From Rhodothermia bacterium (GTDB lineage: Bacteria > Bacteroidota > Rhodothermia > Rhodothermales > JAAAOL01), in assembly GCA_030428385.1 (NCBI GenBank), contig JAUIDY010000021.1, positions 1-63,623 on the forward strand: 63,623 nucleotides of DNA, given 5' to 3'. Numbering within the stretch: the first letter of the stretch is position 1; each line of letters opens with the position of its first letter. Shown here in pieces: positions 1-63,623 of this stretch. The translations under genes were made by a program, and so were the position numbers. The notes below the pieces were generated by a model, which was not told where the DNA came from, did not search any database, and worked only from the letters and a program-made list of their open reading frames with translations.

Positions 1-99
1 TTGATTTACCCACAATTTTGAAAAAAAGAGCCCGAAATATGATCAATAAATACGGTAAATAGCGAAAAGGAGGGTAGACGCATAATTCAGTTTTTTTAG

Positions 100-107
100 T
101 ATTTTTG
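100..107 (+). promoter_or_regulatory. Possible Bacteroidota-type -7 element (TATTTTTG)
   Basis: TATTTTTG fits the TAnnTTTG -7 box known from Bacteroidota and sits 39 bp before the transporter ATG at 147 in an AT-rich leader. No clear TTTG -33 box is seen, only a T-run at about 91-97, so this is weak. Confidence 0.3.
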
Positions 108-146
108 AAGGATTACAAACTAAAAACTGAATAACTCTAACTCTTT

Positions 147-1626
147 ATGAGCGTTAAGGAAAAAACTCTTTTCGGCCATCCCATGGGCCTCTATGTTCTG
201 TTTTTTACAGAGATGTGGGAGCGCTTCAGCTATTATGGCATGCGGGCGCTCCTCGTTTTGTTTATGACAGCCGCTGCCACCGGAGCCAACCCGGGTCTCG
301 GCTTTGAGGTAGGCAAAGCAACGGCTGTCTACGGACTGTATACGTTTTCAGTGTACCTGCTTACACTGGCCGGAGGCTGGGTGGCGGACAACATCTGGGG
401 CCAACGCAAGTCGGTGTATGTGGGCGGGTGGATCATTGCCGCAGGCCACTTCACCATGGCCGCCCCGCTCGTTGTCCTTCTACCGCGGGCTTGTCTTTAT
501 CATCCTCGGTACGGGGCTCCTGAAGCCCAATATTAGTACGATGGTGGGCGACCTGTACCCAGAAGGCGGGGCTCGCCGCGACGCCGGGTTCTCGATTTTT
601 TACATGGGCATCAACCTCGGGGCGTTTGCAGGCCCCATCCTCGCAGGTTTCTTCGGCGAGGGGTATAACTGGCACTGGGGCTTCTCACTCGCCGGGTTCG
701 GGATGGTGCTTGGTCTGGTGCAGTACAAACTTGGGAAAGGCTACCTGGGCACCATCGGTCACCTGGAAACGGAAGATGATGCCGCCACGGTGTCCTCGAA
801 GAGCCGCAAATTCTTTATGATTGCAGGTGCGATAGCGGCTGTCGTGGCGCTCTTTTCATACTTGCTCTCGTCCGGCGCGCTCAACATCTCCCTACAAACT
901 GTTGCGACCTTCCTGGGCTATGGCACCATCGCGCTGTCGGTGCTTTATTTTGTGTACCTGTATGTGGCTGGTGGCCATACCCCCATCGAAAAAAAGCGCC
1001 TGATTGTCATCTTCTGGCTGTTCATCCTGGCCGCCATGTTTTGGTCAGGCTTTGAGCAAGCGGCCACATCGCTGAACCTGTTCGCTGCCGACCTCACCGA
1101 CCGCACCATTGGTGGCTGGGAAGCCCCGGCAAGCTGGCTGCAATCGGTCAATGCCATCTTTATCATCATCCTCGCCCCCGTCTTTGGGTGGTTGTGGACG
1201 TGGCTGGCCAGCCGGAGCGTTAACCCCAGCATTCCGTTAAAATTTGCGCTGGGGCTGCTGGGCCTCGCGGTTGGTTTCTTTGTGCTGGCTTGGGGCGCGG
1301 CCAACGCCTCCACCGAAAACCTTGTCTCCCCCGCATGGCTCATCGTGACGTACTTCTTCCACACGGTGGGTGAGTTGTGCCTGAGCCCGGTGGGGCTGTC
1401 GTCCATCACCAAGCTGGCCCCCAAAGGCCGCGTCGGGCAAATGATGGGTGTCTGGTTTGTAGGCGCGGCGCTGGGCAACCTCTTCGCAGGTCTTGTCGCA
1501 GGTTCGCTCGAAAACCTTGCTCCGGCTTCGCTCTTCTCCACGGTGGCGTTTATCGTGGGCGGCGCGGGCGTGCTGGCACTGGTGCTGAGCCCCGGCGTAC
1601 GGAAACTGATGGGCGATGTGAAATAA
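147..1626 (+). pseudogene. POT/PTR-family proton-coupled peptide MFS transporter, frameshifted
   Basis: This is a proton-dependent oligopeptide transporter of the inner membrane, read in two frames. The first part (147 to about 465) carries the family signature [11 protein letters not shown] and the first membrane segments. The second part (about 470 to 1626) carries [11 protein letters not shown] and the remaining helices through a normal C-terminus. The two frames overlap at the CCCC run at 463-466. Removing one C would join ...FTMAAR to SLSFYRGL and give a protein of about 492 aa, the normal family length. So there is one extra base, either a true recent mutation or a sequencing error; the sequence alone cannot decide. 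Both halves otherwise look intact. The gene is monocistronic and is followed by a hairpin terminator at 1651. Confidence 0.85.
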
Positions 1627-1650
1627 ATACCCCGCCCTTCGCTCATTTTA

Positions 1651-1684
1651 AAGGCGCAGCCCCTAGGTGGGTTGCGCCTTTTTT
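1651..1684 (+). terminator. Rho-independent terminator after the peptide transporter
   Basis: An 8-bp stem (AAGGCGCA / TGCGCCTT) is followed by a T-run from 1679, 24 bp after the transporter stop codon. Confidence 0.8.
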
Positions 1685-1746
1685 GTTTGACCACACGGCC
1701 TTCCGCGACGCATTCCTGCAAAGTGCGTATACTGAGCCATCCCTCC

Positions 1747-2007
1747 ATGTCGAACCCAATTCCGATGTCCGATTCACCCTATAAAGATCCCAGTTTGCGC
1801 AACCCGCTCGCCACGTACCTGCTGAGCTTTTTCGGCGTGGCGCTGGGTATCCTCGCGCTGCCTCGCCTGCTGAAATACGTCACCCGCCGCCTCGTGTGGG
1901 GCACCATCGCCGAGATCGTCGCGATTGTCCTCACCGCTGTGTTCACCGAGCAGGCCGTCAACCGCCTCACGGGCAAAGATGACTATAGCGACGGTCACGG
2001 GAATTGA
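1747..2007 (+). CDS. Small two-helix membrane protein, unknown function
   Basis: This encodes about 86 aa from the ATG at 1747; an alternative ATG lies at 1765. It has two hydrophobic segments, around LLSFFGVALGILALP and WGTIAEIVAIVLTAVF, separated by a basic KYVTRR loop, and a short acidic tail. A two-pass inner-membrane protein is likely. I do not recognise a family. The longer reading frame starting at 1672 was rejected because it would begin inside the T-run of the preceding terminator. The gene lies between the transporter and the HerA-like ATPase on the same strand, about 120 bp from the latter, and shows no obvious functional tie to either. Confidence 0.6.
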   Translation: MSNPIPMSDSPYKDPSLRNPLATYLLSFFGVALGILALPRLLKYVTRRLVWGTIAEIVAIVLTAVFTEQAVNRLTGKDDYSDGHGN

Positions 2008-2125
2008 GGATGCAGCTTGGTACGTGAAACGTGTGGGGGCCAAGCACCATCCGTTTGGAAACACGTTCTCGTTTTACGTTGCCCGCATCACAAGCGACCG
2101 TACGCCACCTAGATGATTAAACCGC

Positions 2126-3784
2126 ATGGAATTTACTCCCAACGACCGCCCCGACAAACTCGGCGTCATCACCCATGGCTCGCTCGGGCAGGGCGTGGAC
2201 ATGAAGCTGGATGCCACCGAATCGGTGGAGGATGTGGTGACGGGCACGTTTGCGGTGGTGCAGGGGCAGCAGTACGACTTTTTTTCGATGATCACCGACG
2301 TGGCGATTGAGGCCGCCAACGAAGGCATCCTGCTTCACCCACCCGGCCCGGACGATCATCTGCTGCGTGAGGTGCTGCAAGGCATGGGCACGTACGTCAC
2401 GGTCTCGCTTAAACCCATGTTGATGATGCCCAACACGGCGCATCAGGAGTTCGAGGAAGCCCGCTCCGTAAAAACCATCCCCTCGCACTTCTCAGTGGTG
2501 GCGCGCGCGACGGAGGAAGACGTGGCGCGGGTTTTCGGCAGCGAAGCCAACGACCCCCGCTTCTTCTACCTCGGCGACCCGCTGGGCATGGACGGCATCC
2601 CGGTGTGCATTGACCTGGATCGGTTTGTGGAGCGCTCGAACGCGGTATTCGGCAAGACGGGCACGGGCAAAACCTTCCTGACGCGGCTGCTTTTGTGCGG
2701 GACGATTAAAAGCGGCAAGGCGGTGAACCTCATCTTTGACATGCACTCGGAGTATGGCCTCGGCGCCCGGCAGGAAGGCAGCGGGGGGTTTGTGAAAGGG
2801 CTGCGCGACCTTTTTCCGGGCAAAATCAGCATCTTCTCCCTCGATCCGCAGACCACCCGCAAGCGCAGCGGCGTCAGCGCCGACCAGGCCGTGTATCTCT
2901 ACGCCGACCAGATCGAGCCGGAAGACATCCTGCCGCTGCAAGACACCCTGAACCTCAATGCCACCGCCGCCGAGAGTAGCTTTTTGCTGCAAGGGAAGTT
3001 TGGCGACAAGTGGCTGCACCGGCTGCTTCAAGCCGAAGGCGCCGAGTTGGAAGAACTGGCCGACACGGTAGGCGCGCATCCGCAATCCATCAGTGCGCTG
3101 CGGCGCAAGCTGTCGCTTTTCTCAAGGTACGACTTTTTCCAGACCACGCCCTCGGGCAGCCGCATCGATGTGATTGACGCGCTGCTCGAAACGCTGGAGC
3201 GGGGCAAGTCGGTGGTGTTTGAATTCGGGCGCTATGACGACCTGAAGGTCTACCTGCTCGTCGCCAACGTCATCACGCGGCGGCTGCGGCAAAAGTACGA
3301 GGAGAAAACCAGCGTCTACCTGCAATCCAAAAACGAAGCCGACAAGCCGAACCACCTCATCATCACCATCGAGGAAGCGCACAAATTCCTCACGCCGCAC
3401 ATCGCCCGCGAGACGCCGTTTGGCAAAATTGCGCGGGAGATGCGCAAATACTTCGTGTCGCTGCTGGTGGTGGACCAGCGCCCCAGCGCCATCGACGAGG
3501 AAGTGCTGAGCCAGATTGGGACGAAGATCGTCGCGCAACTTAACGACGACAAAGACATCGGCGCGGCGCTCGTGGGTACGTCGGATGCGTCAGCGCTGCG
3601 CAAGGTGCTCGCCTCGCTCGACTCGAAGCAGCAGGCGCTTGTCCTGGGTCATGCCGTGCCCATGCCCATTGTCGTCCGCACCCGCACCTACGACGACGAT
3701 TTTTACCAGGCTATGCAGGACGGCTCTCCTGGGGGCAGCACGTCTTTCGCCGCTGTCAAACAACAGACGGACGAGTTGTTTTGA
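2126..3784 (+). CDS. HerA-like (DUF87) AAA-type ATPase
   Basis: A 552-aa FtsK/HerA-superfamily ATPase. The N-terminal ~165 residues resemble the HAS-barrel region of HerA proteins. Walker A is GKTGTGKT at about residues 176-183. A Walker B-like stretch IITIEEAHKF lies near residue 410, and the following VDQRPS is typical of the HerA arginine/sensor region. HerA proteins form hexameric rings that pump DNA, often with the NurA nuclease. No NurA gene or other repair partner is visible nearby, so whether it acts on DNA ends or in a defence role cannot be said. The ATG at 2126 gives the full barrel; an upstream in-frame start is not supported. The 118 bp before it contain GTGAAACGT-type repeat sequence. 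Confidence 0.85.
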   Translation: MEFTPNDRPDKLGVITHGSLGQGVDMKLDATESVEDVVTGTFAVVQGQQYDFFSMITDVAIEAANEGILLHPPGPDDHLLREVLQGMGTYVTVSLKPMLMMPNTAHQEFEEARSVKTIPSHFSVVARATEEDVARVFGSEANDPRFFYLGDPLGMDGIPVCIDLDRFVERSNAVFGKTGTGKTFLTRLLLCGTIKSGKAVNLIFDMHSEYGLGARQEGSGGFVKGLRDLFPGKISIFSLDPQTTRKRSGVSADQAVYLYADQIEPEDILPLQDTLNLNATAAESSFLLQGKFGDKWLHRLLQAEGAELEELADTVGAHPQSISALRRKLSLFSRYDFFQTTPSGSRIDVIDALLETLERGKSVVFEFGRYDDLKVYLLVANVITRRLRQKYEEKTSVYLQSKNEADKPNHLIITIEEAHKFLTPHIARETPFGKIAREMRKYFVSLLVVDQRPSAIDEEVLSQIGTKIVAQLNDDKDIGAALVGTSDASALRKVLASLDSKQQALVLGHAVPMPIVVRTRTYDDDFYQAMQDGSPGGSTSFAAVKQQTDELF

Positions 3785-3870
3785 CGCTTTTTCTGGTTGC
3801 CTTCCCCGACCGTTGTGTCAGAAATAGCTGGACTCCGTTGCTCGAGACCACGTGACTTGCTGAAAATGGC

Positions 3871-4240
3871 AAGACCTAACCCCTCCCTTAAGGGAGGTGG
3901 ATTCCGCGAAAGCGGAAGACGGAGGGTGTATTACCCGTGGTTATACGGATTGCAATCGTGTCTGGATACTTGCCTGCGAGAAATGTCCTCTCCCCTGGCG
4001 AGAGAGACACGAGCCGAAGGCGACTGATGAGCGCAGCGAACTAAACAGCGTGAGGGGGACATAGGCTACTGCAAGCACGCTGCTCAATTTCACGTTTCAC
4101 CCTCACCCTGGCCCTCTCCCATCAAGGGAGAGGGAACGTAGCGGGCAGCACTTTTGCTATTCCGACATCCACAAACGGAATCGTATTACACCTCCAGCCT
4201 CGGAGCCTGCCCCGGACTTGATCCGGGGTGGCAGCCCCTC
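3871..4240. repeat. Mosaic of palindromic intergenic repeats in the 3785-4302 gap
   Basis: The gap between the ATPase and the convergent UPF0182 gene holds no credible gene but several strong palindromes. CCTCCCTTAAGGGAGG (3883-3898) is perfect. TTCCGC-gaaa-GCGGAA lies at 3902-3917. CCCTCTCCC / GGGAGAGGG has a 9-bp stem at 4112-4134. CCCCGG-acttgat-CCGGGG lies at 4210-4228. Between them is purine-rich sequence. The pattern resembles REP-like or dispersed palindromic elements. Confidence 0.65.
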
Positions 4241-4302
4241 AAGGGAGCGGTTGGGACAGTGCTCGACCAGAGGCCCAAACGGAGAAAACGCGGCCTGTTC
4301 AT

Positions 4303-7032
4303 CTACGGCCCTACCGAGTCTGCTGGCGCGACCGGCGCGTTTAGCACACGGCGCAGCGTTTCCAGTTCTTCGCCAAAGCTCGTGAAGTCGCCCTCTTGGA
4401 AGGCGCGTTCCAGCCGGTCGAAGGCGGAGCGGGCGCGCTGCAAGGGGTCGCCGCTGTCATCGGAGGGAGCCGGTAAGAAGTTCTGACCATCATTCACGCG
4501 CCGAGGTCCCGCAATTGCCAGCAGATCCGCCAGGGCCTCCACCAGCGTGGGCTGCATCGCCACGCGTTGCCCGTCCGACACAATCACGCGCTGGAGTTGG
4601 GGGATTTCGGTGCCTTCGGCGATGAGAAACACGGGCTCGACGTACAAAAACGCCTCGGCGATAGGCACGGCGATGAGGTTGCCGCGAATCACCCGCGAGC
4701 CGCGCTGGTCCCACAACGATAGCTGCTGCGAGATCTCGGTGTCCTGGTCGATGAGCGCCTCCACCTGGCTCGGCCCGATGACGAGTTTGTCTTTGGGCAG
4801 GGAATACAGCACCAGCTTGCCATACTCCGGCGCATCGCTCTTAGCCGCCACCCACGCAATCATGTTGGCGCGGCTATCGGGGGTCAGCGGCGTCATCAGC
4901 ATGTATTCCAGCGTTTGCTCGTCCGGCAGGCGCGTGAGTACATAATATGGCTCCATCACCTGAACCTGTCCCCCATATTTTTCATTGGGACGGTCCCACA
5001 GGTCTTCGTTGTTATAAAACACCTGTGGAATCTGCATGTGGTACCGCTCTAGCTTGTCGACCTGTAACAAGAACAAATCCATCGGATAGCGAAGGTGCCG
5101 TTGCAGCCCGGCATCCATCGCCTCCAACGGCTGGAATAGCTCGGGAAACGCCTGCGTGTACACCGCCAACACGGGGTCTTCGGGGTCGGCGATGTAAAAA
5201 TCCACACTGCCGTGGTAGGCATCTACCACCACCTTCACGCTGTTGCGCAGGTAATTGAGGCCTCCGCGCGTGCGCTCGGCATAGGGAAACGTCGCCGCCG
5301 TGGTGTACGCATCCTGAACCCACACGAGCCGCCCGTCGTGAATGACGAGGTAAGGATCGGCGTCGAGTTGGAGAAACGGAGCAATGCGGTAAATACGCTC
5401 CTGCACCCGGTTCCAGAACTGGATGCGGCTGTCTTCCTTGATGTAACCCGACAGGAAGAGGTTGAAGTCGGAGAGGTACCACGCAAACAGCAGCTCGCGC
5501 CAGAACCCGCTGAGTTGCACCCCGCCTCGCCCTGCGTAGTTGGTGTACACATTGTCGTCGCCGCGCGGATAGCTTAGCTCCGGCACGTCGCTGTTGACGA
5601 TGCGGTACGTGGGGGTTTGCTCGCCGTAATAGATAGCCGCCTCGTTGATCGTCAGGCCCTCGGCGGTGACTTCAGGCGGCAGGTCTTTCACCAGCAGGTC
5701 GGGCGTGCCCTCGGTGCCTTCTTGCGAGACGAGGTTCATCGTCAGTCCATAGCCATGGGTGTATTGCAGGTGCCGGTTCACCCAGGTGTTGGACTGGTTG
5801 GGCAGTTCCTGCTTCAGTTCACGCGCCGCCACCATCACCTGTCGGTAGGTGCTGTCGATAACGTAGCGGTCCACATCGACGCTGTAGAACTGGTAATACG
5901 AGCGGATTTCCTGAATCTGTCGGAAGGTCTGAATCAGCAAGCGTGGATCCCAGAGCCGGATGTTTTGCAGCGCCTGGGTGTTGGCGGCCAGGTCGGCCTG
6001 GGTCAGGACTTGGTCGGCAGAGTAGGAGCGCTCTTCAATGTCCTCAATGCCATAGGCGAGGCGCGTAAAGCGGATGTTGTGCTCCAAAAACGGGGTTTCG
6101 AGTTGCAGTTCGTTGGGCTCGACGGTGACTTGTTGAATCACCGCTGGAACCACGATGAGGGCGGCCAGCAATACCACGCCATACACGCCCAACCCGGCGA
6201 AGAGCAATCGGGGACGCGCCTTGATCAGGTTGGTAGCCACGAGCAGGACCAGCGTCAGCGTCGCAATCATGGCAGCCCACAGCCCCGGTATCTGGGCATG
6301 GGCATCTACATAGCTCGCGCCAAAAACGGTCCCGCTGGACGAAAAAAGCAGTTCATACCGACCCAGGTAAAACCCCCAGGCCAGGGCCATCAGCACCAAC
6401 AAGACATTGATGGTGAAATGGCGGGTGACGGAGCGCGGGATCAAGACCCGCCGATGCTCCATCGTGATGCGCCCCAGGATGACATACCCGGCACCGACGA
6501 GTACCATACCCAAAATGGCGATGCCGAGCAACGTGCCTTGCATGGCTTCAATGAAGGGCAGTTCGAGCAAGTAAAAGCTCAGGTCGTGCCCAAAGATGGG
6601 GTCGTCGACACCGAAGGCCGTGCTTTTGCGCAAGCGGAGAAAGGTATCCCAATGGCTGGCGGTGTTGGCACCAAACAGAATGGAGAAGAAGCAAGCGATA
6701 CCGGCCATCACCCACCGCAGGTGGCTGCGCGTGAGGTAGAGGTCGCCGCCGCCTGGCAACCCAAACGTCAACTCGCCATTGCTGCGCACGATCATCGGGA
6801 CTTCGCGGAACAGCAAATAAAAGTTGGCCCCAAAAAACAATCCTGCCAGCAACAGGCTCACGACAAAGAGCCCCGCCTTCATCCACCACAGCGACCAGAA
6901 CACCGTCACGTATCCCAGCGCGTCCATCCACAGCCATTCTACGATCTGGCCGGAGATGGCAAACAGCACCAACAACCCTACAAACAGCAGGGTGAGAATA
7001 AGTGGTAGCCGTGCGCGCAAAGTGGATCGCAT
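4303..7032 (-). CDS. UPF0182 family membrane protein
   Basis: About 909 aa from the ATG at 7032 (MRSTLRARLPL). This start was chosen because it begins at the first membrane segment; a longer frame to 7116 would overlap the acetyltransferase gene. The N-terminal ~290 residues contain about seven hydrophobic helices. The rest is a long, mostly soluble extracytoplasmic region with acidic and aromatic stretches and an acidic C-terminal tail, the layout known for UPF0182/COG1615 proteins. The molecular function of this family is not established. It ends about 520 bp from the convergent ATPase gene, the gap being filled with palindromes. The acetyltransferase gene lies just upstream on the same strand, 16 bp away, so the two may be co-transcribed. 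Confidence 0.88.
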   Translation of the reverse strand: MRSTLRARLPLILTLLFVGLLVLFAISGQIVEWLWMDALGYVTVFWSLWWMKAGLFVVSLLLAGLFFGANFYLLFREVPMIVRSNGELTFGLPGGGDLYLTRSHLRWVMAGIACFFSILFGANTASHWDTFLRLRKSTAFGVDDPIFGHDLSFYLLELPFIEAMQGTLLGIAILGMVLVGAGYVILGRITMEHRRVLIPRSVTRHFTINVLLVLMALAWGFYLGRYELLFSSSGTVFGASYVDAHAQIPGLWAAMIATLTLVLLVATNLIKARPRLLFAGLGVYGVVLLAALIVVPAVIQQVTVEPNELQLETPFLEHNIRFTRLAYGIEDIEERSYSADQVLTQADLAANTQALQNIRLWDPRLLIQTFRQIQEIRSYYQFYSVDVDRYVIDSTYRQVMVAARELKQELPNQSNTWVNRHLQYTHGYGLTMNLVSQEGTEGTPDLLVKDLPPEVTAEGLTINEAAIYYGEQTPTYRIVNSDVPELSYPRGDDNVYTNYAGRGGVQLSGFWRELLFAWYLSDFNLFLSGYIKEDSRIQFWNRVQERIYRIAPFLQLDADPYLVIHDGRLVWVQDAYTTAATFPYAERTRGGLNYLRNSVKVVVDAYHGSVDFYIADPEDPVLAVYTQAFPELFQPLEAMDAGLQRHLRYPMDLFLLQVDKLERYHMQIPQVFYNNEDLWDRPNEKYGGQVQVMEPYYVLTRLPDEQTLEYMLMTPLTPDSRANMIAWVAAKSDAPEYGKLVLYSLPKDKLVIGPSQVEALIDQDTEISQQLSLWDQRGSRVIRGNLIAVPIAEAFLYVEPVFLIAEGTEIPQLQRVIVSDGQRVAMQPTLVEALADLLAIAGPRRVNDGQNFLPAPSDDSGDPLQRARSAFDRLERAFQEGDFTSFGEELETLRRVLNAPVAPADSVGP

Positions 7033-7048
7033 GTCCGTGTTGATCTGG

Positions 7049-7621
7049 TTAGGAATCCGTGTCGGGCGTTGGTGCCAGGCCCACGTCAGCAGGCAACAAG
7101 GAGAACTGGAAGGCATCCCGCGCCTCGTCGCGCACGTACAGCCGATGCCGGGCGCGGCCTTCGTACTGCGCCCCCGCCTTTTCTGCCACGCGGCGGCTGG
7201 CCTTGTTTTCGACGACCATCAGAATTTCTATGCGTTGGAGCCCCAGTTCTTGAAAGCCAAACTGCGCCACCAGTTGTGTAGCAGCAGTCGCTACGCCGCG
7301 TCCCCATGCCGAAGCCCGGACCCAGTAGCCCAAGTTGGCATACTGGTGGATGGAATTCAACTGGTTTAGCCCGCAGCCGCCCAAAAAAGTGCCATCCCGA
7401 GCATCCGTTACCGCGAATGAATACGCCTCGCCTTGTGCCCATGCTTCTGGACGCGATGCCACCCATTCCTGGCTTTCCTTCCGGGAATAGTTGGCATGGC
7501 ACCACGGCATCCACAGGAGCATCACTGCCAGCGACTCGATGACGGCGTCATACAACGCTTCCGAATCTTCGGACCGATACGGGCGCAACAGCACCATGCC
7601 ATCCGTCCAGTGTGTTTTCAT
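7049..7621 (-). CDS. GNAT family N-acetyltransferase (RimJ/RimL-like)
   Basis: A 190-aa protein with the Acetyltransf_3 pattern: an N-terminal LLRPYRSED strand-helix start, a central GGCGLNQLN strand, the acetyl-CoA pyrophosphate-binding stretch around RASAWGRGVATAA, and the C-terminal VENKASRRVAEKAGAQYEGRAR motif typical of RimJ/RimL/RimI-like enzymes. It probably transfers an acetyl group from acetyl-CoA to an amine (a protein N-terminus or a small molecule), in the cytoplasm. The substrate cannot be read from sequence. It sits 8 bp downstream of the ferredoxin stop and 16 bp upstream of the UPF0182 start, suggesting a three-gene minus-strand transcript. Confidence 0.88.
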   Translation of the reverse strand: MKTHWTDGMVLLRPYRSEDSEALYDAVIESLAVMLLWMPWCHANYSRKESQEWVASRPEAWAQGEAYSFAVTDARDGTFLGGCGLNQLNSIHQYANLGYWVRASAWGRGVATAATQLVAQFGFQELGLQRIEILMVVENKASRRVAEKAGAQYEGRARHRLYVRDEARDAFQFSLLPADVGLAPTPDTDS

Positions 7622-7629
7622 GGTTGTGT

Positions 7630-8010
7630 TCAGGATGCGTCGTCGGCCAGTTCTACTTCGTTAAACCACGCGGCTTCGGGCTGCACGGTGGAGTCGAGGT
7701 CAGGGCCGGGGTCACTCCATCCCATCTCCGACACCCGCATGAGCGGCTGCACGGTCATGGGCGGCCCCGTCACGATCTGGCACGAGAGCCGGGCCTCGCC
7801 GAGCAGGTTGCGTTCTTTGAGTTTGTGGTATTCGGCGCGGGTGTAGGTCGCGGGCTCGCCGTCGCTAAACTGCACGCGGCAGGTGGTGCACCGGGCGTTG
7901 CCGCCGCAGCGGTGCCCGATATCGACGCCGCACGACTCGATGGCCTGCGCCAGCCGCAGCCCGTCTTTCACGTCAAACGTCCCGACGCCTTCGATGGAAA
8001 TATTCGCCAT
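7630..8010 (-). CDS. 2Fe-2S ferredoxin
   Basis: About 126 aa from the ATG at 8010 (MANISIEG); an in-frame ATG nine bases upstream is less likely. The plant-type [2Fe-2S] cluster motif is clear in GHRCGGNARCTTC, with the fourth ligand in ARLSC. It is a small soluble electron carrier. A C-terminal extension of about 35 residues, rich in acidic and aromatic residues, follows the fold. The redox partner is not apparent from the neighbours, an acetyltransferase downstream and a secreted protein upstream. Confidence 0.9.
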   Translation of the reverse strand: MANISIEGVGTFDVKDGLRLAQAIESCGVDIGHRCGGNARCTTCRVQFSDGEPATYTRAEYHKLKERNLLGEARLSCQIVTGPPMTVQPLMRVSEMGWSDPGPDLDSTVQPEAAWFNEVELADDAS

Positions 8011-8105
8011 GTAGTACAAGAGCCTATAAGTGAAACGTGCCCTAATCTCTTGCCTAGCGCCGCCACCTGCAAGCCGTTCCAGAAAATAGGTTGTTCACAC
8101 ACCCA

Positions 8106-8972
8106 TCAGCCGGCACGCACGATGGATTGGGTCGAGACCTGCCCTGCACGTTCCATCCGAATGAAATAAATCCCCGTCGTCACGGCTCTGCCCTGCTCAT
8201 CGCGCCCATCCCACGAAAAATGCCGAAGGCCAGCCGGTACGAAGCCGTCCTGCAACACCTGCAGTCGCCGTCCCAACACATCATGCACCGTCACGCGCAC
8301 TGCTGATGCTTCGGAAGCCTCAAACTCAATAGTGGCATGTTGGGCAAACGGGTTGGGGTAGACACGAAGCGGCATGGCTTCGGGTAAAACGTGGATCTCC
8401 GTCTCCGTCACCGTTTCGCCGTTGATCACCGCTTCGAAAATAAATTGGGGGGCTTCCCAACTTACCCGACGTGTAATCGGTCCTATCCCTTCAATAAAGC
8501 CGAATCTAAATTCCTCATCAGCAAATTCCGGAATATCAAAGGATAGGATACGGGCTTTGTCAAAGGTACCTATTTCTGTTTCGACAACTTCTTCGCTAAC
8601 TGTTACCTGATACAAAAGCCCATCACTAAGACGATAAACATAGCTTTCACCGACTGGTACAGTAAAATCAAAAAGAAGCGCAACCCTACCCTGCTGCCCT
8701 TCCTCATGATAAGCGTAGATGCGCCCCTCCCCATCTGACCGAATATACCAACCGTCATACTCAAAATAGCGGTTCCCGTCACGCTCAACCGCTTCCACAA
8801 GCGTCCTTGTTACAAACGACGTATCCGGTCCTGATGGAGGATGTAGCACGTAGTAATACGTCCACGTATTCCCCTCCTGTAGCGGGAAAAAAGAATTGAG
8901 GTCCACATCCTGCGCCTGTGCCGCAAAAACGCCTACCACCAGCAGCAGTCCTGCCGAAAGCGTATTCCTCAT
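8106..8972 (-). CDS. Secreted protein with FlgD-like / T9SS type A sorting C-terminus
   Basis: About 288 aa from the ATG at 8972, which begins a signal peptide ending AAQAQ; eight further upstream residues would spoil it. The body, from LQEGNTWTYYY, is a beta-rich domain of unknown role seen in Bacteroidota surface proteins. The C-terminal ~85 residues (LRVYPNPF..., VHDVLGRRL, HFSWDGRDEQGR, GIYFIRM) form the FlgD-Ig/type A sorting module that directs export through the T9SS and anchoring at the cell surface. The PorZ-like gene at 16255-18624 and the plug gene at 50713 show the genome has the matching secretion machinery. The ligand or activity is unknown. Confidence 0.8.
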   Translation of the reverse strand: MRNTLSAGLLLVVGVFAAQAQDVDLNSFFPLQEGNTWTYYYVLHPPSGPDTSFVTRTLVEAVERDGNRYFEYDGWYIRSDGEGRIYAYHEEGQQGRVALLFDFTVPVGESYVYRLSDGLLYQVTVSEEVVETEIGTFDKARILSFDIPEFADEEFRFGFIEGIGPITRRVSWEAPQFIFEAVINGETVTETEIHVLPEAMPLRVYPNPFAQHATIEFEASEASAVRVTVHDVLGRRLQVLQDGFVPAGLRHFSWDGRDEQGRAVTTGIYFIRMERAGQVSTQSIVRAG

Positions 8973-9040
8973 AGCGATGTCTCCAAAAAGGTGCACGTTT
9001 TCTCAATACACCTAATTGCAAACACATAGGCAAGTCCCTT

Positions 9041-10579
9041 TTACAGATCCACCAGCACATCGCCCGTCATCTCTGTCGGGATTTTTTGCCCTAGTATCGT
9101 CAGAATGGTGGGGGCGATGTCGCCGAGTTTGCCGTCGCGGATCGGCCCGCCGAAGCCGTCTTTGATGATGAGGTGGGGCACCAGCGCCGTGGTGTGGGCG
9201 GTGTGCGGGCTGCCATCGGGGTTTTTGAGCTTGTCGGCGTTGCCATGATCGGCGATGATGGACACCGAGTAGCCATGTGCCAGCGCCGCTTCCACCACCA
9301 CTTTGGTCGCCGCATCCACGGCTTCCACGGCTTTCACCGCCGCCTCGAAGACGCCCGTGTGGCCCACCATGTCGGGGTTGGCGAAGTTGAGACACACAAA
9401 GTTGTATTTCTCCTCGGCGAGGGCCGCCGCACATTTTTCGGCGATGCCTGCGGCGCTCATCTCCGGCTGGAGATCGTAGGTCGGCACCTTCGGCGACGGC
9501 ACCAAAATGCGGTCCTCCCCCTCGAACGGCACTTCGCGCCCGCCACTGAAGAAATACGTGACGTGTGGGTATTTTTCCGTCTCGGCGATGCGGAGTTGCT
9601 TCCCGCCGTACGTGGCAATGACTTCACCCAGCGTGTTCGCCAGATCCTGTTTTTTAAACGCAATCGGGAACGGGAACGTCTTGTCGTACGGCGTCATGGT
9701 GACGTAGTGCAAATCTAGCCGCGATTCCCGCTCAAACCCGTCGAACTCATCCAGCATCAGCGCCCGGCTGATCTGCCGCGCCCGATCGGCCCGGAAGTTA
9801 AAGAAGATCACGGCATCGCCATCCTCAATGCGCGTCGAGGCCCCATCGGCGTAGTCGATACGGCGCGGCAGGATAAACTCGTCGGTGACATCGTCGTCGT
9901 AGCTGGCCTGGATGGCGGCTTCGGCGGAATCGAACACCGTGCCTTCGCCTTTTGTCAGCAGGTCGTAGGCCAGTTTGATGCGTTCCCAGCGGTTGTCGCG
10001 GTCCATCGCGTAGTAGCGCCCCACCACCGACACAAGGCGGCCCACGCCTACCTCGGCAGCTTTGGCCTCAAACTGTTTCGCGTAGTCCAGCGCCCCGTTC
10101 GGATCGGTGTCGCGTCCGTCGGTGAAGGCATGCACACACACCTTGTCGCCGTCCAGCCCCTCTTTTTGCGCGAGTTCGAGCAGGGCCCCTACATGGTTCA
10201 GGTGGCTGTGCACCCCGCCGTCCGAAAACAGCCCGAGCAGATGCAGCTTGGTGCCGTTCTGCTTGGCGTGTTGCACCGCGCCTGCCAGCACCTCGTTTCG
10301 GAAGAACGAGCCGTCCTCTACCGCCACATCGATTCGGGTGATGTCCTGATACACCACACGCCCCGCGCCGAGGTTCATATGCCCCACTTCCGAGTTGCCC
10401 ATCTGCCCGGCAGGCAACCCCACCGCTCGCCCGGACGCCTCCAGCGTGGCAAGCGGATAGGTTGCAAAAAGGTGGTCGAGAAACGGCTTCCGGGCGTGAT
10501 CAATGGCGCTGACCGAGGGGTCTTCGGCATTGCCATACCCGTCAAGAATAATCAGAATATGTCGTTTTGTGGTGTCCAT
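9041..10579 (-). CDS. gpmI: 2,3-bisphosphoglycerate-independent phosphoglycerate mutase
   Basis: A 512-aa cytoplasmic glycolytic enzyme that interconverts 3- and 2-phosphoglycerate. All alkaline-phosphatase-superfamily hallmarks are present: the N-terminal metal-binding ILDGYG, the phosphoserine motif MGNSEVGH (Ser near residue 63), DGRDTDP, GRYYAMDRD, FANPDMVGHTG and the C-terminal IADHGNAD. Length is normal for GpmI. It lies on the minus strand 37 bp downstream of nth and may share its transcript, although the two have unrelated roles. Confidence 0.97.
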   Translation of the reverse strand: MDTTKRHILIILDGYGNAEDPSVSAIDHARKPFLDHLFATYPLATLEASGRAVGLPAGQMGNSEVGHMNLGAGRVVYQDITRIDVAVEDGSFFRNEVLAGAVQHAKQNGTKLHLLGLFSDGGVHSHLNHVGALLELAQKEGLDGDKVCVHAFTDGRDTDPNGALDYAKQFEAKAAEVGVGRLVSVVGRYYAMDRDNRWERIKLAYDLLTKGEGTVFDSAEAAIQASYDDDVTDEFILPRRIDYADGASTRIEDGDAVIFFNFRADRARQISRALMLDEFDGFERESRLDLHYVTMTPYDKTFPFPIAFKKQDLANTLGEVIATYGGKQLRIAETEKYPHVTYFFSGGREVPFEGEDRILVPSPKVPTYDLQPEMSAAGIAEKCAAALAEEKYNFVCLNFANPDMVGHTGVFEAAVKAVEAVDAATKVVVEAALAHGYSVSIIADHGNADKLKNPDGSPHTAHTTALVPHLIIKDGFGGPIRDGKLGDIAPTILTILGQKIPTEMTGDVLVDL

Positions 10580-10616
10580 TGGATGTGGGTTGTGGGTATT
10601 TGCAGTTCCGTCGGGG

Positions 10617-11459
10617 TTAGTTCACCCGATAGTCTTTCACTTGCTTGGTGGTCCGCCCCGTTTTTGCCTCAAACACATTCATCGAGCCACAGGTGGGACA
10701 GGCGATTTGTTCAACGCCGTAGCGGTCGGTATGCGTCGCGGGTTTGTTGAAGTAACCGTCGTGGGTTTGGCAGTAGTAGCGGCCTTTTTTTGCGTCGAGT
10801 CCGTCCAGTGGTTCGGGCAACGCTTGGAGCCGCTCAAAATACACACACGCGGTTTGCAGCGGACATGGCTCACACTTCGGGCGGCGAGCCGTGCAGGTAT
10901 ATCGACCATGTAGAATGAGCAGGTGGTGCGCCTCGCCCCAATCGCCCTGCGGGATGTATCGCTTGAGTTGTTTCTCCACCTCCAGCGGCGTGGGCGCGTC
11001 TTTCGCCAGCCCGATGCGGTTTGCCACCCGAAACACATGCGTATCCACAGGCAACGCATCGACATCAAACGCCACGGATGCCACCACCTGCGCAGTTTTG
11101 CGCCCCACGCCGGGCAGCTTCATCAGTTGTTTGATCTCCTGCGGAATCGCCCCTTCAAAATCCTCGCATACCATCTGCGCCATCCCCACCAGATGCTTCG
11201 ACTTGTTATTCGGGTACGACACCGACCTGATGAACGGATAGACTTGCTCGGGCGTCGCTTCGGCGAGGGCTTCTACCGTGGGGAATGCTTCAAACAGCGC
11301 TGGCGTCACCTTGTTGACCCGGGCATCCGTGCACTGCGCCGAGAGAATCACCGCCACGATGAGTTCATACTCGGTGCCATAGTCGAGTTCGGTCTCCGGG
11401 CGCGGGATGGCTTCGCGGAGACGTTCCAGCACAAAAGAAGCGCGTTGGGTTCGGTTCAC
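10617..11459 (-). CDS. nth: Endonuclease III with C-terminal zinc-ribbon-like extension
   Basis: A base-excision-repair DNA glycosylase/AP lyase. I start it at the GTG at 11459 (VNRTQRASFVL). The longer frame would run through the divergent DUF4105 gene and read as arginine/glycine-rich non-coding sequence. The product is about 280 aa. The HhH motif with the catalytic lysine is LPGVGRKTA, and the catalytic aspartate is in PVDTH. The [4Fe-4S] cluster motif CTARRPKCEPCPLQTAC has the C-x6-C-x2-C-x5-C spacing. After it come about 70 extra residues containing CQTH and CPTC pairs, which look like a zinc ribbon not normally present in Nth. The divergent start is about 135 bp from the DUF4105 start. 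Confidence 0.93.
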   Translation of the reverse strand: MNRTQRASFVLERLREAIPRPETELDYGTEYELIVAVILSAQCTDARVNKVTPALFEAFPTVEALAEATPEQVYPFIRSVSYPNNKSKHLVGMAQMVCEDFEGAIPQEIKQLMKLPGVGRKTAQVVASVAFDVDALPVDTHVFRVANRIGLAKDAPTPLEVEKQLKRYIPQGDWGEAHHLLILHGRYTCTARRPKCEPCPLQTACVYFERLQALPEPLDGLDAKKGRYYCQTHDGYFNKPATHTDRYGVEQIACPTCGSMNVFEAKTGRTTKQVKDYRVN

Positions 11460-11594
11460 GGCGTAAACAGGCAACGGTTGGGTGCAGCGCCAAGTATAAC
11501 CATCGTCCAGCCGCGATGCCGTGTCGGGGCTTGAATCTTCCGGCAAATTAGCCGGTACGCTGGCATGTTTTTCCCCACCTTCTTCCCGGCCCCC

Positions 11595-12791
11595 ATGTCC
11601 TTCGCTCGCTGGCTGCCCCTGACTTTGCTGTTGGCCGTATTTCCCGCCTCTGTCTCGGCCCAGCGTAGCATCGATTCGCTCTCCGCCGAGGCCCAGGTTT
11701 CGCTGATTACCATTTTTCCAGGCGACGACGTGTATTCGTCGGTGGGCGGGCATAGTGCGTTGCGGGTGTATGATCCGCAGCAAGGGATTGATTGGGCGTT
11801 TAACTATGGCACCTTCGATTTCAGCAACCTGACTACGTTTATCCCGAACTTCCTGTATGGCAAGCTGGATTATTTACTCTCGGTCGGCTCGTACCCCCGC
11901 GCAGAGGACTATTACTGGGAGGTGGAACAGCGCCCCATCCTCGAACAGGTGTTGAACCTGACGGCTGAACAGCGAGAAGCTATTTTCCGCTACTTGCAGG
12001 AGAATGCCCGACCAGAAAACCGCACGTACCGCTACGACTTCTTCTATGACAACTGCTCTACCCGCATCCGCGATGTGCTGGAGCAAGCCCTCGGCGAGCA
12101 GGTGCGGTTTAACTGGGCTTCCGGGCCCCAACCCAGCTATCGCAAGCTGCTTGATGACCCCCTCGTCGATCAGCCGTGGCTCAATTTCGGGCTGGATGTG
12201 TTGCTGGGTTCTCCTGCCGACCAAACCACCACCGAGCGGCAGGCCACGTACCAACCCCTCGTCCTGATGCGTGCATTCGACCACGCCGAGGTAAACCCGG
12301 ACAGTGCCTGGATTCCGCTGGTCGCCCACACCGATACGGTAGCCTGGTCGGATGAACGGGGACATCCTCCGGCCCCGCTTCCCTGGCCTCAAATCGTCGG
12401 GTGGCTCCTCTTCGCGTTGGGTGTTGTGCTCTCCATCCGTCGCCTGCGCCAGCCTTCATCCAGTCGCTCCTGGTTCGATGCCGTCCTTTTTGGAGTTGCA
12501 GGGCTTGTGGGGGTGGCGGTGTTTTTTCTATGGGTGATCTCGGAGCACGCCGTCACCAAAACCAACCTCGATATGTTGTGGGCGTGGCCGACGCATCTTG
12601 TGGCTGCCGTTTTTCTACGCCGTAAAAAACCGCCCCGGTGGCTGGGCCCTTATTTTCTTCTCACAGCGATCGCCGCCCTTACGACCGTACTGGGTTGGCC
12701 CTTTTGGCCGTATCTCCACCCTGCAACGTTCCCGCTGGTGCTGCTGCTTGGCCTTCAGGCAGGGGTCTACTGGTTTAGGCACCGCCCATAA
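11595..12791 (+). CDS. DUF4105 (Lnb N-terminal periplasmic-like) membrane protein
   Basis: About 398 aa from the ATG at 11595, which begins a signal peptide ending SVSAQ; the ATG at 11565 only adds a short proline-rich leader. Residues 30-190 match the DUF4105 / lacto-N-biosidase chaperone-like periplasmic domain: the VYSSVGGHSALRV and WAFNYGTFDF stretches and a FYDNCSTRIRD motif with a conserved cysteine. The last ~150 residues form four or five hydrophobic segments. The family is common in Bacteroidota and is suspected to be a cysteine-peptidase-like fold, with no settled function. It is convergent with the pseudokinase gene, with a terminator between them. Confidence 0.85.
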   Translation: MSFARWLPLTLLLAVFPASVSAQRSIDSLSAEAQVSLITIFPGDDVYSSVGGHSALRVYDPQQGIDWAFNYGTFDFSNLTTFIPNFLYGKLDYLLSVGSYPRAEDYYWEVEQRPILEQVLNLTAEQREAIFRYLQENARPENRTYRYDFFYDNCSTRIRDVLEQALGEQVRFNWASGPQPSYRKLLDDPLVDQPWLNFGLDVLLGSPADQTTTERQATYQPLVLMRAFDHAEVNPDSAWIPLVAHTDTVAWSDERGHPPAPLPWPQIVGWLLFALGVVLSIRRLRQPSSSRSWFDAVLFGVAGLVGVAVFFLWVISEHAVTKTNLDMLWAWPTHLVAAVFLRRKKPPRWLGPYFLLTAIAALTTVLGWPFWPYLHPATFPLVLLLGLQAGVYWFRHRP

Positions 12792-12792
12792 C

Positions 12793-12826
12793 AAAAGGCG
12801 GAAGCCCGATTGCCGGACTTCCGCCT
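12793..12826 (-). terminator. Terminator for the pseudokinase-TonB gene
   Basis: Read on the minus strand, AGGCGGAAG and CTTCCGCCT flank a loop of about 13 nt, followed by TTTTG. It lies 24 bp beyond the stop of the fusion gene. Confidence 0.75.
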
Positions 12827-12849
12827 CAATAGAGATAGAAACAGATCGT

Positions 12850-15450
12850 CTAGTTCTGTTCCTTCTTGAACTCGACGAAGAGGGTATGGCGTACCTTTAC
12901 GGCCTCGCCGCCCACTTTCCCGGGCTCGAAACGAGACTCACTGATAACACGAACGGCTTCTTCATCACAGCCTGCGCCTAGCCCGCGAATCACTTCGGGA
13001 TCCTGCACGCGCCCGCGTTCATCCACGACAAACTGGACGTAGACACGGCCTTCCACATTCGACTGGTAGGCCACCTGCGGATAGCGCACCCGACGATGGA
13101 GGGCACCGAGGCCGCCAATCAGTTGCGGTTGCTCTTCAGCGACGATGTAGACGCCGTCCTGAACGACCTGCTGCGCTTGTTCTTGCTCCTGCACCTGCAC
13201 AGCCTGTGCGGCGAGGGCTTGCTGCGCATCGTCGATCTTTTGCACAACGTAGGCATCACCCGGCTTTTGTTCGAGCGCGTTTTCGTAGCTGGCAATCGCC
13301 GCGTTGTAGTTGCTCTGGCTCATGAACGTGTCGCCCTGGCCCCGGAAATACTGGTAACGCTGATCGCTCTGTTGTGCGTCCGAAACGGCCTCGTTGGCCC
13401 GGGCAATCCCGGCGAGGGCTTGCTGATCACCGGGTTTCAGGGAAAGCGCGCGTTCAAATTCAACCTTGGCTTCGGCGCACCGGCCATCGTCGCACAATTG
13501 GTTGCCCCGCTCGATCAGGCTCGCAAATTCATCGGCGGTTTCTTGTTCAGCGCGCTGGGTTTCAATGTCATCCAGGCGGTTGGCAGCGTAGCGGTCACCG
13601 GGGCGGTATTCCAGTGCTTCCCGGAACTTGCGCTCGGCTCCTTCGAGATCGCCAGCCCGCAGCAGCGCATCACCCTGATTGCGGTAGGTATCGTAAAGCT
13701 GATCCTGGATCTCTTGCGGATCCGGCAAGTCATTGGCTTCATCGGTTTGGGTATCGGTCCGTCCCGATGTAAAGGCCTCGCTCATGCGAGAGCTGGAAGC
13801 CTCCGCCATGCTCTGGGCGAGGGTATCGCTAGGATTAAACCCTACCGCTGCCGTAAACGCCCGGTTGGCTTCAGCAAAGAAGCGAACCGCTTCGCTCGTG
13901 TTACCGGCTTGCATCAGCGAATCCGCCGTATACATGCGCGTTTGGCCGAGGTCGACCTGCTGCTGGTATTCCGAGTTGCGCTGCTGATTAAGCCGTTGCT
14001 GGGTTTCATTCAAACGGGCTGTAAGATCATCATCGTTGCGCAAGGCAAGCGCCTGTTCGTATTCAGCCTGTGCACCTGCATAATCAGCCAAGGCATAGAG
14101 CGAGTCGCCCTTGGTCCGGTAGTATGAGAACCGACCGGCATCGCCATCCTGCATCACAAAGTAGCCTCCCACGAACGCAACCAACACGATGGCGGCCAGC
14201 GCTGCAAGGATGGGGAACCGCTTGCCACCCGGCAACCCTTTGGCTCCGAGACCCAGCACCGGTTCGCGGTCGGGGCTTTTTTGAGCGGGTGCCTTGGCGG
14301 GTACATCGGCGGCCTTCTTGGCTACCGCAGGCGCAGGAGTCTTTTTGGCCGTCTCGGTTTTGGCCGTCTTGCCTGCTGGTTTTGGCTTCTCTGTGCTGGC
14401 CTTGGGTGTTGCTTTGGCTGCCGTCGTTTCTTTCTTCGCCGGCGTCTTGGTTTCCTCGGCTTTGGCAGCTTCGTCGGCAGGCGCCTCTGCATCTGCTTTT
14501 TTCGCTCCCTCGCCCGGCACTGCTACCACGGTGGCCGCCGCCTTTTTCTCATCGCCTTCTTCGCGAACGGGCGCTTCTTCAATTTCTCCTTTCGACGCTT
14601 CAACCAGCAACTCGTGGAATTCCTTGATCTCGCGCGGACGATCAGCCGGTTCCATCGCCAAACCGGACAGAAGCACGCCACGCAGTTCTCCAGGCACACC
14701 GCCGAGATACTTGATAAGGTCTGGCACCGGATCCTCTTCTAGCCGCTCATAGGCTGCCGGAAGCTTATCGCCAGAAATCACATTATAGAGGGTGGCCGCA
14801 ACGCCATAAACATCCGTCCACGGGCCTTGAGGTCCTTCCGCGAGATATTGTTCAGGAGCGGCAAACCCGTCGTTGGCCAACAAATGCGTCTTTTCCAGCT
14901 TGCGGGCCAGGGCGGCATAGGCCGTCTGGAAATCAATCAGCAACGGCTGCCCGCTTTTGGCAAGGAAAATCGCCGAGGGCGTGATGCCGGCATGAATCAG
15001 TTCATGCTGATGCACTTCTTCGAGGCCGTCCAGCATCGGCACGATGATAGAAAGGGCCGTCTTTAAGGCCAGCTTTCCACCTTGCTGCTTCAGCACCGAG
15101 GCCAACATCGCCCCTGCGTGGTGCTCCAGCACCCTGTATGCCGTGTCGTTGGCCTGAAACTTCTCCAGTTCTTTGACCAAGCTGACATGTTCGATCTGGG
15201 CAAGCTTGTCCGCTTCGCTCAGAAATTCTTCCAAGCCATAATCGAACAACTCTTGCCCTTCATCGCAGACGAGCTGGGTGGTGCCTTCGGCGCGACGGGC
15301 CACCGTTTGCGGGAAAAATTCCTTAACGACGACCTGATCTTCCGTCATCAGGTTCCAGGCCTGGTAGGTCACCTCGAACGGACGCTCTTGGTCTAACACA
15401 CGACCGATAGCGTACCGATCCTCCAATACGGTTAAGCGTGGCAGAATCAT
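12850..15450 (-). CDS. Pseudokinase-TPR-TonB C-terminal fusion protein
   Basis: An 866-aa multidomain protein. Residues 1-285 are a eukaryotic-type Ser/Thr kinase fold of the VxIKEYFP subfamily: the beta3 lysine is kept (VVVKEFFP, Lys43) and APEQY and WTDVYG are present. The glycine loop is lost (VLDQERPFEVTY), HRD is HAG (153-155), the catalytic-loop Asn is Ala160 and DFG is DFQ (173-175). Catalysis is therefore unlikely. Residues 290-410 are an Ala/Lys/Pro/Thr-rich linker, 412-433 a single membrane helix, and 440-760 TPR repeats with GDSLYALADYAGAQAEYEQAL-type units. The last ~90 residues are a TonB C-terminal domain (VRYPQVAYQSNVEGRVYV, ESRFEPGKVGG). The predicted layout is a cytoplasmic sensor head with periplasmic TPR and TonB modules. 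It is monocistronic with its own terminator. Confidence 0.85.
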   Translation of the reverse strand: MILPRLTVLEDRYAIGRVLDQERPFEVTYQAWNLMTEDQVVVKEFFPQTVARRAEGTTQLVCDEGQELFDYGLEEFLSEADKLAQIEHVSLVKELEKFQANDTAYRVLEHHAGAMLASVLKQQGGKLALKTALSIIVPMLDGLEEVHQHELIHAGITPSAIFLAKSGQPLLIDFQTAYAALARKLEKTHLLANDGFAAPEQYLAEGPQGPWTDVYGVAATLYNVISGDKLPAAYERLEEDPVPDLIKYLGGVPGELRGVLLSGLAMEPADRPREIKEFHELLVEASKGEIEEAPVREEGDEKKAAATVVAVPGEGAKKADAEAPADEAAKAEETKTPAKKETTAAKATPKASTEKPKPAGKTAKTETAKKTPAPAVAKKAADVPAKAPAQKSPDREPVLGLGAKGLPGGKRFPILAALAAIVLVAFVGGYFVMQDGDAGRFSYYRTKGDSLYALADYAGAQAEYEQALALRNDDDLTARLNETQQRLNQQRNSEYQQQVDLGQTRMYTADSLMQAGNTSEAVRFFAEANRAFTAAVGFNPSDTLAQSMAEASSSRMSEAFTSGRTDTQTDEANDLPDPQEIQDQLYDTYRNQGDALLRAGDLEGAERKFREALEYRPGDRYAANRLDDIETQRAEQETADEFASLIERGNQLCDDGRCAEAKVEFERALSLKPGDQQALAGIARANEAVSDAQQSDQRYQYFRGQGDTFMSQSNYNAAIASYENALEQKPGDAYVVQKIDDAQQALAAQAVQVQEQEQAQQVVQDGVYIVAEEQPQLIGGLGALHRRVRYPQVAYQSNVEGRVYVQFVVDERGRVQDPEVIRGLGAGCDEEAVRVISESRFEPGKVGGEAVKVRHTLFVEFKKEQN

Positions 15451-15969
15451 CTTCTAAATCTGCTCCAGTGACAGTTAGCTACGAACACTCCTCTCATCAG
15501 AGACCCCACCTATATGCTTAATGAGGCAAGCAAAGGACGAAATACGTGATGGAGGGAAGGATGTCTATGGGTAAATAAGAAGCGGCCTAAGTATTGTCCA
15601 GGATTCGAAAATCTGCGGGTAGTATACAGATCCCGTCCGCTTCTTACAAGGTATCCATCAGCCTGTATCGACGCCCCGCCTCAATACTTAATCCGGTCTT
15701 TAAGTAACCGGGAGGCACATTGAGAACGTTTTTACCACATCGGTGCTAGAAACGTATCATTCCGATACAAAGCCTAACACTTTCGCGGAGAAAGGCGTTC
15801 GACAGTGCGGGTGAACCCTCGTTCGGGGGATAGGGCGAAAAAGATGCCAGAAGTGATTGACCAGACGTTAACGCGATGCGAATTAGTCGTGTGCAAGGCG
15901 AAATGACTTCCCCAAAATAACAAGACGCCACCTTCCTTTGGAAAATGGCGTCCTACTCATAACCGAAAG
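15451..15969. other. 519-bp gap without a recognisable gene
   Basis: This lies between the fusion-gene start and tRNA-Glu. The best short reading frame (61 codons near 15746-15931, minus) has no start context or familiar sequence. The part next to 15450 presumably holds the fusion gene's promoter. No long inverted repeat or RNA motif stands out. Confidence 0.5.
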
Positions 15970-16042
15970 TACCGCGTACGGGATTCGAACCCGTGTTACC
16001 GGCGTGAAAGGCCAGCGTCCTAGACCCCTAGACGAACGCGGC
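15970..16042 (-). tRNA. tRNA-Glu (anticodon TTC)
   Basis: On the minus strand the cloverleaf is complete: acceptor GCCGCGT / ACGCGGT, D arm, anticodon stem-loop CTGGC-CTTTCAC-GCCGG with anticodon TTC, and T arm with GGTTCGAATCC. CCA is not encoded. Confidence 0.95.
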
Positions 16043-16058
16043 AGGTATCAAACGGCGG

Positions 16059-16133
16059 GGTGACCGAGGGGACTTGAACCCCCGACCTCCAGGGCCACAA
16101 CCTGGCGCTCTAACCACCTGAGCTACGGTCACC
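16059..16133 (-). tRNA. tRNA-His (anticodon GTG)
   Basis: On the minus strand the acceptor stem is GTGACCG / CGGTCAC with the encoded extra 5' G opposite C73 that marks tRNA-His. The anticodon stem-loop is CCAGG-TTGTGGC-CCTGG (anticodon GTG), with a normal T arm. It lies 16 bp upstream of tRNA-Glu, so the two are probably co-transcribed. Confidence 0.95.
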
Positions 16134-16254
16134 GTGTAAAAAGGGCCAAGAAATTACTGTGCTACGCTGCTGAATGCAACCTCTCGTTTTTTTGTGGCGG
16201 TGAACTTTATGTGGATCAATCAGCACGAATGCCGGGCCGCTTCTGTTCCCTCGG

Positions 16255-18624
16255 CTATCGAATGACGGCCACCTTGCCATAAGCAGTCCCTTCTCCATTT
16301 TGCCCAATGGCCACCACCAGATACACACCGGAAGGTACAAGTTCCTGGTTCCGGTCCCGCCCATCCCAGCGTACCCGCCCCCCACGGGCCGAAAACTGGG
16401 TCACCACTTCGCCATGTGGAGCCATGATGCGGATCTCGGTTTCTTCCACCAAGCCGTCAATAAAAATGTCTGGAGTTGCCCCATCGGCAAAACGAACGGG
16501 ATTGGGATAGACCAGCAAGTCATCCGCTTGAAGCGCCGACGCCACCGCATCCCCTGTCCGGCTGAGTAACCCTCGGTCGGTGGCAAAAAAGACCTCGCCC
16601 GATTGGGGATTGACGTGTATTGCCACAATGGCATCTGAAAAAAGCGGCGTGTTGGCCGCCGTGAGCGGTTCACCTTCATCAAAGCCGCCTTCTATTTCTT
16701 CTACGAGATACGCCCCGTCGTCGGTCGCCATCCAAAGACGGTTGGCGGGATCGACGGCGATGTCATTGATGGGAAGGCTGTTTAACAAAAAGGGGTTCTC
16801 GCCGGAGACAAAGTTGGCACGCTGTGGCAGGATGGGAATGGCACTCGGATCTTGTGCCGCCACCCGACTGCTGATGATGTACGCAGGCCCGCGCTCCGTG
16901 CCGATCCAAATACGGCCTTCGCGGTCTTCGGCGAGTGCGTTTACCAAAATGCTGGGCAAGCCGGTCCCCTGCGAAGCGGTCTGATTAATAAATCGGCATT
17001 CATCATCACCGGGATCGGCGGGATCCAGCCCGGTATCCAGCACCAGCACGCCGCGTGTCAGTTCGAAGTTGCTCGGATCTACCACGATGATCCACTTCAT
17101 GCCGAAGGAATCGATGAGAATCGGACCCAGCGTGGTTGCAGCAGCCAACCCGTCGCATTGCAGCGGCGGCAACCCGTGCCACGTTCCATCAGGAAGCCGC
17201 ACATGAAGGGGCCGGGCCGCCTCGCGGTTGGACACCCACAGCGTGCCGTCAGGCTCACTGGCCAAGCCCGTCACCGGGACAAAGCTCACCCCGGCGGTTG
17301 ATAGCAGCGACGAATTAGCAACCCCATAGTTTGTCACGATGCCTTCGGGCGTTAGCTGCACGACCCCGTCGCCTCGGGACGCTGCCCACGTATTGCCCTG
17401 GTCATCCACATGCACCAGCCGGAAGCCGCTGCCTTCGAGTTCCTCTACAAAGGCGCGGGTATAATTTGTCCAGGAGCCTTCAGCCGAGAGTTGAAAGAAC
17501 CCACCGGCACTTCCCGCCCACAGGCTGCCATCCGGTGCATCGTCGAGGTCCGTAAACTGTCCGTCAAAGGGACCATCTGGTGTCACCCCGGTACGGATCA
17601 CCGTCCCGCTTCCATTCGTGGGCACCTCTATCTCAATAAGGGCCTGTTCCCCATCCCCGAGCCACACATCCCCGGCAGGCCCAACGACGATGCTGACCAA
17701 ATCGACAAATCCGTCCACAAGCGTGCGGGCATTATCGGCAGCGCGCAGGGCGTAGGCTTTAAACGGATCCACCATCAGGAGTTCATCTCCACTGACCGTA
17801 AACGAGGCCACCCGGCTCGTGGTCACGGAAAGAGGGGTGTAGCTTCCCTCCTCTTCTCGCACCACTAGGCCGCCTTCTGTACCCGCAAAGAGCCGACCTC
17901 CAAAAAACGCCACGGCGGTCACCACCTGGTTCTGCGTCCCAGGCGACGTGGGCAAACCTTCGTTTTCAATCACCCAGGCATTGGGCTCCTGCAGGTTTGG
18001 GGTAGACAAGGACGCGCGGGCTACGCCTCCTGCGGCGGCCACCCAAAATCCCGATCCGCCTTCCGGGACAGGTGCCACGATAACATCCTGCACCACGGTT
18101 GGCGAAGGAAGCGACGCAAACTGGGTATAGGTATCCCGCACTTCGCCTCGGGTGGGATCGAAGATGACGAGTCCAAAATCGGTGGCTACCAGCAACGAAT
18201 CGCCGTGGACCACCAGGCGGTTGATGGTTTTGTCGGGAAAACGTTCGTTGCGCGTAATATCAAAAAAGGTGCGGACGGTCCCGGTCGCCAATTCAATGCG
18301 GTCGAGCGCCCCGTCGCTATAGCCCACCCACACCGCCTCTCGGCGCGCATCGAAGGCGATGGACTGGGTTTGTACGCTGTGCAGACCTGTGACGGCAGTA
18401 TACCGCTCGAATACGCCCGTAGCCGGTTGGTAGGTGAACACCCCGCCTTCGGTGGCAGCCCAGATCGCATCGGCCGACGTGGCGAGGGCATTGACGGACC
18501 GCATCGAGGTGTAGGCTGTCCAGGTGTCCTGCGCACATAGGCGTCCGGACGAGCCCATCAGCACCGCCCCCATCAGGAGGGCTACCCGGGCATGCACGAC
18601 CAGAAAAGACAGCAACTGCTTCAT
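16255..18624 (-). CDS. porZ: PorZ-like T9SS beta-propeller protein
   Basis: About 789 aa from the ATG at 18624 (MKQLLSFL), giving a signal peptide ending RLCAQ; in-frame ATGs at 18651 and 18678 are alternatives. The mature protein opens with DTWTAYTSMRSVNALA and continues with repeated W-A-A/G-T-E/D-G-G-V propeller blades (IWAATEGGVF, LWAGSAGGFF, IWIGTERGPAYI), like two-component-regulator propellers. It closes with a type A sorting-like domain (LLVYPNPVRF, WDGRDRN, GVYLVV). This order and length match PorZ, the surface T9SS component that presents lipopolysaccharide to the PorU sortase. A generic secreted propeller protein is the alternative. It lies just downstream of ribH on the minus strand. 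Confidence 0.75.
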   Translation of the reverse strand: MKQLLSFLVVHARVALLMGAVLMGSSGRLCAQDTWTAYTSMRSVNALATSADAIWAATEGGVFTYQPATGVFERYTAVTGLHSVQTQSIAFDARREAVWVGYSDGALDRIELATGTVRTFFDITRNERFPDKTINRLVVHGDSLLVATDFGLVIFDPTRGEVRDTYTQFASLPSPTVVQDVIVAPVPEGGSGFWVAAAGGVARASLSTPNLQEPNAWVIENEGLPTSPGTQNQVVTAVAFFGGRLFAGTEGGLVVREEEGSYTPLSVTTSRVASFTVSGDELLMVDPFKAYALRAADNARTLVDGFVDLVSIVVGPAGDVWLGDGEQALIEIEVPTNGSGTVIRTGVTPDGPFDGQFTDLDDAPDGSLWAGSAGGFFQLSAEGSWTNYTRAFVEELEGSGFRLVHVDDQGNTWAASRGDGVVQLTPEGIVTNYGVANSSLLSTAGVSFVPVTGLASEPDGTLWVSNREAARPLHVRLPDGTWHGLPPLQCDGLAAATTLGPILIDSFGMKWIIVVDPSNFELTRGVLVLDTGLDPADPGDDECRFINQTASQGTGLPSILVNALAEDREGRIWIGTERGPAYIISSRVAAQDPSAIPILPQRANFVSGENPFLLNSLPINDIAVDPANRLWMATDDGAYLVEEIEGGFDEGEPLTAANTPLFSDAIVAIHVNPQSGEVFFATDRGLLSRTGDAVASALQADDLLVYPNPVRFADGATPDIFIDGLVEETEIRIMAPHGEVVTQFSARGGRVRWDGRDRNQELVPSGVYLVVAIGQNGEGTAYGKVAVIR

Positions 18625-18734
18625 GCCGCCAACCAAAAACCCTAAACGCATAGCTTGTATGGGATAATGAACAAGCAAAAGAAAAATGGTAGCGCTGGGT
18701 CGATGATTCCGTTGAGTGAGGTTAGGAAAGTGGG

Positions 18735-19217
18735 TTATCCTGCGGAAGGCGCATCGATCTGCCGGAGCAGATTCACGGTTTCGATGGCGGCAAGAGCGGC
18801 GTCTGAACCCTTGTTTCCAGCCTTCGTTCCAGCGCGCTCTAATGCCTGCTCGATGGTATCCGTGGTGATGACGCCAAAAATGATCGGCACGCCGGTATCC
18901 AAAGCAGCGCTGGTGATGCCACTGCCCGCACCGCCTGCCACCAATTCAAAATGGTAGGTGGCTCCTCGAATCACGGCACCGAGGCAAATCACCGCATCAT
19001 ACTGCCCGGTTGCCGCCAGCCGTTTCGCCACCAGCGGCAGTTCGTACGCGCCCGGGCACCAGGCGACGGTTACCTGATCGAGGTCTGCGCCATGGCGCTT
19101 CAAAGTATCGAGGGCCCCGTTCAACAGGGGTTCAGTGATAAGTTCGTTGAAGCGGCTGACGACAATCGCAAAACGCGCATCGCCTGCAACCAGGCTTCCT
19201 TCGAGATAGGTAGGCAT
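18735..19217 (-). CDS. ribH: 6,7-dimethyl-8-ribityllumazine synthase
   Basis: A 160-aa enzyme of riboflavin synthesis that condenses 5-amino-6-ribitylamino-uracil with 3,4-dihydroxy-2-butanone 4-phosphate. It is usually a 60-mer or pentamer in the cytoplasm. Motifs are SRFNE (substrate ring binding), [21 protein letters not shown] with the catalytic-region histidine, and [17 protein letters not shown] with the phosphate-binding arginine. Length is normal. No other rib genes are in the window. Confidence 0.97.
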
Positions 19218-19287
19218 TCGATTCGGGATGGGAGATGGCAGACAGTGGTACTACAAATCAACCGTCTCTGTTATGTAATGGGCTCTG

Positions 19288-20127
19288 TTAGGGTATAGGC
19301 AAGGGAATGGCCCGGCGGGCACGATCGAGGAGTGCGTAGGAAACGGAATACCGCCCCAGCCGCTCGGCTTCGTCGGGGAAGCCGCCATGATAATCCGACC
19401 CGCCCGTTTCGATCAAGGCAAAGTCGCGGACGATCTGGCGGTAATAACGGGTCAGCATGTCGTCATGCGAGGGGTGAATGGTTTCGATGCCGTCAAGCCC
19501 CGCCTGAATCAGGGCCATGGTGGTGTGGTCGCTGGTCCAATGGCCGGGATGCGCCAGCACCCCGATGCCTCCCGCCTCGTGGACCATCGCCAAGGCTTCC
19601 GCCGCAGGAAACAACGGCTTCGCTACAAAGGCGGGGCCGCCATCGCGCAGATACCGCTCGAACGCTTCGCCGTATTCCTCCACGGCCCCAATGTCCAAAA
19701 GGGCTTGGGCGACATGCGGACGCGCCAACACGCCGTCCCCCGCACGCTGCTCGACGTGCGCCATCGTGATTGGCACTTTCTGCGCACGCAGTTTCTCGAC
19801 CATAAGCGCAACCCGCTCTCGTCGTTTTTCCCGAAACGCATTCAGGTGCTCCCGCAGCCCCTGATGATTGACATCGAAAAAATAGGCCAGCAGGTGCACT
19901 TCTGTGGCATCGACGGTGACGCTCAGTTCCACGCCGGGCACCACCTCCACATGGTGCGCCTTGCCTGCCGCCTGCGCCTCGGCAATGCCGTCGATGCAGT
20001 CATGATCCGTCACGGCGATGGCATGTAAGCCGTGGCGTCGGGCCAGCCGCACCAATTCCGTTGGGGACAACACCCCATCGGAGCAGGTGGTATGCATGTG
20101 TAAGTCGGCGCGGCGGATGTCGATCAT
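19288..20127 (-). CDS. PHP-domain phosphoesterase (TrpH/RNase AM-like)
   Basis: A 279-aa PHP-fold metal-dependent phosphoesterase. Metal ligands are visible in ADLHMHTTCSDG, TDHDCIDG, GVELSV, GIGVLAHPGHW and GGSDYHGG. This arrangement matches the TrpH/YciV group, of which the E. coli member acts as a 5'-3' exonuclease on short RNA and 3',5'-bisphosphonucleotides. Which substrate applies here is unknown. It lies 70 bp upstream of ribH on the same strand, and is divergent from the HIT gene 190 bp away. Confidence 0.9.
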   Translation of the reverse strand: MIDIRRADLHMHTTCSDGVLSPTELVRLARRHGLHAIAVTDHDCIDGIAEAQAAGKAHHVEVVPGVELSVTVDATEVHLLAYFFDVNHQGLREHLNAFREKRRERVALMVEKLRAQKVPITMAHVEQRAGDGVLARPHVAQALLDIGAVEEYGEAFERYLRDGGPAFVAKPLFPAAEALAMVHEAGGIGVLAHPGHWTSDHTTMALIQAGLDGIETIHPSHDDMLTRYYRQIVRDFALIETGGSDYHGGFPDEAERLGRYSVSYALLDRARRAIPLPIP

Positions 20128-20317
20128 GCGGCCTTGGCAACAACAGGGTGTTTAAAACGCAAGATCGTTCCAACGCCGGGACCCACGTTTAGTTTGTCGG
20201 CGCGTCAAACCCTGCGCGCTTCCACGCGTTCATATTCACCCGATGAATTTGTAACCCCCTGCTGGCCGGAAACGTACGTCTTCCGCGCCGTCCTTTGCTT
20301 CCAGACGCCGACGATCA

Positions 20318-20830
20318 ATGGAACGGATGTGGAGTCCCTGGCGCGCCCACCACGTCGAACGCACCGACCGAGATACCCTGGATGGAGAAACGCAGTCGCT
20401 GTTTTCACGGCTGGCCGCTGAAAACGACGACGACGCCAATTTTATTCTCTGGCGCGGTAGCTCCGTGTTCGTCATCCTGAATAAATATCCTTACAACAAC
20501 GGGCACCTGATGATCGTGCCGTACCGCGAAGTGGCAACGTACGAAGACCTGATCCCGGAGGAACAGGTCGAAATGGCGCACACCATTGCCCGCTGTATCC
20601 GCTGGCTGCGCACGGCGTTTGCGCCGGAAGGGTTTAATGTGGGCATGAACCTGGGTGCCGCAGGCGGCGCGGGCCTTCCGCGTCATGTGCATATGCACGT
20701 GGTGCCGCGTTGGAATGGGGACACCAACTTTATGCCGACCATCGGCGAAACCAAGGTCATCCCCGAAGCCCTCTCCGATACCTACCGCAAACTACAGGCG
20801 GCTATGGAATCGGATGCTTCCGCCCCTTGA
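20318..20830 (+). CDS. HIT-family nucleotide hydrolase/phosphorylase (Ap4A type)
   Basis: A 170-aa histidine-triad protein with the triad HVHMHVVPRW and the upstream LNKYPYNNGHLMIVPYR stretch typical of the Ap4A-phosphorylase-like HIT branch. That branch begins MxxxWSPWR, as this protein does, and cleaves dinucleoside polyphosphates or nucleoside phosphoramidates. It is cytoplasmic. It is followed 16 bp later by the flippase-like membrane protein on the same strand, so the pair is probably co-transcribed. Confidence 0.9.
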   Translation: MERMWSPWRAHHVERTDRDTLDGETQSLFSRLAAENDDDANFILWRGSSVFVILNKYPYNNGHLMIVPYREVATYEDLIPEEQVEMAHTIARCIRWLRTAFAPEGFNVGMNLGAAGGAGLPRHVHMHVVPRWNGDTNFMPTIGETKVIPEALSDTYRKLQAAMESDASAP

Positions 20831-20846
20831 AATCTGCTTGCCACCC

Positions 20847-21965
20847 ATGCCTTCGTCTATGCCCCCCGCTTCTCCGCTCGCGGATCGCACGGCCCTTTCC
20901 TGGCGGCGGGCGGCATGGCCGGTGGCGTTAAGTCTGGCCGTGATGGCGGGCATCGGGTATTTCACCTTCGAGCCAGCCGCATTTCGTCAGATGGTGCAGC
21001 ACGTGAACGGCGGGCTGCTGGCCTTGACGGTAGCCTCGGTGGTGCTGCGTGTGTTTTTTGGCGGATGGCGGCTGGATGTGGTTTCGAATGGCAAGCTGGG
21101 CTTGCTTGGCGGGATTCGCGGACAGTTAGCGTGGGACTTTTTCTCGAACGTCACCCCCTCTACTGTAGGCGGTGGTCCTTTTGCAGCCGCCTACATGGCC
21201 CGCGACCGCAACCTCGCGCTGGGTGATGCCTCGGCGATTGTCCTGTTCACGATGCTGCTGGATCAGTGCTGGTTTGCGCTTTCGGTGCCCCTCATTCTCA
21301 TTTGCAGCTTCTATTTCGAGGTAATCCCGGCATCGCTGGGGACCGTGGGTACCTGGTCGTTTATGCTCTACTTTGTGGGTTTGCTCATCTGGATGTGCCT
21401 TTTCGGCTACGCCACGCTGTTTCGGCCCGAGTTGCTCACCCGTTTTATGCGGCGGCTGTTTAGCCTCCGGTTCCTGCGCCGGTTTCAGCAGCGGGTGGTG
21501 TTCGAGATGCAGCAGTTGCAGTCCCGCGCCGAGATGCTCCGCACGCAGTCGGCGGCGTTTTATGCCAAAGGCTTCGCCCTCACGCTGGGCACCTGGATCA
21601 ACCGCTACGCGCTGATTGTGTTGATCATCTGGAGCGTCTACCCTTCGTTGGACAAAGTCATTGCCTTCCTGCGCTCCATCGCCCTCACACTCGGCTCGCT
21701 GGTGCTTCCCACACCGGGCGGTGCAGGCGGCCTAGAAGGGTTCTACGCCTTGCTGATGAATCCGCTGATGCCCGATGTCCTGGTTGCCCCCACGATGTTT
21801 ACCTGGCGGGTGCTGGGCTACTACATTTTTATCGCGCTCGGCACGTTGCTTTCGATGCACCACTTCCAGCAATCGCTGCGGCGCACCCCCTCGGCACCGC
21901 CTTCTACCGGCGACGGGCACGCAGCCCACACACCTGTTTTGCCTACCTCGGAAGCCGTAGATTGA
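20847..21965 (+). CDS. Flippase-like integral membrane protein (LPG synthase TM / UPF0104 family)
   Basis: About 372 aa from the ATG at 20847, 16 bp after the HIT stop; the reading frame is open further upstream but that part overlaps the HIT gene. There are about eight membrane helices. Conserved loop motifs of the lysylphosphatidylglycerol-synthase transmembrane/AglD family are visible: FFSNVTPSTVGGGPFAAAY, LDQCWF and LPTPGGAGGLEGFY. Homologues are thought to move lipids or lipid-linked sugars across the inner membrane. No aminoacyl-transferase domain is attached, so it is not a full MprF. The last 30 residues are a hydrophilic tail. Substrate unknown. Confidence 0.85.
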   Translation: MPSSMPPASPLADRTALSWRRAAWPVALSLAVMAGIGYFTFEPAAFRQMVQHVNGGLLALTVASVVLRVFFGGWRLDVVSNGKLGLLGGIRGQLAWDFFSNVTPSTVGGGPFAAAYMARDRNLALGDASAIVLFTMLLDQCWFALSVPLILICSFYFEVIPASLGTVGTWSFMLYFVGLLIWMCLFGYATLFRPELLTRFMRRLFSLRFLRRFQQRVVFEMQQLQSRAEMLRTQSAAFYAKGFALTLGTWINRYALIVLIIWSVYPSLDKVIAFLRSIALTLGSLVLPTPGGAGGLEGFYALLMNPLMPDVLVAPTMFTWRVLGYYIFIALGTLLSMHHFQQSLRRTPSAPPSTGDGHAAHTPVLPTSEAVD

Positions 21966-22065
21966 GTTTGGGTGTTTGCGAGTGGATGAGTGTGGCGATT
22001 TGATTTAATACCGTCGTTGTACTCCCACACGCCCATACTCCGCTACTCCTATACCCAGAAAAAGC

Positions 22066-23115
22066 ATGTCTGATTTGTCTCTCGCTGAGCACCGCCGCCA
22101 TGCAGACACCTACCACTTCCGGGAGCTGCATCCCAACGCTCGCTTTGGCACGGCCAGCGACCGCTATGCCGGATGGATTGGTCAGATTTACGGGGAAGAC
22201 TATGCCTCTGAGGTGAAAATTCGGCGGCGAAAGCTGGGCGGGCAGACCTTTGAAGAAGGCACCGTGCCCATTCCCTCCGTGGAGGAGTATTTTGCCCACT
22301 TTGGCGTGTTGGAGTTGGACTTCACGTTCTACCGCCCTCTCCTCGAAGCCGAAGGCGAGCCGTCGAACAATTTCTTCGTCCTCCAGCAATACGCCGACTT
22401 CGCTCCCCGCAACGCCGTCTTCCTGCTCAAAGCCCCGCAAACCTACTTCGCCCGCAAGCTGCGCCGCAGTTCAGGCGGCAAGGTTTATTATGAAGACAAC
22501 CCCGATTTCCTCAACGCCGACGCCTACGCAAAGCAGTTTCACGAGCCCGCCCGTCAATTGCTGGGCGACCGGCTGGCGGGGGTCTTGTTCGAACAGGAAT
22601 ACCAGCGCGTGAAGGAAAGCCCACCGCCGGAGCAAAACATCGCCGAGCTAGACGGCTTCTTCCGCGCCATCCCCAACGACGTACAGGCCCATTTGGAACT
22701 GCGGTCGGAGCACCTGCTGGTGCCGCCTTATTTCGACTGGCTTGCCGACCGGGGACTGGGCTTTGTGTTCAGCCATTGGACATGGCTCCCCATGATCCGC
22801 AACCAGTGGCGGATGGGCGGCGAGCGGTTCACGGCGGCCAACAAAGAGGTGGTGACGCGACTCCTCACACCGCGTCATGTTAAATATGCCGACGCCTACG
22901 CCCGCGCCTATCCGTTCGACAAAGCCGTACCTGAAATCGCCGACACCGCACAGGCCCGCGACATGGTGCTGGATGCCACCGCGCTTGTGTTTCAGGCGAT
23001 GCGGCAGGGGTTTTTGCTCAACATTATTTCCAACAACCGCGCCTGGGGCAACGCACCCGCCCTCGCTCAGGCGATTGCGTTTCGCATCCTGGACGAGCTA
23101 GAACGGCGGACATAA
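22066..23115 (+). CDS. DUF72 (YecE-like) family protein
   Basis: A 349-aa TIM-barrel-type DUF72 protein, recognised from RFGTASDRYAGWIGQIY near the N-terminus, EYFAHFGVLELDFTFYR and the late SHWTWLP and ISNNRAWGNAPALA stretches. Family function is not established; it is soluble and widespread. It is somewhat longer than the usual ~250-300 aa because of insertions in the middle. It follows the flippase-like gene after about 100 bp of GAGTTTGGG/CTCCCACAC-type low-complexity sequence, and is convergent with the VOC gene across a 19-bp inverted repeat. Confidence 0.85.
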   Translation: MSDLSLAEHRRHADTYHFRELHPNARFGTASDRYAGWIGQIYGEDYASEVKIRRRKLGGQTFEEGTVPIPSVEEYFAHFGVLELDFTFYRPLLEAEGEPSNNFFVLQQYADFAPRNAVFLLKAPQTYFARKLRRSSGGKVYYEDNPDFLNADAYAKQFHEPARQLLGDRLAGVLFEQEYQRVKESPPPEQNIAELDGFFRAIPNDVQAHLELRSEHLLVPPYFDWLADRGLGFVFSHWTWLPMIRNQWRMGGERFTAANKEVVTRLLTPRHVKYADAYARAYPFDKAVPEIADTAQARDMVLDATALVFQAMRQGFLLNIISNNRAWGNAPALAQAIAFRILDELERRT

Positions 23116-23120
23116 AATAA

Positions 23121-23189
23121 CGTGAAACGTAAAACGTGAACTTGCTCACTGGCGATGGAGCCGAGCAACCTCACGTTTTACGTTTCACG
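23121..23189. repeat. 69-bp palindromic element with a perfect 19-bp inverted repeat
   Basis: CGTGAAACGTAAAACGTGA (23121-23139) is exactly complementary to 23171-23189, and the inner arms (TTGCTC / GAGCAA) extend the stem. It begins 5 bp after the DUF72 stop and ends 18 bp from the convergent VOC stop, so in RNA it may act as a bidirectional terminator. Shorter related GTGAAACGT sequence occurs near 2022, 4091 and 8031. Confidence 0.85.
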
Positions 23190-23207
23190 CTCTAGGCTAT
23201 ACCCTTC

Positions 23208-24014
23208 CTACAAGGCTGCGCCTTCGCTTACGGGAACCGGAAGCAGCTTGATGATAGAGAACGTTGCGCCTTGCGGATCATCGATCACGGCAAAGCGACC
23301 GACATCAGGGATATCGGTCGGCGGGACGCACACGGTGCCGTCCAGCGTTTTCACCTTGGCTGCCGAGGCATCGCAATCTTCCACGGCGATGTAGGTCATC
23401 CAGTGCGACGGCGCATCGCCCCACTCTTCTGTCATCTGCATCAGGCCGCCTGCCATCTCTTCGCCACGCATAAACATGGTATAGAGGCCCGCGCCTTCCA
23501 TCTCTTCCTCCTTGATGCCCCACCCAAACAAGGTGGAGTAAAACGCCTTCGCCGCTTCGCGGTCGGTGGTGGCCAGTTCGTTCCAGCAGTTGCTACCAGG
23601 CGCGCCGAGCAGGGTCACGCCATTATGCACCAGCGCCTGCCAGATCGCAAACGTGGCGCCGGTGGGATCTTTCAGCACGGCCATACGCCCGTGCTCGGGC
23701 ACGTCGGTTACGGGGGAAAGCACTTCGCCGCCAAGCGCTACGGCTTGCTTCACCGACGCATCGGCATCCTCCACAGCCACGTAGGGCAGCCAATGGGGTG
23801 GCACGCCCTGCTCCTTCTGCTCGTCGAACAATTCATACAGCGCCCCAACGCCGTTTCCATCCTTCGAGAGCATGACGTACACGCCGTGCTCCATCGGTAC
23901 GTCTTCGGTCTCCCAACCCAAAAGCTCGGTGTAAAACGCCTTCGCAGCGGGTCCGTCAGTGGTGCCTAATTCAAACCAGCAAAACGTACCCGGTGCATGT
24001 GTGGTCACTTCCAT
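23208..24014 (-). CDS. Two-domain VOC (glyoxalase/bleomycin-resistance fold) protein
   Basis: A 268-aa protein made of two tandem VOC modules. The first opens PGTFCWFELGTTDGPAAKAFYTELLGW. The second opens GSNCWNELATTDREAAKAFYSTLFGW. Each ends with a GRFAV/GRMAVLxDPxGATFxI strand. The arrangement resembles actinobacterial Cfp30B-type proteins. VOC folds bind metals for isomerase, dioxygenase or lyase chemistry or sequester small molecules, but neither substrate nor activity can be assigned. It is monocistronic, with 158 bp of non-coding sequence to the NhaC gene. Confidence 0.9.
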   Translation of the reverse strand: MEVTTHAPGTFCWFELGTTDGPAAKAFYTELLGWETEDVPMEHGVYVMLSKDGNGVGALYELFDEQKEQGVPPHWLPYVAVEDADASVKQAVALGGEVLSPVTDVPEHGRMAVLKDPTGATFAIWQALVHNGVTLLGAPGSNCWNELATTDREAAKAFYSTLFGWGIKEEEMEGAGLYTMFMRGEEMAGGLMQMTEEWGDAPSHWMTYIAVEDCDASAAKVKTLDGTVCVPPTDIPDVGRFAVIDDPQGATFSIIKLLPVPVSEGAAL

Positions 24015-24172
24015 AATGTTACGCCTCCGTCAATGTGGTGAGGGGTGAAAAATCAGACGGAGCAAGGTAGTGCCGAGAGGGTGTCAACCGTTCGGCACAG
24101 GGTATTAAGAAATGCGCTTACACATATATTTTTATGATTAAATAATCTCCAATGCCCTATTTGCACATATCA

Positions 24173-26080
24173 TTAGGCTGCGGCCATATCGGGAGTCACG
24201 TCGTCATCCGCTCGTTTCCCAAAAAAGCGAATCCCGAACACCAGCACGGCGATGCCCAGCAACAGCGACGCCCACCATGGGAAGCCGAATCCGGTGGGCA
24301 ACGTCCCGAACAGCAGCGCCACGCCCCCCACCAGCAACGCATAAGGAATTTGGGTGCGCACATGATCAATGTGGTCGCACCCCGAAGCCATCGACGAGAG
24401 GATGGTGGTGTCGGAGATCGGGGAGCAGTGGTCGCCCCACACCGCGCCCGCCAACACCGCCGAGACGGTGGAATAGATGATGTGGTAGTTGTCGGGGTTC
24501 GCACTGCCATTCGCCTCCAGCACGGCCCATACAAGCGGTACGGTAAGTGGCATCAAGATGCCCATGGTTCCCCAACTCGACCCCGTGGCAAACGCGGTGG
24601 CCGCCGCCAACAGAAACACCAGCGTGGGCACCACGCCCGGATGCAGCGCATCACCAACCAGCGCCACGAGGTAATCGGCCGTATGCAGCACTTCAGTCAC
24701 GGAGGAGAGCGACCAAGCCAGCAGCAGAATGATCATGGCAAACAGCATGGATTTTAACCCACCGTACCACGCTTCCACCGTCTCTTCGAGCGAAAGAATG
24801 CGTTGTCCCAGTGCGAGCCCTGCAGCCACCAAAACGCCCAGCAGCGAGCCCCACATCAGCGCGGTGTACGAGTTGGCACTCCCGATGATATCACGCAGGC
24901 TTTCGCCCTCCCCGGTTGCATAGAGCCCTGCCAGCACCGTTCCTACCAATACCAAAATCGGGATCACGGCGTTGACGGCCCGCTGGGGCTTCCCGGCCTT
25001 CGGTGCAAGTTCCTCGCCCTCAGAGGCCTCGTCAATTTTGGCGGTATCGCTGTACACCTTGCCCGTGGTTCGCGCCCGCACTTCCGCCCGGTACATGGGT
25101 CCAAAATCCCGCCGCGAAAGGGCCACCGAAAACACAAAAACGATCGCTAAAATCGGATAGAAGCTGTAAAGGATGGAGCCTAGAAAGATGGAATAGGCGG
25201 CTTCGCTGAACCCATCTATTTGGGTCACCGCCTCGCCGATGATACCCACCTCATAGCCAATCCAGGTGGTGACGAAGGCCAGACACGCCACCGGGGCCGC
25301 CGTGGAATCAACGATGTAAGCCAGCTTCTCCCGCGAAATGCGCAGCCGGTCCGTTACCGGGCGCATGGTGTTGCCGACCACCAGGGTATTGGCATAATCA
25401 TCAAAAAAGACGGCGATGCCGAGCAAACTCGTGGCTAGTTGTCCCCGGCGCGGAGAGCTGGCCAGGCTCGTTATCTTGTTGACAATGCCTTGCGTACCAC
25501 CACTTTTTGAGATAATGCCCACCATGCCCCCGATCATCAGCGAAAAGATGATAATGGCTCCGTGGTCGGGATCGGCGAGGGCTTCCAGAATGTAGATCTC
25601 GATGGATGCCAGTAAGCCACTCCACCACCCCATCACGCCGCCAGCCGCCGTCCACGCACCAATCCATATTCCCAAGAAAAGGGAGGGGATCACGCGTTTG
25701 AACAAGAGCGCAATACCAATGGCTATTAAAGGCGGCAGCAGAGACAGCCAGCCAGGAATTGAGCGGGACGCCGTCTGAATAACCGTACGCCCATTTTCAA
25801 GAAACTCGATGCTCTGCACCCCTTGGGTGGGAATAATATTCCCCGCTACGAGCAGCCGTACCCCATTCTCATTGGTATAGGTCAGCGGATACGTTTGCCC
25901 GTTCACCCGCACCGCATATCGTACTGCCGACCCGTCGTCGAATATCACATCCGGGCTTTGTATGGCGATGGCATACGGCACGCCATTCAAGACAACCGCG
26001 GGGGCCTCAATGGAATATTCCTGCGCGGAAACCGTGACGGGCACCATGCCCAGCAGCAGCAGGCCTAAAAAAAATCGCAT
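24173..26080 (-). CDS. NhaC-family Na+/H+ antiporter with secreted N-terminal domain
   Basis: A 635-aa membrane transporter. Residues 1-19 form a signal peptide (ending VSAQ). Residues 20-105 form an extracytoplasmic beta-rich segment (YAIAIQSPDVIFDDGSAVRY...). The usual NhaC/YufR-like helices follow from IPGWLSLLPPLIAIG. Family motifs include FFDDYANTLVVGNTMRPVTD, with the acidic pair expected in ion binding, and WGDHCSPISDTTILSS. It probably exchanges Na+ for H+ at the inner membrane, though some family members move organic anions. Monocistronic; upp lies on the same strand about 90 bp upstream. Confidence 0.87.
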   Translation of the reverse strand: MRFFLGLLLLGMVPVTVSAQEYSIEAPAVVLNGVPYAIAIQSPDVIFDDGSAVRYAVRVNGQTYPLTYTNENGVRLLVAGNIIPTQGVQSIEFLENGRTVIQTASRSIPGWLSLLPPLIAIGIALLFKRVIPSLFLGIWIGAWTAAGGVMGWWSGLLASIEIYILEALADPDHGAIIIFSLMIGGMVGIISKSGGTQGIVNKITSLASSPRRGQLATSLLGIAVFFDDYANTLVVGNTMRPVTDRLRISREKLAYIVDSTAAPVACLAFVTTWIGYEVGIIGEAVTQIDGFSEAAYSIFLGSILYSFYPILAIVFVFSVALSRRDFGPMYRAEVRARTTGKVYSDTAKIDEASEGEELAPKAGKPQRAVNAVIPILVLVGTVLAGLYATGEGESLRDIIGSANSYTALMWGSLLGVLVAAGLALGQRILSLEETVEAWYGGLKSMLFAMIILLLAWSLSSVTEVLHTADYLVALVGDALHPGVVPTLVFLLAAATAFATGSSWGTMGILMPLTVPLVWAVLEANGSANPDNYHIIYSTVSAVLAGAVWGDHCSPISDTTILSSMASGCDHIDHVRTQIPYALLVGGVALLFGTLPTGFGFPWWASLLLGIAVLVFGIRFFGKRADDDVTPDMAAA

Positions 26081-26168
26081 GAAGGAGAATTTTTGAATCT
26101 GGAAGTACGGGCGCAGGCGTGCTCAAGGCGGTAGCTGCATCCCAAACATAACACAAAACCGCCCGCAT

Positions 26169-26789
26169 TCAAGTCCCGTAGATCCGATCTCCCGCATCAC
26201 CAAGGCCGGGGCGAATGTAGGCGTTGGCATCCAACTCGCGGTCGAGCGTGGCGGTGAAAATCGGGACACCGGGATGCGCATGACTGAGCGCCTTGACGCC
26301 TTCCGGGGCAGCCACGAGGCAGACGAAGGTGAACCGCTGCGCACCCAGCTTTTTCAGGTGCGCAATGGCCTGCGTGGCGCTGCCACCCGTCGCGAGCATC
26401 GGATCAACGACAAACACGCGGGCCGTTTCGATGCCATCGGGGATGTTGCTGTAGTAATCGTGGGGTTCTTTGGTTTCTTCGTCGCGGTACATGCCCAGGT
26501 GCCCAACGCGGGCCTCCGGCACAAACCGGACAAACCCGTCGACCATGCCCAGCCCCGCCCGCAGGATCGGCACCACAATCACCCTGTCGGCGATCTCATA
26601 TCCCGTTGTCGGCTCCAGCGGCGTGTCGATGGTTTCCACATCCAGCGTCAGGTTACGCATGGCTTCATACGCCAAAATGGCTGCGGCATCCGAGAGCGTC
26701 TTTCGAAAAAGACCATGGGGCGTATCGGCGCGGCGCAGGATCGTGAGGTCGCGTTTGAGCAAGGGATGATCGACGACGGTGAGACTCAT
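26169..26789 (-). CDS. upp: Uracil phosphoribosyltransferase
   Basis: About 206 aa from the ATG at 26789 (MSLTVVDHPL). The frame stays open upstream, but only because low-complexity repeat DNA reads as SQPHRLP units. This salvage enzyme makes UMP from uracil and PRPP. The PRPP loop is VVDPMLATGGSA and the uracil-binding C-terminus is YIRPGLGDAGDR. VPILRAGLGM and the flexible PEARVGHLGMYRDE loop are also present. Length is normal. It lies directly downstream of the four-helix-bundle gene, with tandem repeats between them. Confidence 0.97.
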   Translation of the reverse strand: MSLTVVDHPLLKRDLTILRRADTPHGLFRKTLSDAAAILAYEAMRNLTLDVETIDTPLEPTTGYEIADRVIVVPILRAGLGMVDGFVRFVPEARVGHLGMYRDEETKEPHDYYSNIPDGIETARVFVVDPMLATGGSATQAIAHLKKLGAQRFTFVCLVAAPEGVKALSHAHPGVPIFTATLDRELDANAYIRPGLGDAGDRIYGT

Positions 26790-26805
26790 CGTTTCGGTGT
26801 ATGGG

Positions 26806-26885
26806 AGTTTATGGGGTTGGGGGTGTGGGAGTCTATGAGGTTGAGAGGATGGGAGTCTATGAGGTTGAGAGGATGGGGGTATGGG
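26806..26885. repeat. Low-complexity GGGAGTCTATGAGG tandem repeat (left flank of four-helix gene)
   Basis: TGGGAGTCTATGAGGTTGAGAGGA is repeated at about 26836-26880, within a longer GGGAGTTTATGGGGTTGGGGGTG stretch. It fills the upp leader and overlaps the 3' end of the four-helix-bundle gene. Confidence 0.7.
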
Positions 26886-27291
26886 TGAAATAGGGTTCTG
26901 CTTCTTCACGGATGTGTTGAGCAGGACCACACCACTGTTCGGGGCTGGCCATCATTTTGACGATGCCCCCGATGATGTTTTCGTATTCCTGATTCAGTTG
27001 GGTATGAGTTTTTGCCAAGAGATAGCCACATGCCAAAGCATGGTCCAGCCAGCATTGGGTTTCGGCAGCTTCAGCATCGGCATCGCTCAGCTTGCTGATA
27101 AAGTGTTTCTCATAACGCCTTTTCCGCCATGCTTCTGCAATGTTGGCCGTCACAGATCGAGAAGCCCGGCGAATCTGGTCGGTCAACGAAAAACGTTCCT
27201 CCACAGCCCACCCCTTCGAGTGATGATAAATTTCTTGCGCCACCCGATTCGCCTGTTGATAGATACGTAATTCCCGAAAATGCCGAACCAT
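26857..27291 (-). CDS. Four-helix-bundle protein (S23/IVP family)
   Basis: About 144 aa from the ATG at 27291 (MVRHFRELRIYQQANRVAQEIY). Upstream codons in the frame come from flanking repeat DNA. The family pattern is FRELxIYQxA near the N-terminus, then FSLTDQIRRASRSVTANIAEAWRKR, SDADAEAAETQCWL, and a last helix. This is the TIGR02436 / 23S-rRNA-intervening-sequence protein family, structurally related to Avd of diversity-generating retroelements. Function is unknown. No reverse transcriptase or rRNA gene is nearby. The gene is bracketed by inverted low-complexity repeats rich in CACTCCCAAAC, and its last codons run into the repeat, as if the unit were inserted as a block. Confidence 0.88.
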   Translation of the reverse strand: MVRHFRELRIYQQANRVAQEIYHHSKGWAVEERFSLTDQIRRASRSVTANIAEAWRKRRYEKHFISKLSDADAEAAETQCWLDHALACGYLLAKTHTQLNQEYENIIGGIVKMMASPEQWCGPAQHIREEAEPYFTHTPILSTS

Positions 27292-27330
27292 CGCGGTCCC
27301 CCATAGAATCTGTCTGTAATCAATCGCTAT

Positions 27331-27367
27331 CCCCACACTCCCAAACACCCACACTCCCAAACGCACT
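27331..27367. repeat. CACTCCCAAACACC repeat (right flank of four-helix gene)
   Basis: CCCACACTCCCAAACACCC followed by ACACTCCCAAACGCACTC is an internal near-duplication. It is the inverse-orientation counterpart of the TGGGAGTxTATGGGG sequence at 26806-26885. It ends at the AGCS transporter's stop codon. Confidence 0.65.
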
Positions 27368-29103
27368 CACCCTCCTTTCTTCGCTTTGCGTTCGGCCACG
27401 ACCTGCTTGTGCACCTCCGCGTTTTCGACCCACGGCTGGCGCTCAAAGTAGCTGTCGCTGAGTTTCTTGATGAGGCCTGCGAGCAGGATGAGCGTGATGA
27501 CGTTCGGCAACGTCACCAGCGAAAGCGCCACATCGCCGAGGTCCCACACGGTGGTAACCGCAACGATAGCTCCGAGGAAGTGCATCACGAGGAAGACAAA
27601 CTTGTACGGTAGGATGGCCTTCGCCCCCCACAGGTAGTTGGCACAGCGGTCGCCGTAATAACTCCATGAGATGGCGGTTGAAATGGCGAACATGATAACA
27701 CTTAGCAGCACAATCCAGCGCCCAACACCGCCCAGCCCAATACCGCCCAGCCCACGCTCAAAGGCAAGGGTGGTGAGCGGCGCACTGTTGCGGGCCGCAT
27801 TGCCATACAGCGTGGTGAGTTCCTGCCCATTGCTCGTCTCGATGCGTCTTTCGGCAGGGAAAATGGTGCCCGAGAACGGCTGCGTCTGCGCCTCGTCGGT
27901 GAAGAGTTGCTCGACGGCGATGTCGAAATAGGCCATGTCCAGGCCGTCTGCCGTCGCCGGGTTGCCATTGGTGATGGTGACTTGGTCCGGAGTTCCTGCA
28001 TCGGAATACCCCGCCGTATCGTTGCCCGTCACGTAGGAAATATTGGCGTCGTTAATACCAATTTCGGTAGGCACACGCGCGTTCCACGAGCCCGTGGCCA
28101 CGATCACTAGCCCCGTCATGGTGCAGATGATAATCGTATCGATGAACGGCTCCAGCAGTGCCACCACGCCTTCCGACACGGGTTCATCGGTTTTGGCCGC
28201 CGAGTGCGCAATCGGGGCGGAGCCTTGCCCGGCTTCGTTCGAGAAGAGGCCGCGCTGCACGCCGTAGGTCATCATCACCAAAAAAACACCGATGCCGGTC
28301 CCTGCCACACCGGAGGTGGGATTAAACGCCTCCGAGAAGATCATCCCGAACGCGCTGGGGATATCACCGATGTGGACCGCCAGAATCACGACAGCCCCCA
28401 AAACATAAAGCGCCGCCATCACTGGAGCCAGAATACTCGTTACGCGCCCGATCCGCTTGATGCCGCCGATGATGACCATCCCCACGATAGCTGCCGTCAC
28501 GAGGCCCGTCACCCAGGTCGCGATACCGAAGGTGTGGTTAATCTGCGTCGCAAGGGTATTGGCCTGCACGGCGTTGCCCGTCATGAACGACGTGAGCATG
28601 AGCATAAACGCAAAAAACACCGCGACGATTTTCCAGTTGAGGTTAAACACCTCCTTCATGCCGCGCTCGATGTAATACATCGGGCCGCCAGCCACCGAGC
28701 CTTCCCATGCGTTGGCATCCTGGTCTTCGTGCAGGATGTCGCGGTAGTGCTGGGCCAGCGTCACCTCGCTGTATTTGGTAGCCATCCCCAGAAGCGCCGT
28801 AATCCACATCCAGAACAGCGCCCCCGGCCCACCGATATGAATTGCCAGGGCCACCCCCGCGATGTTGCCAATCCCTACCGTTGCCGAAAGCGCGGTGGTA
28901 AGGGCTTGAAAGTGCGAGACATCACCGGGCTCGTTGGGATCATCATATTTGCCCGTGGCTACGGCAAAGCCATGCCCCAGTTTGCGAAACTGGATGAACC
29001 CCAGCCGAATGGTGAGATAAATACCTGCTCCCAGCAGACCAATCACCAACGGCCATTTAAGGATGCTATTTGCAATGGAGATAAAATGTTCGAGGAGTTC
29101 CAT
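27367..29103 (-). CDS. Sodium:alanine symporter family (AGCS) transporter
   Basis: A 578-aa inner-membrane amino-acid/Na+ symporter. AGCS signatures include the N-terminal WPLVIGLLGAGIYLTIRLGFIQ, FQALTTALSATVGIGNIAGVA, MWITALLGMATKYSEVTLA, FSNEAGQGSAPIAHSAAKTDEP, and a late WSYYGDRC. An unusual insertion of about 110 residues (from TEIGINDANISY to about LTTLAFERG) sits in the extracytoplasmic loop after the TGLVIVATGSW helix, making the protein longer than most family members. The stop codon touches the CACTCCCAAAC repeat. A possible TATATTTTC promoter box lies at about 29190 on the minus strand. Confidence 0.93.
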   Translation of the reverse strand: MELLEHFISIANSILKWPLVIGLLGAGIYLTIRLGFIQFRKLGHGFAVATGKYDDPNEPGDVSHFQALTTALSATVGIGNIAGVALAIHIGGPGALFWMWITALLGMATKYSEVTLAQHYRDILHEDQDANAWEGSVAGGPMYYIERGMKEVFNLNWKIVAVFFAFMLMLTSFMTGNAVQANTLATQINHTFGIATWVTGLVTAAIVGMVIIGGIKRIGRVTSILAPVMAALYVLGAVVILAVHIGDIPSAFGMIFSEAFNPTSGVAGTGIGVFLVMMTYGVQRGLFSNEAGQGSAPIAHSAAKTDEPVSEGVVALLEPFIDTIIICTMTGLVIVATGSWNARVPTEIGINDANISYVTGNDTAGYSDAGTPDQVTITNGNPATADGLDMAYFDIAVEQLFTDEAQTQPFSGTIFPAERRIETSNGQELTTLYGNAARNSAPLTTLAFERGLGGIGLGGVGRWIVLLSVIMFAISTAISWSYYGDRCANYLWGAKAILPYKFVFLVMHFLGAIVAVTTVWDLGDVALSLVTLPNVITLILLAGLIKKLSDSYFERQPWVENAEVHKQVVAERKAKKGG

Positions 29104-29223
29104 ACGGCCCGCACGTCAAGGAGAGAAAAGGCGAAAGCACTGCTGGTGCCTCCCGATCAGGACGCACCCACTGATTTACGAATCGGGAAAATATAACGCC
29201 TCACCTGCCCGTGGGCAAACCGC

Positions 29224-29261
29224 AAAACAACGCCCCGACGCCACTTGGTGACAGCCGGGGC
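29224..29261 (-). terminator. Possible terminator downstream of ftsE
   Basis: On the minus strand GCCCCG and CGGGGC enclose an imperfect hairpin, followed by GTTGTTTTG. It lies beyond the MITE that follows ftsE. The T-run is imperfect. Confidence 0.5.
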
Positions 29262-29293
29262 TTGTAGCAAGGGAATCTCTTAAATTGTTCTAA

Positions 29294-29455
29294 GAAACTG
29301 TCTGGTATGTCAGTTGGGAAGCGAGCCTGAGGGGTTTTAGGGCCTGAAACGAACGACTTTGGAGGGTCATAGCAGCGCTATGGGCCGACAAAGTGGGCGA
29401 TGTCAGGGTCGAAAAGAACCAGGCGTAGCCCCAAATCATCGTACCAGACAGTTTC
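29294..29455. mobile_element. MITE-like element, copy 1 (162 bp, TAA target duplication)
   Basis: The termini GAAACTGTCTGGTA (29294) and TACCAGACAGTTTC (to 29455) are perfect inverted repeats. The element is flanked by TAA at 29291-29293 and 29456-29458. It has no coding capacity. The interior contains AGCAGCGCTATGGGCCGA, matching AGCAACGCTACGGGCCGA in copy 2. It sits against the ftsE stop codon; the reconstructed empty site still gives TAG, so ftsE is not truncated. Confidence 0.85.
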
Positions 29456-30378
29456 TAAGAGGTTGATTTCCGCGTCTCTTGTTCCTCATGGCCATTCGCG
29501 GGACGAGACAGCGTTGGTGGCGTGGGATCAGGCGCAGGGCCAGGCGTAGGCTTCGGAGTAGTTGGCGCACCGGGGCTGGGAGCAGCCGGCGGCATAGGGC
29601 GAGGGGTAGGAACGGAACGGGGAGCGGGCGTGGGGGCAGAACTCCGCGTGACTGCTGGAACCGTGCGCCCGCCTTTGCCTTTTTTCGCCACGTCGCCGAT
29701 GGTTTTGGCATCCACGTCCACAATCTGGCCTTTCATCAGTGCCAGGGTACGGGCAGGGAATTTTTTCACGAGCCGGTAGTCGTGCGTAGACATCAGCAGC
29801 GTCATGCCTTGTCGGTGCAGGCTGATGAGCAGCTTCTGAATTTCGTCTGCCACACGCGGGTCAAGGTTGCCTGTTGGTTCGTCAGCAAGAAGAATCCACG
29901 GCTCGTTGGCGATGGCGCGAGCGATGGTGACGCGCTGCTGCTCACCCCCGGAAATTTCGTGCGGAAAACGTTTCCACTTGTGCTGCAAGCCTACGCGCCC
30001 CAACACCTGCATCACCCGGTTCTTCACGGCGGCCCCACCTTTTCCCGTCGCATACAGCGCAAAGGCCACGTTTTCGTAGACGCTGCGGTCGGGCAGCAGT
30101 TGAAAGTCCTGGAACACCACCCCCAGCGTACGGCGCAGGTAAGGGATTTCCTTGGGCGTGATGGTATCACTGCGGTACTCGCCAACGCGGACGACGCCCT
30201 TGTCGGGCTTGAGGTCCATGTAAATCATCCGCATCAGCGTACTTTTGCCACTGCCCGAGGGGCCAATGACATACGCCATTTCCCCCTGCTTGATACTCAG
30301 CGTCAGGTTTTCATACACCTTACGGACAGTACCATCCGGCAAGGGGTAGGATACGGTAACGTCGCGAAAATCTATCAC
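29455..30378 (-). CDS. ftsE: FtsE-like cell-division ABC ATPase with Pro-rich tail
   Basis: A 307-aa ABC-transporter ATPase. Walker A is GPSGSGKST, the Q-loop [16 protein letters not shown], the signature SGGEQQR, and Walker [13 protein letters not shown], followed by the H-loop STHD. The [19 protein letters not shown] pattern and [19 protein letters not shown] point to FtsE, which with FtsX couples septal wall hydrolysis to division. Residues ~235-307 are an unusual Pro/Ala/Thr-rich tail. No ftsX is adjacent: the upstream neighbour is the methyltransferase, and the downstream side is a MITE. Another LolD/MacB-type ATPase is a less likely reading. Confidence 0.85.
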
Positions 30379-30463
30379 GGTTGGGACTCGCTTCGATCAG
30401 AAAAGGAGAGCATTGTAATGTACGTAGCGGGTTTGAGTTTTGCGACGCTGTCCGGCGGTTCTT

Positions 30464-31222
30464 TCAGCGCTGCACCACCCAGTGAACCCGTTCGGAGTTC
30501 TCCGTAGCGGGCTCGGTAGTAAAATCGTCGTACGCAGTGAGTTTTTTAAAAGCGGTCTGCTGAATAAGGGCCTGCACCTCTTCCAATGTATACGCCCGCT
30601 GGACGTGGCACTCCTGATACCGCTTGCCCTGGACGGTCAAATCGAACGTGGTGGTATGTATCCGGGTGGCGGCATCATACACGCTTTTACGCACATACGA
30701 GAACCCGCGCGTTCGCCCCCGATCTTCGAAAAAATCGGCGTTGTTGATGGAGTTAGCGGGAGTACTCTGGTCGAAAATAAAAATCCCCCCCGGCGTCAGC
30801 ACCTCGTAGACTTGTTGGAAAACCTGAAGGATCTGCGTCGTCTCCAGCAAATAGTTGAGGCCATCATAGAGCAGCAAGACCACATCGACGGGTGTGGGCA
30901 TCTGAAGCTGGGTAAAATCCATCACTGTAAACTGGACCGCCGCCTCAACCGCCGCCGCTTTTTCGCGGGCAATGGCGATCATTTGCGGTGAAAGATCAGT
31001 GCCGAGGTAATTATATGCTTCCCAGGTGTTCAGTTCCAACGCCAGTGAGCCCGTGCCACAGCCTAACTCCAACACGGTTTGGGCCTCGGGATGATGAAGC
31101 GCCAGCAGGTCGGCGATGTAGGCGGCCCACATATCGTATTCCACGTGCGCCATCACCGTGTCGTACCCGGCAGCAAGCACCGTATAGGGTGGCGTCTCAG
31201 CCTTTTGCGGGGCGATCTGCAT
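30464..31222 (-). CDS. Class I SAM-dependent methyltransferase
   Basis: A 252-aa Rossmann-fold methyltransferase. Motif I is VLELGCGTGSLA, motif II LGTDLSPQMIAIAREKA, and post-motif FTVMDFTQL and LLLYDGLNYLL are present, with a beta-rich C-terminal half (IHTTTFDLTVQGKRYQE) seen in small-molecule methyltransferases. Substrate unknown. Its ATG shares one base with the pdxA stop (TGATG), so translation is probably coupled to PdxA. Confidence 0.88.
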   Translation of the reverse strand: MQIAPQKAETPPYTVLAAGYDTVMAHVEYDMWAAYIADLLALHHPEAQTVLELGCGTGSLALELNTWEAYNYLGTDLSPQMIAIAREKAAAVEAAVQFTVMDFTQLQMPTPVDVVLLLYDGLNYLLETTQILQVFQQVYEVLTPGGIFIFDQSTPANSINNADFFEDRGRTRGFSYVRKSVYDAATRIHTTTFDLTVQGKRYQECHVQRAYTLEEVQALIQQTAFKKLTAYDDFTTEPATENSERVHWVVQR

Positions 31223-32301
31223 CAGCCGGCCTTCTTTTGTTCAAGCAGCCGGGACCGCCGCCGGGCAATATCAATGGCGAGATAGATGGCCGCCCGCATA
31301 CTTCCTGCCGACGCCTTGCCTTCCCCTGCGATGTTAAACGCGGTGCCGTGATCGGGCGAAGTACGAACGATAGGCAATCCGGCGGTGTAGTTGATGCCGC
31401 TCTCGAACGCGAGGGTTTTGAAGGGCACCAGCCCTTGGTCGTGGTACATGGCCAACACCGCATCGTACAGCCGGTACGCCCCGATGCCAAAAAAGCTATC
31501 GGCGGGGAAGGGCCCAAAGACGAGCGTGCCTTCCTCGCAGGCTTGGGTGATGGCAGGGATAATGACTTCGCTTTCCTCACGGCCCAGCAACCCGCCATCG
31601 CTGGCGTGTGGGTTAAGTCCCAACACCGCAATTTTGGGTCGAGCAATGCCGAAGTCACGCATCAGACTTCCTGCAATGACGCCGATCTTATCGAGAATGG
31701 CCTCGCGGGTAACCTGTTTGGGAACGTCCCAGATCGGGATGTGTGCCGTGACCAGCCCCACCCGCAACCCGTCTGAGACCATCATCATGGTATGCCGGTC
31801 ACTGCCACTACGGCGGGTGATATATTCCGTATGCCCGGGATCTTTATACCCTGCCATCGCGATGGCTTCTTTCGAGATGGGGGCCGTCACCATGGCCTCG
31901 GCGTGCCCTTCTTTGCATAAATCAACAGCGGCCGCAACAGATTCCATTGCCAGGGCCCCGGCTTCCCGCGTAATTTTGCCAAAATGGACCTCTGGCTTTT
32001 CGCCCCTGGCAATATCGAGTACGGTGAGCCCGGTCTCTGGTACTTCATCGGGCACTTGCTGCACCACCCGGATGCGCAAATCACGAAAGCCTAACTTGTT
32101 GGCATGGGTTTTCAGCACATGCGCCGAGCCAACCAAGATGGGCTGCAGCAGCCGCAGCATACGGGGATCTGCCAGACTTTTCAGCACCACTTCCGGTCCC
32201 ACCCCATGCGGATCTCCCAGCGAAATCGCAATCCGGGGACGGTAACGCGGCGTGGAAGAAACGGCTTTGGTGTCGGAGAGCATGGTATCAGTAAAAGACA
32301 T
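31222..32301 (-). CDS. pdxA: 4-hydroxythreonine-4-phosphate dehydrogenase
   Basis: A 359-aa NAD-dependent enzyme of the DXP-dependent pyridoxal-phosphate pathway. It oxidises 4-phosphohydroxy-L-threonine. Signatures are ISLGDPHGVGPEV, VTAPISKEA, the metal-site region GHTEYITRRSG, HIPIWDVP, NPHASDGGLLGREE and AMYHDQGLVPFK, whose Asp/His positions match zinc ligands. The N-terminal 15 residues are a variable leader; an internal ATG at residue 7 is possible. It overlaps the methyltransferase start by one base. Confidence 0.95.
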   Translation of the reverse strand: MSFTDTMLSDTKAVSSTPRYRPRIAISLGDPHGVGPEVVLKSLADPRMLRLLQPILVGSAHVLKTHANKLGFRDLRIRVVQQVPDEVPETGLTVLDIARGEKPEVHFGKITREAGALAMESVAAAVDLCKEGHAEAMVTAPISKEAIAMAGYKDPGHTEYITRRSGSDRHTMMMVSDGLRVGLVTAHIPIWDVPKQVTREAILDKIGVIAGSLMRDFGIARPKIAVLGLNPHASDGGLLGREESEVIIPAITQACEEGTLVFGPFPADSFFGIGAYRLYDAVLAMYHDQGLVPFKTLAFESGINYTAGLPIVRTSPDHGTAFNIAGEGKASAGSMRAAIYLAIDIARRRSRLLEQKKAG

Positions 32302-32493
32302 CGCTAAACCTCAAACATCACAACGAAGAATGGCATCAGGTAAACCACCGGCGCTATCATCTAGGACTTCCCTCGCGGCACGCCACGAGGGTAACGACCA
32401 AAGAAATCTGGTTTGCCCTCAATACTAGCATCGGGGAATGCGACCAGAAAAAGAGTCAATACACGCACCAACTCGTAAGAGGACTCTCTGTTC

Positions 32494-33906
32494 TCAAGGA
32501 CGAGCACGCAGTTGAAAGGGATCGAGGCTGGTGGCGGCCCAGAACACGAAGCGCCGTCCGTCTGCGTAGTGCCACACCTCCTCTACCCCGCCGCCGGGTG
32601 GAAACTGCCGTTCGACCGCCGCAGCGGGACCATGCACGATGAAAACCTCGGCCTGATCCGTCTCCAGGCCATCGGGGCCGCCGCGCCCGGTCTGGAAGGC
32701 CGTGGCAGCATGATCGATGCGGCGGTAGTATTCAGCCATGAGTTCGTTAAAAACGGTACCGGGCGTTGGGTCACGGGCTGCCCAGTAGGCACGGACCTGC
32801 GCTTCCTGCGCCGCTCGGCTCCCCCGTTGCATGGCGCGAATGGTCCGGCGCGCTTCAACAAACTCCAGCGCCCGGATTGCCACCTTGGGATGATGCAGCG
32901 CCAGCGGCATGTTGCGCCAGTGTGTCTGAAAACGCATCGTCTGTGTCGCTGTCGCTGTACCCTGGTTCAGCGTGGTAGCGAGGATATAGGCTCCATCGGT
33001 CAACTGCTCGCCCGCCAGGGAGATGGGAAAGAGGTAGCAGCTATCACGGGCGGAGGCCGTCTCCCATTCCAGCCTCCCTTCTCGCAACACGGGCTCTGTT
33101 TGTGGAAGCGCCACAGCTTCTTGCATCGTGACGCTCCCTTCGTACACCTGCGTTCCATCTTCGGGTTTGGCGTCAGCCTCAGGGCGTTGGGAAAGGGTGT
33201 AGGTGATCAGCGCATCCGCCCCGTCTTGCAAACAGGCGGGCACCAAAGCTTGAAAGGGTTGGCCAAAAGGCGCATCGCCCCCCAGATTTACCAGCGTGAT
33301 CTGCACGCCTGCGGCTGTCACATCCACGGCCGTACCCAGCAAGGCACGGCCCAGAGCCATCGGAGCCCCAAAATCAGGAATGGAAACAGCAGTCTGGGAA
33401 GTCCGGCGTGTCCGTTCTGCCTCGCCCACGTGGAGGTGGTAATAATAGGCACCGGGAGGCAACGGGAACGTCACCGCCGCTTCCACATCGAGCGAACGGC
33501 TATGTGTGTCCTCAAAGGTGGCAGCGTACGAGGTGCCTTCCCACGCCTCTTCAGCGACAAGCCGTTCGCCCTGCCACACCTGCACGGTAACATTAACATC
33601 GGCGATAAATCCGCCGCTCCCCTGTCGTTCCTGGTCGCGCAAAAAAACCAGACGCGCATGGGGAATGCGGAAGCTTACTACAAGCTGCCCACCGCTGGGA
33701 GCAGGCACCACGTTGGCTTCATGATAAACCGCGGGCTGCCCAAAACGCGCTGCGAGATCAGGGTAATCTTGCGCGTTCGCCGTAGTCACAACAGCGAAAA
33801 GCCCTAGCAGCACCAGACCAATCACCTGGCACAGGGAAGAGCCTTTGTGAAATTGTCCGCCCTCCCCAATGTACATTCCTTCATCCTCTGGTTGTTGCCG
33901 TTTCAT
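32494..33906 (-). CDS. GWxTD-domain secreted protein
   Basis: About 470 aa from the ATG at 33906, which overlaps the DUF4249 stop as ATGA. A second candidate at 33876 gives a tighter signal peptide (ending TTANAQ). The C-terminal ~130 residues match the GWxTD domain: a helical VRAYWAARDPTPGTVFNEL segment (family W-x-x-R-D-P-T) and YYRRIDHAATAF, then the beta part with EVFIVHGPA and VEEVWHYADGRRFVF. The middle is beta-rich. GWxTD proteins are extracytoplasmic and of unknown function. Translational coupling to DUF4249 and the TonB receptor suggests it is part of the same outer-surface system. Confidence 0.85.
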   Translation of the reverse strand: MKRQQPEDEGMYIGEGGQFHKGSSLCQVIGLVLLGLFAVVTTANAQDYPDLAARFGQPAVYHEANVVPAPSGGQLVVSFRIPHARLVFLRDQERQGSGGFIADVNVTVQVWQGERLVAEEAWEGTSYAATFEDTHSRSLDVEAAVTFPLPPGAYYYHLHVGEAERTRRTSQTAVSIPDFGAPMALGRALLGTAVDVTAAGVQITLVNLGGDAPFGQPFQALVPACLQDGADALITYTLSQRPEADAKPEDGTQVYEGSVTMQEAVALPQTEPVLREGRLEWETASARDSCYLFPISLAGEQLTDGAYILATTLNQGTATATQTMRFQTHWRNMPLALHHPKVAIRALEFVEARRTIRAMQRGSRAAQEAQVRAYWAARDPTPGTVFNELMAEYYRRIDHAATAFQTGRGGPDGLETDQAEVFIVHGPAAAVERQFPPGGGVEEVWHYADGRRFVFWAATSLDPFQLRARP

Positions 33907-34835
33907 TCCACTTGCACCCATACTGTGTCCACCGATAGGCCCGCGACAATGCCAAGCCCCCCGGTGACGTTCGAGGTGGGCTCCCGTCGGCTGGGATCAT
34001 CGCGGCTGGAGGCGAACAAGGCATAATCGCGACCGCTGCGGATGAGCGCCACGCGCAGGGCGTGAGGGGGCAACGGGTCCTCTTCTTCAACAACGGGAAC
34101 GGCATACACCCCCGTCCACCGTCGCTCCCCGGCCGCCCCGCGACGCGCTCCACGCTCGCGAAAGATTTGCTCGGGGCGGAAGAAAAAGTCGTCAAGCGTG
34201 CCGCTCAATATGGGCCGCAGTTGCCCCCGCACCCAGTAGGCGCTATCCGCATCGACTTCGTCAAAGTCCACCGTCCACGCCAGCGAAGCTTCAATGAGAT
34301 ATACAAAACCTTGCTCCGCTCCCACCCGCAAGGAATCGACGAGCAAGCTATCAGAATCGCTGGACTCGATGAACAGCGAATCGAGGATGATGCCGGCTAC
34401 GGGTTTGTCGGGAATCACAAGGCGGAAGCTATCGATCTGAATCGGCGGTGGCACCCGGCTTTCTGCCATCACGTGTTGATCTGCCCACGTTGCCTCGAAA
34501 CGGAGCGTAGCACGCGGCGGCACGGTGGGCGGTGGGGTAACGGGTTCATAGCGTCCCGGCTGTCCCGGCATGGGTTCGTAGGCGATCCGCTCGCCATTCA
34601 TCACAAGCGTCACCTCGGCGTCGGTCACAGCGGTTTGCCCATCCAGTGGATACGGATCCGTCACCGGCCGAGACTGCGCCAGCCGCACCGTCGGCAACGG
34701 CTTGCCTGCATCCACAAATCCTTCCACCACAAGTCGTGGCGGCTCAACAGGCACCACGGTGTCGCACCGTGCCCACACGAGCAAGGCGGCAATCGTCATC
34801 AGCCACGTTGTCAACAAGGATCGAGAAGTGTTCAT
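33903..34835 (-). CDS. DUF4249 family surface protein
   Basis: A 310-aa exported protein. It opens with a hydrophobic signal and then VVPVEPPRLVVEGFVDAGKPLPTVRLAQSRPV, the DUF4249 N-terminal beta strand pattern with a VTDAEVTLVMNGE repeat. A cysteine follows the hydrophobic segment (WARC), but the Arg at -1 makes a lipobox doubtful. DUF4249 genes in Bacteroidota usually accompany TonB-dependent receptors, as here: its ATG overlaps the receptor stop by four bases and its own stop overlaps the GWxTD start by four. It probably acts as an accessory to the receptor at the outer membrane. Confidence 0.85.
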   Translation of the reverse strand: MNTSRSLLTTWLMTIAALLVWARCDTVVPVEPPRLVVEGFVDAGKPLPTVRLAQSRPVTDPYPLDGQTAVTDAEVTLVMNGERIAYEPMPGQPGRYEPVTPPPTVPPRATLRFEATWADQHVMAESRVPPPIQIDSFRLVIPDKPVAGIILDSLFIESSDSDSLLVDSLRVGAEQGFVYLIEASLAWTVDFDEVDADSAYWVRGQLRPILSGTLDDFFFRPEQIFRERGARRGAAGERRWTGVYAVPVVEEEDPLPPHALRVALIRSGRDYALFASSRDDPSRREPTSNVTGGLGIVAGLSVDTVWVQVE

Positions 34836-37474
34836 AGCTCGATCTGAAACTCTAGATTGGGAACCAGGAACAGACTGCGACGCTCCTCCACCGCCACCCC
34901 GTCGGGTGGGCGCGGGTCGTAGATGAAGTCGATCACGTTGCGACGGTTAGAGATGTTGAAGAGGTAAAGCTTGGAGCTAAACCAAACCCCAAACACCTGA
35001 AACCGATACCCCATCGTGGCATCAAAGCGCAAGTAGGGTGGCAACCGCCCGTTGTTGATCTCGGGGCGGTAGAGGTAACGGGTAGGTTCGTCATCCAACG
35101 GGTCGCCAATGGCATAACGCGCCACCGGAACGGTGTGCGGATACCCGGTTCGCCAGTCACACGAAACCACAAACCCCCAGTGCCGCCCTTGCCGGGCAGC
35201 CACACTACGAAACGCAAACGGTGCCTCGAAGCGCGTCGGGCGAAAAATGGTCTCGTCCAGTTCCATCGAGCGGGTGCGCGACCGGCTTCCGGTGTAGCTC
35301 AGCCACAGCCGCCACGGACCTTGCTCCGCCCGCAACGAGACTTCGACGCCGTAGGCCCGCCCCTCACCGCCTACGTACTGACCCAGCAAGGTCCCCACCT
35401 CGATACCCGGACCTTCAAGCCCTTCTTTGGTCTGATAGACATCGCGTGGCAAGAGGATATTGTCTGAATCGCGCCAGTACGTCTCTGCCGCCAGCGTCAG
35501 CCAGCGGGCCGGATGGCTCTCGACGCCCACCGCCACCTGCACACTGCGAGAGGGCGTTACGCTGCCACTTGCCGGTACCCAGCGACTCGATACTAAATCG
35601 TACAAAAAGGAATAGCGGTCGCGTAAGCGGTGCAAATACTGCCATTGCACACCTGCACCCGCCCGAAACACCAGATAGTCGGGGTGCAACGCATAGCGTA
35701 CGTTGAAACGCGGGCTGAGGCGAACGTGGTTGCCACCACTAAAAAAGCTGGCCCGCAATCCCGGCTGGATCAGCCAGCGCGGGGCAGGTTGCCACGAATC
35801 TTGCAGATAGGCGACCACTTCCAACGCCTCCTGTCCCGCATTCGTATCGAGCGTATCAATCACGCCCAGCGACCGCTGTACGTCGGCATCGAGGAAGCTT
35901 CGGAAATTGCGGCTCACCACCTGCCCCCCGAGGCGCAGTTGGTGGGACAACGAGGGATAAAAATCCACATCCGTCTTGATGCCGTAGTCGCGCAGGCGCA
36001 CCTCATAATCAGATTCCACCGAGGAGGCATCCGTGGGACGTAATAGAATACGTTCGTTGGCGCGGTAGCTCGACCGATAGCCTGTGGTCGTCACAAAAAG
36101 GCGCCGTGAAAACAGGTATTGATGCCGGGCGCTGTAAAGCCGGTTGCCCCAGCCGTGCTCGATCTCAAAAAACAGGTCCAGCGGGCGCAGCCAGTCATCC
36201 AGATTGGTAGTCAATTCAAAGGGAAGCCGCAGGTCCAGGTTGTCCTCGCCGTGGTAATAACTCAGCGAAAGCTGATGCCGGGCGTTGGGCCGCACGGTCA
36301 GCTTGGCGTTGGTATCCAGAAAAAAGTAACCCGTGCGCAGCGTGTCTCGCCGTCCGTTTTCCTCCACGGGATGCTCGGTGCCGATGATCTGGTCGAGGTA
36401 CGATCGCCGTCCAGAGACCATAAACGAGACTTTTTTTCCGACAGGCGCTTCGACGATGAAGCGGCCACTCAACAGGCTCAGTGCCATGAGCGCATGCGCC
36501 TGTTTACCATCTCGCAACTCGGCATCCAGCACTGCCGAGAGCCGACCGCCATATTCAGCCGGGAACGACCCCCGGTATAGCTTGATGTCCTTAAACGTCT
36601 CGGTCTGGAAGGTGGAGATGAGGCTGAAGGCATGCCATGGGTAATACACCGGGGCGCCATCGAGCAGGTACAGGTTCTGGTCCGGCTCGCCCCCGCGAAT
36701 AATAAGACCGCCATTAACCTCTCCTGCTTTTTGTACCCCCGGAATCCATTGCAAGGCCTGAAAAAGGTCGGTTTCACCGGGAAACGAAGGCAACAGTTCG
36801 AGATCTTGCACCGGCACCGACGCCACGCCAGGCACTGCCACTAGATCCATGGCATCACTCCGGGTTGCTTCCACCACCACTTCGTTGGTCAGCAACGTCG
36901 AAGGCGTCAGCCCGATTTCGGCTTCGGCTCCCACCGTCAGCAAGGTATCACGGCTTCCGAAGCCGAGGTACGAAAACCGCACGTTGTACGTGCCGATGGG
37001 CAACGCAGAAATGGCAAAATACCCTGCATCATTGGTGGTCGTCCCCAGGCGTAAATCGGGAAGATAGACATGGGCACCCGGCAAGGATTCGCTCGTCTCC
37101 CCATCGCTCACATAACCAGACAGGCTCCCACGGGGCACCCGGAGCGGAGGCAGCGCTTCGGCATCCGTGGTCGACGGGGGCAACGCGGCCAGCACGTATT
37201 GCCGTCGCCGCACCCGCTCGGCACGCAGCCCAGTATCCGCCAGTAAACACGCCAAGGCTTCTTCCGAGTTATCGCCCGCGTACTGACAACTCACCGTTTG
37301 GTCCTGCACCTGCCGCGCGGCGTACACCACATCAACCGATGCCTGATTCCGCAGCGCAGCAATGGCTTCTTCGAGCGGAGCTTCTTCTACGTCGAGGCGA
37401 ATCGCCTGCGCCTGTACGGACGGAGCCCATAGCCCGATTAACAACCCGAAAAGCACAAAAAGGTGGTATCGCAC
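34832..37474 (-). CDS. TonB-dependent outer-membrane receptor with STN signalling domain
   Basis: An 880-aa receptor. The signal peptide ends SVQAQ. Residues 25-95 are a secretin/TonB N-terminal (STN) domain (LDVEEAPLEEAIAALRNQ, ALACLLADTGL). Residues 110-195 are a carboxypeptidase-regulatory-like domain (SLSGYVSDGETSESLPGAHV, LRLGTTTNDAGYF). The plug follows (LFQALQWIPGVQKAGEVNGGLIIRGG), then a beta barrel ending in ...LEFQIEL with the usual aromatic/aliphatic outer-membrane end. The STN domain implies transmembrane signalling to the FecR-like anti-sigma factor encoded immediately upstream (37713-38888). The substrate cannot be told from sequence. Confidence 0.92.
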   Translation of the reverse strand: MRYHLFVLFGLLIGLWAPSVQAQAIRLDVEEAPLEEAIAALRNQASVDVVYAARQVQDQTVSCQYAGDNSEEALACLLADTGLRAERVRRRQYVLAALPPSTTDAEALPPLRVPRGSLSGYVSDGETSESLPGAHVYLPDLRLGTTTNDAGYFAISALPIGTYNVRFSYLGFGSRDTLLTVGAEAEIGLTPSTLLTNEVVVEATRSDAMDLVAVPGVASVPVQDLELLPSFPGETDLFQALQWIPGVQKAGEVNGGLIIRGGEPDQNLYLLDGAPVYYPWHAFSLISTFQTETFKDIKLYRGSFPAEYGGRLSAVLDAELRDGKQAHALMALSLLSGRFIVEAPVGKKVSFMVSGRRSYLDQIIGTEHPVEENGRRDTLRTGYFFLDTNAKLTVRPNARHQLSLSYYHGEDNLDLRLPFELTTNLDDWLRPLDLFFEIEHGWGNRLYSARHQYLFSRRLFVTTTGYRSSYRANERILLRPTDASSVESDYEVRLRDYGIKTDVDFYPSLSHQLRLGGQVVSRNFRSFLDADVQRSLGVIDTLDTNAGQEALEVVAYLQDSWQPAPRWLIQPGLRASFFSGGNHVRLSPRFNVRYALHPDYLVFRAGAGVQWQYLHRLRDRYSFLYDLVSSRWVPASGSVTPSRSVQVAVGVESHPARWLTLAAETYWRDSDNILLPRDVYQTKEGLEGPGIEVGTLLGQYVGGEGRAYGVEVSLRAEQGPWRLWLSYTGSRSRTRSMELDETIFRPTRFEAPFAFRSVAARQGRHWGFVVSCDWRTGYPHTVPVARYAIGDPLDDEPTRYLYRPEINNGRLPPYLRFDATMGYRFQVFGVWFSSKLYLFNISNRRNVIDFIYDPRPPDGVAVEERRSLFLVPNLEFQIEL

Positions 37475-37659
37475 GACGTGGCGTCTGATACGGAAGAAAG
37501 GCGGAATGAAGACAAAAGATCAGCAGACAAGGGGCGGCCCGTAGCAATGAGGCCGTGCCTGTTTGGATGCGTCGCTTTGTACGCGCGTTACAGGATGAGG
37601 TTGTTCCAACCCATTCCTTTTTTGACTGCTTTTTTCTGGAATGGAATGGGCTACCGCAT

Positions 37660-37693
37660 AAAAAAAGCCCGCCTCAGAACAAGGCGGGCTTTA
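37660..37693 (-). terminator. Terminator between fecR-like and TonB-receptor genes
   Basis: On the minus strand AAAGCCCGCCT and AGGCGGGCTTT form an 11-bp stem with a short loop, followed by a T-run. It separates the sigma/anti-sigma pair from the receptor, so the receptor needs its own promoter in the 180 bp that follow. Confidence 0.85.
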
Positions 37694-37712
37694 ACCTGCG
37701 GTGCAAGACTAG

Positions 37713-38888
37713 CTACGGCACCAGCACAAAACCACCGTCGGCGGTGGCCTGCACCTGCGCATTTACCGTCGGAGCCAGCCATTCGAGAATCTGCTGGGCC
37801 CCCACTTCTTGTTCAAATGTGCCGTTCACGGCCTCCTGCGCAAGGGCCGCATCAACGGAAACAGGGACGCCATAACGTTCGCTAAGCAGCGCCGCCGCAT
37901 CCGCCAACGATGTGGCACGGAAGACAAACAAACCGGTCCACCCCAGCGCCTCCGACAGTTCCACCTCGGTAGGAGTAGAAGGTAGGGCGTTGCGCGCCAC
38001 TTCGCTCATCTGCCCAGGTTCCAGCACCACCACTCGATCAGGAGCGGCGTGGGAGGCCACAGCGACTTTACCGGTCGCCAGCACCACCTGCATTTCGGCA
38101 TCGTCCGCGCTGATACCAAAGCTGGTACCGAGCACCGTGGTGACACCTGTAGGCGTCGCGACACTGAACCCTTGTTGCCCCGGCACTACATCAAAAAAGG
38201 CCTGTCCGGTAAGCTCTACGCGGCGGTTGAAGGTTGCAGCATCATCAGGATCGGTATAAACCAGGCGAGCACCTCCGAGCAGACGGACCGTGGAGCCATC
38301 GGCGAGTTCAACAACCTGGGTTTGCCCTTCGGCAACCTCAAGGGTCACCATCTGGCTGTCTCGCTGAAAAATCAACAGGGCGGTTATCATAAAAAGGGCA
38401 ACGGCCAGCGGTGCCATAACGCGCCACCCCCATTGCGACGCCGTGCGGACGGGCGAGCGCTGTTGGGCACGGCGGTCGGCAGCAGGCCGAAGGGAATCGG
38501 CACGCGGGGCTGCGGGAGCCTCAGCAAAATGTTCATTCCAGCACGCGTCAAAGTCGGCACAGCCATCCTGAATATGGTGCACGACATCGGCCAGAGCCGG
38601 ATACTGGTTAATGGTGGCCAACAGGTGCGGGCGAGCCGCATCAAGTTCTGCTTGCTCGGTTGAGGTCAGTTCTTCGCCTTGGCCAGACACGGCCAGCGCA
38701 TGGAGAACCAACAATCGCCGATCAGGCACCTGTTTATTCAGGTCGGAGCGCACCGCATCGCGTACCTGTAGCCAATGGCCATACGCTTCGGCAAGCGCTT
38801 CGTCCTCGGCGAGCACTTCCTGCAAGGCTTGCCGCTGGGCAGCGGTCAGTGCCTCTGGAAAAAGCAGTGCATCAAGCGCGTCTTGCAT
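37713..38888 (-). CDS. FecR-family anti-sigma factor / signal transducer
   Basis: A 391-aa inner-membrane protein. Residues 1-140 are a cytoplasmic sigma-binding region, followed by a single membrane helix (VMAPLAVALFMITALLIF). The periplasmic FecR domain follows (VEVAEG-type strand VTLEVAEGQTQVVELADGSTVRLLGGARL, GQAFFDV, GVTTVLGTSF), then a C-terminal DUF4974-like secretin-type fold (FVFRATSLADAAALLSERYGV). It would receive the signal from the STN domain of the receptor and control the ECF sigma factor encoded 144 bp upstream on the same strand. Confidence 0.9.
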   Translation of the reverse strand: MQDALDALLFPEALTAAQRQALQEVLAEDEALAEAYGHWLQVRDAVRSDLNKQVPDRRLLVLHALAVSGQGEELTSTEQAELDAARPHLLATINQYPALADVVHHIQDGCADFDACWNEHFAEAPAAPRADSLRPAADRRAQQRSPVRTASQWGWRVMAPLAVALFMITALLIFQRDSQMVTLEVAEGQTQVVELADGSTVRLLGGARLVYTDPDDAATFNRRVELTGQAFFDVVPGQQGFSVATPTGVTTVLGTSFGISADDAEMQVVLATGKVAVASHAAPDRVVVLEPGQMSEVARNALPSTPTEVELSEALGWTGLFVFRATSLADAAALLSERYGVPVSVDAALAQEAVNGTFEQEVGAQQILEWLAPTVNAQVQATADGGFVLVP

Positions 38889-39032
38889 GATGATCTGGGA
38901 GATAACTATCGAGTGGGTGGTATGGTTGGGCAGTGGTCCATTCTGCCCGGCGTTTTGCCTGCGGAATTGGAGACTGCCCCTTAAAGGCGCACAGAAGGGG
39001 GAAAAGGTAACAAGTTTCTTAACAAGGTCGGG

Positions 39033-39596
39033 TTACCAGCATAAGCCGAAGACCACCAGCATGACGCCAGCAACGGACAATACCGACCGCATCCGCTCAA
39101 ACGCACGCTTCACCTGCATTTTCACCGCGGCCTCGGTTGTCTCGATCATCTCTGCGATTTCCTGGTAGCGATACCCATATTCACGCAGTTCTAGGATTTG
39201 CCGGGCTTTGGGGGTGAGCGAGGAAAGCGCCCGCTCCACGTCCACCTCAATGCCTGCGGCATTTGACATTTCCGACCGTTCGGGCGGGATTTCGGGGTCA
39301 TACAGCGACTCTTTCGGGCCATAACGTCCCCGGTACAAGTCTTGTAATTCGAACAAGGCCGCCTTCATGGCAAATGCCTTTAGACGGCTGGAATCTTTCA
39401 GGTCGGTAAGACCGCCGTGAACACGCAGCATCGTGTTTTGCACGAGGTCGTCCACTTCGGTTTTAAAGCCAATGCGTTTAATAAAAAACGCCCGCAGGAT
39501 TGGCTGCAACGTGACAAAGATCTGCTCACGGGCAGCCTCATTGCCAGCCTGTGCCTGTTCCACAAGTGCGGTATCAAATCCGTAAGGAGAAGCCAT
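39033..39596 (-). CDS. ECF-type sigma-70 factor with C-terminal hydrophobic tail
   Basis: About 187 aa from the ATG at 39596 (MASPYGFDTAL); ten upstream codons are possible. Region 2 is FIKRIGFKTEVDDLVQNTMLRVHGGL. Region 4 is LSSLTPKARQILELREYGYRYQEIAEMIETTEAAVKMQVKRAFERMRS. The final ~17 residues (VLSVAGVMLVVFGLCW) are uniformly hydrophobic and look like a membrane-inserting helix, uncommon for a sigma factor. It is the first gene of a FecI/FecR-like signalling set with the anti-sigma and STN receptor genes downstream. Confidence 0.9.
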   Translation of the reverse strand: MASPYGFDTALVEQAQAGNEAAREQIFVTLQPILRAFFIKRIGFKTEVDDLVQNTMLRVHGGLTDLKDSSRLKAFAMKAALFELQDLYRGRYGPKESLYDPEIPPERSEMSNAAGIEVDVERALSSLTPKARQILELREYGYRYQEIAEMIETTEAAVKMQVKRAFERMRSVLSVAGVMLVVFGLCW

Positions 39597-39741
39597 GAGG
39601 GAATAGCCCGAATGGAATAACAACAACGTCCAGCACCTTCATCGAGAAAGTGCTGTTGCCTCTATACGTACAAGGTCCTTTTGAGATACGTAGGCCGCAC
39701 CCAGTTTCGATTTCGTAGCGCGCCTATTCGTGAAAATCCCA

Positions 39742-40614
39742 TTAAGCCAGGGCAAGCCCAACCAATCCCAGCAGCATCACTCCCTTCATCACCCGGCTCA
39801 CGACGGGAGCGTGCGCCTCTGCCTCGGTGCTCATGAGCAAGGCCAGGGCCCGAAGCATTCCGCCACCTGCCGCCAGCATAAACAAGAGAAAAACGCCGCT
39901 ATAATCGAGTACCAGGAACGGCCATGGGGTTAACAACAACGTGATCCCGAGCACAGCAGCCGCCAAATGCATGACTCGTGGTGTCCCCCAAACAAGTGGC
40001 AGGGTACGGCTGCCAGCTTTCGCATCTCCTTCCTGGTCCTCCACATCTTTTACCAATTCCCGAACAAGCGTGGTAAAAAAAGCGAAACCAACCCCCACGT
40101 GGGCAGCCGCCAAATCCCCTACCGCCGCACTACCATACCATAACGTGAGCCCTACCATCAGCGCGATGGTAATATTGCCGATGAGGGGCTGATGCTTTAA
40201 CCGGGCACTATACCCCCATAACAATCCTGCGGCGGTCAGGCTCACAACACCATGTCCCCATGATACCACCAGCCCTACGCCCACTCCGGCCAACAGGAGA
40301 AAAACACCGAGCCATCTAGCCGTAGGCAAGGTTACCAACCCGGCAGGCAAAGGACGAGTGGGACGATTGATGCGGTCGTGCTCCAGGTCGTACATATCAT
40401 TCAACACATTCCCACCTGCTCCCACCAGCATGGCAGAGCAAACCGCTCCCAAAAGCAGCCAACGGTGTGGTTCTGTCCCTGCATCGGCTCCAGCCGCCAT
40501 GACGCCTCCCACCAGCACCCCCGCTGCAAACATCAGCACATTCAGCGGGCGTACCAACCGGACAAGTGCCCAGAGGCGTTTCCCCAACAACGAGGAATTG
40601 ATAGAATCAAGCAT
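39742..40614 (-). CDS. UbiA-family prenyltransferase
   Basis: A 290-aa integral membrane protein with eight or nine helices. The two Mg-prenyl-diphosphate motifs are NVLNDMYDLEHDRINRPTRP (N/DxxxD type) and LVKDVEDQEGDAKAG. The spacing and the RPLPAG after the first motif resemble geranylgeranylglycerol-phosphate/UbiA-like transferases common in Bacteroidota. It would transfer an isoprenoid chain to an aromatic or lipid acceptor. A role in quinone or ether-lipid synthesis cannot be decided here. MITE copy 2 lies 75 bp upstream of its start. Confidence 0.88.
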   Translation of the reverse strand: MLDSINSSLLGKRLWALVRLVRPLNVLMFAAGVLVGGVMAAGADAGTEPHRWLLLGAVCSAMLVGAGGNVLNDMYDLEHDRINRPTRPLPAGLVTLPTARWLGVFLLLAGVGVGLVVSWGHGVVSLTAAGLLWGYSARLKHQPLIGNITIALMVGLTLWYGSAAVGDLAAAHVGVGFAFFTTLVRELVKDVEDQEGDAKAGSRTLPLVWGTPRVMHLAAAVLGITLLLTPWPFLVLDYSGVFLLFMLAAGGGMLRALALLMSTEAEAHAPVVSRVMKGVMLLGLVGLALA

Positions 40615-40689
40615 TGAAAAAAAGTACGACCCTTCCTAAAAAATGTAAAACCGACACACTTTCCAGCTTAAAGATACATGCCCCCCTTA

Positions 40690-40872
40690 GAAACTGTCTG
40701 GTACGGGGGTTGGCAGGCGAGCCGAGGCGATTATCGAGACCAGCGTCGTCCGATTTCGAGGCTCGTAGCAACGCTACGGGCCGAGAAACCGAAGGCGGAG
40801 CCGCAGGGCATCGGGCGGCGATGGGCGGAAAAGCGACCGGCGCAGCCCCAAATCGACGTACTAGACAGTTTC
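40690..40872. mobile_element. MITE-like element, copy 2 (183 bp, TTA target duplication)
   Basis: Starts GAAACTGTCTGGTACG and ends CGTACTAGACAGTTTC (one mismatch), flanked by TTA at 40687-40689 and 40873-40875. The interior shares TAGCAACGCTACGGGCCGA and CAGCCCCAAATC with copy 1. No coding capacity. Inserted in the intergenic gap between ubiA-like and a small + strand gene. Confidence 0.85.
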
Positions 40873-40971
40873 TTAAGGTGGAACCATTTCTTCCAGGCAC
40901 CCATAAGAAGAAGTGGGTTGTTCTTACAACCTATGCATTGACCTATTCAATAGAGCTATGAGGAGCTTGAC

Positions 40972-41274
40972 ATGAGCATGTTTGCGCTGCAGGATGTGAC
41001 ACTGGGAGAACTTGAAGGACAAGGCTATGCCTTCAAAAAGAAAACAGCGTTTGGCGATGCCCGACGGGGCATTTTTTTCTTGGACGATGCCGACGCCCTC
41101 GAAAAGCTGGAGGCAGAAGAAACGCTGCTGTTTGAAGGAGCCTGTTACTACAAAGACCGGGGCCCGCGCAATCGCTCGTTTGAAGTTCAAATTATTCAAA
41201 CCATCCCGACGCGCCTGGGACATCGCATTGATTTTGAAGCCATTGATAATCCCGAGCCGGTGCTGCAAGCCTGA
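40972..41274 (+). CDS. Conserved-looking small soluble protein, unknown function
   Basis: 100 aa with a good Shine-Dalgarno (AGGAG, 40961) 6 bp before the ATG and a clear terminator after it, so it is very likely a real gene. Composition is mixed alpha/beta and acidic: MSMFALQDVTLGELEG, FFLDDADALEKLEAEE, then a basic patch KDRGPRNRSF and a strand EVQIIQTIPTRLGHRIDF. There is no signal peptide or membrane helix. I do not recognise the family. MITE copy 2 lies about 100 bp upstream, within the promoter region. Confidence 0.7.
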   Translation: MSMFALQDVTLGELEGQGYAFKKKTAFGDARRGIFFLDDADALEKLEAEETLLFEGACYYKDRGPRNRSFEVQIIQTIPTRLGHRIDFEAIDNPEPVLQA

Positions 41275-41299
41275 GAATCACCTCACCGTACAACCGTAG

Positions 41300-41330
41300 C
41301 CCCGAATGCCATGTGTGTTCGGGGTTTTTT
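41300..41330 (+). terminator. Rho-independent terminator
   Basis: CCCCGAA (41300-41306) and TTCGGGG (41318-41324) are followed by six T. It follows the 100-aa gene and lies just before the end of the convergent glycine-zipper gene. Confidence 0.85.
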
Positions 41331-41334
41331 CGTT

Positions 41335-41493
41335 TCAGGACGACTTACTGCGTGCGGCCATGGCTATTCCCAAGGCTGCACCTATCGCAATACCGACACC
41401 CACCCCGATGGCAATATTACCGAGGGCCACGCCCAAGGCGGCCCCTATCCCGGCTCCCAACGCGATGCCTACACCCATTTTGTTTTCGTTCAT
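41335..41493 (-). CDS. Glycine-zipper small membrane protein
   Basis: About 52 aa from the ATG at 41493 (MNENKMG). Almost the whole protein is a run of GxxxG-like steps (GVGIALGAGIGAALGVALG, IAIGVGVGIAIGAALG) ending AARSKSS. This glycine-zipper pattern packs helices in membranes and occurs in small stress or channel-like proteins. Function unknown. A 14-residue longer start at 41535 would overlap the asparaginase-domain gene. Confidence 0.65.
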   Translation of the reverse strand: MNENKMGVGIALGAGIGAALGVALGNIAIGVGVGIAIGAALGIAMAARSKSS

Positions 41494-41531
41494 GTCCGTT
41501 CCGTTTGATGGTATATATTTTTTCCTGGCAG

Positions 41532-42014
41532 TCAAATCGCCTCGAAGCGATTGGCGGCACGGTTTTTTTGGACGTGAGCAGGATCAAAGAGTTGCCCATT
41601 CATGGCAATATATACTCCCGGCGGCAACGCCTGTGCTGCCGCAAAGGCAAACCCAATATTAAAAACCGCATCGCTGGTCTTGAATCGGGCGGGCGTCAGT
41701 GAACCAACCAGCACCATCGTTTTATCAACAATGGGTTTCAGCACCTGGGCGGTGTGTACCATCGTATCGGTGCCATGGGTGATGAGAATATGCTGGCACG
41801 GACTCTGGGCCACCTGCTGATAAATGGCGGCCCGGTCGTCGTCGGTAAGTTCCAGGCTGTCCTTCCGCATCAACGTCATCACGTCATAGTCAACCCTGAC
41901 GTTGGCTTCTTTCAGGATCTCAACAATCTGTGGCTCGCCCACCTCAAACTCGCTCTTGGCGTCGAAATAGACCTTGTCGATGGTACCACCGGTGGTAAAA
42001 ATCTGGACCTTCAT
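41532..42014 (-). CDS. Stand-alone asparaginase N-terminal domain protein
   Basis: About 160 aa from the ATG at 42014 (MKVQIFTTGGTIDK). It has the two asparaginase active-site stretches, TGGTIDK with the nucleophile Thr and ILITHGTDTMVHTA with the second Thr and Asp, plus LVGSLTPARFKTSD. It stops after NGQLFDPAHVQKNRAANRFE, before the C-terminal domain of ordinary type I/II L-asparaginases (about 330 aa). Similar single-domain proteins exist and their substrate is not established. The end looks natural, with a conserved-looking RFEAI, rather than a truncation. Confidence 0.85.
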   Translation of the reverse strand: MKVQIFTTGGTIDKVYFDAKSEFEVGEPQIVEILKEANVRVDYDVMTLMRKDSLELTDDDRAAIYQQVAQSPCQHILITHGTDTMVHTAQVLKPIVDKTMVLVGSLTPARFKTSDAVFNIGFAFAAAQALPPGVYIAMNGQLFDPAHVQKNRAANRFEAI

Positions 42015-42081
42015 GTGCAAAATTCGGAAACGTATCTCAGCGTTTCCGCTAAACGCCTACCGAATCCTGCTGATCCATCTT

Positions 42082-42363
42082 TTATCGCTCGCCGCCCGAG
42101 ATTCGCCTCGCCAATTGTTCGGCGCTGTGGGCATTAATGACGGCGCGTTCTCCGAGCCGGTGGGCAACAAACACGGCATCGGCCCCAACGGCAATGCGCA
42201 GGCACACCCATTCTTTCCCCAGAGCATGCTGAGGCGGAGCTTTGGCGGCTGTCTTTTTTACCACGGCCGCCTCAATCACCATACGTTCCGGCTCCGACCA
42301 ATCGCCACGGTAGTAGACATGCGAATTAGGGGGAGAGGGCAAGACGGAAGGAATTAATGACAT
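42082..42363 (-). CDS. Hypothetical small protein
   Basis: 93 aa. It has tryptophan and tyrosine early (YYRGDWSEPERMVIEAAVVKK), a strand-rich centre (EWVCLRIAVGADAVFVAHRL) and a basic C-terminus. There is no signal peptide or membrane helix. The codon pattern and hydrophobic periodicity look like a real protein. I do not recognise it. It lies 68 bp upstream of the asparaginase-domain gene on the same strand. The 189 bp between it and dnaE show nothing recognisable. Confidence 0.5.
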   Translation of the reverse strand: MSLIPSVLPSPPNSHVYYRGDWSEPERMVIEAAVVKKTAAKAPPQHALGKEWVCLRIAVGADAVFVAHRLGERAVINAHSAEQLARRISGGER

Positions 42364-42552
42364 GGCAAACCTCCGATGGTGTACAGGGGAAGAGGAGTTC
42401 GGAGAACTTCAGCTGCACGATGCGCCCACGGGGTGAAGAGATATGGGAGATGGCACACCGCGTTTTCTGAAATCCGCTATGTATAAAAAACGTAGCGATT
42501 TGCGAAAGTCGGGAAATCGATTATAAAAACCTGGGCCTACACCTCCTGCACC

Positions 42553-45500
42553 TCACCCTTCGCCTTCCAGCACGACGTTGTCCCGCCCAAAAAGCCGGGT
42601 GACGCCTTGCATCAGTTCAGGCGTCGGATCGACGACGTAGGTGCGACTGCGGACACGCTGCTTGCCGCCGGGAAGGTCGGCGCTGTAGATGTCAAAATAC
42701 AGCTTGCAATGCCCGCCCCGGTACTGGTCGCATAACTCCTGCAGCCGGTCGAACACATCCGGTTGCACCTGATCGGGTTGGATTTGCAAAACAATGGCCT
42801 TGACCAATTGCTCGCGCACCTTCCACATGGGCCACACATCGCGGGCGAGGATTTTAACGCTGCCTCCTCGCACCTCCGTCTCGCCGCGCACCATCACAAT
42901 CTCATCCACCTTGAGGTAGTTTTGCACGCGGTCCAGCACCGCGCTGAAACACACAATTTCGCCCTGCCCGCTAAAATCCTCGATGGCGGCAAACGCCATG
43001 GGTTTGCCCGACTTGGTGGTGCGCCGTTGCACTTCTGTGATGATGCCGCAAAATGTATGGGTCGGCTTCTGCCGCCGTCCGGCATATCCGTCGCCCTGCG
43101 ACTCCACCTCTTCCTCGGGCACTTCCAGCTTTTCCGTATCGCCCAACTGCGCCGACGTAAACGCGTTGTATTCAGGCCGAAACCGGTCCAGGGGATGCCC
43201 GGAAACGTAGAAGCCCATCATGTCGCGTTCTTCTTTTAAAAGCTGCGCCCGCGACCACGGCTCCTCGATGGGCAGGTTGGGCTCCAGCAAGGCCGCCGTC
43301 CCGGATGCTGCCCCAAACAGGCTGTTTTGCCCCGCTGCTTTATCCAATTGCACTTTCTGTGCATACTGAAACACCATGTCGAGCGCCTCGATGAACTGCG
43401 CCCGGTGGCCTTCCAGGTCATCCAGCGCCCCGGCGCGTGCCATACACTCGATGGCTTTCTTGCCGACGGTGCGCAGGTCGAAGTGCTTCACCATGTCGAA
43501 CAGCGTCTTAAACGGGCCGTGCTTGTCACGCGCCTCCATCATCGCTTCAATGGCCCCGAGCCCCACACCTTTGATCGCGCCGAGGCCAAACCGGATCTGC
43601 CCGGCCTCCACGGTGAAGTGCGCCTCGCTTTTGTTGATTGATGGGGGCAACATCTCGATGCCCAGGTGCCGCGCTTCTTCGAGCACAACCGTCAGTTTGT
43701 CGGTCGTGCCCATCTCGTTCGTCATTGCCGCCGCCATAAACTCGGCGGGGTAGTGGGCCTTCAGGTAGGCCGTCTGATAAGCAACGATGGAATAGGCGGC
43801 ACTGTGGGATTTGTTGAAGCCGTAGCCCGCGAACTTCGCCATCATGTCGAAGACCTCGTTGGCGGTCTTCTCGTCCACGCCGCGCTCTTTCGCCCCATCC
43901 ACAAACACGATGCGCTGCTTGTCCATCTCCTCCTGCTTCTTCTTGCCCATCGCGCGGCGCAGCAGGTCGGCCCCACCCAGCGTGTAGCCGCCCATCGTCT
44001 GCGCCATCTGCATCACCTGCTCCTGATACACCGGGATGCCGTAGGTCGCCTGCAAGATGGGTTCGAGCATGGGGTGCGGATACGACACCTCTTCCTTGCC
44101 GTGTTTGCGAGCGATGTAGTTCGGGATCAGGTCCATCGGTCCTGGACGGTACAGCGCGTTCATGGCAATGAGGTCGTCCACGCTCGTGGGCTTGAGCTTG
44201 CGCATCCACTCGCGCATCCCGGACGATTCAAACTGGAACACCGCCACCGTGTCGCCGCGCTGGAAAAGCTGGAACGTCTTCGCATCATCGAGCGGGATCG
44301 CATCGAGGTCGATTTCCACGCCGTGGTTTTCTTTGATGAGCGCGAGCGCGTCGTTCAGCACCGTGAGCGTCTTGAGGCCGAGGAAGTCCATCTTCAGCAG
44401 CCCGAACTCCTCCACCCACTTGCCGTCGTACTGGGTCGTCATAACCGGGTCGCCCTTGCTCTTGGCGATGGCGACCGGCACATATTCGCTCACGTCACCC
44501 GGGGCGATGATGACGCCAGCCGCGTGTACACCCGTATGCCGCGCCGAGCCTTCGAGCACCTCGGCGTAGTGCATCAGCTTGCGGATCTGCGGATTCGGGT
44601 CCTCCTTGAGTTGCCGAAATTCTTTCACTTCGGCCAGTGCCGACTCCAGGTTCACCTTCGGCCCTTCCGGAATCAATTTGGCAATGCGGTCGGCTTCGGG
44701 CAACGGAATGCCCAGCACGCGCGACACATCGCGGATGACCGACCGCGCGCCCATTGTCCCAAACGTGATGATCTGGCAGACGTTTTCGCGCCCGTATTTA
44801 TCCACCACGTAGTCAATGACCTTGCCACGTCCCCGGTCATCGAAGTCGATGTCGATGTCCGGCATGGAGATGCGTTCGGGGTTGAGGAAGCGCTCGAAGA
44901 GCAGGTCGTACTTGAGCGGATCGATGTTGGTGATGCCGAGGCAGTAGGCGACGGCACTCCCCGCCGCCGAGCCGCGCCCTGGCCCCACACTCACACCCAG
45001 GTCACGCGCCGCCGTGGTGAAATCTTGCACGATGAGGAAGTACCCGGCGTACCCCATCCCTTTGATGATCTGCAACTCATACTCCAGCCGCTCAACGACA
45101 TGCTGTGGCATGCCCGCATAGTGCCGCGCCGCCCGCTCGAAAACAAGGTGTTTCAGGTAGGCATCCATGTCGTTGTTGAATGCCTGCGGGATCGGGTAGT
45201 GCGGCATCAACAGCGTGCCCATGGGCAGTTCGAAGTTGCACTTGGCGGCAATTTCGCACGACGTTTCGAGCGACTGCCGGATCAGCCGTTCGTCGTCGAT
45301 GTCTATCCGCAGCGCCTGCTCCATCTCAGCGGGCGACTTGAGGTAGAACTGGTCGTTTTCGAAGCGCATCCGGTTTGGATCGTACAGGTCCTTGCCCGTC
45401 TGCAAACACAGCAGCACGTCCTGCGCGTCGGCATCTACCCGCTCGACGTAGTGCACGTCGTTGGTCGCTACCACCTTCACATTGTACTGCTTCGCCCACC

Positions 45501-46062
45501 GCAGCAGCACCGCGTTGCACTGCTTCTGCTCGGGGATGCCGTGGTCCTGAATCTCGATGTAATAGTCGTCGCCGAAGATGTCGAGGTATTCCTCGAACAC
45601 CGTACGGGCAGCTTCCTCGCCTTTTTTTAAGATCGTTTGCAGCACCTCGCCCTGAAGGCAGCAGGTGGTGGCAACGAGGCCCTCACTGTACCGACGCAGC
45701 ATGGCCCGGTCGAGGCGGGGTTTGTAATAGTAGCCGTCGGTGTAGGAAAGCGACGAAAGCTTGATGAGGTGCCGGTAGCCGATTTCGTTTTTCGCCCAGA
45801 GGACCTGATGGTAACGCGTGCGGTCCTGCTTGTCGTCCATGCCGCTCGGGGTGAGGTAAAACTCACACCCAAGCACGGGCTGCACGCCCACCCGCTTCGC
45901 CGTGGTGTAGAATTCCGGCACGCCAAACAGATTGCCGTGGTCCGTGATGCCCACCGCCATCAGGTTCATCTCGGCGGCTTTGCCCAGCAGCGTCTTGATA
46001 CGGGCCGCTCCGTCGAGCAGCGAATACGACGTGTGGCAATGCAGATGGCTGAAATCGCACAT
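42553..46062 (-). CDS. dnaE: DNA polymerase III alpha subunit
   Basis: About 1169 aa from the ATG at 46062 (MCDFSHLHCHTSYSLLDG); codons further upstream come from low-complexity repeat DNA. This is the replicative polymerase. The N-terminal PHP domain opens with HLHCHTSYS, ITDHGNLFG and PVLGCEFYL. The family C catalytic acidic residues are in PDIDIDFDDRGR, with VGPGRGSAAGSAVAYCL before it. The helix-hairpin-helix region is FAGYGFNKSHSAAY followed by FGLGAIKGVG. The C-terminal OB domain contains GIITEVQRRTTKSGKPMAFAAIED. It is a complete DnaE1-type protein. Confidence 0.97.
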   Translation of the reverse strand: MCDFSHLHCHTSYSLLDGAARIKTLLGKAAEMNLMAVGITDHGNLFGVPEFYTTAKRVGVQPVLGCEFYLTPSGMDDKQDRTRYHQVLWAKNEIGYRHLIKLSSLSYTDGYYYKPRLDRAMLRRYSEGLVATTCCLQGEVLQTILKKGEEAARTVFEEYLDIFGDDYYIEIQDHGIPEQKQCNAVLLRWAKQYNVKVVATNDVHYVERVDADAQDVLLCLQTGKDLYDPNRMRFENDQFYLKSPAEMEQALRIDIDDERLIRQSLETSCEIAAKCNFELPMGTLLMPHYPIPQAFNNDMDAYLKHLVFERAARHYAGMPQHVVERLEYELQIIKGMGYAGYFLIVQDFTTAARDLGVSVGPGRGSAAGSAVAYCLGITNIDPLKYDLLFERFLNPERISMPDIDIDFDDRGRGKVIDYVVDKYGRENVCQIITFGTMGARSVIRDVSRVLGIPLPEADRIAKLIPEGPKVNLESALAEVKEFRQLKEDPNPQIRKLMHYAEVLEGSARHTGVHAAGVIIAPGDVSEYVPVAIAKSKGDPVMTTQYDGKWVEEFGLLKMDFLGLKTLTVLNDALALIKENHGVEIDLDAIPLDDAKTFQLFQRGDTVAVFQFESSGMREWMRKLKPTSVDDLIAMNALYRPGPMDLIPNYIARKHGKEEVSYPHPMLEPILQATYGIPVYQEQVMQMAQTMGGYTLGGADLLRRAMGKKKQEEMDKQRIVFVDGAKERGVDEKTANEVFDMMAKFAGYGFNKSHSAAYSIVAYQTAYLKAHYPAEFMAAAMTNEMGTTDKLTVVLEEARHLGIEMLPPSINKSEAHFTVEAGQIRFGLGAIKGVGLGAIEAMMEARDKHGPFKTLFDMVKHFDLRTVGKKAIECMARAGALDDLEGHRAQFIEALDMVFQYAQKVQLDKAAGQNSLFGAASGTAALLEPNLPIEEPWSRAQLLKEERDMMGFYVSGHPLDRFRPEYNAFTSAQLGDTEKLEVPEEEVESQGDGYAGRRQKPTHTFCGIITEVQRRTTKSGKPMAFAAIEDFSGQGEIVCFSAVLDRVQNYLKVDEIVMVRGETEVRGGSVKILARDVWPMWKVREQLVKAIVLQIQPDQVQPDVFDRLQELCDQYRGGHCKLYFDIYSADLPGGKQRVRSRTYVVDPTPELMQGVTRLFGRDNVVLEGEG

Positions 46063-46079
46063 AGAGAGCGGCGTTGCTT

Positions 46080-46190
46080 GAATGGTGGGATGGGTGTTTA
46101 AGAGTGAGTGAGTTTGGGAATGGGAGCGTGTGGGTGACGACCATAGCTCTCCCACACCCCAATCACCCATACTCCCAAACAACAAAACCC
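46080..46190. repeat. Imperfect inverted low-complexity repeat (GTTTGGGAxTGGGAG family)
   Basis: AGTTTGGGAATGGGAGCGTG on the left and CCCATACTCCCAAAC on the right form an imperfect inverted repeat, with TCTCCCACACCCCAATCACC between. It occupies most of the 295-bp gap upstream of dnaE and is of the same family as the sequences at 21967-22055, 26806-26885 and 27331-27367. Confidence 0.65.
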
Positions 46191-46357
46191 CTGTCGCAGC
46201 CAGTGCGGCAAGGAGCCAAAACACCTGATCGGAAGAACGAGTGCGGCACTGAGGGAATCAAGGTGTGTGGATAGATTGTGGATCGGTAGGCGCTTGCAAC
46301 TCGGCCCTCGGATCCCGAAACTCGATACGACATAACTCGATCTCGCAACCGCTATTT

Positions 46358-47074
46358 ATGACCCCGACTTACCTTTTACACCTCGACGACGCCCACCTGG
46401 AAGACCCGCTTTTTGTGCCTAGTATGGCGCGTATGATGCATCGACGGGCGGCGTTGCCTCGATGCGTGATGGTACACGGCAGTGGCGGCGAAGTGGAGCG
46501 GCAGTTTGAAGCCGAAGGGCTGTTTCCCGAAACACACAACGGGCTGGTCCTTCCGGAGTCTCCTGCCGAGGCCGCCCTGATGCAGCGCGCCCTGAAAACC
46601 ACCACACGCACCATTGTTGGGGCGTTGGTGGAAGAGATTATCTATGCGGTCGGTTTTCAGGGGACAGACCGTGGTTTGTTGCAAGGGGATTCAGGCACCC
46701 TCACCCTCGGCAAGACGGACTGGCTGCTTCCTTTGATTGCACAAGGGGCACTTCCTGTTATTTCAGCGCTGGCACAGGCTCCCAACGACAGCCCTCGGCA
46801 AGTGGCGACCCATGCAGCGCTGCTCGCGCTCGCCGACGCGTTTGAAGCGCCCACCGTGGTTTGTTTCACCCGAAATAACCAGCCCGGCTTTTTCCACGAC
46901 GGGGCGTTACGAGCACAGGTCGCTGCCACAGACATACCGGAAGCGCTTTTGCCAAATGTCACTGCCTTTCGGGCCTTCGCCGATGCTGGATATCCGATTT
47001 TATTGACGAGTGCGGTTGGACTTTTTGGGGGGAATGACCTCCAAGCCACCCGTATTCCAGCAAAAACAGCCTAA
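46358..47074 (+). CDS. Divergent amino-acid-kinase-like protein (acetylglutamate kinase-like)
   Basis: 238 aa from the ATG at 46358. The fold resembles N-acetylglutamate kinase: CVMVHGSGGEVERQFEAEGL (family VHGGGP...), a central helix with TRTIVGALVEEIIYAVGFQGTDRGLLQ, PLIAQGALPVISALAQAPN and a nucleotide-region THAALLALADAFEAPTVVCFTRN. The N-terminal KxGG motif with the phosphate-stabilising lysine is absent (TYLLHLDDAHLED instead). It may be a diverged NAGK or a non-catalytic relative. No arginine-biosynthesis genes flank it. Confidence 0.6.
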   Translation: MTPTYLLHLDDAHLEDPLFVPSMARMMHRRAALPRCVMVHGSGGEVERQFEAEGLFPETHNGLVLPESPAEAALMQRALKTTTRTIVGALVEEIIYAVGFQGTDRGLLQGDSGTLTLGKTDWLLPLIAQGALPVISALAQAPNDSPRQVATHAALLALADAFEAPTVVCFTRNNQPGFFHDGALRAQVAATDIPEALLPNVTAFRAFADAGYPILLTSAVGLFGGNDLQATRIPAKTA

Positions 47075-47216
47075 AAAAGCCCGGAATCGCGCTTTTTCCC
47101 CACTTTCTCCTTGACACCCGCAGACTCGTACGTTAAGTTCCGCCCCGAAATCAAAGGATCTGCACAACACGGTCCATTTTTTACATCCCTGAAACACTGA
47201 GCACGGAGGGAACGAA

Positions 47217-47396
47217 ATGAGCAAGCTTTTTGACGAACTGAAGGACATCATCGGTGGTGCCGAAGAAGACGTTGACAAGTTCTACAACAAAGGCAACAAA
47301 GCGGCAGGAACCCGTATCCGCAAAGCGATGCAGGAACTGAAAAAAGTTGCCCAAGACCTGCGCACCGAGGTGCAAGACAAGAAAAAAGATTTGTAG
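47217..47396 (+). CDS. Histone H1-like protein Hc1
   Basis: A 59-aa gene found by reading past the usual size cutoff. It encodes MSKLFDELKDIIGGAEEDVD, then KFYNKGNKAAGTRIRKAMQE, then LKKVAQDLRTEVQDKKKDL. The FYNKGNKAAGTRxRKxMQxLKKxAQ core is the signature of the small Hc1-like nucleoid proteins common in Bacteroidota. Its lysine/arginine-rich helix binds DNA. A strong Shine-Dalgarno (GGAGG, 47205) sits 8 bp before the ATG, and a terminator follows. It is likely highly expressed. Confidence 0.92.
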   Translation: MSKLFDELKDIIGGAEEDVDKFYNKGNKAAGTRIRKAMQELKKVAQDLRTEVQDKKKDL

Positions 47397-47434
47397 TTTC
47401 AAAGGCCGCACGCTTTTGGACTTGTTCTTGACAG

Positions 47435-47468
47435 AAAGGCTGTGCTCTGCCGGAGCATGGCCTTTTTT
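47435..47468 (+). terminator. Rho-independent terminator after the Hc1-like gene
   Basis: AAAGGC-TGTGCTC pairs with GGAGCATG-GCCTT around a TGCC loop, followed by six T. Confidence 0.8.
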
Positions 47469-47486
47469 GTTGCAAATCACCTCACC

Positions 47487-48383
47487 ATGATGATGAAAAT
47501 ACTACAACCTGTCTCATTTCTCCTTCTCGCCTTTTTCCTCACCCTCCCCGCTATCGCGCAGGAAGCCGACAGCACCAGCGCATGGGAAACTACCCTGGTC
47601 GGTAAACTTTCAGCAGCACAGGCGGGCTTCCACAACTGGGCCGAGGGCGGCATCAACACGGTCAGCGGCACCATTTCCACCGAAGGCAAGGCAGCCCGCA
47701 CCGAAGGGCGCTGGAGCCAGACCTACGACGGACGGCTGGCATTTGGCCTGGTCCAACAAGACACGCTGGATGCCCGCAAAGCCGACGACCGAATCCGCCT
47801 CGGCGCGGCGCTCGAATACGCAGGCGATGGCTTCTTTAGCATCTTCCATCCCACCCTCGCCGCCACCGCACGCACGCAGTTTGCCCCGGGCTTCAACTAC
47901 GACAAAAACCCCTTTGCGAACGACGAATCGGGCGACGAACGCAAACCGCCCGTCCGGGTCTCGCAGTTTATGGCACCGGCCACCTTCACCCAGTCGGTGG
48001 GCCTCACGTATGAACCCGTCCCGTGGTTTATGCAGCGCTTTGGCCTTTCCGCCAAGGAAACCGTCGTCACGGTAGAAAAATTCCGCCCGCTGTACGGCCT
48101 CGACCCTGACCAAACGGTGCGCCCTGAAATCGGGCTGGAGTTGTGGAGTGAGTTGGAGAAAGAAATAGTGGAAAACGTGCTCCTGAAATCCAAGCTCGGC
48201 CTTTTTGCGGCCTTCAACACCCCCGACTCGCCCGACCTGATCTGGGAAAACCTCATCGCGATGCAGGTCAACGACTTCCTCAGCGTCAACTTCGAGTTTG
48301 TGTCGCTCTATGACAAAGACATCAGCAAGGAGGTACAACTGAAGGAAGTGCTGTCGGTGGGCGTCTCCATTTCGTTGTTGTAA
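47487..48383 (+). CDS. DUF3078 outer-membrane-type protein
   Basis: About 298 aa from the first of three consecutive ATGs (47487, 47490, 47493), giving a signal peptide ending LPAIAQ. The frame is open upstream but would start inside the terminator of the previous gene. The sequence starts SAWETTLVGKLSAAQAGFHNWAEGGINTVSG, the NWxxGGxNxxS motif of DUF3078. It continues as alternating aromatic beta strands ending VGVSISLL, as in outer-membrane barrels. Function unknown. Confidence 0.85.
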   Translation: MMMKILQPVSFLLLAFFLTLPAIAQEADSTSAWETTLVGKLSAAQAGFHNWAEGGINTVSGTISTEGKAARTEGRWSQTYDGRLAFGLVQQDTLDARKADDRIRLGAALEYAGDGFFSIFHPTLAATARTQFAPGFNYDKNPFANDESGDERKPPVRVSQFMAPATFTQSVGLTYEPVPWFMQRFGLSAKETVVTVEKFRPLYGLDPDQTVRPEIGLELWSELEKEIVENVLLKSKLGLFAAFNTPDSPDLIWENLIAMQVNDFLSVNFEFVSLYDKDISKEVQLKEVLSVGVSISLL

Positions 48384-48460
48384 GGGGCCACGGTTGTCGC
48401 TGGCAAAACCTCAACGTTAAAGGAGGGTACGCATCGTTTCCCGAATGCCCACTCCGCTTC

Positions 48461-50704
48461 ATGGCCTTCCTTCCCCCCCCGCTTCGCCCCGTGTTGCTTG
48501 TCTACACGGCGCTGGGCGTGGCGCTGTGGCCGGTGCCCTTGCTCAACCGGCTTCATGTGGAATCAAGCGCGGTGATTGCCACGGTGGCATTTTTCGCAGC
48601 CGGGTTGTCGTCGCTGCGGTGGTTTAGGACCAATCCCCGCGCGGACCCCCTTTCATTTAGCCGGGTCTGGCTCTGGCAAGAAGCCGCATTGCTCGTTCCC
48701 CTGCTCTTGCTCACGGTGGCGATGCTGTGGGCGCCCAACTGCGGCTATGCACAAGGACTGCTTTTCTTCGTCCTTTTTCCGGTCGTCACGGTGGGGCTGG
48801 CGGTAGCCATCGCGTATATGCTGACGGGTCTGCGTGGACGACGAACGCGGCTGTGGTTCGTGCTTCTTGGCATCGCGCTGGTGGTCCTCGGGCCCATTTA
48901 CGACCTCGGGCTGCATCCGCAGTTTTACACCTACAACCATGTTTTCGGCGGCGTCCTCGGGCCGATTTACGACGAAGCGCTGGTGCTTCGCCCCGGCCTG
49001 TTTGTGTTTCGCGGCCTGACCGTGCTCTGGGCCGTGCTGGCCTACCTCGTCGGCCACCGGCTGCATGCACCGTGGGCCACACGCCTCTCGCTGCTACCCC
49101 TCGTCGCCGTGGCAATTGGCGGGTGTTACCTTGGCTCGGGGTGGCTGGGCATCAACACGCCCGACTGGAAGATTCAGCAAACCCTCGGCGGGCTGTACCA
49201 AACGCCCCACTTCGACATCTATTACGACCCCGCGTCGCTTCCGGAGGACGAACTACAATGGATGGCCGAAGACCATGAGTATCAGTACGCCCGGCTAGCT
49301 GCCTTGCTCGACGTGACGGTCGAACCACGCATCCGCAGCTACCTCTACCCCGATGCCGACACCAAGGGCCGCCTGACTGGGGCGCGTGCCACGAATGTCG
49401 CGCCCGTGTGGTTACGACATCCCCAAACCCACGTCTTGCTGGACGCCTACGCCGATGTCTTCCCCCATGAACTGGCCCATGCGGTTTCTCGGGAGTTTGG
49501 CCTGCCGGTGATCCGCGCCTCCCGTGCGGTGGGGCTAGTGGAAGGGCTGGCCGTGGCGCTCGAACCGCCCGATGGCCGCCCGTCGCCGGATGACCTCGTC
49601 ACAGTAGGCTACCAGCTCGGCACCGGCATTGACCCCGACTTGCCCGGTCAAATTGCGTCCCAACTATCACCGTTTGGCTTCTGGACGGGACGGGGCGCGG
49701 TTTCGTACACCACCATGGGCTCCTTCGTGCGGTATCTGCTAGACGCGTATGGAGCTGAGCCGCTTAAACAAAGCTACGCCACGGCTGATTTCGATGCTGC
49801 TTATGGAAAGTCCGTCGAAACGCTTGCGCTTGAATGGATGAATCGGCTGCATGCCACCTCGGCGCTGGATCTGTCTGCCGAAGCCGTGGTGCAGCGGCGG
49901 TTTATGGTGCCATCGCTCCTAGAACGAGACTGCCCCCACTACGTGCCGCCGTATGTGCGGGCGTACCAGCAGGGGCTTCGGGATCTGGCCAACGAGGATT
50001 CTGCCCGTGCCTTGCAGTCCTTCACCGCCTCGCTGGACCAGCAACCCGCCTTTTTTGGCGCGCTCAACGGCTGGGCCCAACTCACGCTGGCCCAAGGCGA
50101 TGCCGCCACCGTTCAGGCTCGGCTCGACTCGTTGGCAGCCACGCCCCTCCCTGCGGCCCTGCTCTTGCGCCTCGCTGATGCCCATGCGCTCTTGCACCAG
50201 CCTCAAGAAGCGTTGCAATATTATCAGGCTACCCTTCAACAACTGCCCCCCTACACCCGTGACGCCCGTGCGCTGGTGGTGCTGCGAAAAGCCCTTGCAT
50301 CTGATCCCTCGGCTGTCCGAACCTTAACCCGTTCGCTCCTTCCCCAGCACCAAGCTGCTCGGCTGGACACCGTTGCCGCTCCGGCAGCCGCATGGATGCA
50401 AGCACTGCGCCTGGCTGAAGCGGGGCGGCATGAACAGGCGGCTGCGATCTTGCGTACCACCGCCCTCGTTCCGAACCTGCTTCCCTCCGAAACAGCCTTG
50501 CTCCAACGCCAGCGGCTGGCGTGGCTCGCGGGCTGGCTGCATCAAGCAGGATTCCCGGCGGTGGCCGAGCGCTATGCGTTGCAGGCCGCGCAGCTTGCCG
50601 AGCAGGCCGGTGACCGCAGCGGCAGGGCCTATGCCCGTGCCTTCGCCGACAAAATGTACTGGATCCAGCATCACACTATCCGGGAAGCACCGCCCCTTTA
50701 TTGA
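48461..50704 (+). CDS. Membrane gluzincin-like metallopeptidase with TPR-like C-terminus
   Basis: 747 aa. Residues 1-225 contain six or seven membrane helices. Residues 245-470 form a metallopeptidase-like domain: HELAH (336-340) fits HExxH, and GLVEGLAVALE (E361) supplies a plausible third zinc ligand 21 residues later, as in gluzincins/peptidase MA-like proteins. Residues ~510-740 are alanine/leucine-rich helical repeats of TPR type, probably extracytoplasmic. The combination of a polytopic N-terminus, protease and TPRs suggests an envelope-quality or secretion role, but no substrate is known. The plug-domain lipoprotein starts 8 bp after its stop, so they are co-transcribed. Confidence 0.75.
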   Translation: MAFLPPPLRPVLLVYTALGVALWPVPLLNRLHVESSAVIATVAFFAAGLSSLRWFRTNPRADPLSFSRVWLWQEAALLVPLLLLTVAMLWAPNCGYAQGLLFFVLFPVVTVGLAVAIAYMLTGLRGRRTRLWFVLLGIALVVLGPIYDLGLHPQFYTYNHVFGGVLGPIYDEALVLRPGLFVFRGLTVLWAVLAYLVGHRLHAPWATRLSLLPLVAVAIGGCYLGSGWLGINTPDWKIQQTLGGLYQTPHFDIYYDPASLPEDELQWMAEDHEYQYARLAALLDVTVEPRIRSYLYPDADTKGRLTGARATNVAPVWLRHPQTHVLLDAYADVFPHELAHAVSREFGLPVIRASRAVGLVEGLAVALEPPDGRPSPDDLVTVGYQLGTGIDPDLPGQIASQLSPFGFWTGRGAVSYTTMGSFVRYLLDAYGAEPLKQSYATADFDAAYGKSVETLALEWMNRLHATSALDLSAEAVVQRRFMVPSLLERDCPHYVPPYVRAYQQGLRDLANEDSARALQSFTASLDQQPAFFGALNGWAQLTLAQGDAATVQARLDSLAATPLPAALLLRLADAHALLHQPQEALQYYQATLQQLPPYTRDARALVVLRKALASDPSAVRTLTRSLLPQHQAARLDTVAAPAAAWMQALRLAEAGRHEQAAAILRTTALVPNLLPSETALLQRQRLAWLAGWLHQAGFPAVAERYALQAAQLAEQAGDRSGRAYARAFADKMYWIQHHTIREAPPLY

Positions 50705-50712
50705 TCGCACCT

Positions 50713-52065
50713 ATGATCTTCTTTTCTCGCCTTTTGGTCGTGCCTTTTCTGCTGCTTTCCCTCGCCGGATGCGCCAGTTCACAAGAAACCGAAGATGGCG
50801 ACGCGCCCCGGCGTGAGCGGGCCCGGCCCAGCACCACCCAGGGCATCGACCTTGGCCTTGCACTGCCCAGCCCGGAGATTCGATCCATCCAGTTGTATCC
50901 CCACGCCCCGCGTGCCCAGAGCGAGCGTGATCGCGACCGCGAAGACCAACTCCCGGTACTACAACTGCGTCCGGCGGGCGACGTCACCCAGCTTAAGCTG
51001 GAGTTTGACCTTATGGAACGCGCCGGCCGCCCGCTTTCGGTGTATTTTTACCACGCCAACCGCTCGTGGCGGCGCGACTTGTTCGCCAGCGAATACCTTA
51101 CCTCGTTCCAGCGCGATGACCTGCTGGACTACGCCACTTCTGTCGGGACGCAGGTGCCCTATGTGCATTACAGCTACACCTTTCCGTCCGACAACATGGG
51201 CTTTCGGATAAGTGGCAACTATGTGCTGCGCGTGACCGAGCAAGGCCGCGAAGACGAGGTGCTGTTCGAGATGCCGTTTTTTATCACCGAAACGGCTACG
51301 CCCTCGCAATTGCTCCTGGACGACGTGTTTGTGAGCGGACAACGCTTCCCCTCGGTGCAACCGCTCCTGACGTTTACGCCGCCGTCATCGCTGGCAGGCA
51401 ATGTGTTCGATTACAACGTCTGCTTCGTCCGCAACACCCTGTTCAACCAGGCGCGCTGCACCGACGACGCCTCGCTGACCCAACAGCCGGATTTGCTGTT
51501 TTACCTCCAACCTGAGCGCTCCTTCGAACCGATCGCCTCGGACTATGTGCTAGACCTGCGCGACTTGCGCCCTGGCGACGACATCGTGACGGTGAACTTC
51601 ACGACGGTACCGTATGAGGTGGAGTTGGACACCGACTATGCCCGTTTTCCCGCCACCAGCATCGAGCCGTTCCTCAACGGCCAGCCCGTTATTTCCAACG
51701 CCGTGCGTGATGTGGCCGAGCCCGATTTGTACGGCGAGTATGTTGAGGCCCGATTCCGCTTTGTCCCACCCAACGAACAGCAACTTCTGGGCGGGATCTT
51801 TCTGGCAGGCAGCTTCAATGGATGGATCCTTGATCTCGGCAACGAGCTGCGGTGGGAAGCCGTCGACGGACATTACGAAGGGACGCTGCTCATGAAGCAG
51901 GGCATGTACGAATACCGCTACACTTCGCCAAACCGCCAGACCCGCAGCGCCCTGCACAACAACCTGCCCCGCACGGCGAACCAGTACACCGCGTTTGTTT
52001 ATTTCTCGGATGTGCACCTGAACACCGACCGCCTGCTCGCCATTCAGGCCACACGCACGCAGTAG
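50713..52065 (+). CDS. T9SS plug-domain (DUF5103) lipoprotein
   Basis: About 450 aa from the ATG at 50713, starting a lipoprotein signal peptide with the lipobox LAGC. A TTG at 50701 in frame is less likely. The DUF5103 body is seen in GIDLGLALPSPEIRSIQLYPHAP, LKLEFDLMERAGRPLSVYFYHANRSW and YVHYSYTFPSDNMGFRISGNYVLRV. The C-terminal ~110 residues form an immunoglobulin-like E-set domain (FLAGSFNGWILD, MYEYRYTSPN). DUF5103 is the domain of the T9SS Plug protein, which closes the SprA translocon in Flavobacterium. With porZ it supports an active T9SS here. Confidence 0.82.
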   Translation: MIFFSRLLVVPFLLLSLAGCASSQETEDGDAPRRERARPSTTQGIDLGLALPSPEIRSIQLYPHAPRAQSERDRDREDQLPVLQLRPAGDVTQLKLEFDLMERAGRPLSVYFYHANRSWRRDLFASEYLTSFQRDDLLDYATSVGTQVPYVHYSYTFPSDNMGFRISGNYVLRVTEQGREDEVLFEMPFFITETATPSQLLLDDVFVSGQRFPSVQPLLTFTPPSSLAGNVFDYNVCFVRNTLFNQARCTDDASLTQQPDLLFYLQPERSFEPIASDYVLDLRDLRPGDDIVTVNFTTVPYEVELDTDYARFPATSIEPFLNGQPVISNAVRDVAEPDLYGEYVEARFRFVPPNEQQLLGGIFLAGSFNGWILDLGNELRWEAVDGHYEGTLLMKQGMYEYRYTSPNRQTRSALHNNLPRTANQYTAFVYFSDVHLNTDRLLAIQATRTQ

Positions 52066-52072
52066 GTACCAA

Positions 52073-52102
52073 CAAAAAAAGCTGCCTTGAGCGAGGCAGC
52101 TT
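52073..52102 (-). terminator. Strong terminator of the candidate noncoding RNA
   Basis: Minus strand: AAGCTGCCT and AGGCAGCTT form a 9-bp stem around a 6-nt loop, followed by seven T. On the plus strand the U-tract is missing, so it acts for leftward transcription. Confidence 0.88.
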
Positions 52103-53034
52103 CCGTTGGCGGCATAAAATTCCCGTGACGCGGTGGCCTTTGGTGGTGCGAACCGGAGTTCGTGCCAGCCAAAAGGCCTGTCTCTTACAGCGGATCGCCC
52201 CGGCTCCGAAGAGTCGTGCGGTCCCCGCCTGAGCAACCTGCATTCACTACGTCCCGGTTTCCCGGAGCGCCGTGTCCTCATCCGCATGGGCATCGGATAC
52301 AGGAGGTTGCGGACAGCTAGAGCTTGGTTGTTTCACCCGCGTCAGCGTTTGGTTTCCACGGCACCGCCACCATCCACGAGGGATGGTAAGGGTGATGCTT
52401 CCACCCGGCGAACAGCGTGGCTTCCACGGTTGAGGATGCGTGCCTTGCGGCAGGTATCCCGCTGCGCTTCCGCGTTGCTTCGGGCCCGGCACCGCGCCTT
52501 GCGGCGTGATGCACCGTCCGTCGCCGTACAGCCGTCTCTTTTTGCCCTCGTTGCCGATGGCAAGCAGATCCGTCTGTGAGGTGCGTTGGCTCAACGTCGG
52601 TGCGTTGCCGCACGTCCGTTGGTGCCTCCGCGTCGCACGCGCACGGTTTCTTGTTCGAAAACGGGAACCCGTGTGCCTACGTGCGCCCCTCGTTCTGTCG
52701 CCATCCACGCGCGCCCTCGCCGTGCAAGCACGACAACGTTGCGCATGAAGACCACCCGGCGGTTGCACCGACCTCGCGTTGCTGCACAGCCGCACTGTGC
52801 AGACGCCAACGTCAGGCTTGCGCCGCCGCTGTTTTTGCTATCGCTTCCGCCGAAACGGACGCCACAGCAAGTACAACGGGATCAAGGTTTGCCGCTGTTG
52901 GCTTTCTTTTCCATCGGTTTTGCAACCGCTGGATCATCCAGCCACGCGGGCTGACCTCATGCAGCCCAGAGACTCAGTCGCGTCAAGGAACAGCACCTTT
53001 TTGTATCCGCACGAGGCATCTACCATCAGGCGCT
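52073..53034 (-). ncRNA. Candidate large structured noncoding RNA (~0.96 kb), class unrecognised
   Basis: The interval between a consensus-like promoter (53041-53069) and a strong terminator has no credible protein. The longest minus-strand frame (52247-52795, 182 codons) and the plus-strand frames are Arg/Cys/Pro-rich and match nothing I know. Read on the minus strand it is full of clean hairpins: CTGCACAG / CTGTGCAG (52782-52802), ACCATCC / GGATGGT (52369-52387), GTGCG-GCAA-CGCAC (52600-52613), CGCC-GCAA-GGCG (52495-52506), TGCC-GCAA-GGCA (52441-52452) and CTC-TTCG-GAG (52204-52213). The GNRA and UUCG loops exist only in the minus-strand sense. I find no RNase P, tmRNA, SRP or group I/II intron core motifs. 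An undetected or degraded protein gene remains possible. Confidence 0.6.
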
Positions 53035-53040
53035 GGGACT

Positions 53041-53069
53041 ATTATAATGGCGCAGGGGAGCTTCGTCAA
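53041..53069 (-). promoter_or_regulatory. Near-consensus sigma-70-type promoter for the candidate ncRNA
   Basis: On the minus strand TTGACG (53069-53064), a 17-bp spacer and TATAAT (53046-53041) point leftward; the predicted start is near 53034. The -10 sequence is palindromic (ATTATAAT), but no -35 box exists for the plus direction. Bacteroidota housekeeping promoters often deviate from this consensus, so such a match is notable. Confidence 0.65.
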
Positions 53070-53076
53070 GCACAAG

Positions 53077-53119
53077 TGATCCACAAAGGATCCACAAGAT
53101 ATTCACATAGTCATCCACA
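53077..53119 (+). promoter_or_regulatory. Phased array of four DnaA-box-like 9-mers
   Basis: TGATCCACA (53077), GGATCCACA (53088), ATATTCACA (53099) and TCATCCACA (53111) are all in the same orientation, 11, 11 and 12 bp apart, i.e. about one helical turn. They resemble the DnaA consensus TTATCCACA and lie just upstream of the ncRNA promoter. Confidence 0.5.
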
Positions 53120-53175
53120 TTTTGGAGGGGCGTGGGAAGGGCTATGTGGGAAGAGAGAGGAGCCAAGGGGCGGAC

Positions 53176-53211
53176 AAAAAAGCCCGGTGCTTGCGGAGCG
53201 CCGGGCTTTTT
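53176..53211. terminator. Bidirectional terminator downstream of the rhomboid gene
   Basis: AAAAAAGCCCGG and CCGGGCTTTTT form a strong stem with T-runs on both strands. It probably ends rhomboid transcripts on the minus strand and any rightward transcript from the DnaA-box region. Confidence 0.8.
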
Positions 53212-53389
53212 AATGCCCATATTCTGGTGATGCGACTGAGTGCGCCCGGTCACCGGAGCGCAGGAGAGGCAGCACGAGGTCGCAAGAAGATACGAAGCCT
53301 CGTAAGAGCGTGCAAGCCTCAATAACGGTAATGTGTGCAGCCAGCGTTAAGAAACGGTCATTCTTCGTTTCTGCAATAACGGTAAACGG

Positions 53390-54019
53390 CTACAGGCCGA
53401 TCTGACCCAGCAGGTGCTGCACCACCCAGGGCTCCAGCGCGATGGTCACCAGCACCCCGCCCAGCGCCCCACCCAGATGCGCCTCGTGAGCGATGCCGCC
53501 CACCTTGCCTTGCTCCTGCGCCTGCTTCATGGCATAAATGGAAATGCCCACGTACAGGATGGCAAACAACCAGATCCGCATGGGGATGGCGAAGAAGAGA
53601 TAAATCTGCGCAAAGGGATCGAAGAGGCAGTACGCAAACACCACCCCACTTATGGCCCCCGACGCGCCCACGGCGTTGTATTGCACGTTATCACGCTGAA
53701 ACCAGAACGTGAGCGCGTGTGCCGCCAGTTCGGCCCCGAAGTACAGGATCAAAAAGCCGATGCCGCCCAGCACCGGCTCCAGCGCCGGCCCAAAGAAATA
53801 CAGCGTGAGCATGTTCACCGCCAAGTGTCCGATGCCTACATGCACAAAGCCTGCAGTGATGAAGCGGTAATATTCCTTGTGCTGGATGATGCGCTGTGGC
53901 CGGAAGCCCAGTCGATCGATCAGCGACGGATCTGAAAAAAGCGCATAGCCACTCACCAGCACATTGATCAGCAGCAAGAGCAGCGTCATCGGCGCGCTAT
54001 AAGGGTCAATTCCCATCAT
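53390..54019 (-). CDS. Rhomboid-family intramembrane serine protease
   Basis: 209 aa, six hydrophobic helices. The catalytic serine is in NAVGASGAISG (Ser ~120) and the catalytic histidine in HEAHLGGALGG (His ~181). The FVHVGIGHLAVNM segment with its HxxxN is the usual rhomboid helix 2. It cleaves membrane-spanning substrates in the inner membrane; substrates are unknown. The first two codons are both ATG. The gap downstream (53212-53389) contains a direct repeat CAATAACGGTAA at 53320 and 53374. Confidence 0.93.
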   Translation of the reverse strand: MMGIDPYSAPMTLLLLLINVLVSGYALFSDPSLIDRLGFRPQRIIQHKEYYRFITAGFVHVGIGHLAVNMLTLYFFGPALEPVLGGIGFLILYFGAELAAHALTFWFQRDNVQYNAVGASGAISGVVFAYCLFDPFAQIYLFFAIPMRIWLFAILYVGISIYAMKQAQEQGKVGGIAHEAHLGGALGGVLVTIALEPWVVQHLLGQIGL

Positions 54020-54154
54020 GGTTGTTGTCGGTTTTTCCTGGACAGCAGCGTCCGTGCCGCTCGTCTACGACAAAAGCATCGGAGGGTTCAGCCGCTCCAC
54101 GTTTTCGCATCGGCCCTCTTGACTCCCGTTGCAGGCTGATGTTAACTCCGTGTT

Positions 54155-55441
54155 ATGGAAACGACCCCGGAAACCCTCTCTCTGTTCATGCGCTTCGGCG
54201 TGGCGCTCGGCATTGGCCTGTTGATTGGTTTGCAGCGCGAGTACAACGCCTTTCGGGAAGCGGAAGATGAAGACACCGACCTGTTCGCAGGCATTCGTAC
54301 GTTTGCCCTGCTGGGGCTCCTTGGCTGCGGCGCGGCGCTGGTGGCGGATCGGATGGCAACGCCGCTCGTGTTTGTCGCTGTGCTGGTGGTCATGGGCGTG
54401 CTTATCAGCGTGGCGTATTACCTGAGCGGTCGCGAGGGCAGCATCGGCCTTACCACGGAGGTAGCCGCCTTGCTGACGGTGTTGGTCGGGGCGTTGTGTT
54501 ACTGGGACCAACTGGCGCTGGCCGCCGCGCTGGCCGTGCTCATCACGGTGTTGCTGGCGATGAAGCTGCACACCCAGTCGCTCGTGCGCAACATCACCAG
54601 CGAAGATGTTTATGCCACCCTCAAGTTTGCGGTCATCAGCCTGATCATTCTGCCTGTGTTGCCCCGCACCGGCTACGGCCCGCCGCCATTCGACGTGCTC
54701 GTCCCCTATAAAGTCTGGTTGATGGTGGTGTTTATCTCAGGCATCAGCTTCCTGGGGTACTTGCTGATCAAAATCGTCGGCACCGAGCGCGGCGTGGGCC
54801 TCACCGGGCTGCTCGGCGGGCTGGCCTCCAGCACCGCAGTGACACTCACCTTCGCCCAGCGCAGCCGCGATGCCCAAAGCCTCGCGAAACCGTTTGCACT
54901 GGCGATCTTGCTGGCCTGGAGCGTGATGTTTATCCGGGTGCTCGTGGAAGTGGCTGCCCTCAACCGCCCGCTGCTGCGCATCGTGTGGATTCCGCTCACT
55001 GCCGCCTTGGCGGCCTGCCTCGGGTACTGTGCGTATTTGTACTTTGCACCCCACGACAAGTCCAGCGGCGGCGACGACAACTTCACCAACCCGTTTGAAC
55101 TGAAGTCAGCGCTGGCGTTCGGGCTGTTGTATGCGGTGATTCTGGTCATTGCCCACGCCGCCCAGCTCTATTTTGGCAACACGGGCGTATACCTCTCCAG
55201 CATCGCCTCCGGGCTCGCCGATGTAGATGCCATCACGCTAACGATGGCGGAGTTAAGCCAAGCAGGCGGCGAACTGGATCCCAACGTCGCTGCCAAAGCC
55301 ATTGTGCTCGCAGCCGTCTCGAACACCATCGTGAAGGGCGGCATTGTCCTTGGGACTGGCTCGCCGCAACTGCGCCGCGTGCTGCTGCCCGGCATGGTGG
55401 TGACGCTGGCAACAGCGATCGCGGTGGCGTTTTTGGTCTGA
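54155..55441 (+). CDS. MgtC/SapB-DUF4010 family membrane protein
   Basis: 428 aa, about twelve hydrophobic helices. The N-terminal ~140 residues are MgtC/SapB-like: RFGVALGIGLLIGLQREYNA and GIRTFALLGLLG. The remainder matches DUF4010, with GLTGLLGGLASSTAVTLTFAQRS and a late GVYLSSIASGLADVDAITLTMA. Such proteins are thought to affect divalent-cation homeostasis or membrane energetics, but no transport activity is proven. Monocistronic, convergent with purQ at only 19 bp. Confidence 0.9.
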   Translation: METTPETLSLFMRFGVALGIGLLIGLQREYNAFREAEDEDTDLFAGIRTFALLGLLGCGAALVADRMATPLVFVAVLVVMGVLISVAYYLSGREGSIGLTTEVAALLTVLVGALCYWDQLALAAALAVLITVLLAMKLHTQSLVRNITSEDVYATLKFAVISLIILPVLPRTGYGPPPFDVLVPYKVWLMVVFISGISFLGYLLIKIVGTERGVGLTGLLGGLASSTAVTLTFAQRSRDAQSLAKPFALAILLAWSVMFIRVLVEVAALNRPLLRIVWIPLTAALAACLGYCAYLYFAPHDKSSGGDDNFTNPFELKSALAFGLLYAVILVIAHAAQLYFGNTGVYLSSIASGLADVDAITLTMAELSQAGGELDPNVAAKAIVLAAVSNTIVKGGIVLGTGSPQLRRVLLPGMVVTLATAIAVAFLV

Positions 55442-55460
55442 GCCTGCGTGCGTTTAGTCG

Positions 55461-56168
55461 CTAAACCTGTGCGTCCACAAACGAATCGAGCACCGAGCGG
55501 AAAAGCAGCGCCCCATCGTCCGTGCCCAGCACCGACTCAGCACAACGCTCGGGATGCGGCATCATCCCCAGTACATTGCGCCCTGCGTTGACGATGCCCG
55601 CGATGTTGCGGGCGGAACCATTGGGGTTGGCGTCGGCGGTGAGATCGCCGTCGGGGGTACTGTAGCGGAACACGACCTGATCGTTCGCCTCCAACTCATC
55701 CAGCACCGCGTCGCTGGCGAAATAGTTGCCGTCGCCGTGGGCGATGGGGATGCGTAGCACCTGCCCATGATGCAAAAGCCCTGTGAATGGCGTGTTGGTG
55801 GTTTCCGTGCGGAGGTGTGTCCATTTGCAGGCGAAGCGCAGCGAAGCGTTGCGCAACAGCGCCCCCGGTAGCAGCCCACTCTCGCAGAGCACCTGAAAGC
55901 CGTTGCAAATCCCCATCACCAGCCCGCCGTTTTGGGCGAAGTGTACCACCTCGTTCATGATCGGCGAAAAACGCGCAATGGCCCCGGAACGCAGGTAATC
56001 GCCATACGAGAAGCCGCCGGGCACAATCACCAGATCCACGTCGCCGAGGCTGGTTTCTTTGTGCCAGATAAACCGCGTCTCTTGACCCAGCACATGCTTG
56101 ACAACATGGTAGGCGTCGTGGTCGCAGTTGGAACCGGGAAAAACGATGACACCACAGGCGAGGCTCAT
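55461..56168 (-). CDS. purQ: Phosphoribosylformylglycinamidine synthase subunit PurQ
   Basis: About 235 aa from the ATG at 56168 ([16 protein letters not shown]); the frame is open 29 codons further up but that part is atypical. It is the glutaminase subunit of FGAM synthase in purine synthesis. The nucleophile cysteine is in [11 protein letters not shown], the catalytic His/Glu in [10 protein letters not shown], and the N-terminal PGSNCDHDA and [14 protein letters not shown] motifs are typical. PurS and PurL are not in the window. Confidence 0.96.
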
Positions 56169-56358
56169 AGATCTGGGGCAGGGCTGAAAATGAAAAGAAG
56201 ACGCACGGTTAAAATACGACCTGCGCCAGATATTCCCCGGTGATTTTTTGGGCAAGCACCGGTTTACATTCTAATCCAATCCTCATGCCCGCCTCATGTT
56301 GTGAGTAACCGAACGCCAGATTATAGAGATGCTTCTGTTCTCTTGATCCGTACTTCCC

Positions 56359-57432
56359 ATGCGTCTAGCTGCCTGTTTTGTTGTTGCTTTGATCTTTCTG
56401 GGCGTGCGTTCTGCCGCCGGACAAGAACACCCACCTGCTGATCCCACTAAAACACTCTTCCCCTCATCATGGCAAAACTGGGAGCCTTATGCTCCTCCGT
56501 CGGTGCCCGACACGATTCGATGGCAGTGGTCCTCGCCCGGCGTGCGCTTTCAAGGTCGGCTGTCCCCCACACGCTGGCTCACCACAGATCCGCTGGCGGA
56601 TGAGTTGCCCGCCTGGAGCCCATACAATTACGTGCTGAATAACCCGCTTTCGCTGACAGACCCCGATGGCCAAATGCCTTGTTGCGACATTGATGTGGGC
56701 ATAAGCCTGAGCATTGAGAATGTGGAGGGCGGATATGGGTTCAGGCTCAGCGCGGCAGCCGGTACAACCTTCGGCTCAGGTAATGTCCAACCTAGCTTGA
56801 ACGTGTCGCTCAACGTGTACAATGCGGGTGTTGGTACCTCGCAAGGCACAACGGGAGTATTGGGTACTCAAGCCGACTTTGTTTTTTCAGGTGCATTATC
56901 GGTTGGTGGAGGAAGCGGCCAAGCCTTGCCATTAAATACCCTAAGCGGCCTATCTGAGTCTGGTGTCAGTAATACCTTTGCGAATTCTTTCACCTACGGA
57001 CAAAACCTTGTCTTGAATTCAAGTGGTCGTAACCAGCGTTCAGGCTCCATTGGCTTTCGGGCAGGTAATGTTGCCGTCCAAACCTACAACGACGTTTCCT
57101 ATTATCGTGGGGATGGTAATGACCGCTTCTTTACCGGAGGAGGCACCATCAGCATTGCTTCTCAAGGTAATGTATTGTCCATTGGGGCCGATGTATTTAC
57201 AGGCGCTCGGATGCAAGACCCTTTGAGCACGGGTGGATTTGCCGTTTCAGACGGATACTATGCTGGAGATTATAGCCTAAATAATGGCAGAACGTTTGCA
57301 ATCTTGGGGGGTCACAATCAGCATCAGGTTTCAGTAGCAACTGGTTCTTTTCACATGTATTCTCAAAATATCATCCATGATGCCATGAGAATCCCGCGTT
57401 TCAGATCTCACGCATCCCCTGGAGGTTTTTAG
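56359..57432 (+). CDS. Secreted mini-RHS protein with polymorphic-toxin type 23-like C-terminus
   Basis: 357 aa: signal peptide (ending AAGQ), a module at residues ~36-104, and a variable C-terminus. The module (WQNWEPYAPPSVPDTIRWQW, GRLSPTRWLTTDPLADELPA, WSPYNYVLNNPLSLTDPDG) is the last unit of an RHS-repeat-associated core without the repeats. The C-terminus (residues 110-357) is Gly/Ser-rich and beta-rich; GSIGFRAGNVAVQTYNDVSY, GDGNDRFFTGGG, SIGADVFTG and the end HMYSQNIIHDAMRIPRF recall polymorphic toxin type 23. The same N-terminal module with another C-terminus recurs at 59133. A lipoprotein gene follows after 2 bp, as expected for an immunity partner. Toxicity is inferred only. Confidence 0.7.
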   Translation: MRLAACFVVALIFLGVRSAAGQEHPPADPTKTLFPSSWQNWEPYAPPSVPDTIRWQWSSPGVRFQGRLSPTRWLTTDPLADELPAWSPYNYVLNNPLSLTDPDGQMPCCDIDVGISLSIENVEGGYGFRLSAAAGTTFGSGNVQPSLNVSLNVYNAGVGTSQGTTGVLGTQADFVFSGALSVGGGSGQALPLNTLSGLSESGVSNTFANSFTYGQNLVLNSSGRNQRSGSIGFRAGNVAVQTYNDVSYYRGDGNDRFFTGGGTISIASQGNVLSIGADVFTGARMQDPLSTGGFAVSDGYYAGDYSLNNGRTFAILGGHNQHQVSVATGSFHMYSQNIIHDAMRIPRFRSHASPGGF

Positions 57433-57434
57433 CC

Positions 57435-57986
57435 ATGTTTCTGTTAAGGGTGCTTCTCCTTTCTAGCCTTCTTCTATCAGGTTGTCGCCCCGAGTTCACA
57501 AAGACACGCGACCGAACCCCGGTGCCCGAGGAATACAGATTGAATAAAGCAACAACTGCATCAACCCTTGATTTCAGCCTGCTCGATACCAATGCTGTGT
57601 ATATCAACGAAAGTGTGTGGGGGGACTACTCAGAAGATCAATTTGAACAACGACTTATTTACTGGCCCATACGTTTTTCTAATAATGGCATCGGCGTTCG
57701 CGGACCGACACAAGAAAACTTCCCCACCGATACGCAACTCAACAACCTCAGCGATGGGACCTATTTTTTTTACACCATCGACGAGGGAAAATTAAAAATA
57801 GAATGGTACGATTCGTGGCTACCGGAATTTGTGTATTGGTACGGCACCATCGATGAAGACAAAATCTACTTCCACAAGCAGAAAGTGCGTGGCTTCTTGG
57901 GGGGCAAGCGAAAGTTCGACGCAGAGCATTTCACCTACTACCGCCACCCGTTCACCTTCGACGCACCCCTGAAATGGCCGGAATAG
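57435..57986 (+). CDS. Lipoprotein, candidate immunity/partner of the mini-RHS protein
   Basis: 183 aa with a lipoprotein signal peptide (LLLSGC lipobox, Cys ~17). The body is polar and rich in Tyr, Trp and Asp (YWPIRFSNNGIGVRGPTQEN, DEGKLKIEWYDSWLPEFVYW), predicted beta-rich and extracytoplasmic. I do not recognise the family. It starts two bases after the stop of the mini-RHS gene, so the two are almost certainly co-translated. Base composition is more AT-rich than the core genes. An immunity role is inferred from position and localisation only. Confidence 0.65.
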   Translation: MFLLRVLLLSSLLLSGCRPEFTKTRDRTPVPEEYRLNKATTASTLDFSLLDTNAVYINESVWGDYSEDQFEQRLIYWPIRFSNNGIGVRGPTQENFPTDTQLNNLSDGTYFFYTIDEGKLKIEWYDSWLPEFVYWYGTIDEDKIYFHKQKVRGFLGGKRKFDAEHFTYYRHPFTFDAPLKWPE

Positions 57987-58084
57987 TTTTATCCACTTCT
58001 AATGTCCTGCTTATCTCGTCTTCATGTTTGTAAGCCGCACTTGTGCGAAGCTAGAGCATTCTTGGCTCGTTATCCGCTTTGCCC

Positions 58085-59110
58085 ATGCGTCTTCCGTATT
58101 GCTTCCTACTGCTCTTTTTTGGAGCCTCACTCTGCTCGGCCCAACACCGCCTTCCTTCTTCTTACACGCCTGAACGTTCCTACACCGGGCAAACGCTCGA
58201 TGATCTCCTCACCACACCGGAACGCCATGTTGATATTGGCCTCTGGGCCTTGATTATTGCACACACTTATGACCCGTCCGTGGACGTAGAGGCCGGGCTA
58301 GGCGACCTGGACGCGATGGCGCTCGAAGTACAAAAAATGCTGGCAGGACGGACGAGCGACCTCGACAAGATGCTGGCAATTAAAACGTTCCTCTATGAGC
58401 CAGGGCCGTGGAATCAGTACCATCCGTTCGACTACGACCTGGACGACCCGCTGGGCACGAAGCCGGAGAACCAACTCCTCCCCACCTATCTGCGCACCCG
58501 CAAGGGCAACTGCGTCAGCATGCCCACGCTTTTCTTGGCCTTAATGGAGCGTATCGACCCTGATGTCCCGCTCTTCGGCGTGCCCGTTCCCATGCACCTT
58601 TTTGTTCGCCTGCACGACCGTCAAACCGGCGATGTGTGGAACGTGGAAACAACCAACGGAGGGCATCCGGCCCGGAATCGCTGGTACATCGACCGTATGA
58701 AGATCCCTGATCAGGCCATTGAATCCGGGGCCTACCTGCGCGACCTCACCAAACGGGCGTTTCTGGCAGAGTTGATCGGGGTGCTCACCCGCCGGGCGCG
58801 CCGCAACGAACGGTATAACGAAGCCTTGCGCTATGCTGAAATGATGCTGACGCTGCATCCGCTTTCCATCAATGGGTGGATTCACAAAGGGGCCGTGCTT
58901 GAGTGGATCGTCTACGAAGCCGTTGGGGAGGAACCGGGGAACCTACCCCTCGAGCAACAAGCCCACTACCTATCCCTCAGCGCCGAGTCACGCGCAAGCA
59001 TTGCAAAAGCTCAAGCGCTCGGCTGGATTCCTGCTACAGACGAAGACCGCGACGCCTATCTCGAACAGGTTCAGGCCGAGCGCAGCCGGCGTGCCCAGAT
59101 GGGCCGCTAA
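58085..59110 (+). CDS. Secreted transglutaminase-like protein (SirB1-like)
   Basis: About 341 aa from the ATG at 58085; the frame is open two codons further to a TTG. Signal peptide ends CSAQ. The transglutaminase-like core shows the catalytic Cys in RTRKGNCVSMPTLFLALMERI, the His in GVPVPMHLFVRL, and the Asp/Glu in VWNVETTNGGHPA. A TPR-like helical tail follows (YNEALRYAEMMLTLHP). This is the SirB1/YchA-like class, which is extracytoplasmic here. GC content is like the core genome. It lies between the two mini-RHS genes, 22 bp before the second, so it may be part of the same transcript. Confidence 0.82.
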   Translation: MRLPYCFLLLFFGASLCSAQHRLPSSYTPERSYTGQTLDDLLTTPERHVDIGLWALIIAHTYDPSVDVEAGLGDLDAMALEVQKMLAGRTSDLDKMLAIKTFLYEPGPWNQYHPFDYDLDDPLGTKPENQLLPTYLRTRKGNCVSMPTLFLALMERIDPDVPLFGVPVPMHLFVRLHDRQTGDVWNVETTNGGHPARNRWYIDRMKIPDQAIESGAYLRDLTKRAFLAELIGVLTRRARRNERYNEALRYAEMMLTLHPLSINGWIHKGAVLEWIVYEAVGEEPGNLPLEQQAHYLSLSAESRASIAKAQALGWIPATDEDRDAYLEQVQAERSRRAQMGR

Positions 59111-59648
59111 CTTCTCTAAGAAGCGATACACCATGAAGCGATACTTCTTCCTTTTTTTCTTGCTCGTGCTGCTTGCCCAAACAAGCTGGGCCCAACAAAC
59201 CGTCTTACCAGATTCGACGCAGCACCTGATTCCAGAAGCTTGGCGCACATGGCAACCGTATCAGCCTCCCGCTGTGCCAGACTCCATTCGCTGGCTTTGG
59301 ACGCCAGAAGGGGTTCGCAGGCAGGGCACCCTCTCTCCCACCCGTTGGCTGGTTACCGATCCGCTGGCTGACCAATACCCAGCGTGGAGCCCGTATAATT
59401 ATGTTCTAGGAAATCCCTTGTTATTAGTTGATCCCGATGGAAAAGATGTTTACGTGAGCTTTGAAGATGATGAAGCCCGTCAAGCATTCCGTGAATTCCT
59501 TAAAACTGAATACGGGCAACAATTTATTGCATCCTTTGCGAAAGCAGGAAAGTTGGTAGATGCGACTGATGCTGATATTGTCTATGCAGAATTCGAGTCA
59601 AATGGAATTTACTCGGATCATATTTTAAGTCTTAATCAGATTAACGAA

Positions 59649-60395
59649 GGGCCTTAGGAAGCAAAGGTGTTTATAGCGGGTGCTCTCGGAGCAATCTAAG
59701 CAACGACTGATAAAGATCCTCCTGCCGATGATTGAACCGCCACTCGCTCTCTTTCAAATGCAAGTAAAAGGTATGCCTGGGCACCCCGTTGAACTGAACT
59801 AGACGACGCTTGGCGTAGCTCCAAAACGACTCAATCCCGTTGATATGCTGCGTGCCCCGAGCAAACTCATCCCGGCCATGATGAACCCGGAAATGCTTGG
59901 CATACCCGACATCAACCAGCCCGTCATAGCCGCGCCAGCCATCGCTATGAATAACCGATTCGAGTTCAACTCGACCCCGAATAATGCCCTGGAGCGTCTT
60001 TTTAGAGGCATTGGGTACGATTTCGGTATAGACACCTGCTTCTCGCTTGAAGATGCCGAAGACGATGGTCTTGCCAGAGGCACCACGCCCACGTTTGCCT
60101 TTGACGCGTCTGGCACCGAAGTAGGATTCATCGACTTCGACGATGCCAGATATGGGGGCCTGGGCTTCGCAGTGTTGGGCGAGTCGTTGCCTGATTTTGA
60201 GAAAGATCGTGTTGGTAGCTCGTACGGAGAGTCCGGTAATTCGAGCAGTATCGGAAGCCGTGAGATCGAGCGCGAAGCAGCGCAGGAGGTGTCGGAATTT
60301 GGCTTCGGATATTTTCGAACGCCGATAGTATTTGTTAAGTTGAGCCATTGCAGGAAGTTACGGACACAAATCCGAAGCTGTGCTTCCTAAGACCC
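59649..60395. mobile_element. IS1595-family insertion sequence (747 bp)
   Basis: The ends GGGCCTTAGGAAGCAAAG (59649) and, inverted, GGGTCTTAGGAAGCACAG (60395) are 18-bp imperfect inverted repeats with two mismatches. They are flanked by TAACGAA direct repeats (59642-59648 and 60396-60402). It contains one transposase gene on the minus strand. The 7-bp duplication is one short of the 8 bp usual in this family. Confidence 0.88.
59671..60348 (-). CDS. IS1595-family (ISXO2-like) transposase
   Basis: 225 aa. The N-terminal helical region (ASDTARITGLSVRATNTIF) is DNA-binding. The DDE-type catalytic core has IVEVDESYFGARR (Asp ~73), VIHSDGWRGYDG (Asp ~136) and HINGIESFWSYAKRRL, matching the IS1595/ISXO2 HxNGxExFW...K pattern. 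It fills almost the whole IS, 47 bp from the right end and 22 bp from the left. It appears complete, so the element may still be mobile. Confidence 0.93.
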   Translation of the reverse strand: MAQLNKYYRRSKISEAKFRHLLRCFALDLTASDTARITGLSVRATNTIFLKIRQRLAQHCEAQAPISGIVEVDESYFGARRVKGKRGRGASGKTIVFGIFKREAGVYTEIVPNASKKTLQGIIRGRVELESVIHSDGWRGYDGLVDVGYAKHFRVHHGRDEFARGTQHINGIESFWSYAKRRLVQFNGVPRHTFYLHLKESEWRFNHRQEDLYQSLLRLLREHPL

Positions 60396-60851
60396 TAACG
60401 AATATGGTGCTGCTGCTGGTGCAACGTCATACCGTCTGTTAGACAATGGGGAATATATAAGTCGCAGAGATGTTCTTAACGGGTTTAAAAGCTTTGGCGA
60501 GGATGCCAAGTTGGCTCTCGGCATCACTCTTAACACAGCATATGGAAATGAGGATATTGATAAATATGGTTCCGCTGTACTTGGGCTGGCAGAAACTCTT
60601 TCGCACGAGTCTTTTTTCCATGCTGGATTTCATGGACCTCAACTAATTAATCAGCTTAACAGTGGCGACCCGCAAGGTGTTCGTACTTATTTTCAAGACC
60701 AAGCAACAAACAATATCGGAGGCCGCAGAGATCATCAAATGGTTCGCGAAAGGACGCATCCGTTGCTAAGAAGATATATCCAAACAATGAGACAATTACG
60801 GGATTCCCTAACTGGAAACTGATCATAAATTCTACTTTTTCAATCGGACCC

Positions 60852-61268
60852 ATGTCTAAACATTTAGTGTACCTGCTAGAGTTTCTCATTCTGTTTATTT
60901 TTGGTGGATGTTCTCAAAAGCAAGGGACAGAGCATCCAAAAATCGACCTGACAAGTTCACAATGGGTTTCAAACAAACTCTTTGAAGCGCCCGACTTCCG
61001 CGACACCATGGTTTTTCAACCAGACAGTAGCCTTAGGTTTTTTGATGCCGCATCGGTGACTGTCTTTTCCGGGACATACTCGATCAAAGGAGATACGGTG
61101 AGTGTCACCTTTGCACCACATCCAGATCGTCCCGCAGCGCAATATCAATTGCTATATCAGCAAAACGAACTGATTCACCTGTTCAGTAATGTTGGTTCAA
61201 TGACAACAGGTAGTCGTTCAAACACATTAAAATACCACCGTGCGCCTCTCAGTCGCGAAATTCTTTGA
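60852..61268 (+). CDS. Small lipoprotein, unknown (accessory island)
   Basis: 138 aa with a lipobox IFGGC (Cys ~20). The remainder is a short beta-rich domain with HPKIDLTSSQWVSNKL, MVFQPDSSLRFFD and GTYSIKGDTVSVTFA, resembling META/DUF306 or lipocalin-like small lipoproteins only in general character. It lies 29 bp after the interrupted mini-RHS gene and would be its natural partner (immunity) gene. AT-rich. Family not recognised. Confidence 0.65.
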   Translation: MSKHLVYLLEFLILFIFGGCSQKQGTEHPKIDLTSSQWVSNKLFEAPDFRDTMVFQPDSSLRFFDAASVTVFSGTYSIKGDTVSVTFAPHPDRPAAQYQLLYQQNELIHLFSNVGSMTTGSRSNTLKYHRAPLSREIL

Positions 61269-61924
61269 AGCAAGAAACAAGAAGAGACCCACAAAAAATA
61301 TCACCTTCTTTTACCTCAAACCTTCGTTCCTCTGAAGTGGCCCAAATAAAGTCATACACGAGCGCTATTGGGGCTGGCATTGCTATGATCATTTTCAGCA
61401 TTTGGGCTGGATGTACGCCTTCGCGCTTGCATGTGCCCACTGACCAGAATGGATCAGAGGCCATGATCTATCGCAGGGTATTTAATCATGTCGCTACCAG
61501 CGCCGCAGCCTTTGAATTAGCAGAAGCATCTTATTCCATTACCGGAAGAGATTATCAAAGACACGATGAGGTAGAAATTGTAGTCGCTGATGAATTGATT
61601 CCAGACTTGTTGCTGAGCCCCATTACGGACGATTCATTCTGCCACAATGCAACGACTGACGTGCTAGATGAAGTGGAAACGTCACTTATAGAAAAAACTC
61701 CCGACTTCAATTTGGCGAGCATGGGTGCAAGAAAGTCCGACTTGCTGTTGTTTATTTCGCCGATTTACAAAAAAATTATTCGGGCTAAATTGTACATCGA
61801 TGATGCTAGATATAAAGACTACCAACGTGTGAGAAGCTATGCCCCGGCAAGCAGGACGTTTACCTTCGTACTTACGGACAATGCAGAAATTGCTTGCGTT
61901 GCGTACGATGCGGCAGGCCTCTAG
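61265..61924 (+). CDS. Lipoprotein, unknown (accessory island)
   Basis: 219 aa. I start at the TTG at 61265, which overlaps the preceding stop (TTGA). No ATG gives a usable signal peptide, the first in-frame ATG (61385) being only nine residues before the lipid cysteine. A hydrophobic stretch AIGAGIAMIIFSIWAGC (lipobox WAGC) follows a long ~33-residue N-region. The mature part has mixed alpha/beta character (EASYSITGRDYQRHDEVEIV, KSDLLLFISPIYKKIIRAKL). Not recognised. Confidence 0.55.
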   Translation: MKQETRRDPQKISPSFTSNLRSSEVAQIKSYTSAIGAGIAMIIFSIWAGCTPSRLHVPTDQNGSEAMIYRRVFNHVATSAAAFELAEASYSITGRDYQRHDEVEIVVADELIPDLLLSPITDDSFCHNATTDVLDEVETSLIEKTPDFNLASMGARKSDLLLFISPIYKKIIRAKLYIDDARYKDYQRVRSYAPASRTFTFVLTDNAEIACVAYDAAGL

Positions 61925-62375
61925 GAATCGACGAGGCCAAAGGAAAAGCCTTTTCCTTCTCGGATTGACGTTGCTTTTTGGATGCTTTTCTCCCCGTCAA
62001 GTCCAGCAACCAGGGCCGTATACTGTTCTCCAGATCGACTCAACCAGCATCAATGGCTTCTACTGGTTTGTTTTTGAAAATGCATCCTCGAAACGGGTGA
62101 ACGTCTTGGCTCCACAAGCAACTGCCCTTCCGCTGGATTCAGCAATGTATATGCCCCTTGCTCTTGGCTGTCGATACAGGTTGACGCTTTCGTCCCTCGG
62201 TGAAATGGGATTTACCTTTGACGACGGCAGTTTTTTACGTCCGGGAGCCATCTTGTATGTCGAGGGGCACGTCGTTCATCATCCGCACGACACATCGCAG
62301 TCGGCATACCGCGTCGCTGAAATTAACGGCCGATATGTTCCACAACGCACAATGGTGGATTGTATCGCGGAATAG
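61908..62375 (+). CDS. Lipoprotein, unknown (accessory island)
   Basis: About 155 aa from the ATG at 61908 (MRQASRNRRGQRK), which overlaps the previous gene by 17 bases and gives a clean lipoprotein signal (LLFGC). Upstream starts at 61839 and 61881 lie deep inside the previous gene. Mature part: IDSTSINGFYWFVFENASSK, VNVLAPQATALPLDSAMYMP, GEMGFTFDDGSFLRPGAILY. Predicted beta sandwich. Not recognised. Confidence 0.6.
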   Translation: MRQASRNRRGQRKSLFLLGLTLLFGCFSPRQVQQPGPYTVLQIDSTSINGFYWFVFENASSKRVNVLAPQATALPLDSAMYMPLALGCRYRLTLSSLGEMGFTFDDGSFLRPGAILYVEGHVVHHPHDTSQSAYRVAEINGRYVPQRTMVDCIAE

Positions 62376-62540
62376 TGATTGACTCTCGGATGGAACGCTT
62401 AAAAAACGGAGCGTTCTCCATGGATCAGGTTGTCTTTCGTCCGTATCGATGCCACTACGACGCCTGCCCCCTTTTGTGTTTACCGTTTGGCTGAATGACA
62501 AAAAACGGATTCCCCTTTTCGGCAATTATTGTCCGATGTT

Positions 62541-63119
62541 ATGCGCTACTTTCTTTACGGGCTCTGTTTCATCCTCTTTCTATTCATGGGGTGCCATCCT
62601 CAGCGGAGTAATTCCCTGTCCTCCTTGCTCAAGCATCAACGGGATTATGTCACACACGACTTCCCTCAAAAAACGCTGGCCAACCACCTCAACATAAAGG
62701 ATCTATTCATCCTCGTAGACCTAAACGAAATATTCTTCCCGGACCTCCTTCATTCCCTACCACTGGAATACCAGCTACGGGATGAATCATGCTCCAATCC
62801 TGTCCTGCTTTCAGGGTATGAGGGCGCAGGGTATGAGTATCAGGTTTGGGTCCTTTGTGAGGCGTATTATTATCATCACCGCTATAATACCTTTGACCGC
62901 GTTCCCACCTCGCACACACTGAACCGGATAAACATTGATAAATTTAGGATCAGCGACGCGATTGATAATCAAAGACTGCTGTCGCTGATCGTTCGGTGGG
63001 ATCAACAGGTACTGGAGCACGAATTCTTTGGGCTCCCGCATGGGTTCATTTTTTTAGCAACCCGATTTACGTCATCGGAGAACTCCTCTTTTGAAAGCAT
63101 GGTGTTTAAAGAACAATAG
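62541..63119 (+). CDS. Lipoprotein, unknown (accessory island)
   Basis: About 192 aa from the ATG at 62541 with the lipobox LFMGC. Mature part: LFILVDLNEIFFPDLLHSLP, DESCSNPVLLSGYEGAGYEY, VWVLCEAYYYHHRYNTFDRV, AT-rich and aromatic. Not recognised. It is the last gene of the + strand island. The 165 bp before it show no feature, and a bidirectional hairpin terminator follows at 63129. Confidence 0.65.
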   Translation: MRYFLYGLCFILFLFMGCHPQRSNSLSSLLKHQRDYVTHDFPQKTLANHLNIKDLFILVDLNEIFFPDLLHSLPLEYQLRDESCSNPVLLSGYEGAGYEYQVWVLCEAYYYHHRYNTFDRVPTSHTLNRINIDKFRISDAIDNQRLLSLIVRWDQQVLEHEFFGLPHGFIFLATRFTSSENSSFESMVFKEQ

Positions 63120-63128
63120 CCATTAATC

Positions 63129-63168
63129 AAAAAAAGGCCCGCCACGCATCTGCGCAACGGGCCTTTCT
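63129..63168. terminator. Bidirectional terminator between the island and yceI-like gene
   Basis: AAAGGCCCG and CGGGCCTTT form a 9-bp stem. The minus strand has a seven-T run; the plus strand a weaker TTTCTT. Confidence 0.75.
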
Positions 63169-63190
63169 TGTGTGGCTACAGCGCGGGAGC

Positions 63191-63623
63191 TTACTGCTCG
63201 TTTGCCTGCTGCTGGACCTCAACTTGGAGCGAGATGGTCACGTCCTGACCAACAATGACGCCGCCTGCTTCGGTAAGGGCGTTCCATTCAAGCCCATAGT
63301 CGAGGCGGTTGATGACGGTTTCGGCTTCGAGGGCAGCGATGGTGTTGCCGCGCATCGTGGCGGTGCCCATCAACTCGGCGTCGAGCACCACTTCTTTCGT
63401 CGTGCCGCGAATCGTGAGGTCGCCAACGAGTTCAAACGTGCTGCCTTCGATGTTGCGCACTTCTTTGCTCGTGAAGGTCAACGTCGGAAATTCTTCAGCG
63501 GCGAAGAAGTCAGGCGACTTCAGGTGATTGTCGCGGCGCTCGTTGCCGGTGTTGATGCTGGCAACCTGAATCGTGGCCGTGGCGGTGAGGGTGGTGAGGT
63601 CGGCGGGATCGAAGGAAACCGAA
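63191..63623 (-). CDS. YceI-family protein (5' end beyond window)
   Basis: The frame is open to the window edge, so the start and any signal peptide are outside. At least 143 residues are visible. YceI signatures are ASINTGNERRDNHLKSPDFF (family SxxTGNxxRDxHLxSxDFF), FTSKEVRNIEGSTFELVGDL and TIRGTTKEVVLDAEL, ending VGQDVTISLQVEVQQ. YceI proteins are periplasmic lipocalin-like folds that bind isoprenoid-type lipids. The TTG at 63481 is internal, not the start. Confidence 0.92.
   Translation of the reverse strand, partial: SVSFDPADLTTLTATATIQVASINTGNERRDNHLKSPDFFAAEEFPTLTFTSKEVRNIEGSTFELVGDLTIRGTTKEVVLDAELMGTATMRGNTIAALEAETVINRLDYGLEWNALTEAGGVIVGQDVTISLQVEVQQQANEQ

Follow-up and report, generated by a model that had tools for sequence, protein, structure and literature searches.

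Comparative sequence analysis suggests a two-RNA control locus in Rhodothermales, formed by a large structured noncoding RNA and a complementary small RNA

Introduction

In the RNA I/RNA II system of ColE1, a short RNA recognises the loops of a long structured RNA and alters its fold. In sponges of the SroC/GcvB type, one noncoding RNA base-pairs with another, and the sRNA sponges known so far mostly consist of pieces of messages or of tRNA precursors. The Rhodothermales locus analysed here resembles the ColE1 pair in having a short RNA and loop recognition, the latter predicted from sequence. It differs from it in that the short RNA is encoded by a neighbouring gene in the same orientation and not on the opposite strand of its target, that the pairing lies in separated segments, that the locus is chromosomal and that the target has no known output. 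With the SroC/GcvB type it shares RNA–RNA base pairing, but the partner in Rhodothermales is a large autonomous structured RNA. Only a few noncoding RNAs of such length are known from bacteria, most of them with unsolved functions.

Nearest in kind to the large RNA are the large, ornate bacterial RNAs OLE, ROOL and GOLLD, which likewise measure about 600–800 nt or more, have an elaborate covarying structure, are noncoding and are of unclear function (PMC12286853). Kissing loops are a further shared feature, predicted from sequence in the Rhodothermales RNA. ROOL and GOLLD have been reported mainly from phages and prophages (PMC12286853), whereas the Rhodothermales RNA gave no viral-contig match. 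No OLE, ROOL or GOLLD RNA with a dedicated complementary small-RNA gene alongside was found described in the open-licence literature. CcnA of Caulobacter, a 182 nt RNA encoded in the replication origin, binds the ctrA and gcrA messages (PMC8959179). It is comparable as a noncoding RNA gene with DnaA boxes and loop pairing (predicted in Rhodothermales), but the Rhodothermales locus does not lie at the origin.

Results

Position, ends and strand of the large RNA gene

The DNA analysed (the window) comprised 63,623 nt of a Rhodothermia bacterium (assembly GCA_030428385.1, contig JAUIDY010000021.1, positions 1 to 63,623). The initial annotation had proposed a complete minus-strand transcription unit for a large noncoding RNA in this window (Table 1). 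Its promoter was present as placed, with 11 of 12 matches, and its terminator was recovered as a stem at 52104–52077 followed by a T run. Alone, neither signal went beyond chance: 4 kb contained one promoter-like site (1.0 expected) and four terminator-like sites (4.0 expected). The predicted fold of the interval was far more stable than that of shuffles (z −4.6); the opposite strand folded equally well (z −5.0), so folding energy is no proof of strand. Since single-genome signals were close to chance and both strands folded alike, the case for the large RNA rests on comparison, and promoter and terminator become convincing because they recur in relatives together with the 5′ motif. On these grounds, and with the covariation described below, the assignment to the minus strand was kept, whereas the tetraloop argument first offered for it is weak. 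The unit does have its own promoter and terminator, but by itself it is half of a two-RNA locus.

Table 1 Coordinates of the features discussed (positions in the window)
Feature	Position	Strand	Evidence or remark
Large structured noncoding RNA, ~0.96 kb	52073..53034	-	Conserved 5′ motif, covariation and conserved terminator in relatives
Large-RNA promoter TTGACG-17-TATAAT	53041..53069	-	Same form and same place in most relatives
Large-RNA intrinsic terminator	52073..52104	-	Terminator seen in 39/45 distinct loci
Helix P1, 5′ strand, UGACGCG	52979..52985	-	Minimum-energy fold, pair probability 0.96–1.0
Helix P1, 3′ strand, CGCGUCA	52126..52132	-	Fold of the window
Helix P2, 5′ strand, GUCUCU	52968..52973	-	Pair probability ~0.98
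Helix P2, 3′ strand, AGAGAC	52180..52185	-	Fold of the window
Long hairpin of the 3′ domain	52135..52178	-	Consensus helices 24–26 in relatives; also in the window's own fold
Segment A, GCGACUGAG	52973..52981	-	Complement of small-RNA CUCAGUCGC
Segment B, GGGCUGCAUGAGG, hairpin P3, AUGAG in loop	52955..52967	-	Complement of small-RNA 5′ end
Segment C, UGCCCAU, apical hairpin loop	52286..52292	-	Complement of small-RNA AUGGGCA
Four DnaA-box-like repeats TGTGGAT/TGTGAAT, 11–12 bp apart	53077..53119	-	Upstream of large-RNA promoter
Partner small RNA, ~105 nt, own intrinsic terminator	53175..53280	-	Upstream of large RNA in 41/45 loci
Small-RNA U-run	~53181-53176	-	Its intrinsic terminator
Small-RNA AUGGGCA	53214..53220	-	Complement of segment C
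Small-RNA CUCAGUCGC	53232..53240	-	Complement of segment A
Small-RNA 5′ end, ACCUCGUGCUGCC	53268..53280	-	Complement of segment B
Small-RNA −10 element TATCTT	53287..53292	-	Resembles the Bacteroidota TAnnTTTG type
CCGTTATTG box, proximal	53320..53328	-	Small-RNA promoter region
CCGTTATTG box, distal	53374..53382	-	Small-RNA promoter region
Rhomboid protease gene, usual upstream neighbour, outside the unit	53390..54019	-	Pfam PF01694

Distribution and class of the large RNA

Searched at the DNA level, 40 related genomes showed the 5′ stretch GUUCCUUGACGCGACUGAGUCUCURGGCUGCAUGAGG recurring across the order. The pattern derived from it matched at most once per genome and was confined to Rhodothermales; among 84,980 species genomes it matched 36 places, whose records were labelled only Rhodothermales, Rhodothermia, Rhodothermaceae, Bacteroidetes/Bacteroidota or unnamed bacterium. 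Roseithermus sacchariphilus, a cultured organism with a complete genome (CP030158.1), is among the carriers. The family occurs as one copy per genome in 10 of the 15 sampled families of the order and spans about 530–980 nt, variable in length with ends and core kept; a usable terminator lies 520–920 nt downstream of the motif in 39 of 45 distinct loci.

Using cmscan, the interval remained without any Rfam match up to E = 5, as did the large RNA of seven relatives up to E = 1; the covariance models of OLE, ROOL and GOLLD gave no match at E ≤ 5 in the window region or at E ≤ 1 in the seven relatives. RNase P RNA (RF00010) and tmRNA (RF00023), which the initial annotation could not recognise in the interval, were both rejected, the genome's own copies lying on other contigs (C105 and C12, respectively). 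Its statement that no frame looks like a real protein also held: no reading frame is conserved across relatives, and only 34 of 204 gap lengths were multiples of three, by which a protein-coding gene was rejected. A type I toxin–antitoxin system was rejected on the frame opened by the conserved AUG, which varies from 2 to 193 codons and often reads AUG AGG UAA. A phage or mobile element was rejected on the conserved chromosomal neighbour and on the 5′-stretch pattern, for which no match was found in IMG/VR viral contigs. No description of the locus was found in the open-licence papers searched, and Rhodothermus and Salinibacter go unmentioned in the main texts of two GC-IGR surveys (26 and 50 genomes; PMC8632094, PMC11109978). 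The interval is almost certainly a member of an undescribed family of large structured RNAs, and the original claim of such an RNA is borne out by its single copy per genome, its presence in ten families, its strong covariation and the absence of coding signal and Rfam matches.

Structure of the large RNA

Alignment of ten loci gave a covarying consensus structure of 27 helices and 149 base pairs. Covariation in related genomes, suggested earlier as a check, was found as compensatory changes in 64 of these pairs (63–64 double-changed, against 36 expected in shuffles); 0 of 500 shuffles reached 64. Paired cells amounted to 93.4%, compared with 84.5% in shuffles and 40–46% in slid controls. The unconstrained fold of the window itself contained P1, P2 and P3 with its AUGAG loop, as well as the hairpin loop UGCCCAU and the long 3′ hairpin; in this model P1 and P2 close the molecule by joining its 5′ and 3′ ends. 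P1 was recovered close to the 3′ end in the majority of families, and insertions in P2 of two loci (L006 and L016) are matched on the opposite P2 strand; P1 and P2 were not clear in families f14 and f12. An invariant hairpin, CGUCCCGGCG, occupies columns 356–367 of alignment A2 and is conserved in all ten aligned loci.

A second RNA gene upstream

A further RNA gene, also undescribed, immediately precedes the large-RNA promoter at about 53280–53175 in the same orientation; across loci it measures 84–121 nt. Its covariance model matched the window at 53177–53280 with E 5e-12 and found the same locus in ten families; matches above about E = 1e-4, which were terminator-like and often on both strands, were ignored. 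In families f3, f4, f10, f13 and f15 the model gave nothing convincing. The −10 element resembles the Bacteroidota TAnnTTTG type. The conserved segments of the small RNA are reverse complements of conserved segments of the large RNA, in antiparallel order, and flank a hairpin that varies in sequence. From their promoters and terminators we infer that both RNAs are transcribed. Rfam matches to ar35 and BjrC68 were rejected as weak, below the gathering score and located on or around the small-RNA terminator region; one of BjrC68 in the small-RNA end at L013:1310-1363 (31.6 bits against 39) is probably a terminator.

By their distribution, the two RNAs are gained and lost together. In the examined genomes of f3, f4, f10, f13 and f15 the rhomboid gene was present, and neither RNA nor boxes were found beside it. 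The rhomboid protease was rejected as an obligatory functional partner, as genome G012 carries the RNA pair away from the rhomboid gene. In genome G014 both RNAs share a contig, separated by about 2 kb of foreign sequence; this insert (L131, G014:C39) includes the beginning of an open frame, MGNDLKIRGLRLRNWKNF, that looks AAA-type ATPase-like by eye.

Pairing between the two RNAs

The small RNA is complementary to GCGACUGAG and GGC(N)GCAUGAG of the large RNA and, in most members, to the UGCCCAU hairpin loop. The trans core, 16 positions compared in 41 loci, has 656 cells, of which 641 are paired; reassignment of partners reached this number in 1 of 2000 trials, in a test that ignores relatedness. 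Four cells were double-changed against 0.8 expected, a number reached in 5 of 2000 reassignments (relatedness again ignored), and they are carried by three lineages only. L007 has a change from U-A to G-C in segment A (natural pair GCGAUGGAG/CUCCGUCGC), L054 has two from G-C to A-U, one each in segments A and B, and L006 has one from G-C to A-U in segment B. Segment B has one internal nucleotide that as a rule is mismatched; in L018 it is paired. Segment A lacks its final base pair in f9, f12 and f14, and in f9 the adjoining pair is lost too.

Segment C showed wobbles and joint absence only, with no compensatory change. The loop UGCCCAU (or CGCCCAU) was present in 34 of 42 large RNAs, with one-base variants in L031 and L061; the loop and the small-RNA AUGGGCA are jointly missing in L014, L018, L019 and L020. 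L012 has AUGAGCA with no partner detected, and in L011 no loop was detected.

When the 5′-terminal 62 nt of the large RNA were co-folded with the small-RNA body, the median was −22.9 kcal/mol compared with −8.2 kcal/mol for dinucleotide shuffles, and in 33 of 35 loci none of 40 shuffles was as good. The whole-length duplex of the small RNA with the large-RNA 5′ region was not significant (median z −0.9), by a method that is uninformative in GC-rich RNA. Conserved complementarity between separate RNA genes with compensatory change, the mark of an antisense regulator and its target, was found here. The changes in three families support real pairing of the two RNAs, which overall is very probable. 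The predicted hybrid takes in GCGACUGAG, GGC-GCAUGAG and part of the UCUC between them, i.e. strands of inner P1, P2 and P3; because it uses these same strands, binding of the small RNA and closure of the large RNA look mutually exclusive in the model.

Control regions

Within one mismatch of TTATNCACA, a DnaA-box-like repeat was found at 43 of 44 large-RNA promoters, with 79 such boxes in all compared with 4 in shuffles; their density is about 40-fold that of the flanking DNA. In the window, the repeats lie at 53119, 53107, 53096 and 53085. We infer from these boxes that DnaA may bind at the large-RNA promoter. A replication origin was rejected on the position of the locus relative to the GC-skew minimum: in G007 the element lies at 193 kb and the skew minimum and dnaA near 0.92 Mb, and in G011 the element lies at 2.78 Mb and dnaA at 2.32 Mb, with a broad, flat skew minimum, so that G011 alone is not decisive. 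The four-repeat cluster, far from the origin, could be a site of DnaA titration or regulation.

The paired CCGTTATTG boxes of the small-RNA promoter region have gaps that cluster in relatives at about 45, 55, 65 and 75 bp, in steps of roughly one helical turn. This phasing, together with the near-confinement of the box pair to this locus in 30 genomes, suggests a dedicated regulator that acts by looping or cooperatively.

Discussion

Proposed mechanism and alternatives

The comparison points to a two-RNA control system in Rhodothermales that had so far gone unrecognised. Antisense invasion and closure of the large RNA being alternatives, we propose that the locus is an antisense-controlled RNA switch in which two noncoding RNAs act on each other, a reading to which we assign a probability of roughly 55%. 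It builds on the two genes and their conservation, on the structure of the large RNA, on a complementarity that has co-evolved and on a hybrid that overlaps P1–P3, all of them visible in the sequences compared. The large RNA would form a domain closed by P1 and P2 that displays the loops AUGAG at its 5′ end and UGCCCAU in its 3′ half. The small RNA, made from a promoter just upstream, would act as its antisense regulator, recognising these two loops as first contacts and then invading the 5′ strand by pairing with GCGACUGAG-(UCUC)-GGC-GCAUGAG, which would open P2, P3 and inner P1. The large RNA would thereby exist in a closed, presumably active form and an open form bound by the small RNA, their balance being set by different signals, DnaA at the large-RNA promoter and another factor at the CCGTTATTG boxes. 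A more far-reaching version, offered tentatively as a possibility that is probably not the full truth, is a chromosomal two-RNA machine in which a dedicated small antisense RNA, itself under a looped, phased operator, switches the fold of a DnaA-controlled structured RNA of 0.5–1 kb, and by which the replication state would be read into RNA conformation.

Near-constant adjacency of the two genes, joint loss and co-evolution would also be expected if the RNAs formed one permanent two-piece particle with the small RNA as a structural subunit. This is unlikely, given separate promoters of different type, separate regulatory boxes and a hybrid that competes with the large RNA's own well-supported helices. 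The small RNA might instead be an effector that represses messenger RNAs by a 5′ seed, with the large RNA as its sponge when DnaA allows transcription. Opposed control of the two promoters would fit such an arrangement, and the complementary segments are the most conserved sequence of a large RNA that otherwise varies widely; yet a sponge has no need of a covarying 27-helix structure, and since the conserved parts of the small RNA, its terminator aside, nearly all find a match in the large RNA, no seed for other targets is apparent. We hold this reading, too, to be unlikely. A mere common origin, in which the large RNA is real and the complementarity stems mainly from the small RNA having arisen as an inverted copy of large-RNA ends, without present function, would explain why the small RNA equals the reverse complement of joined large-RNA pieces; it is very unlikely in view of complementarity kept across ten families with compensatory changes and of a small RNA that retains its own promoter, boxes and terminator. 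Finally, despite the strong cluster of DnaA-box-like repeats, it is extremely unlikely that what is conserved is a control site acting as DNA, such as one for DnaA binding or replication control, with incidental transcription, as base-pair covariation, terminators and promoters fit RNA and the locus lies away from the origin in both G007 and G011, whose skew minima fall near dnaA.

The antisense-controlled switch is, on present sequence comparisons, the best of the mechanisms considered. A co-evolving small-RNA partner and distinctive boxes give a handle on the function of the large RNA, by genetics and probing together, and a DnaA link to a large RNA, if true, would be a new branch of replication-linked regulation. 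As to the second regulator, 13 of the 15 exact CCGTTATTG box pairs in 30 genomes were located at the small-RNA locus. The only two pairs away from it, at G019:C49:69206-69268 and G022:C131:11262-11334, are possible further targets of the same regulator.
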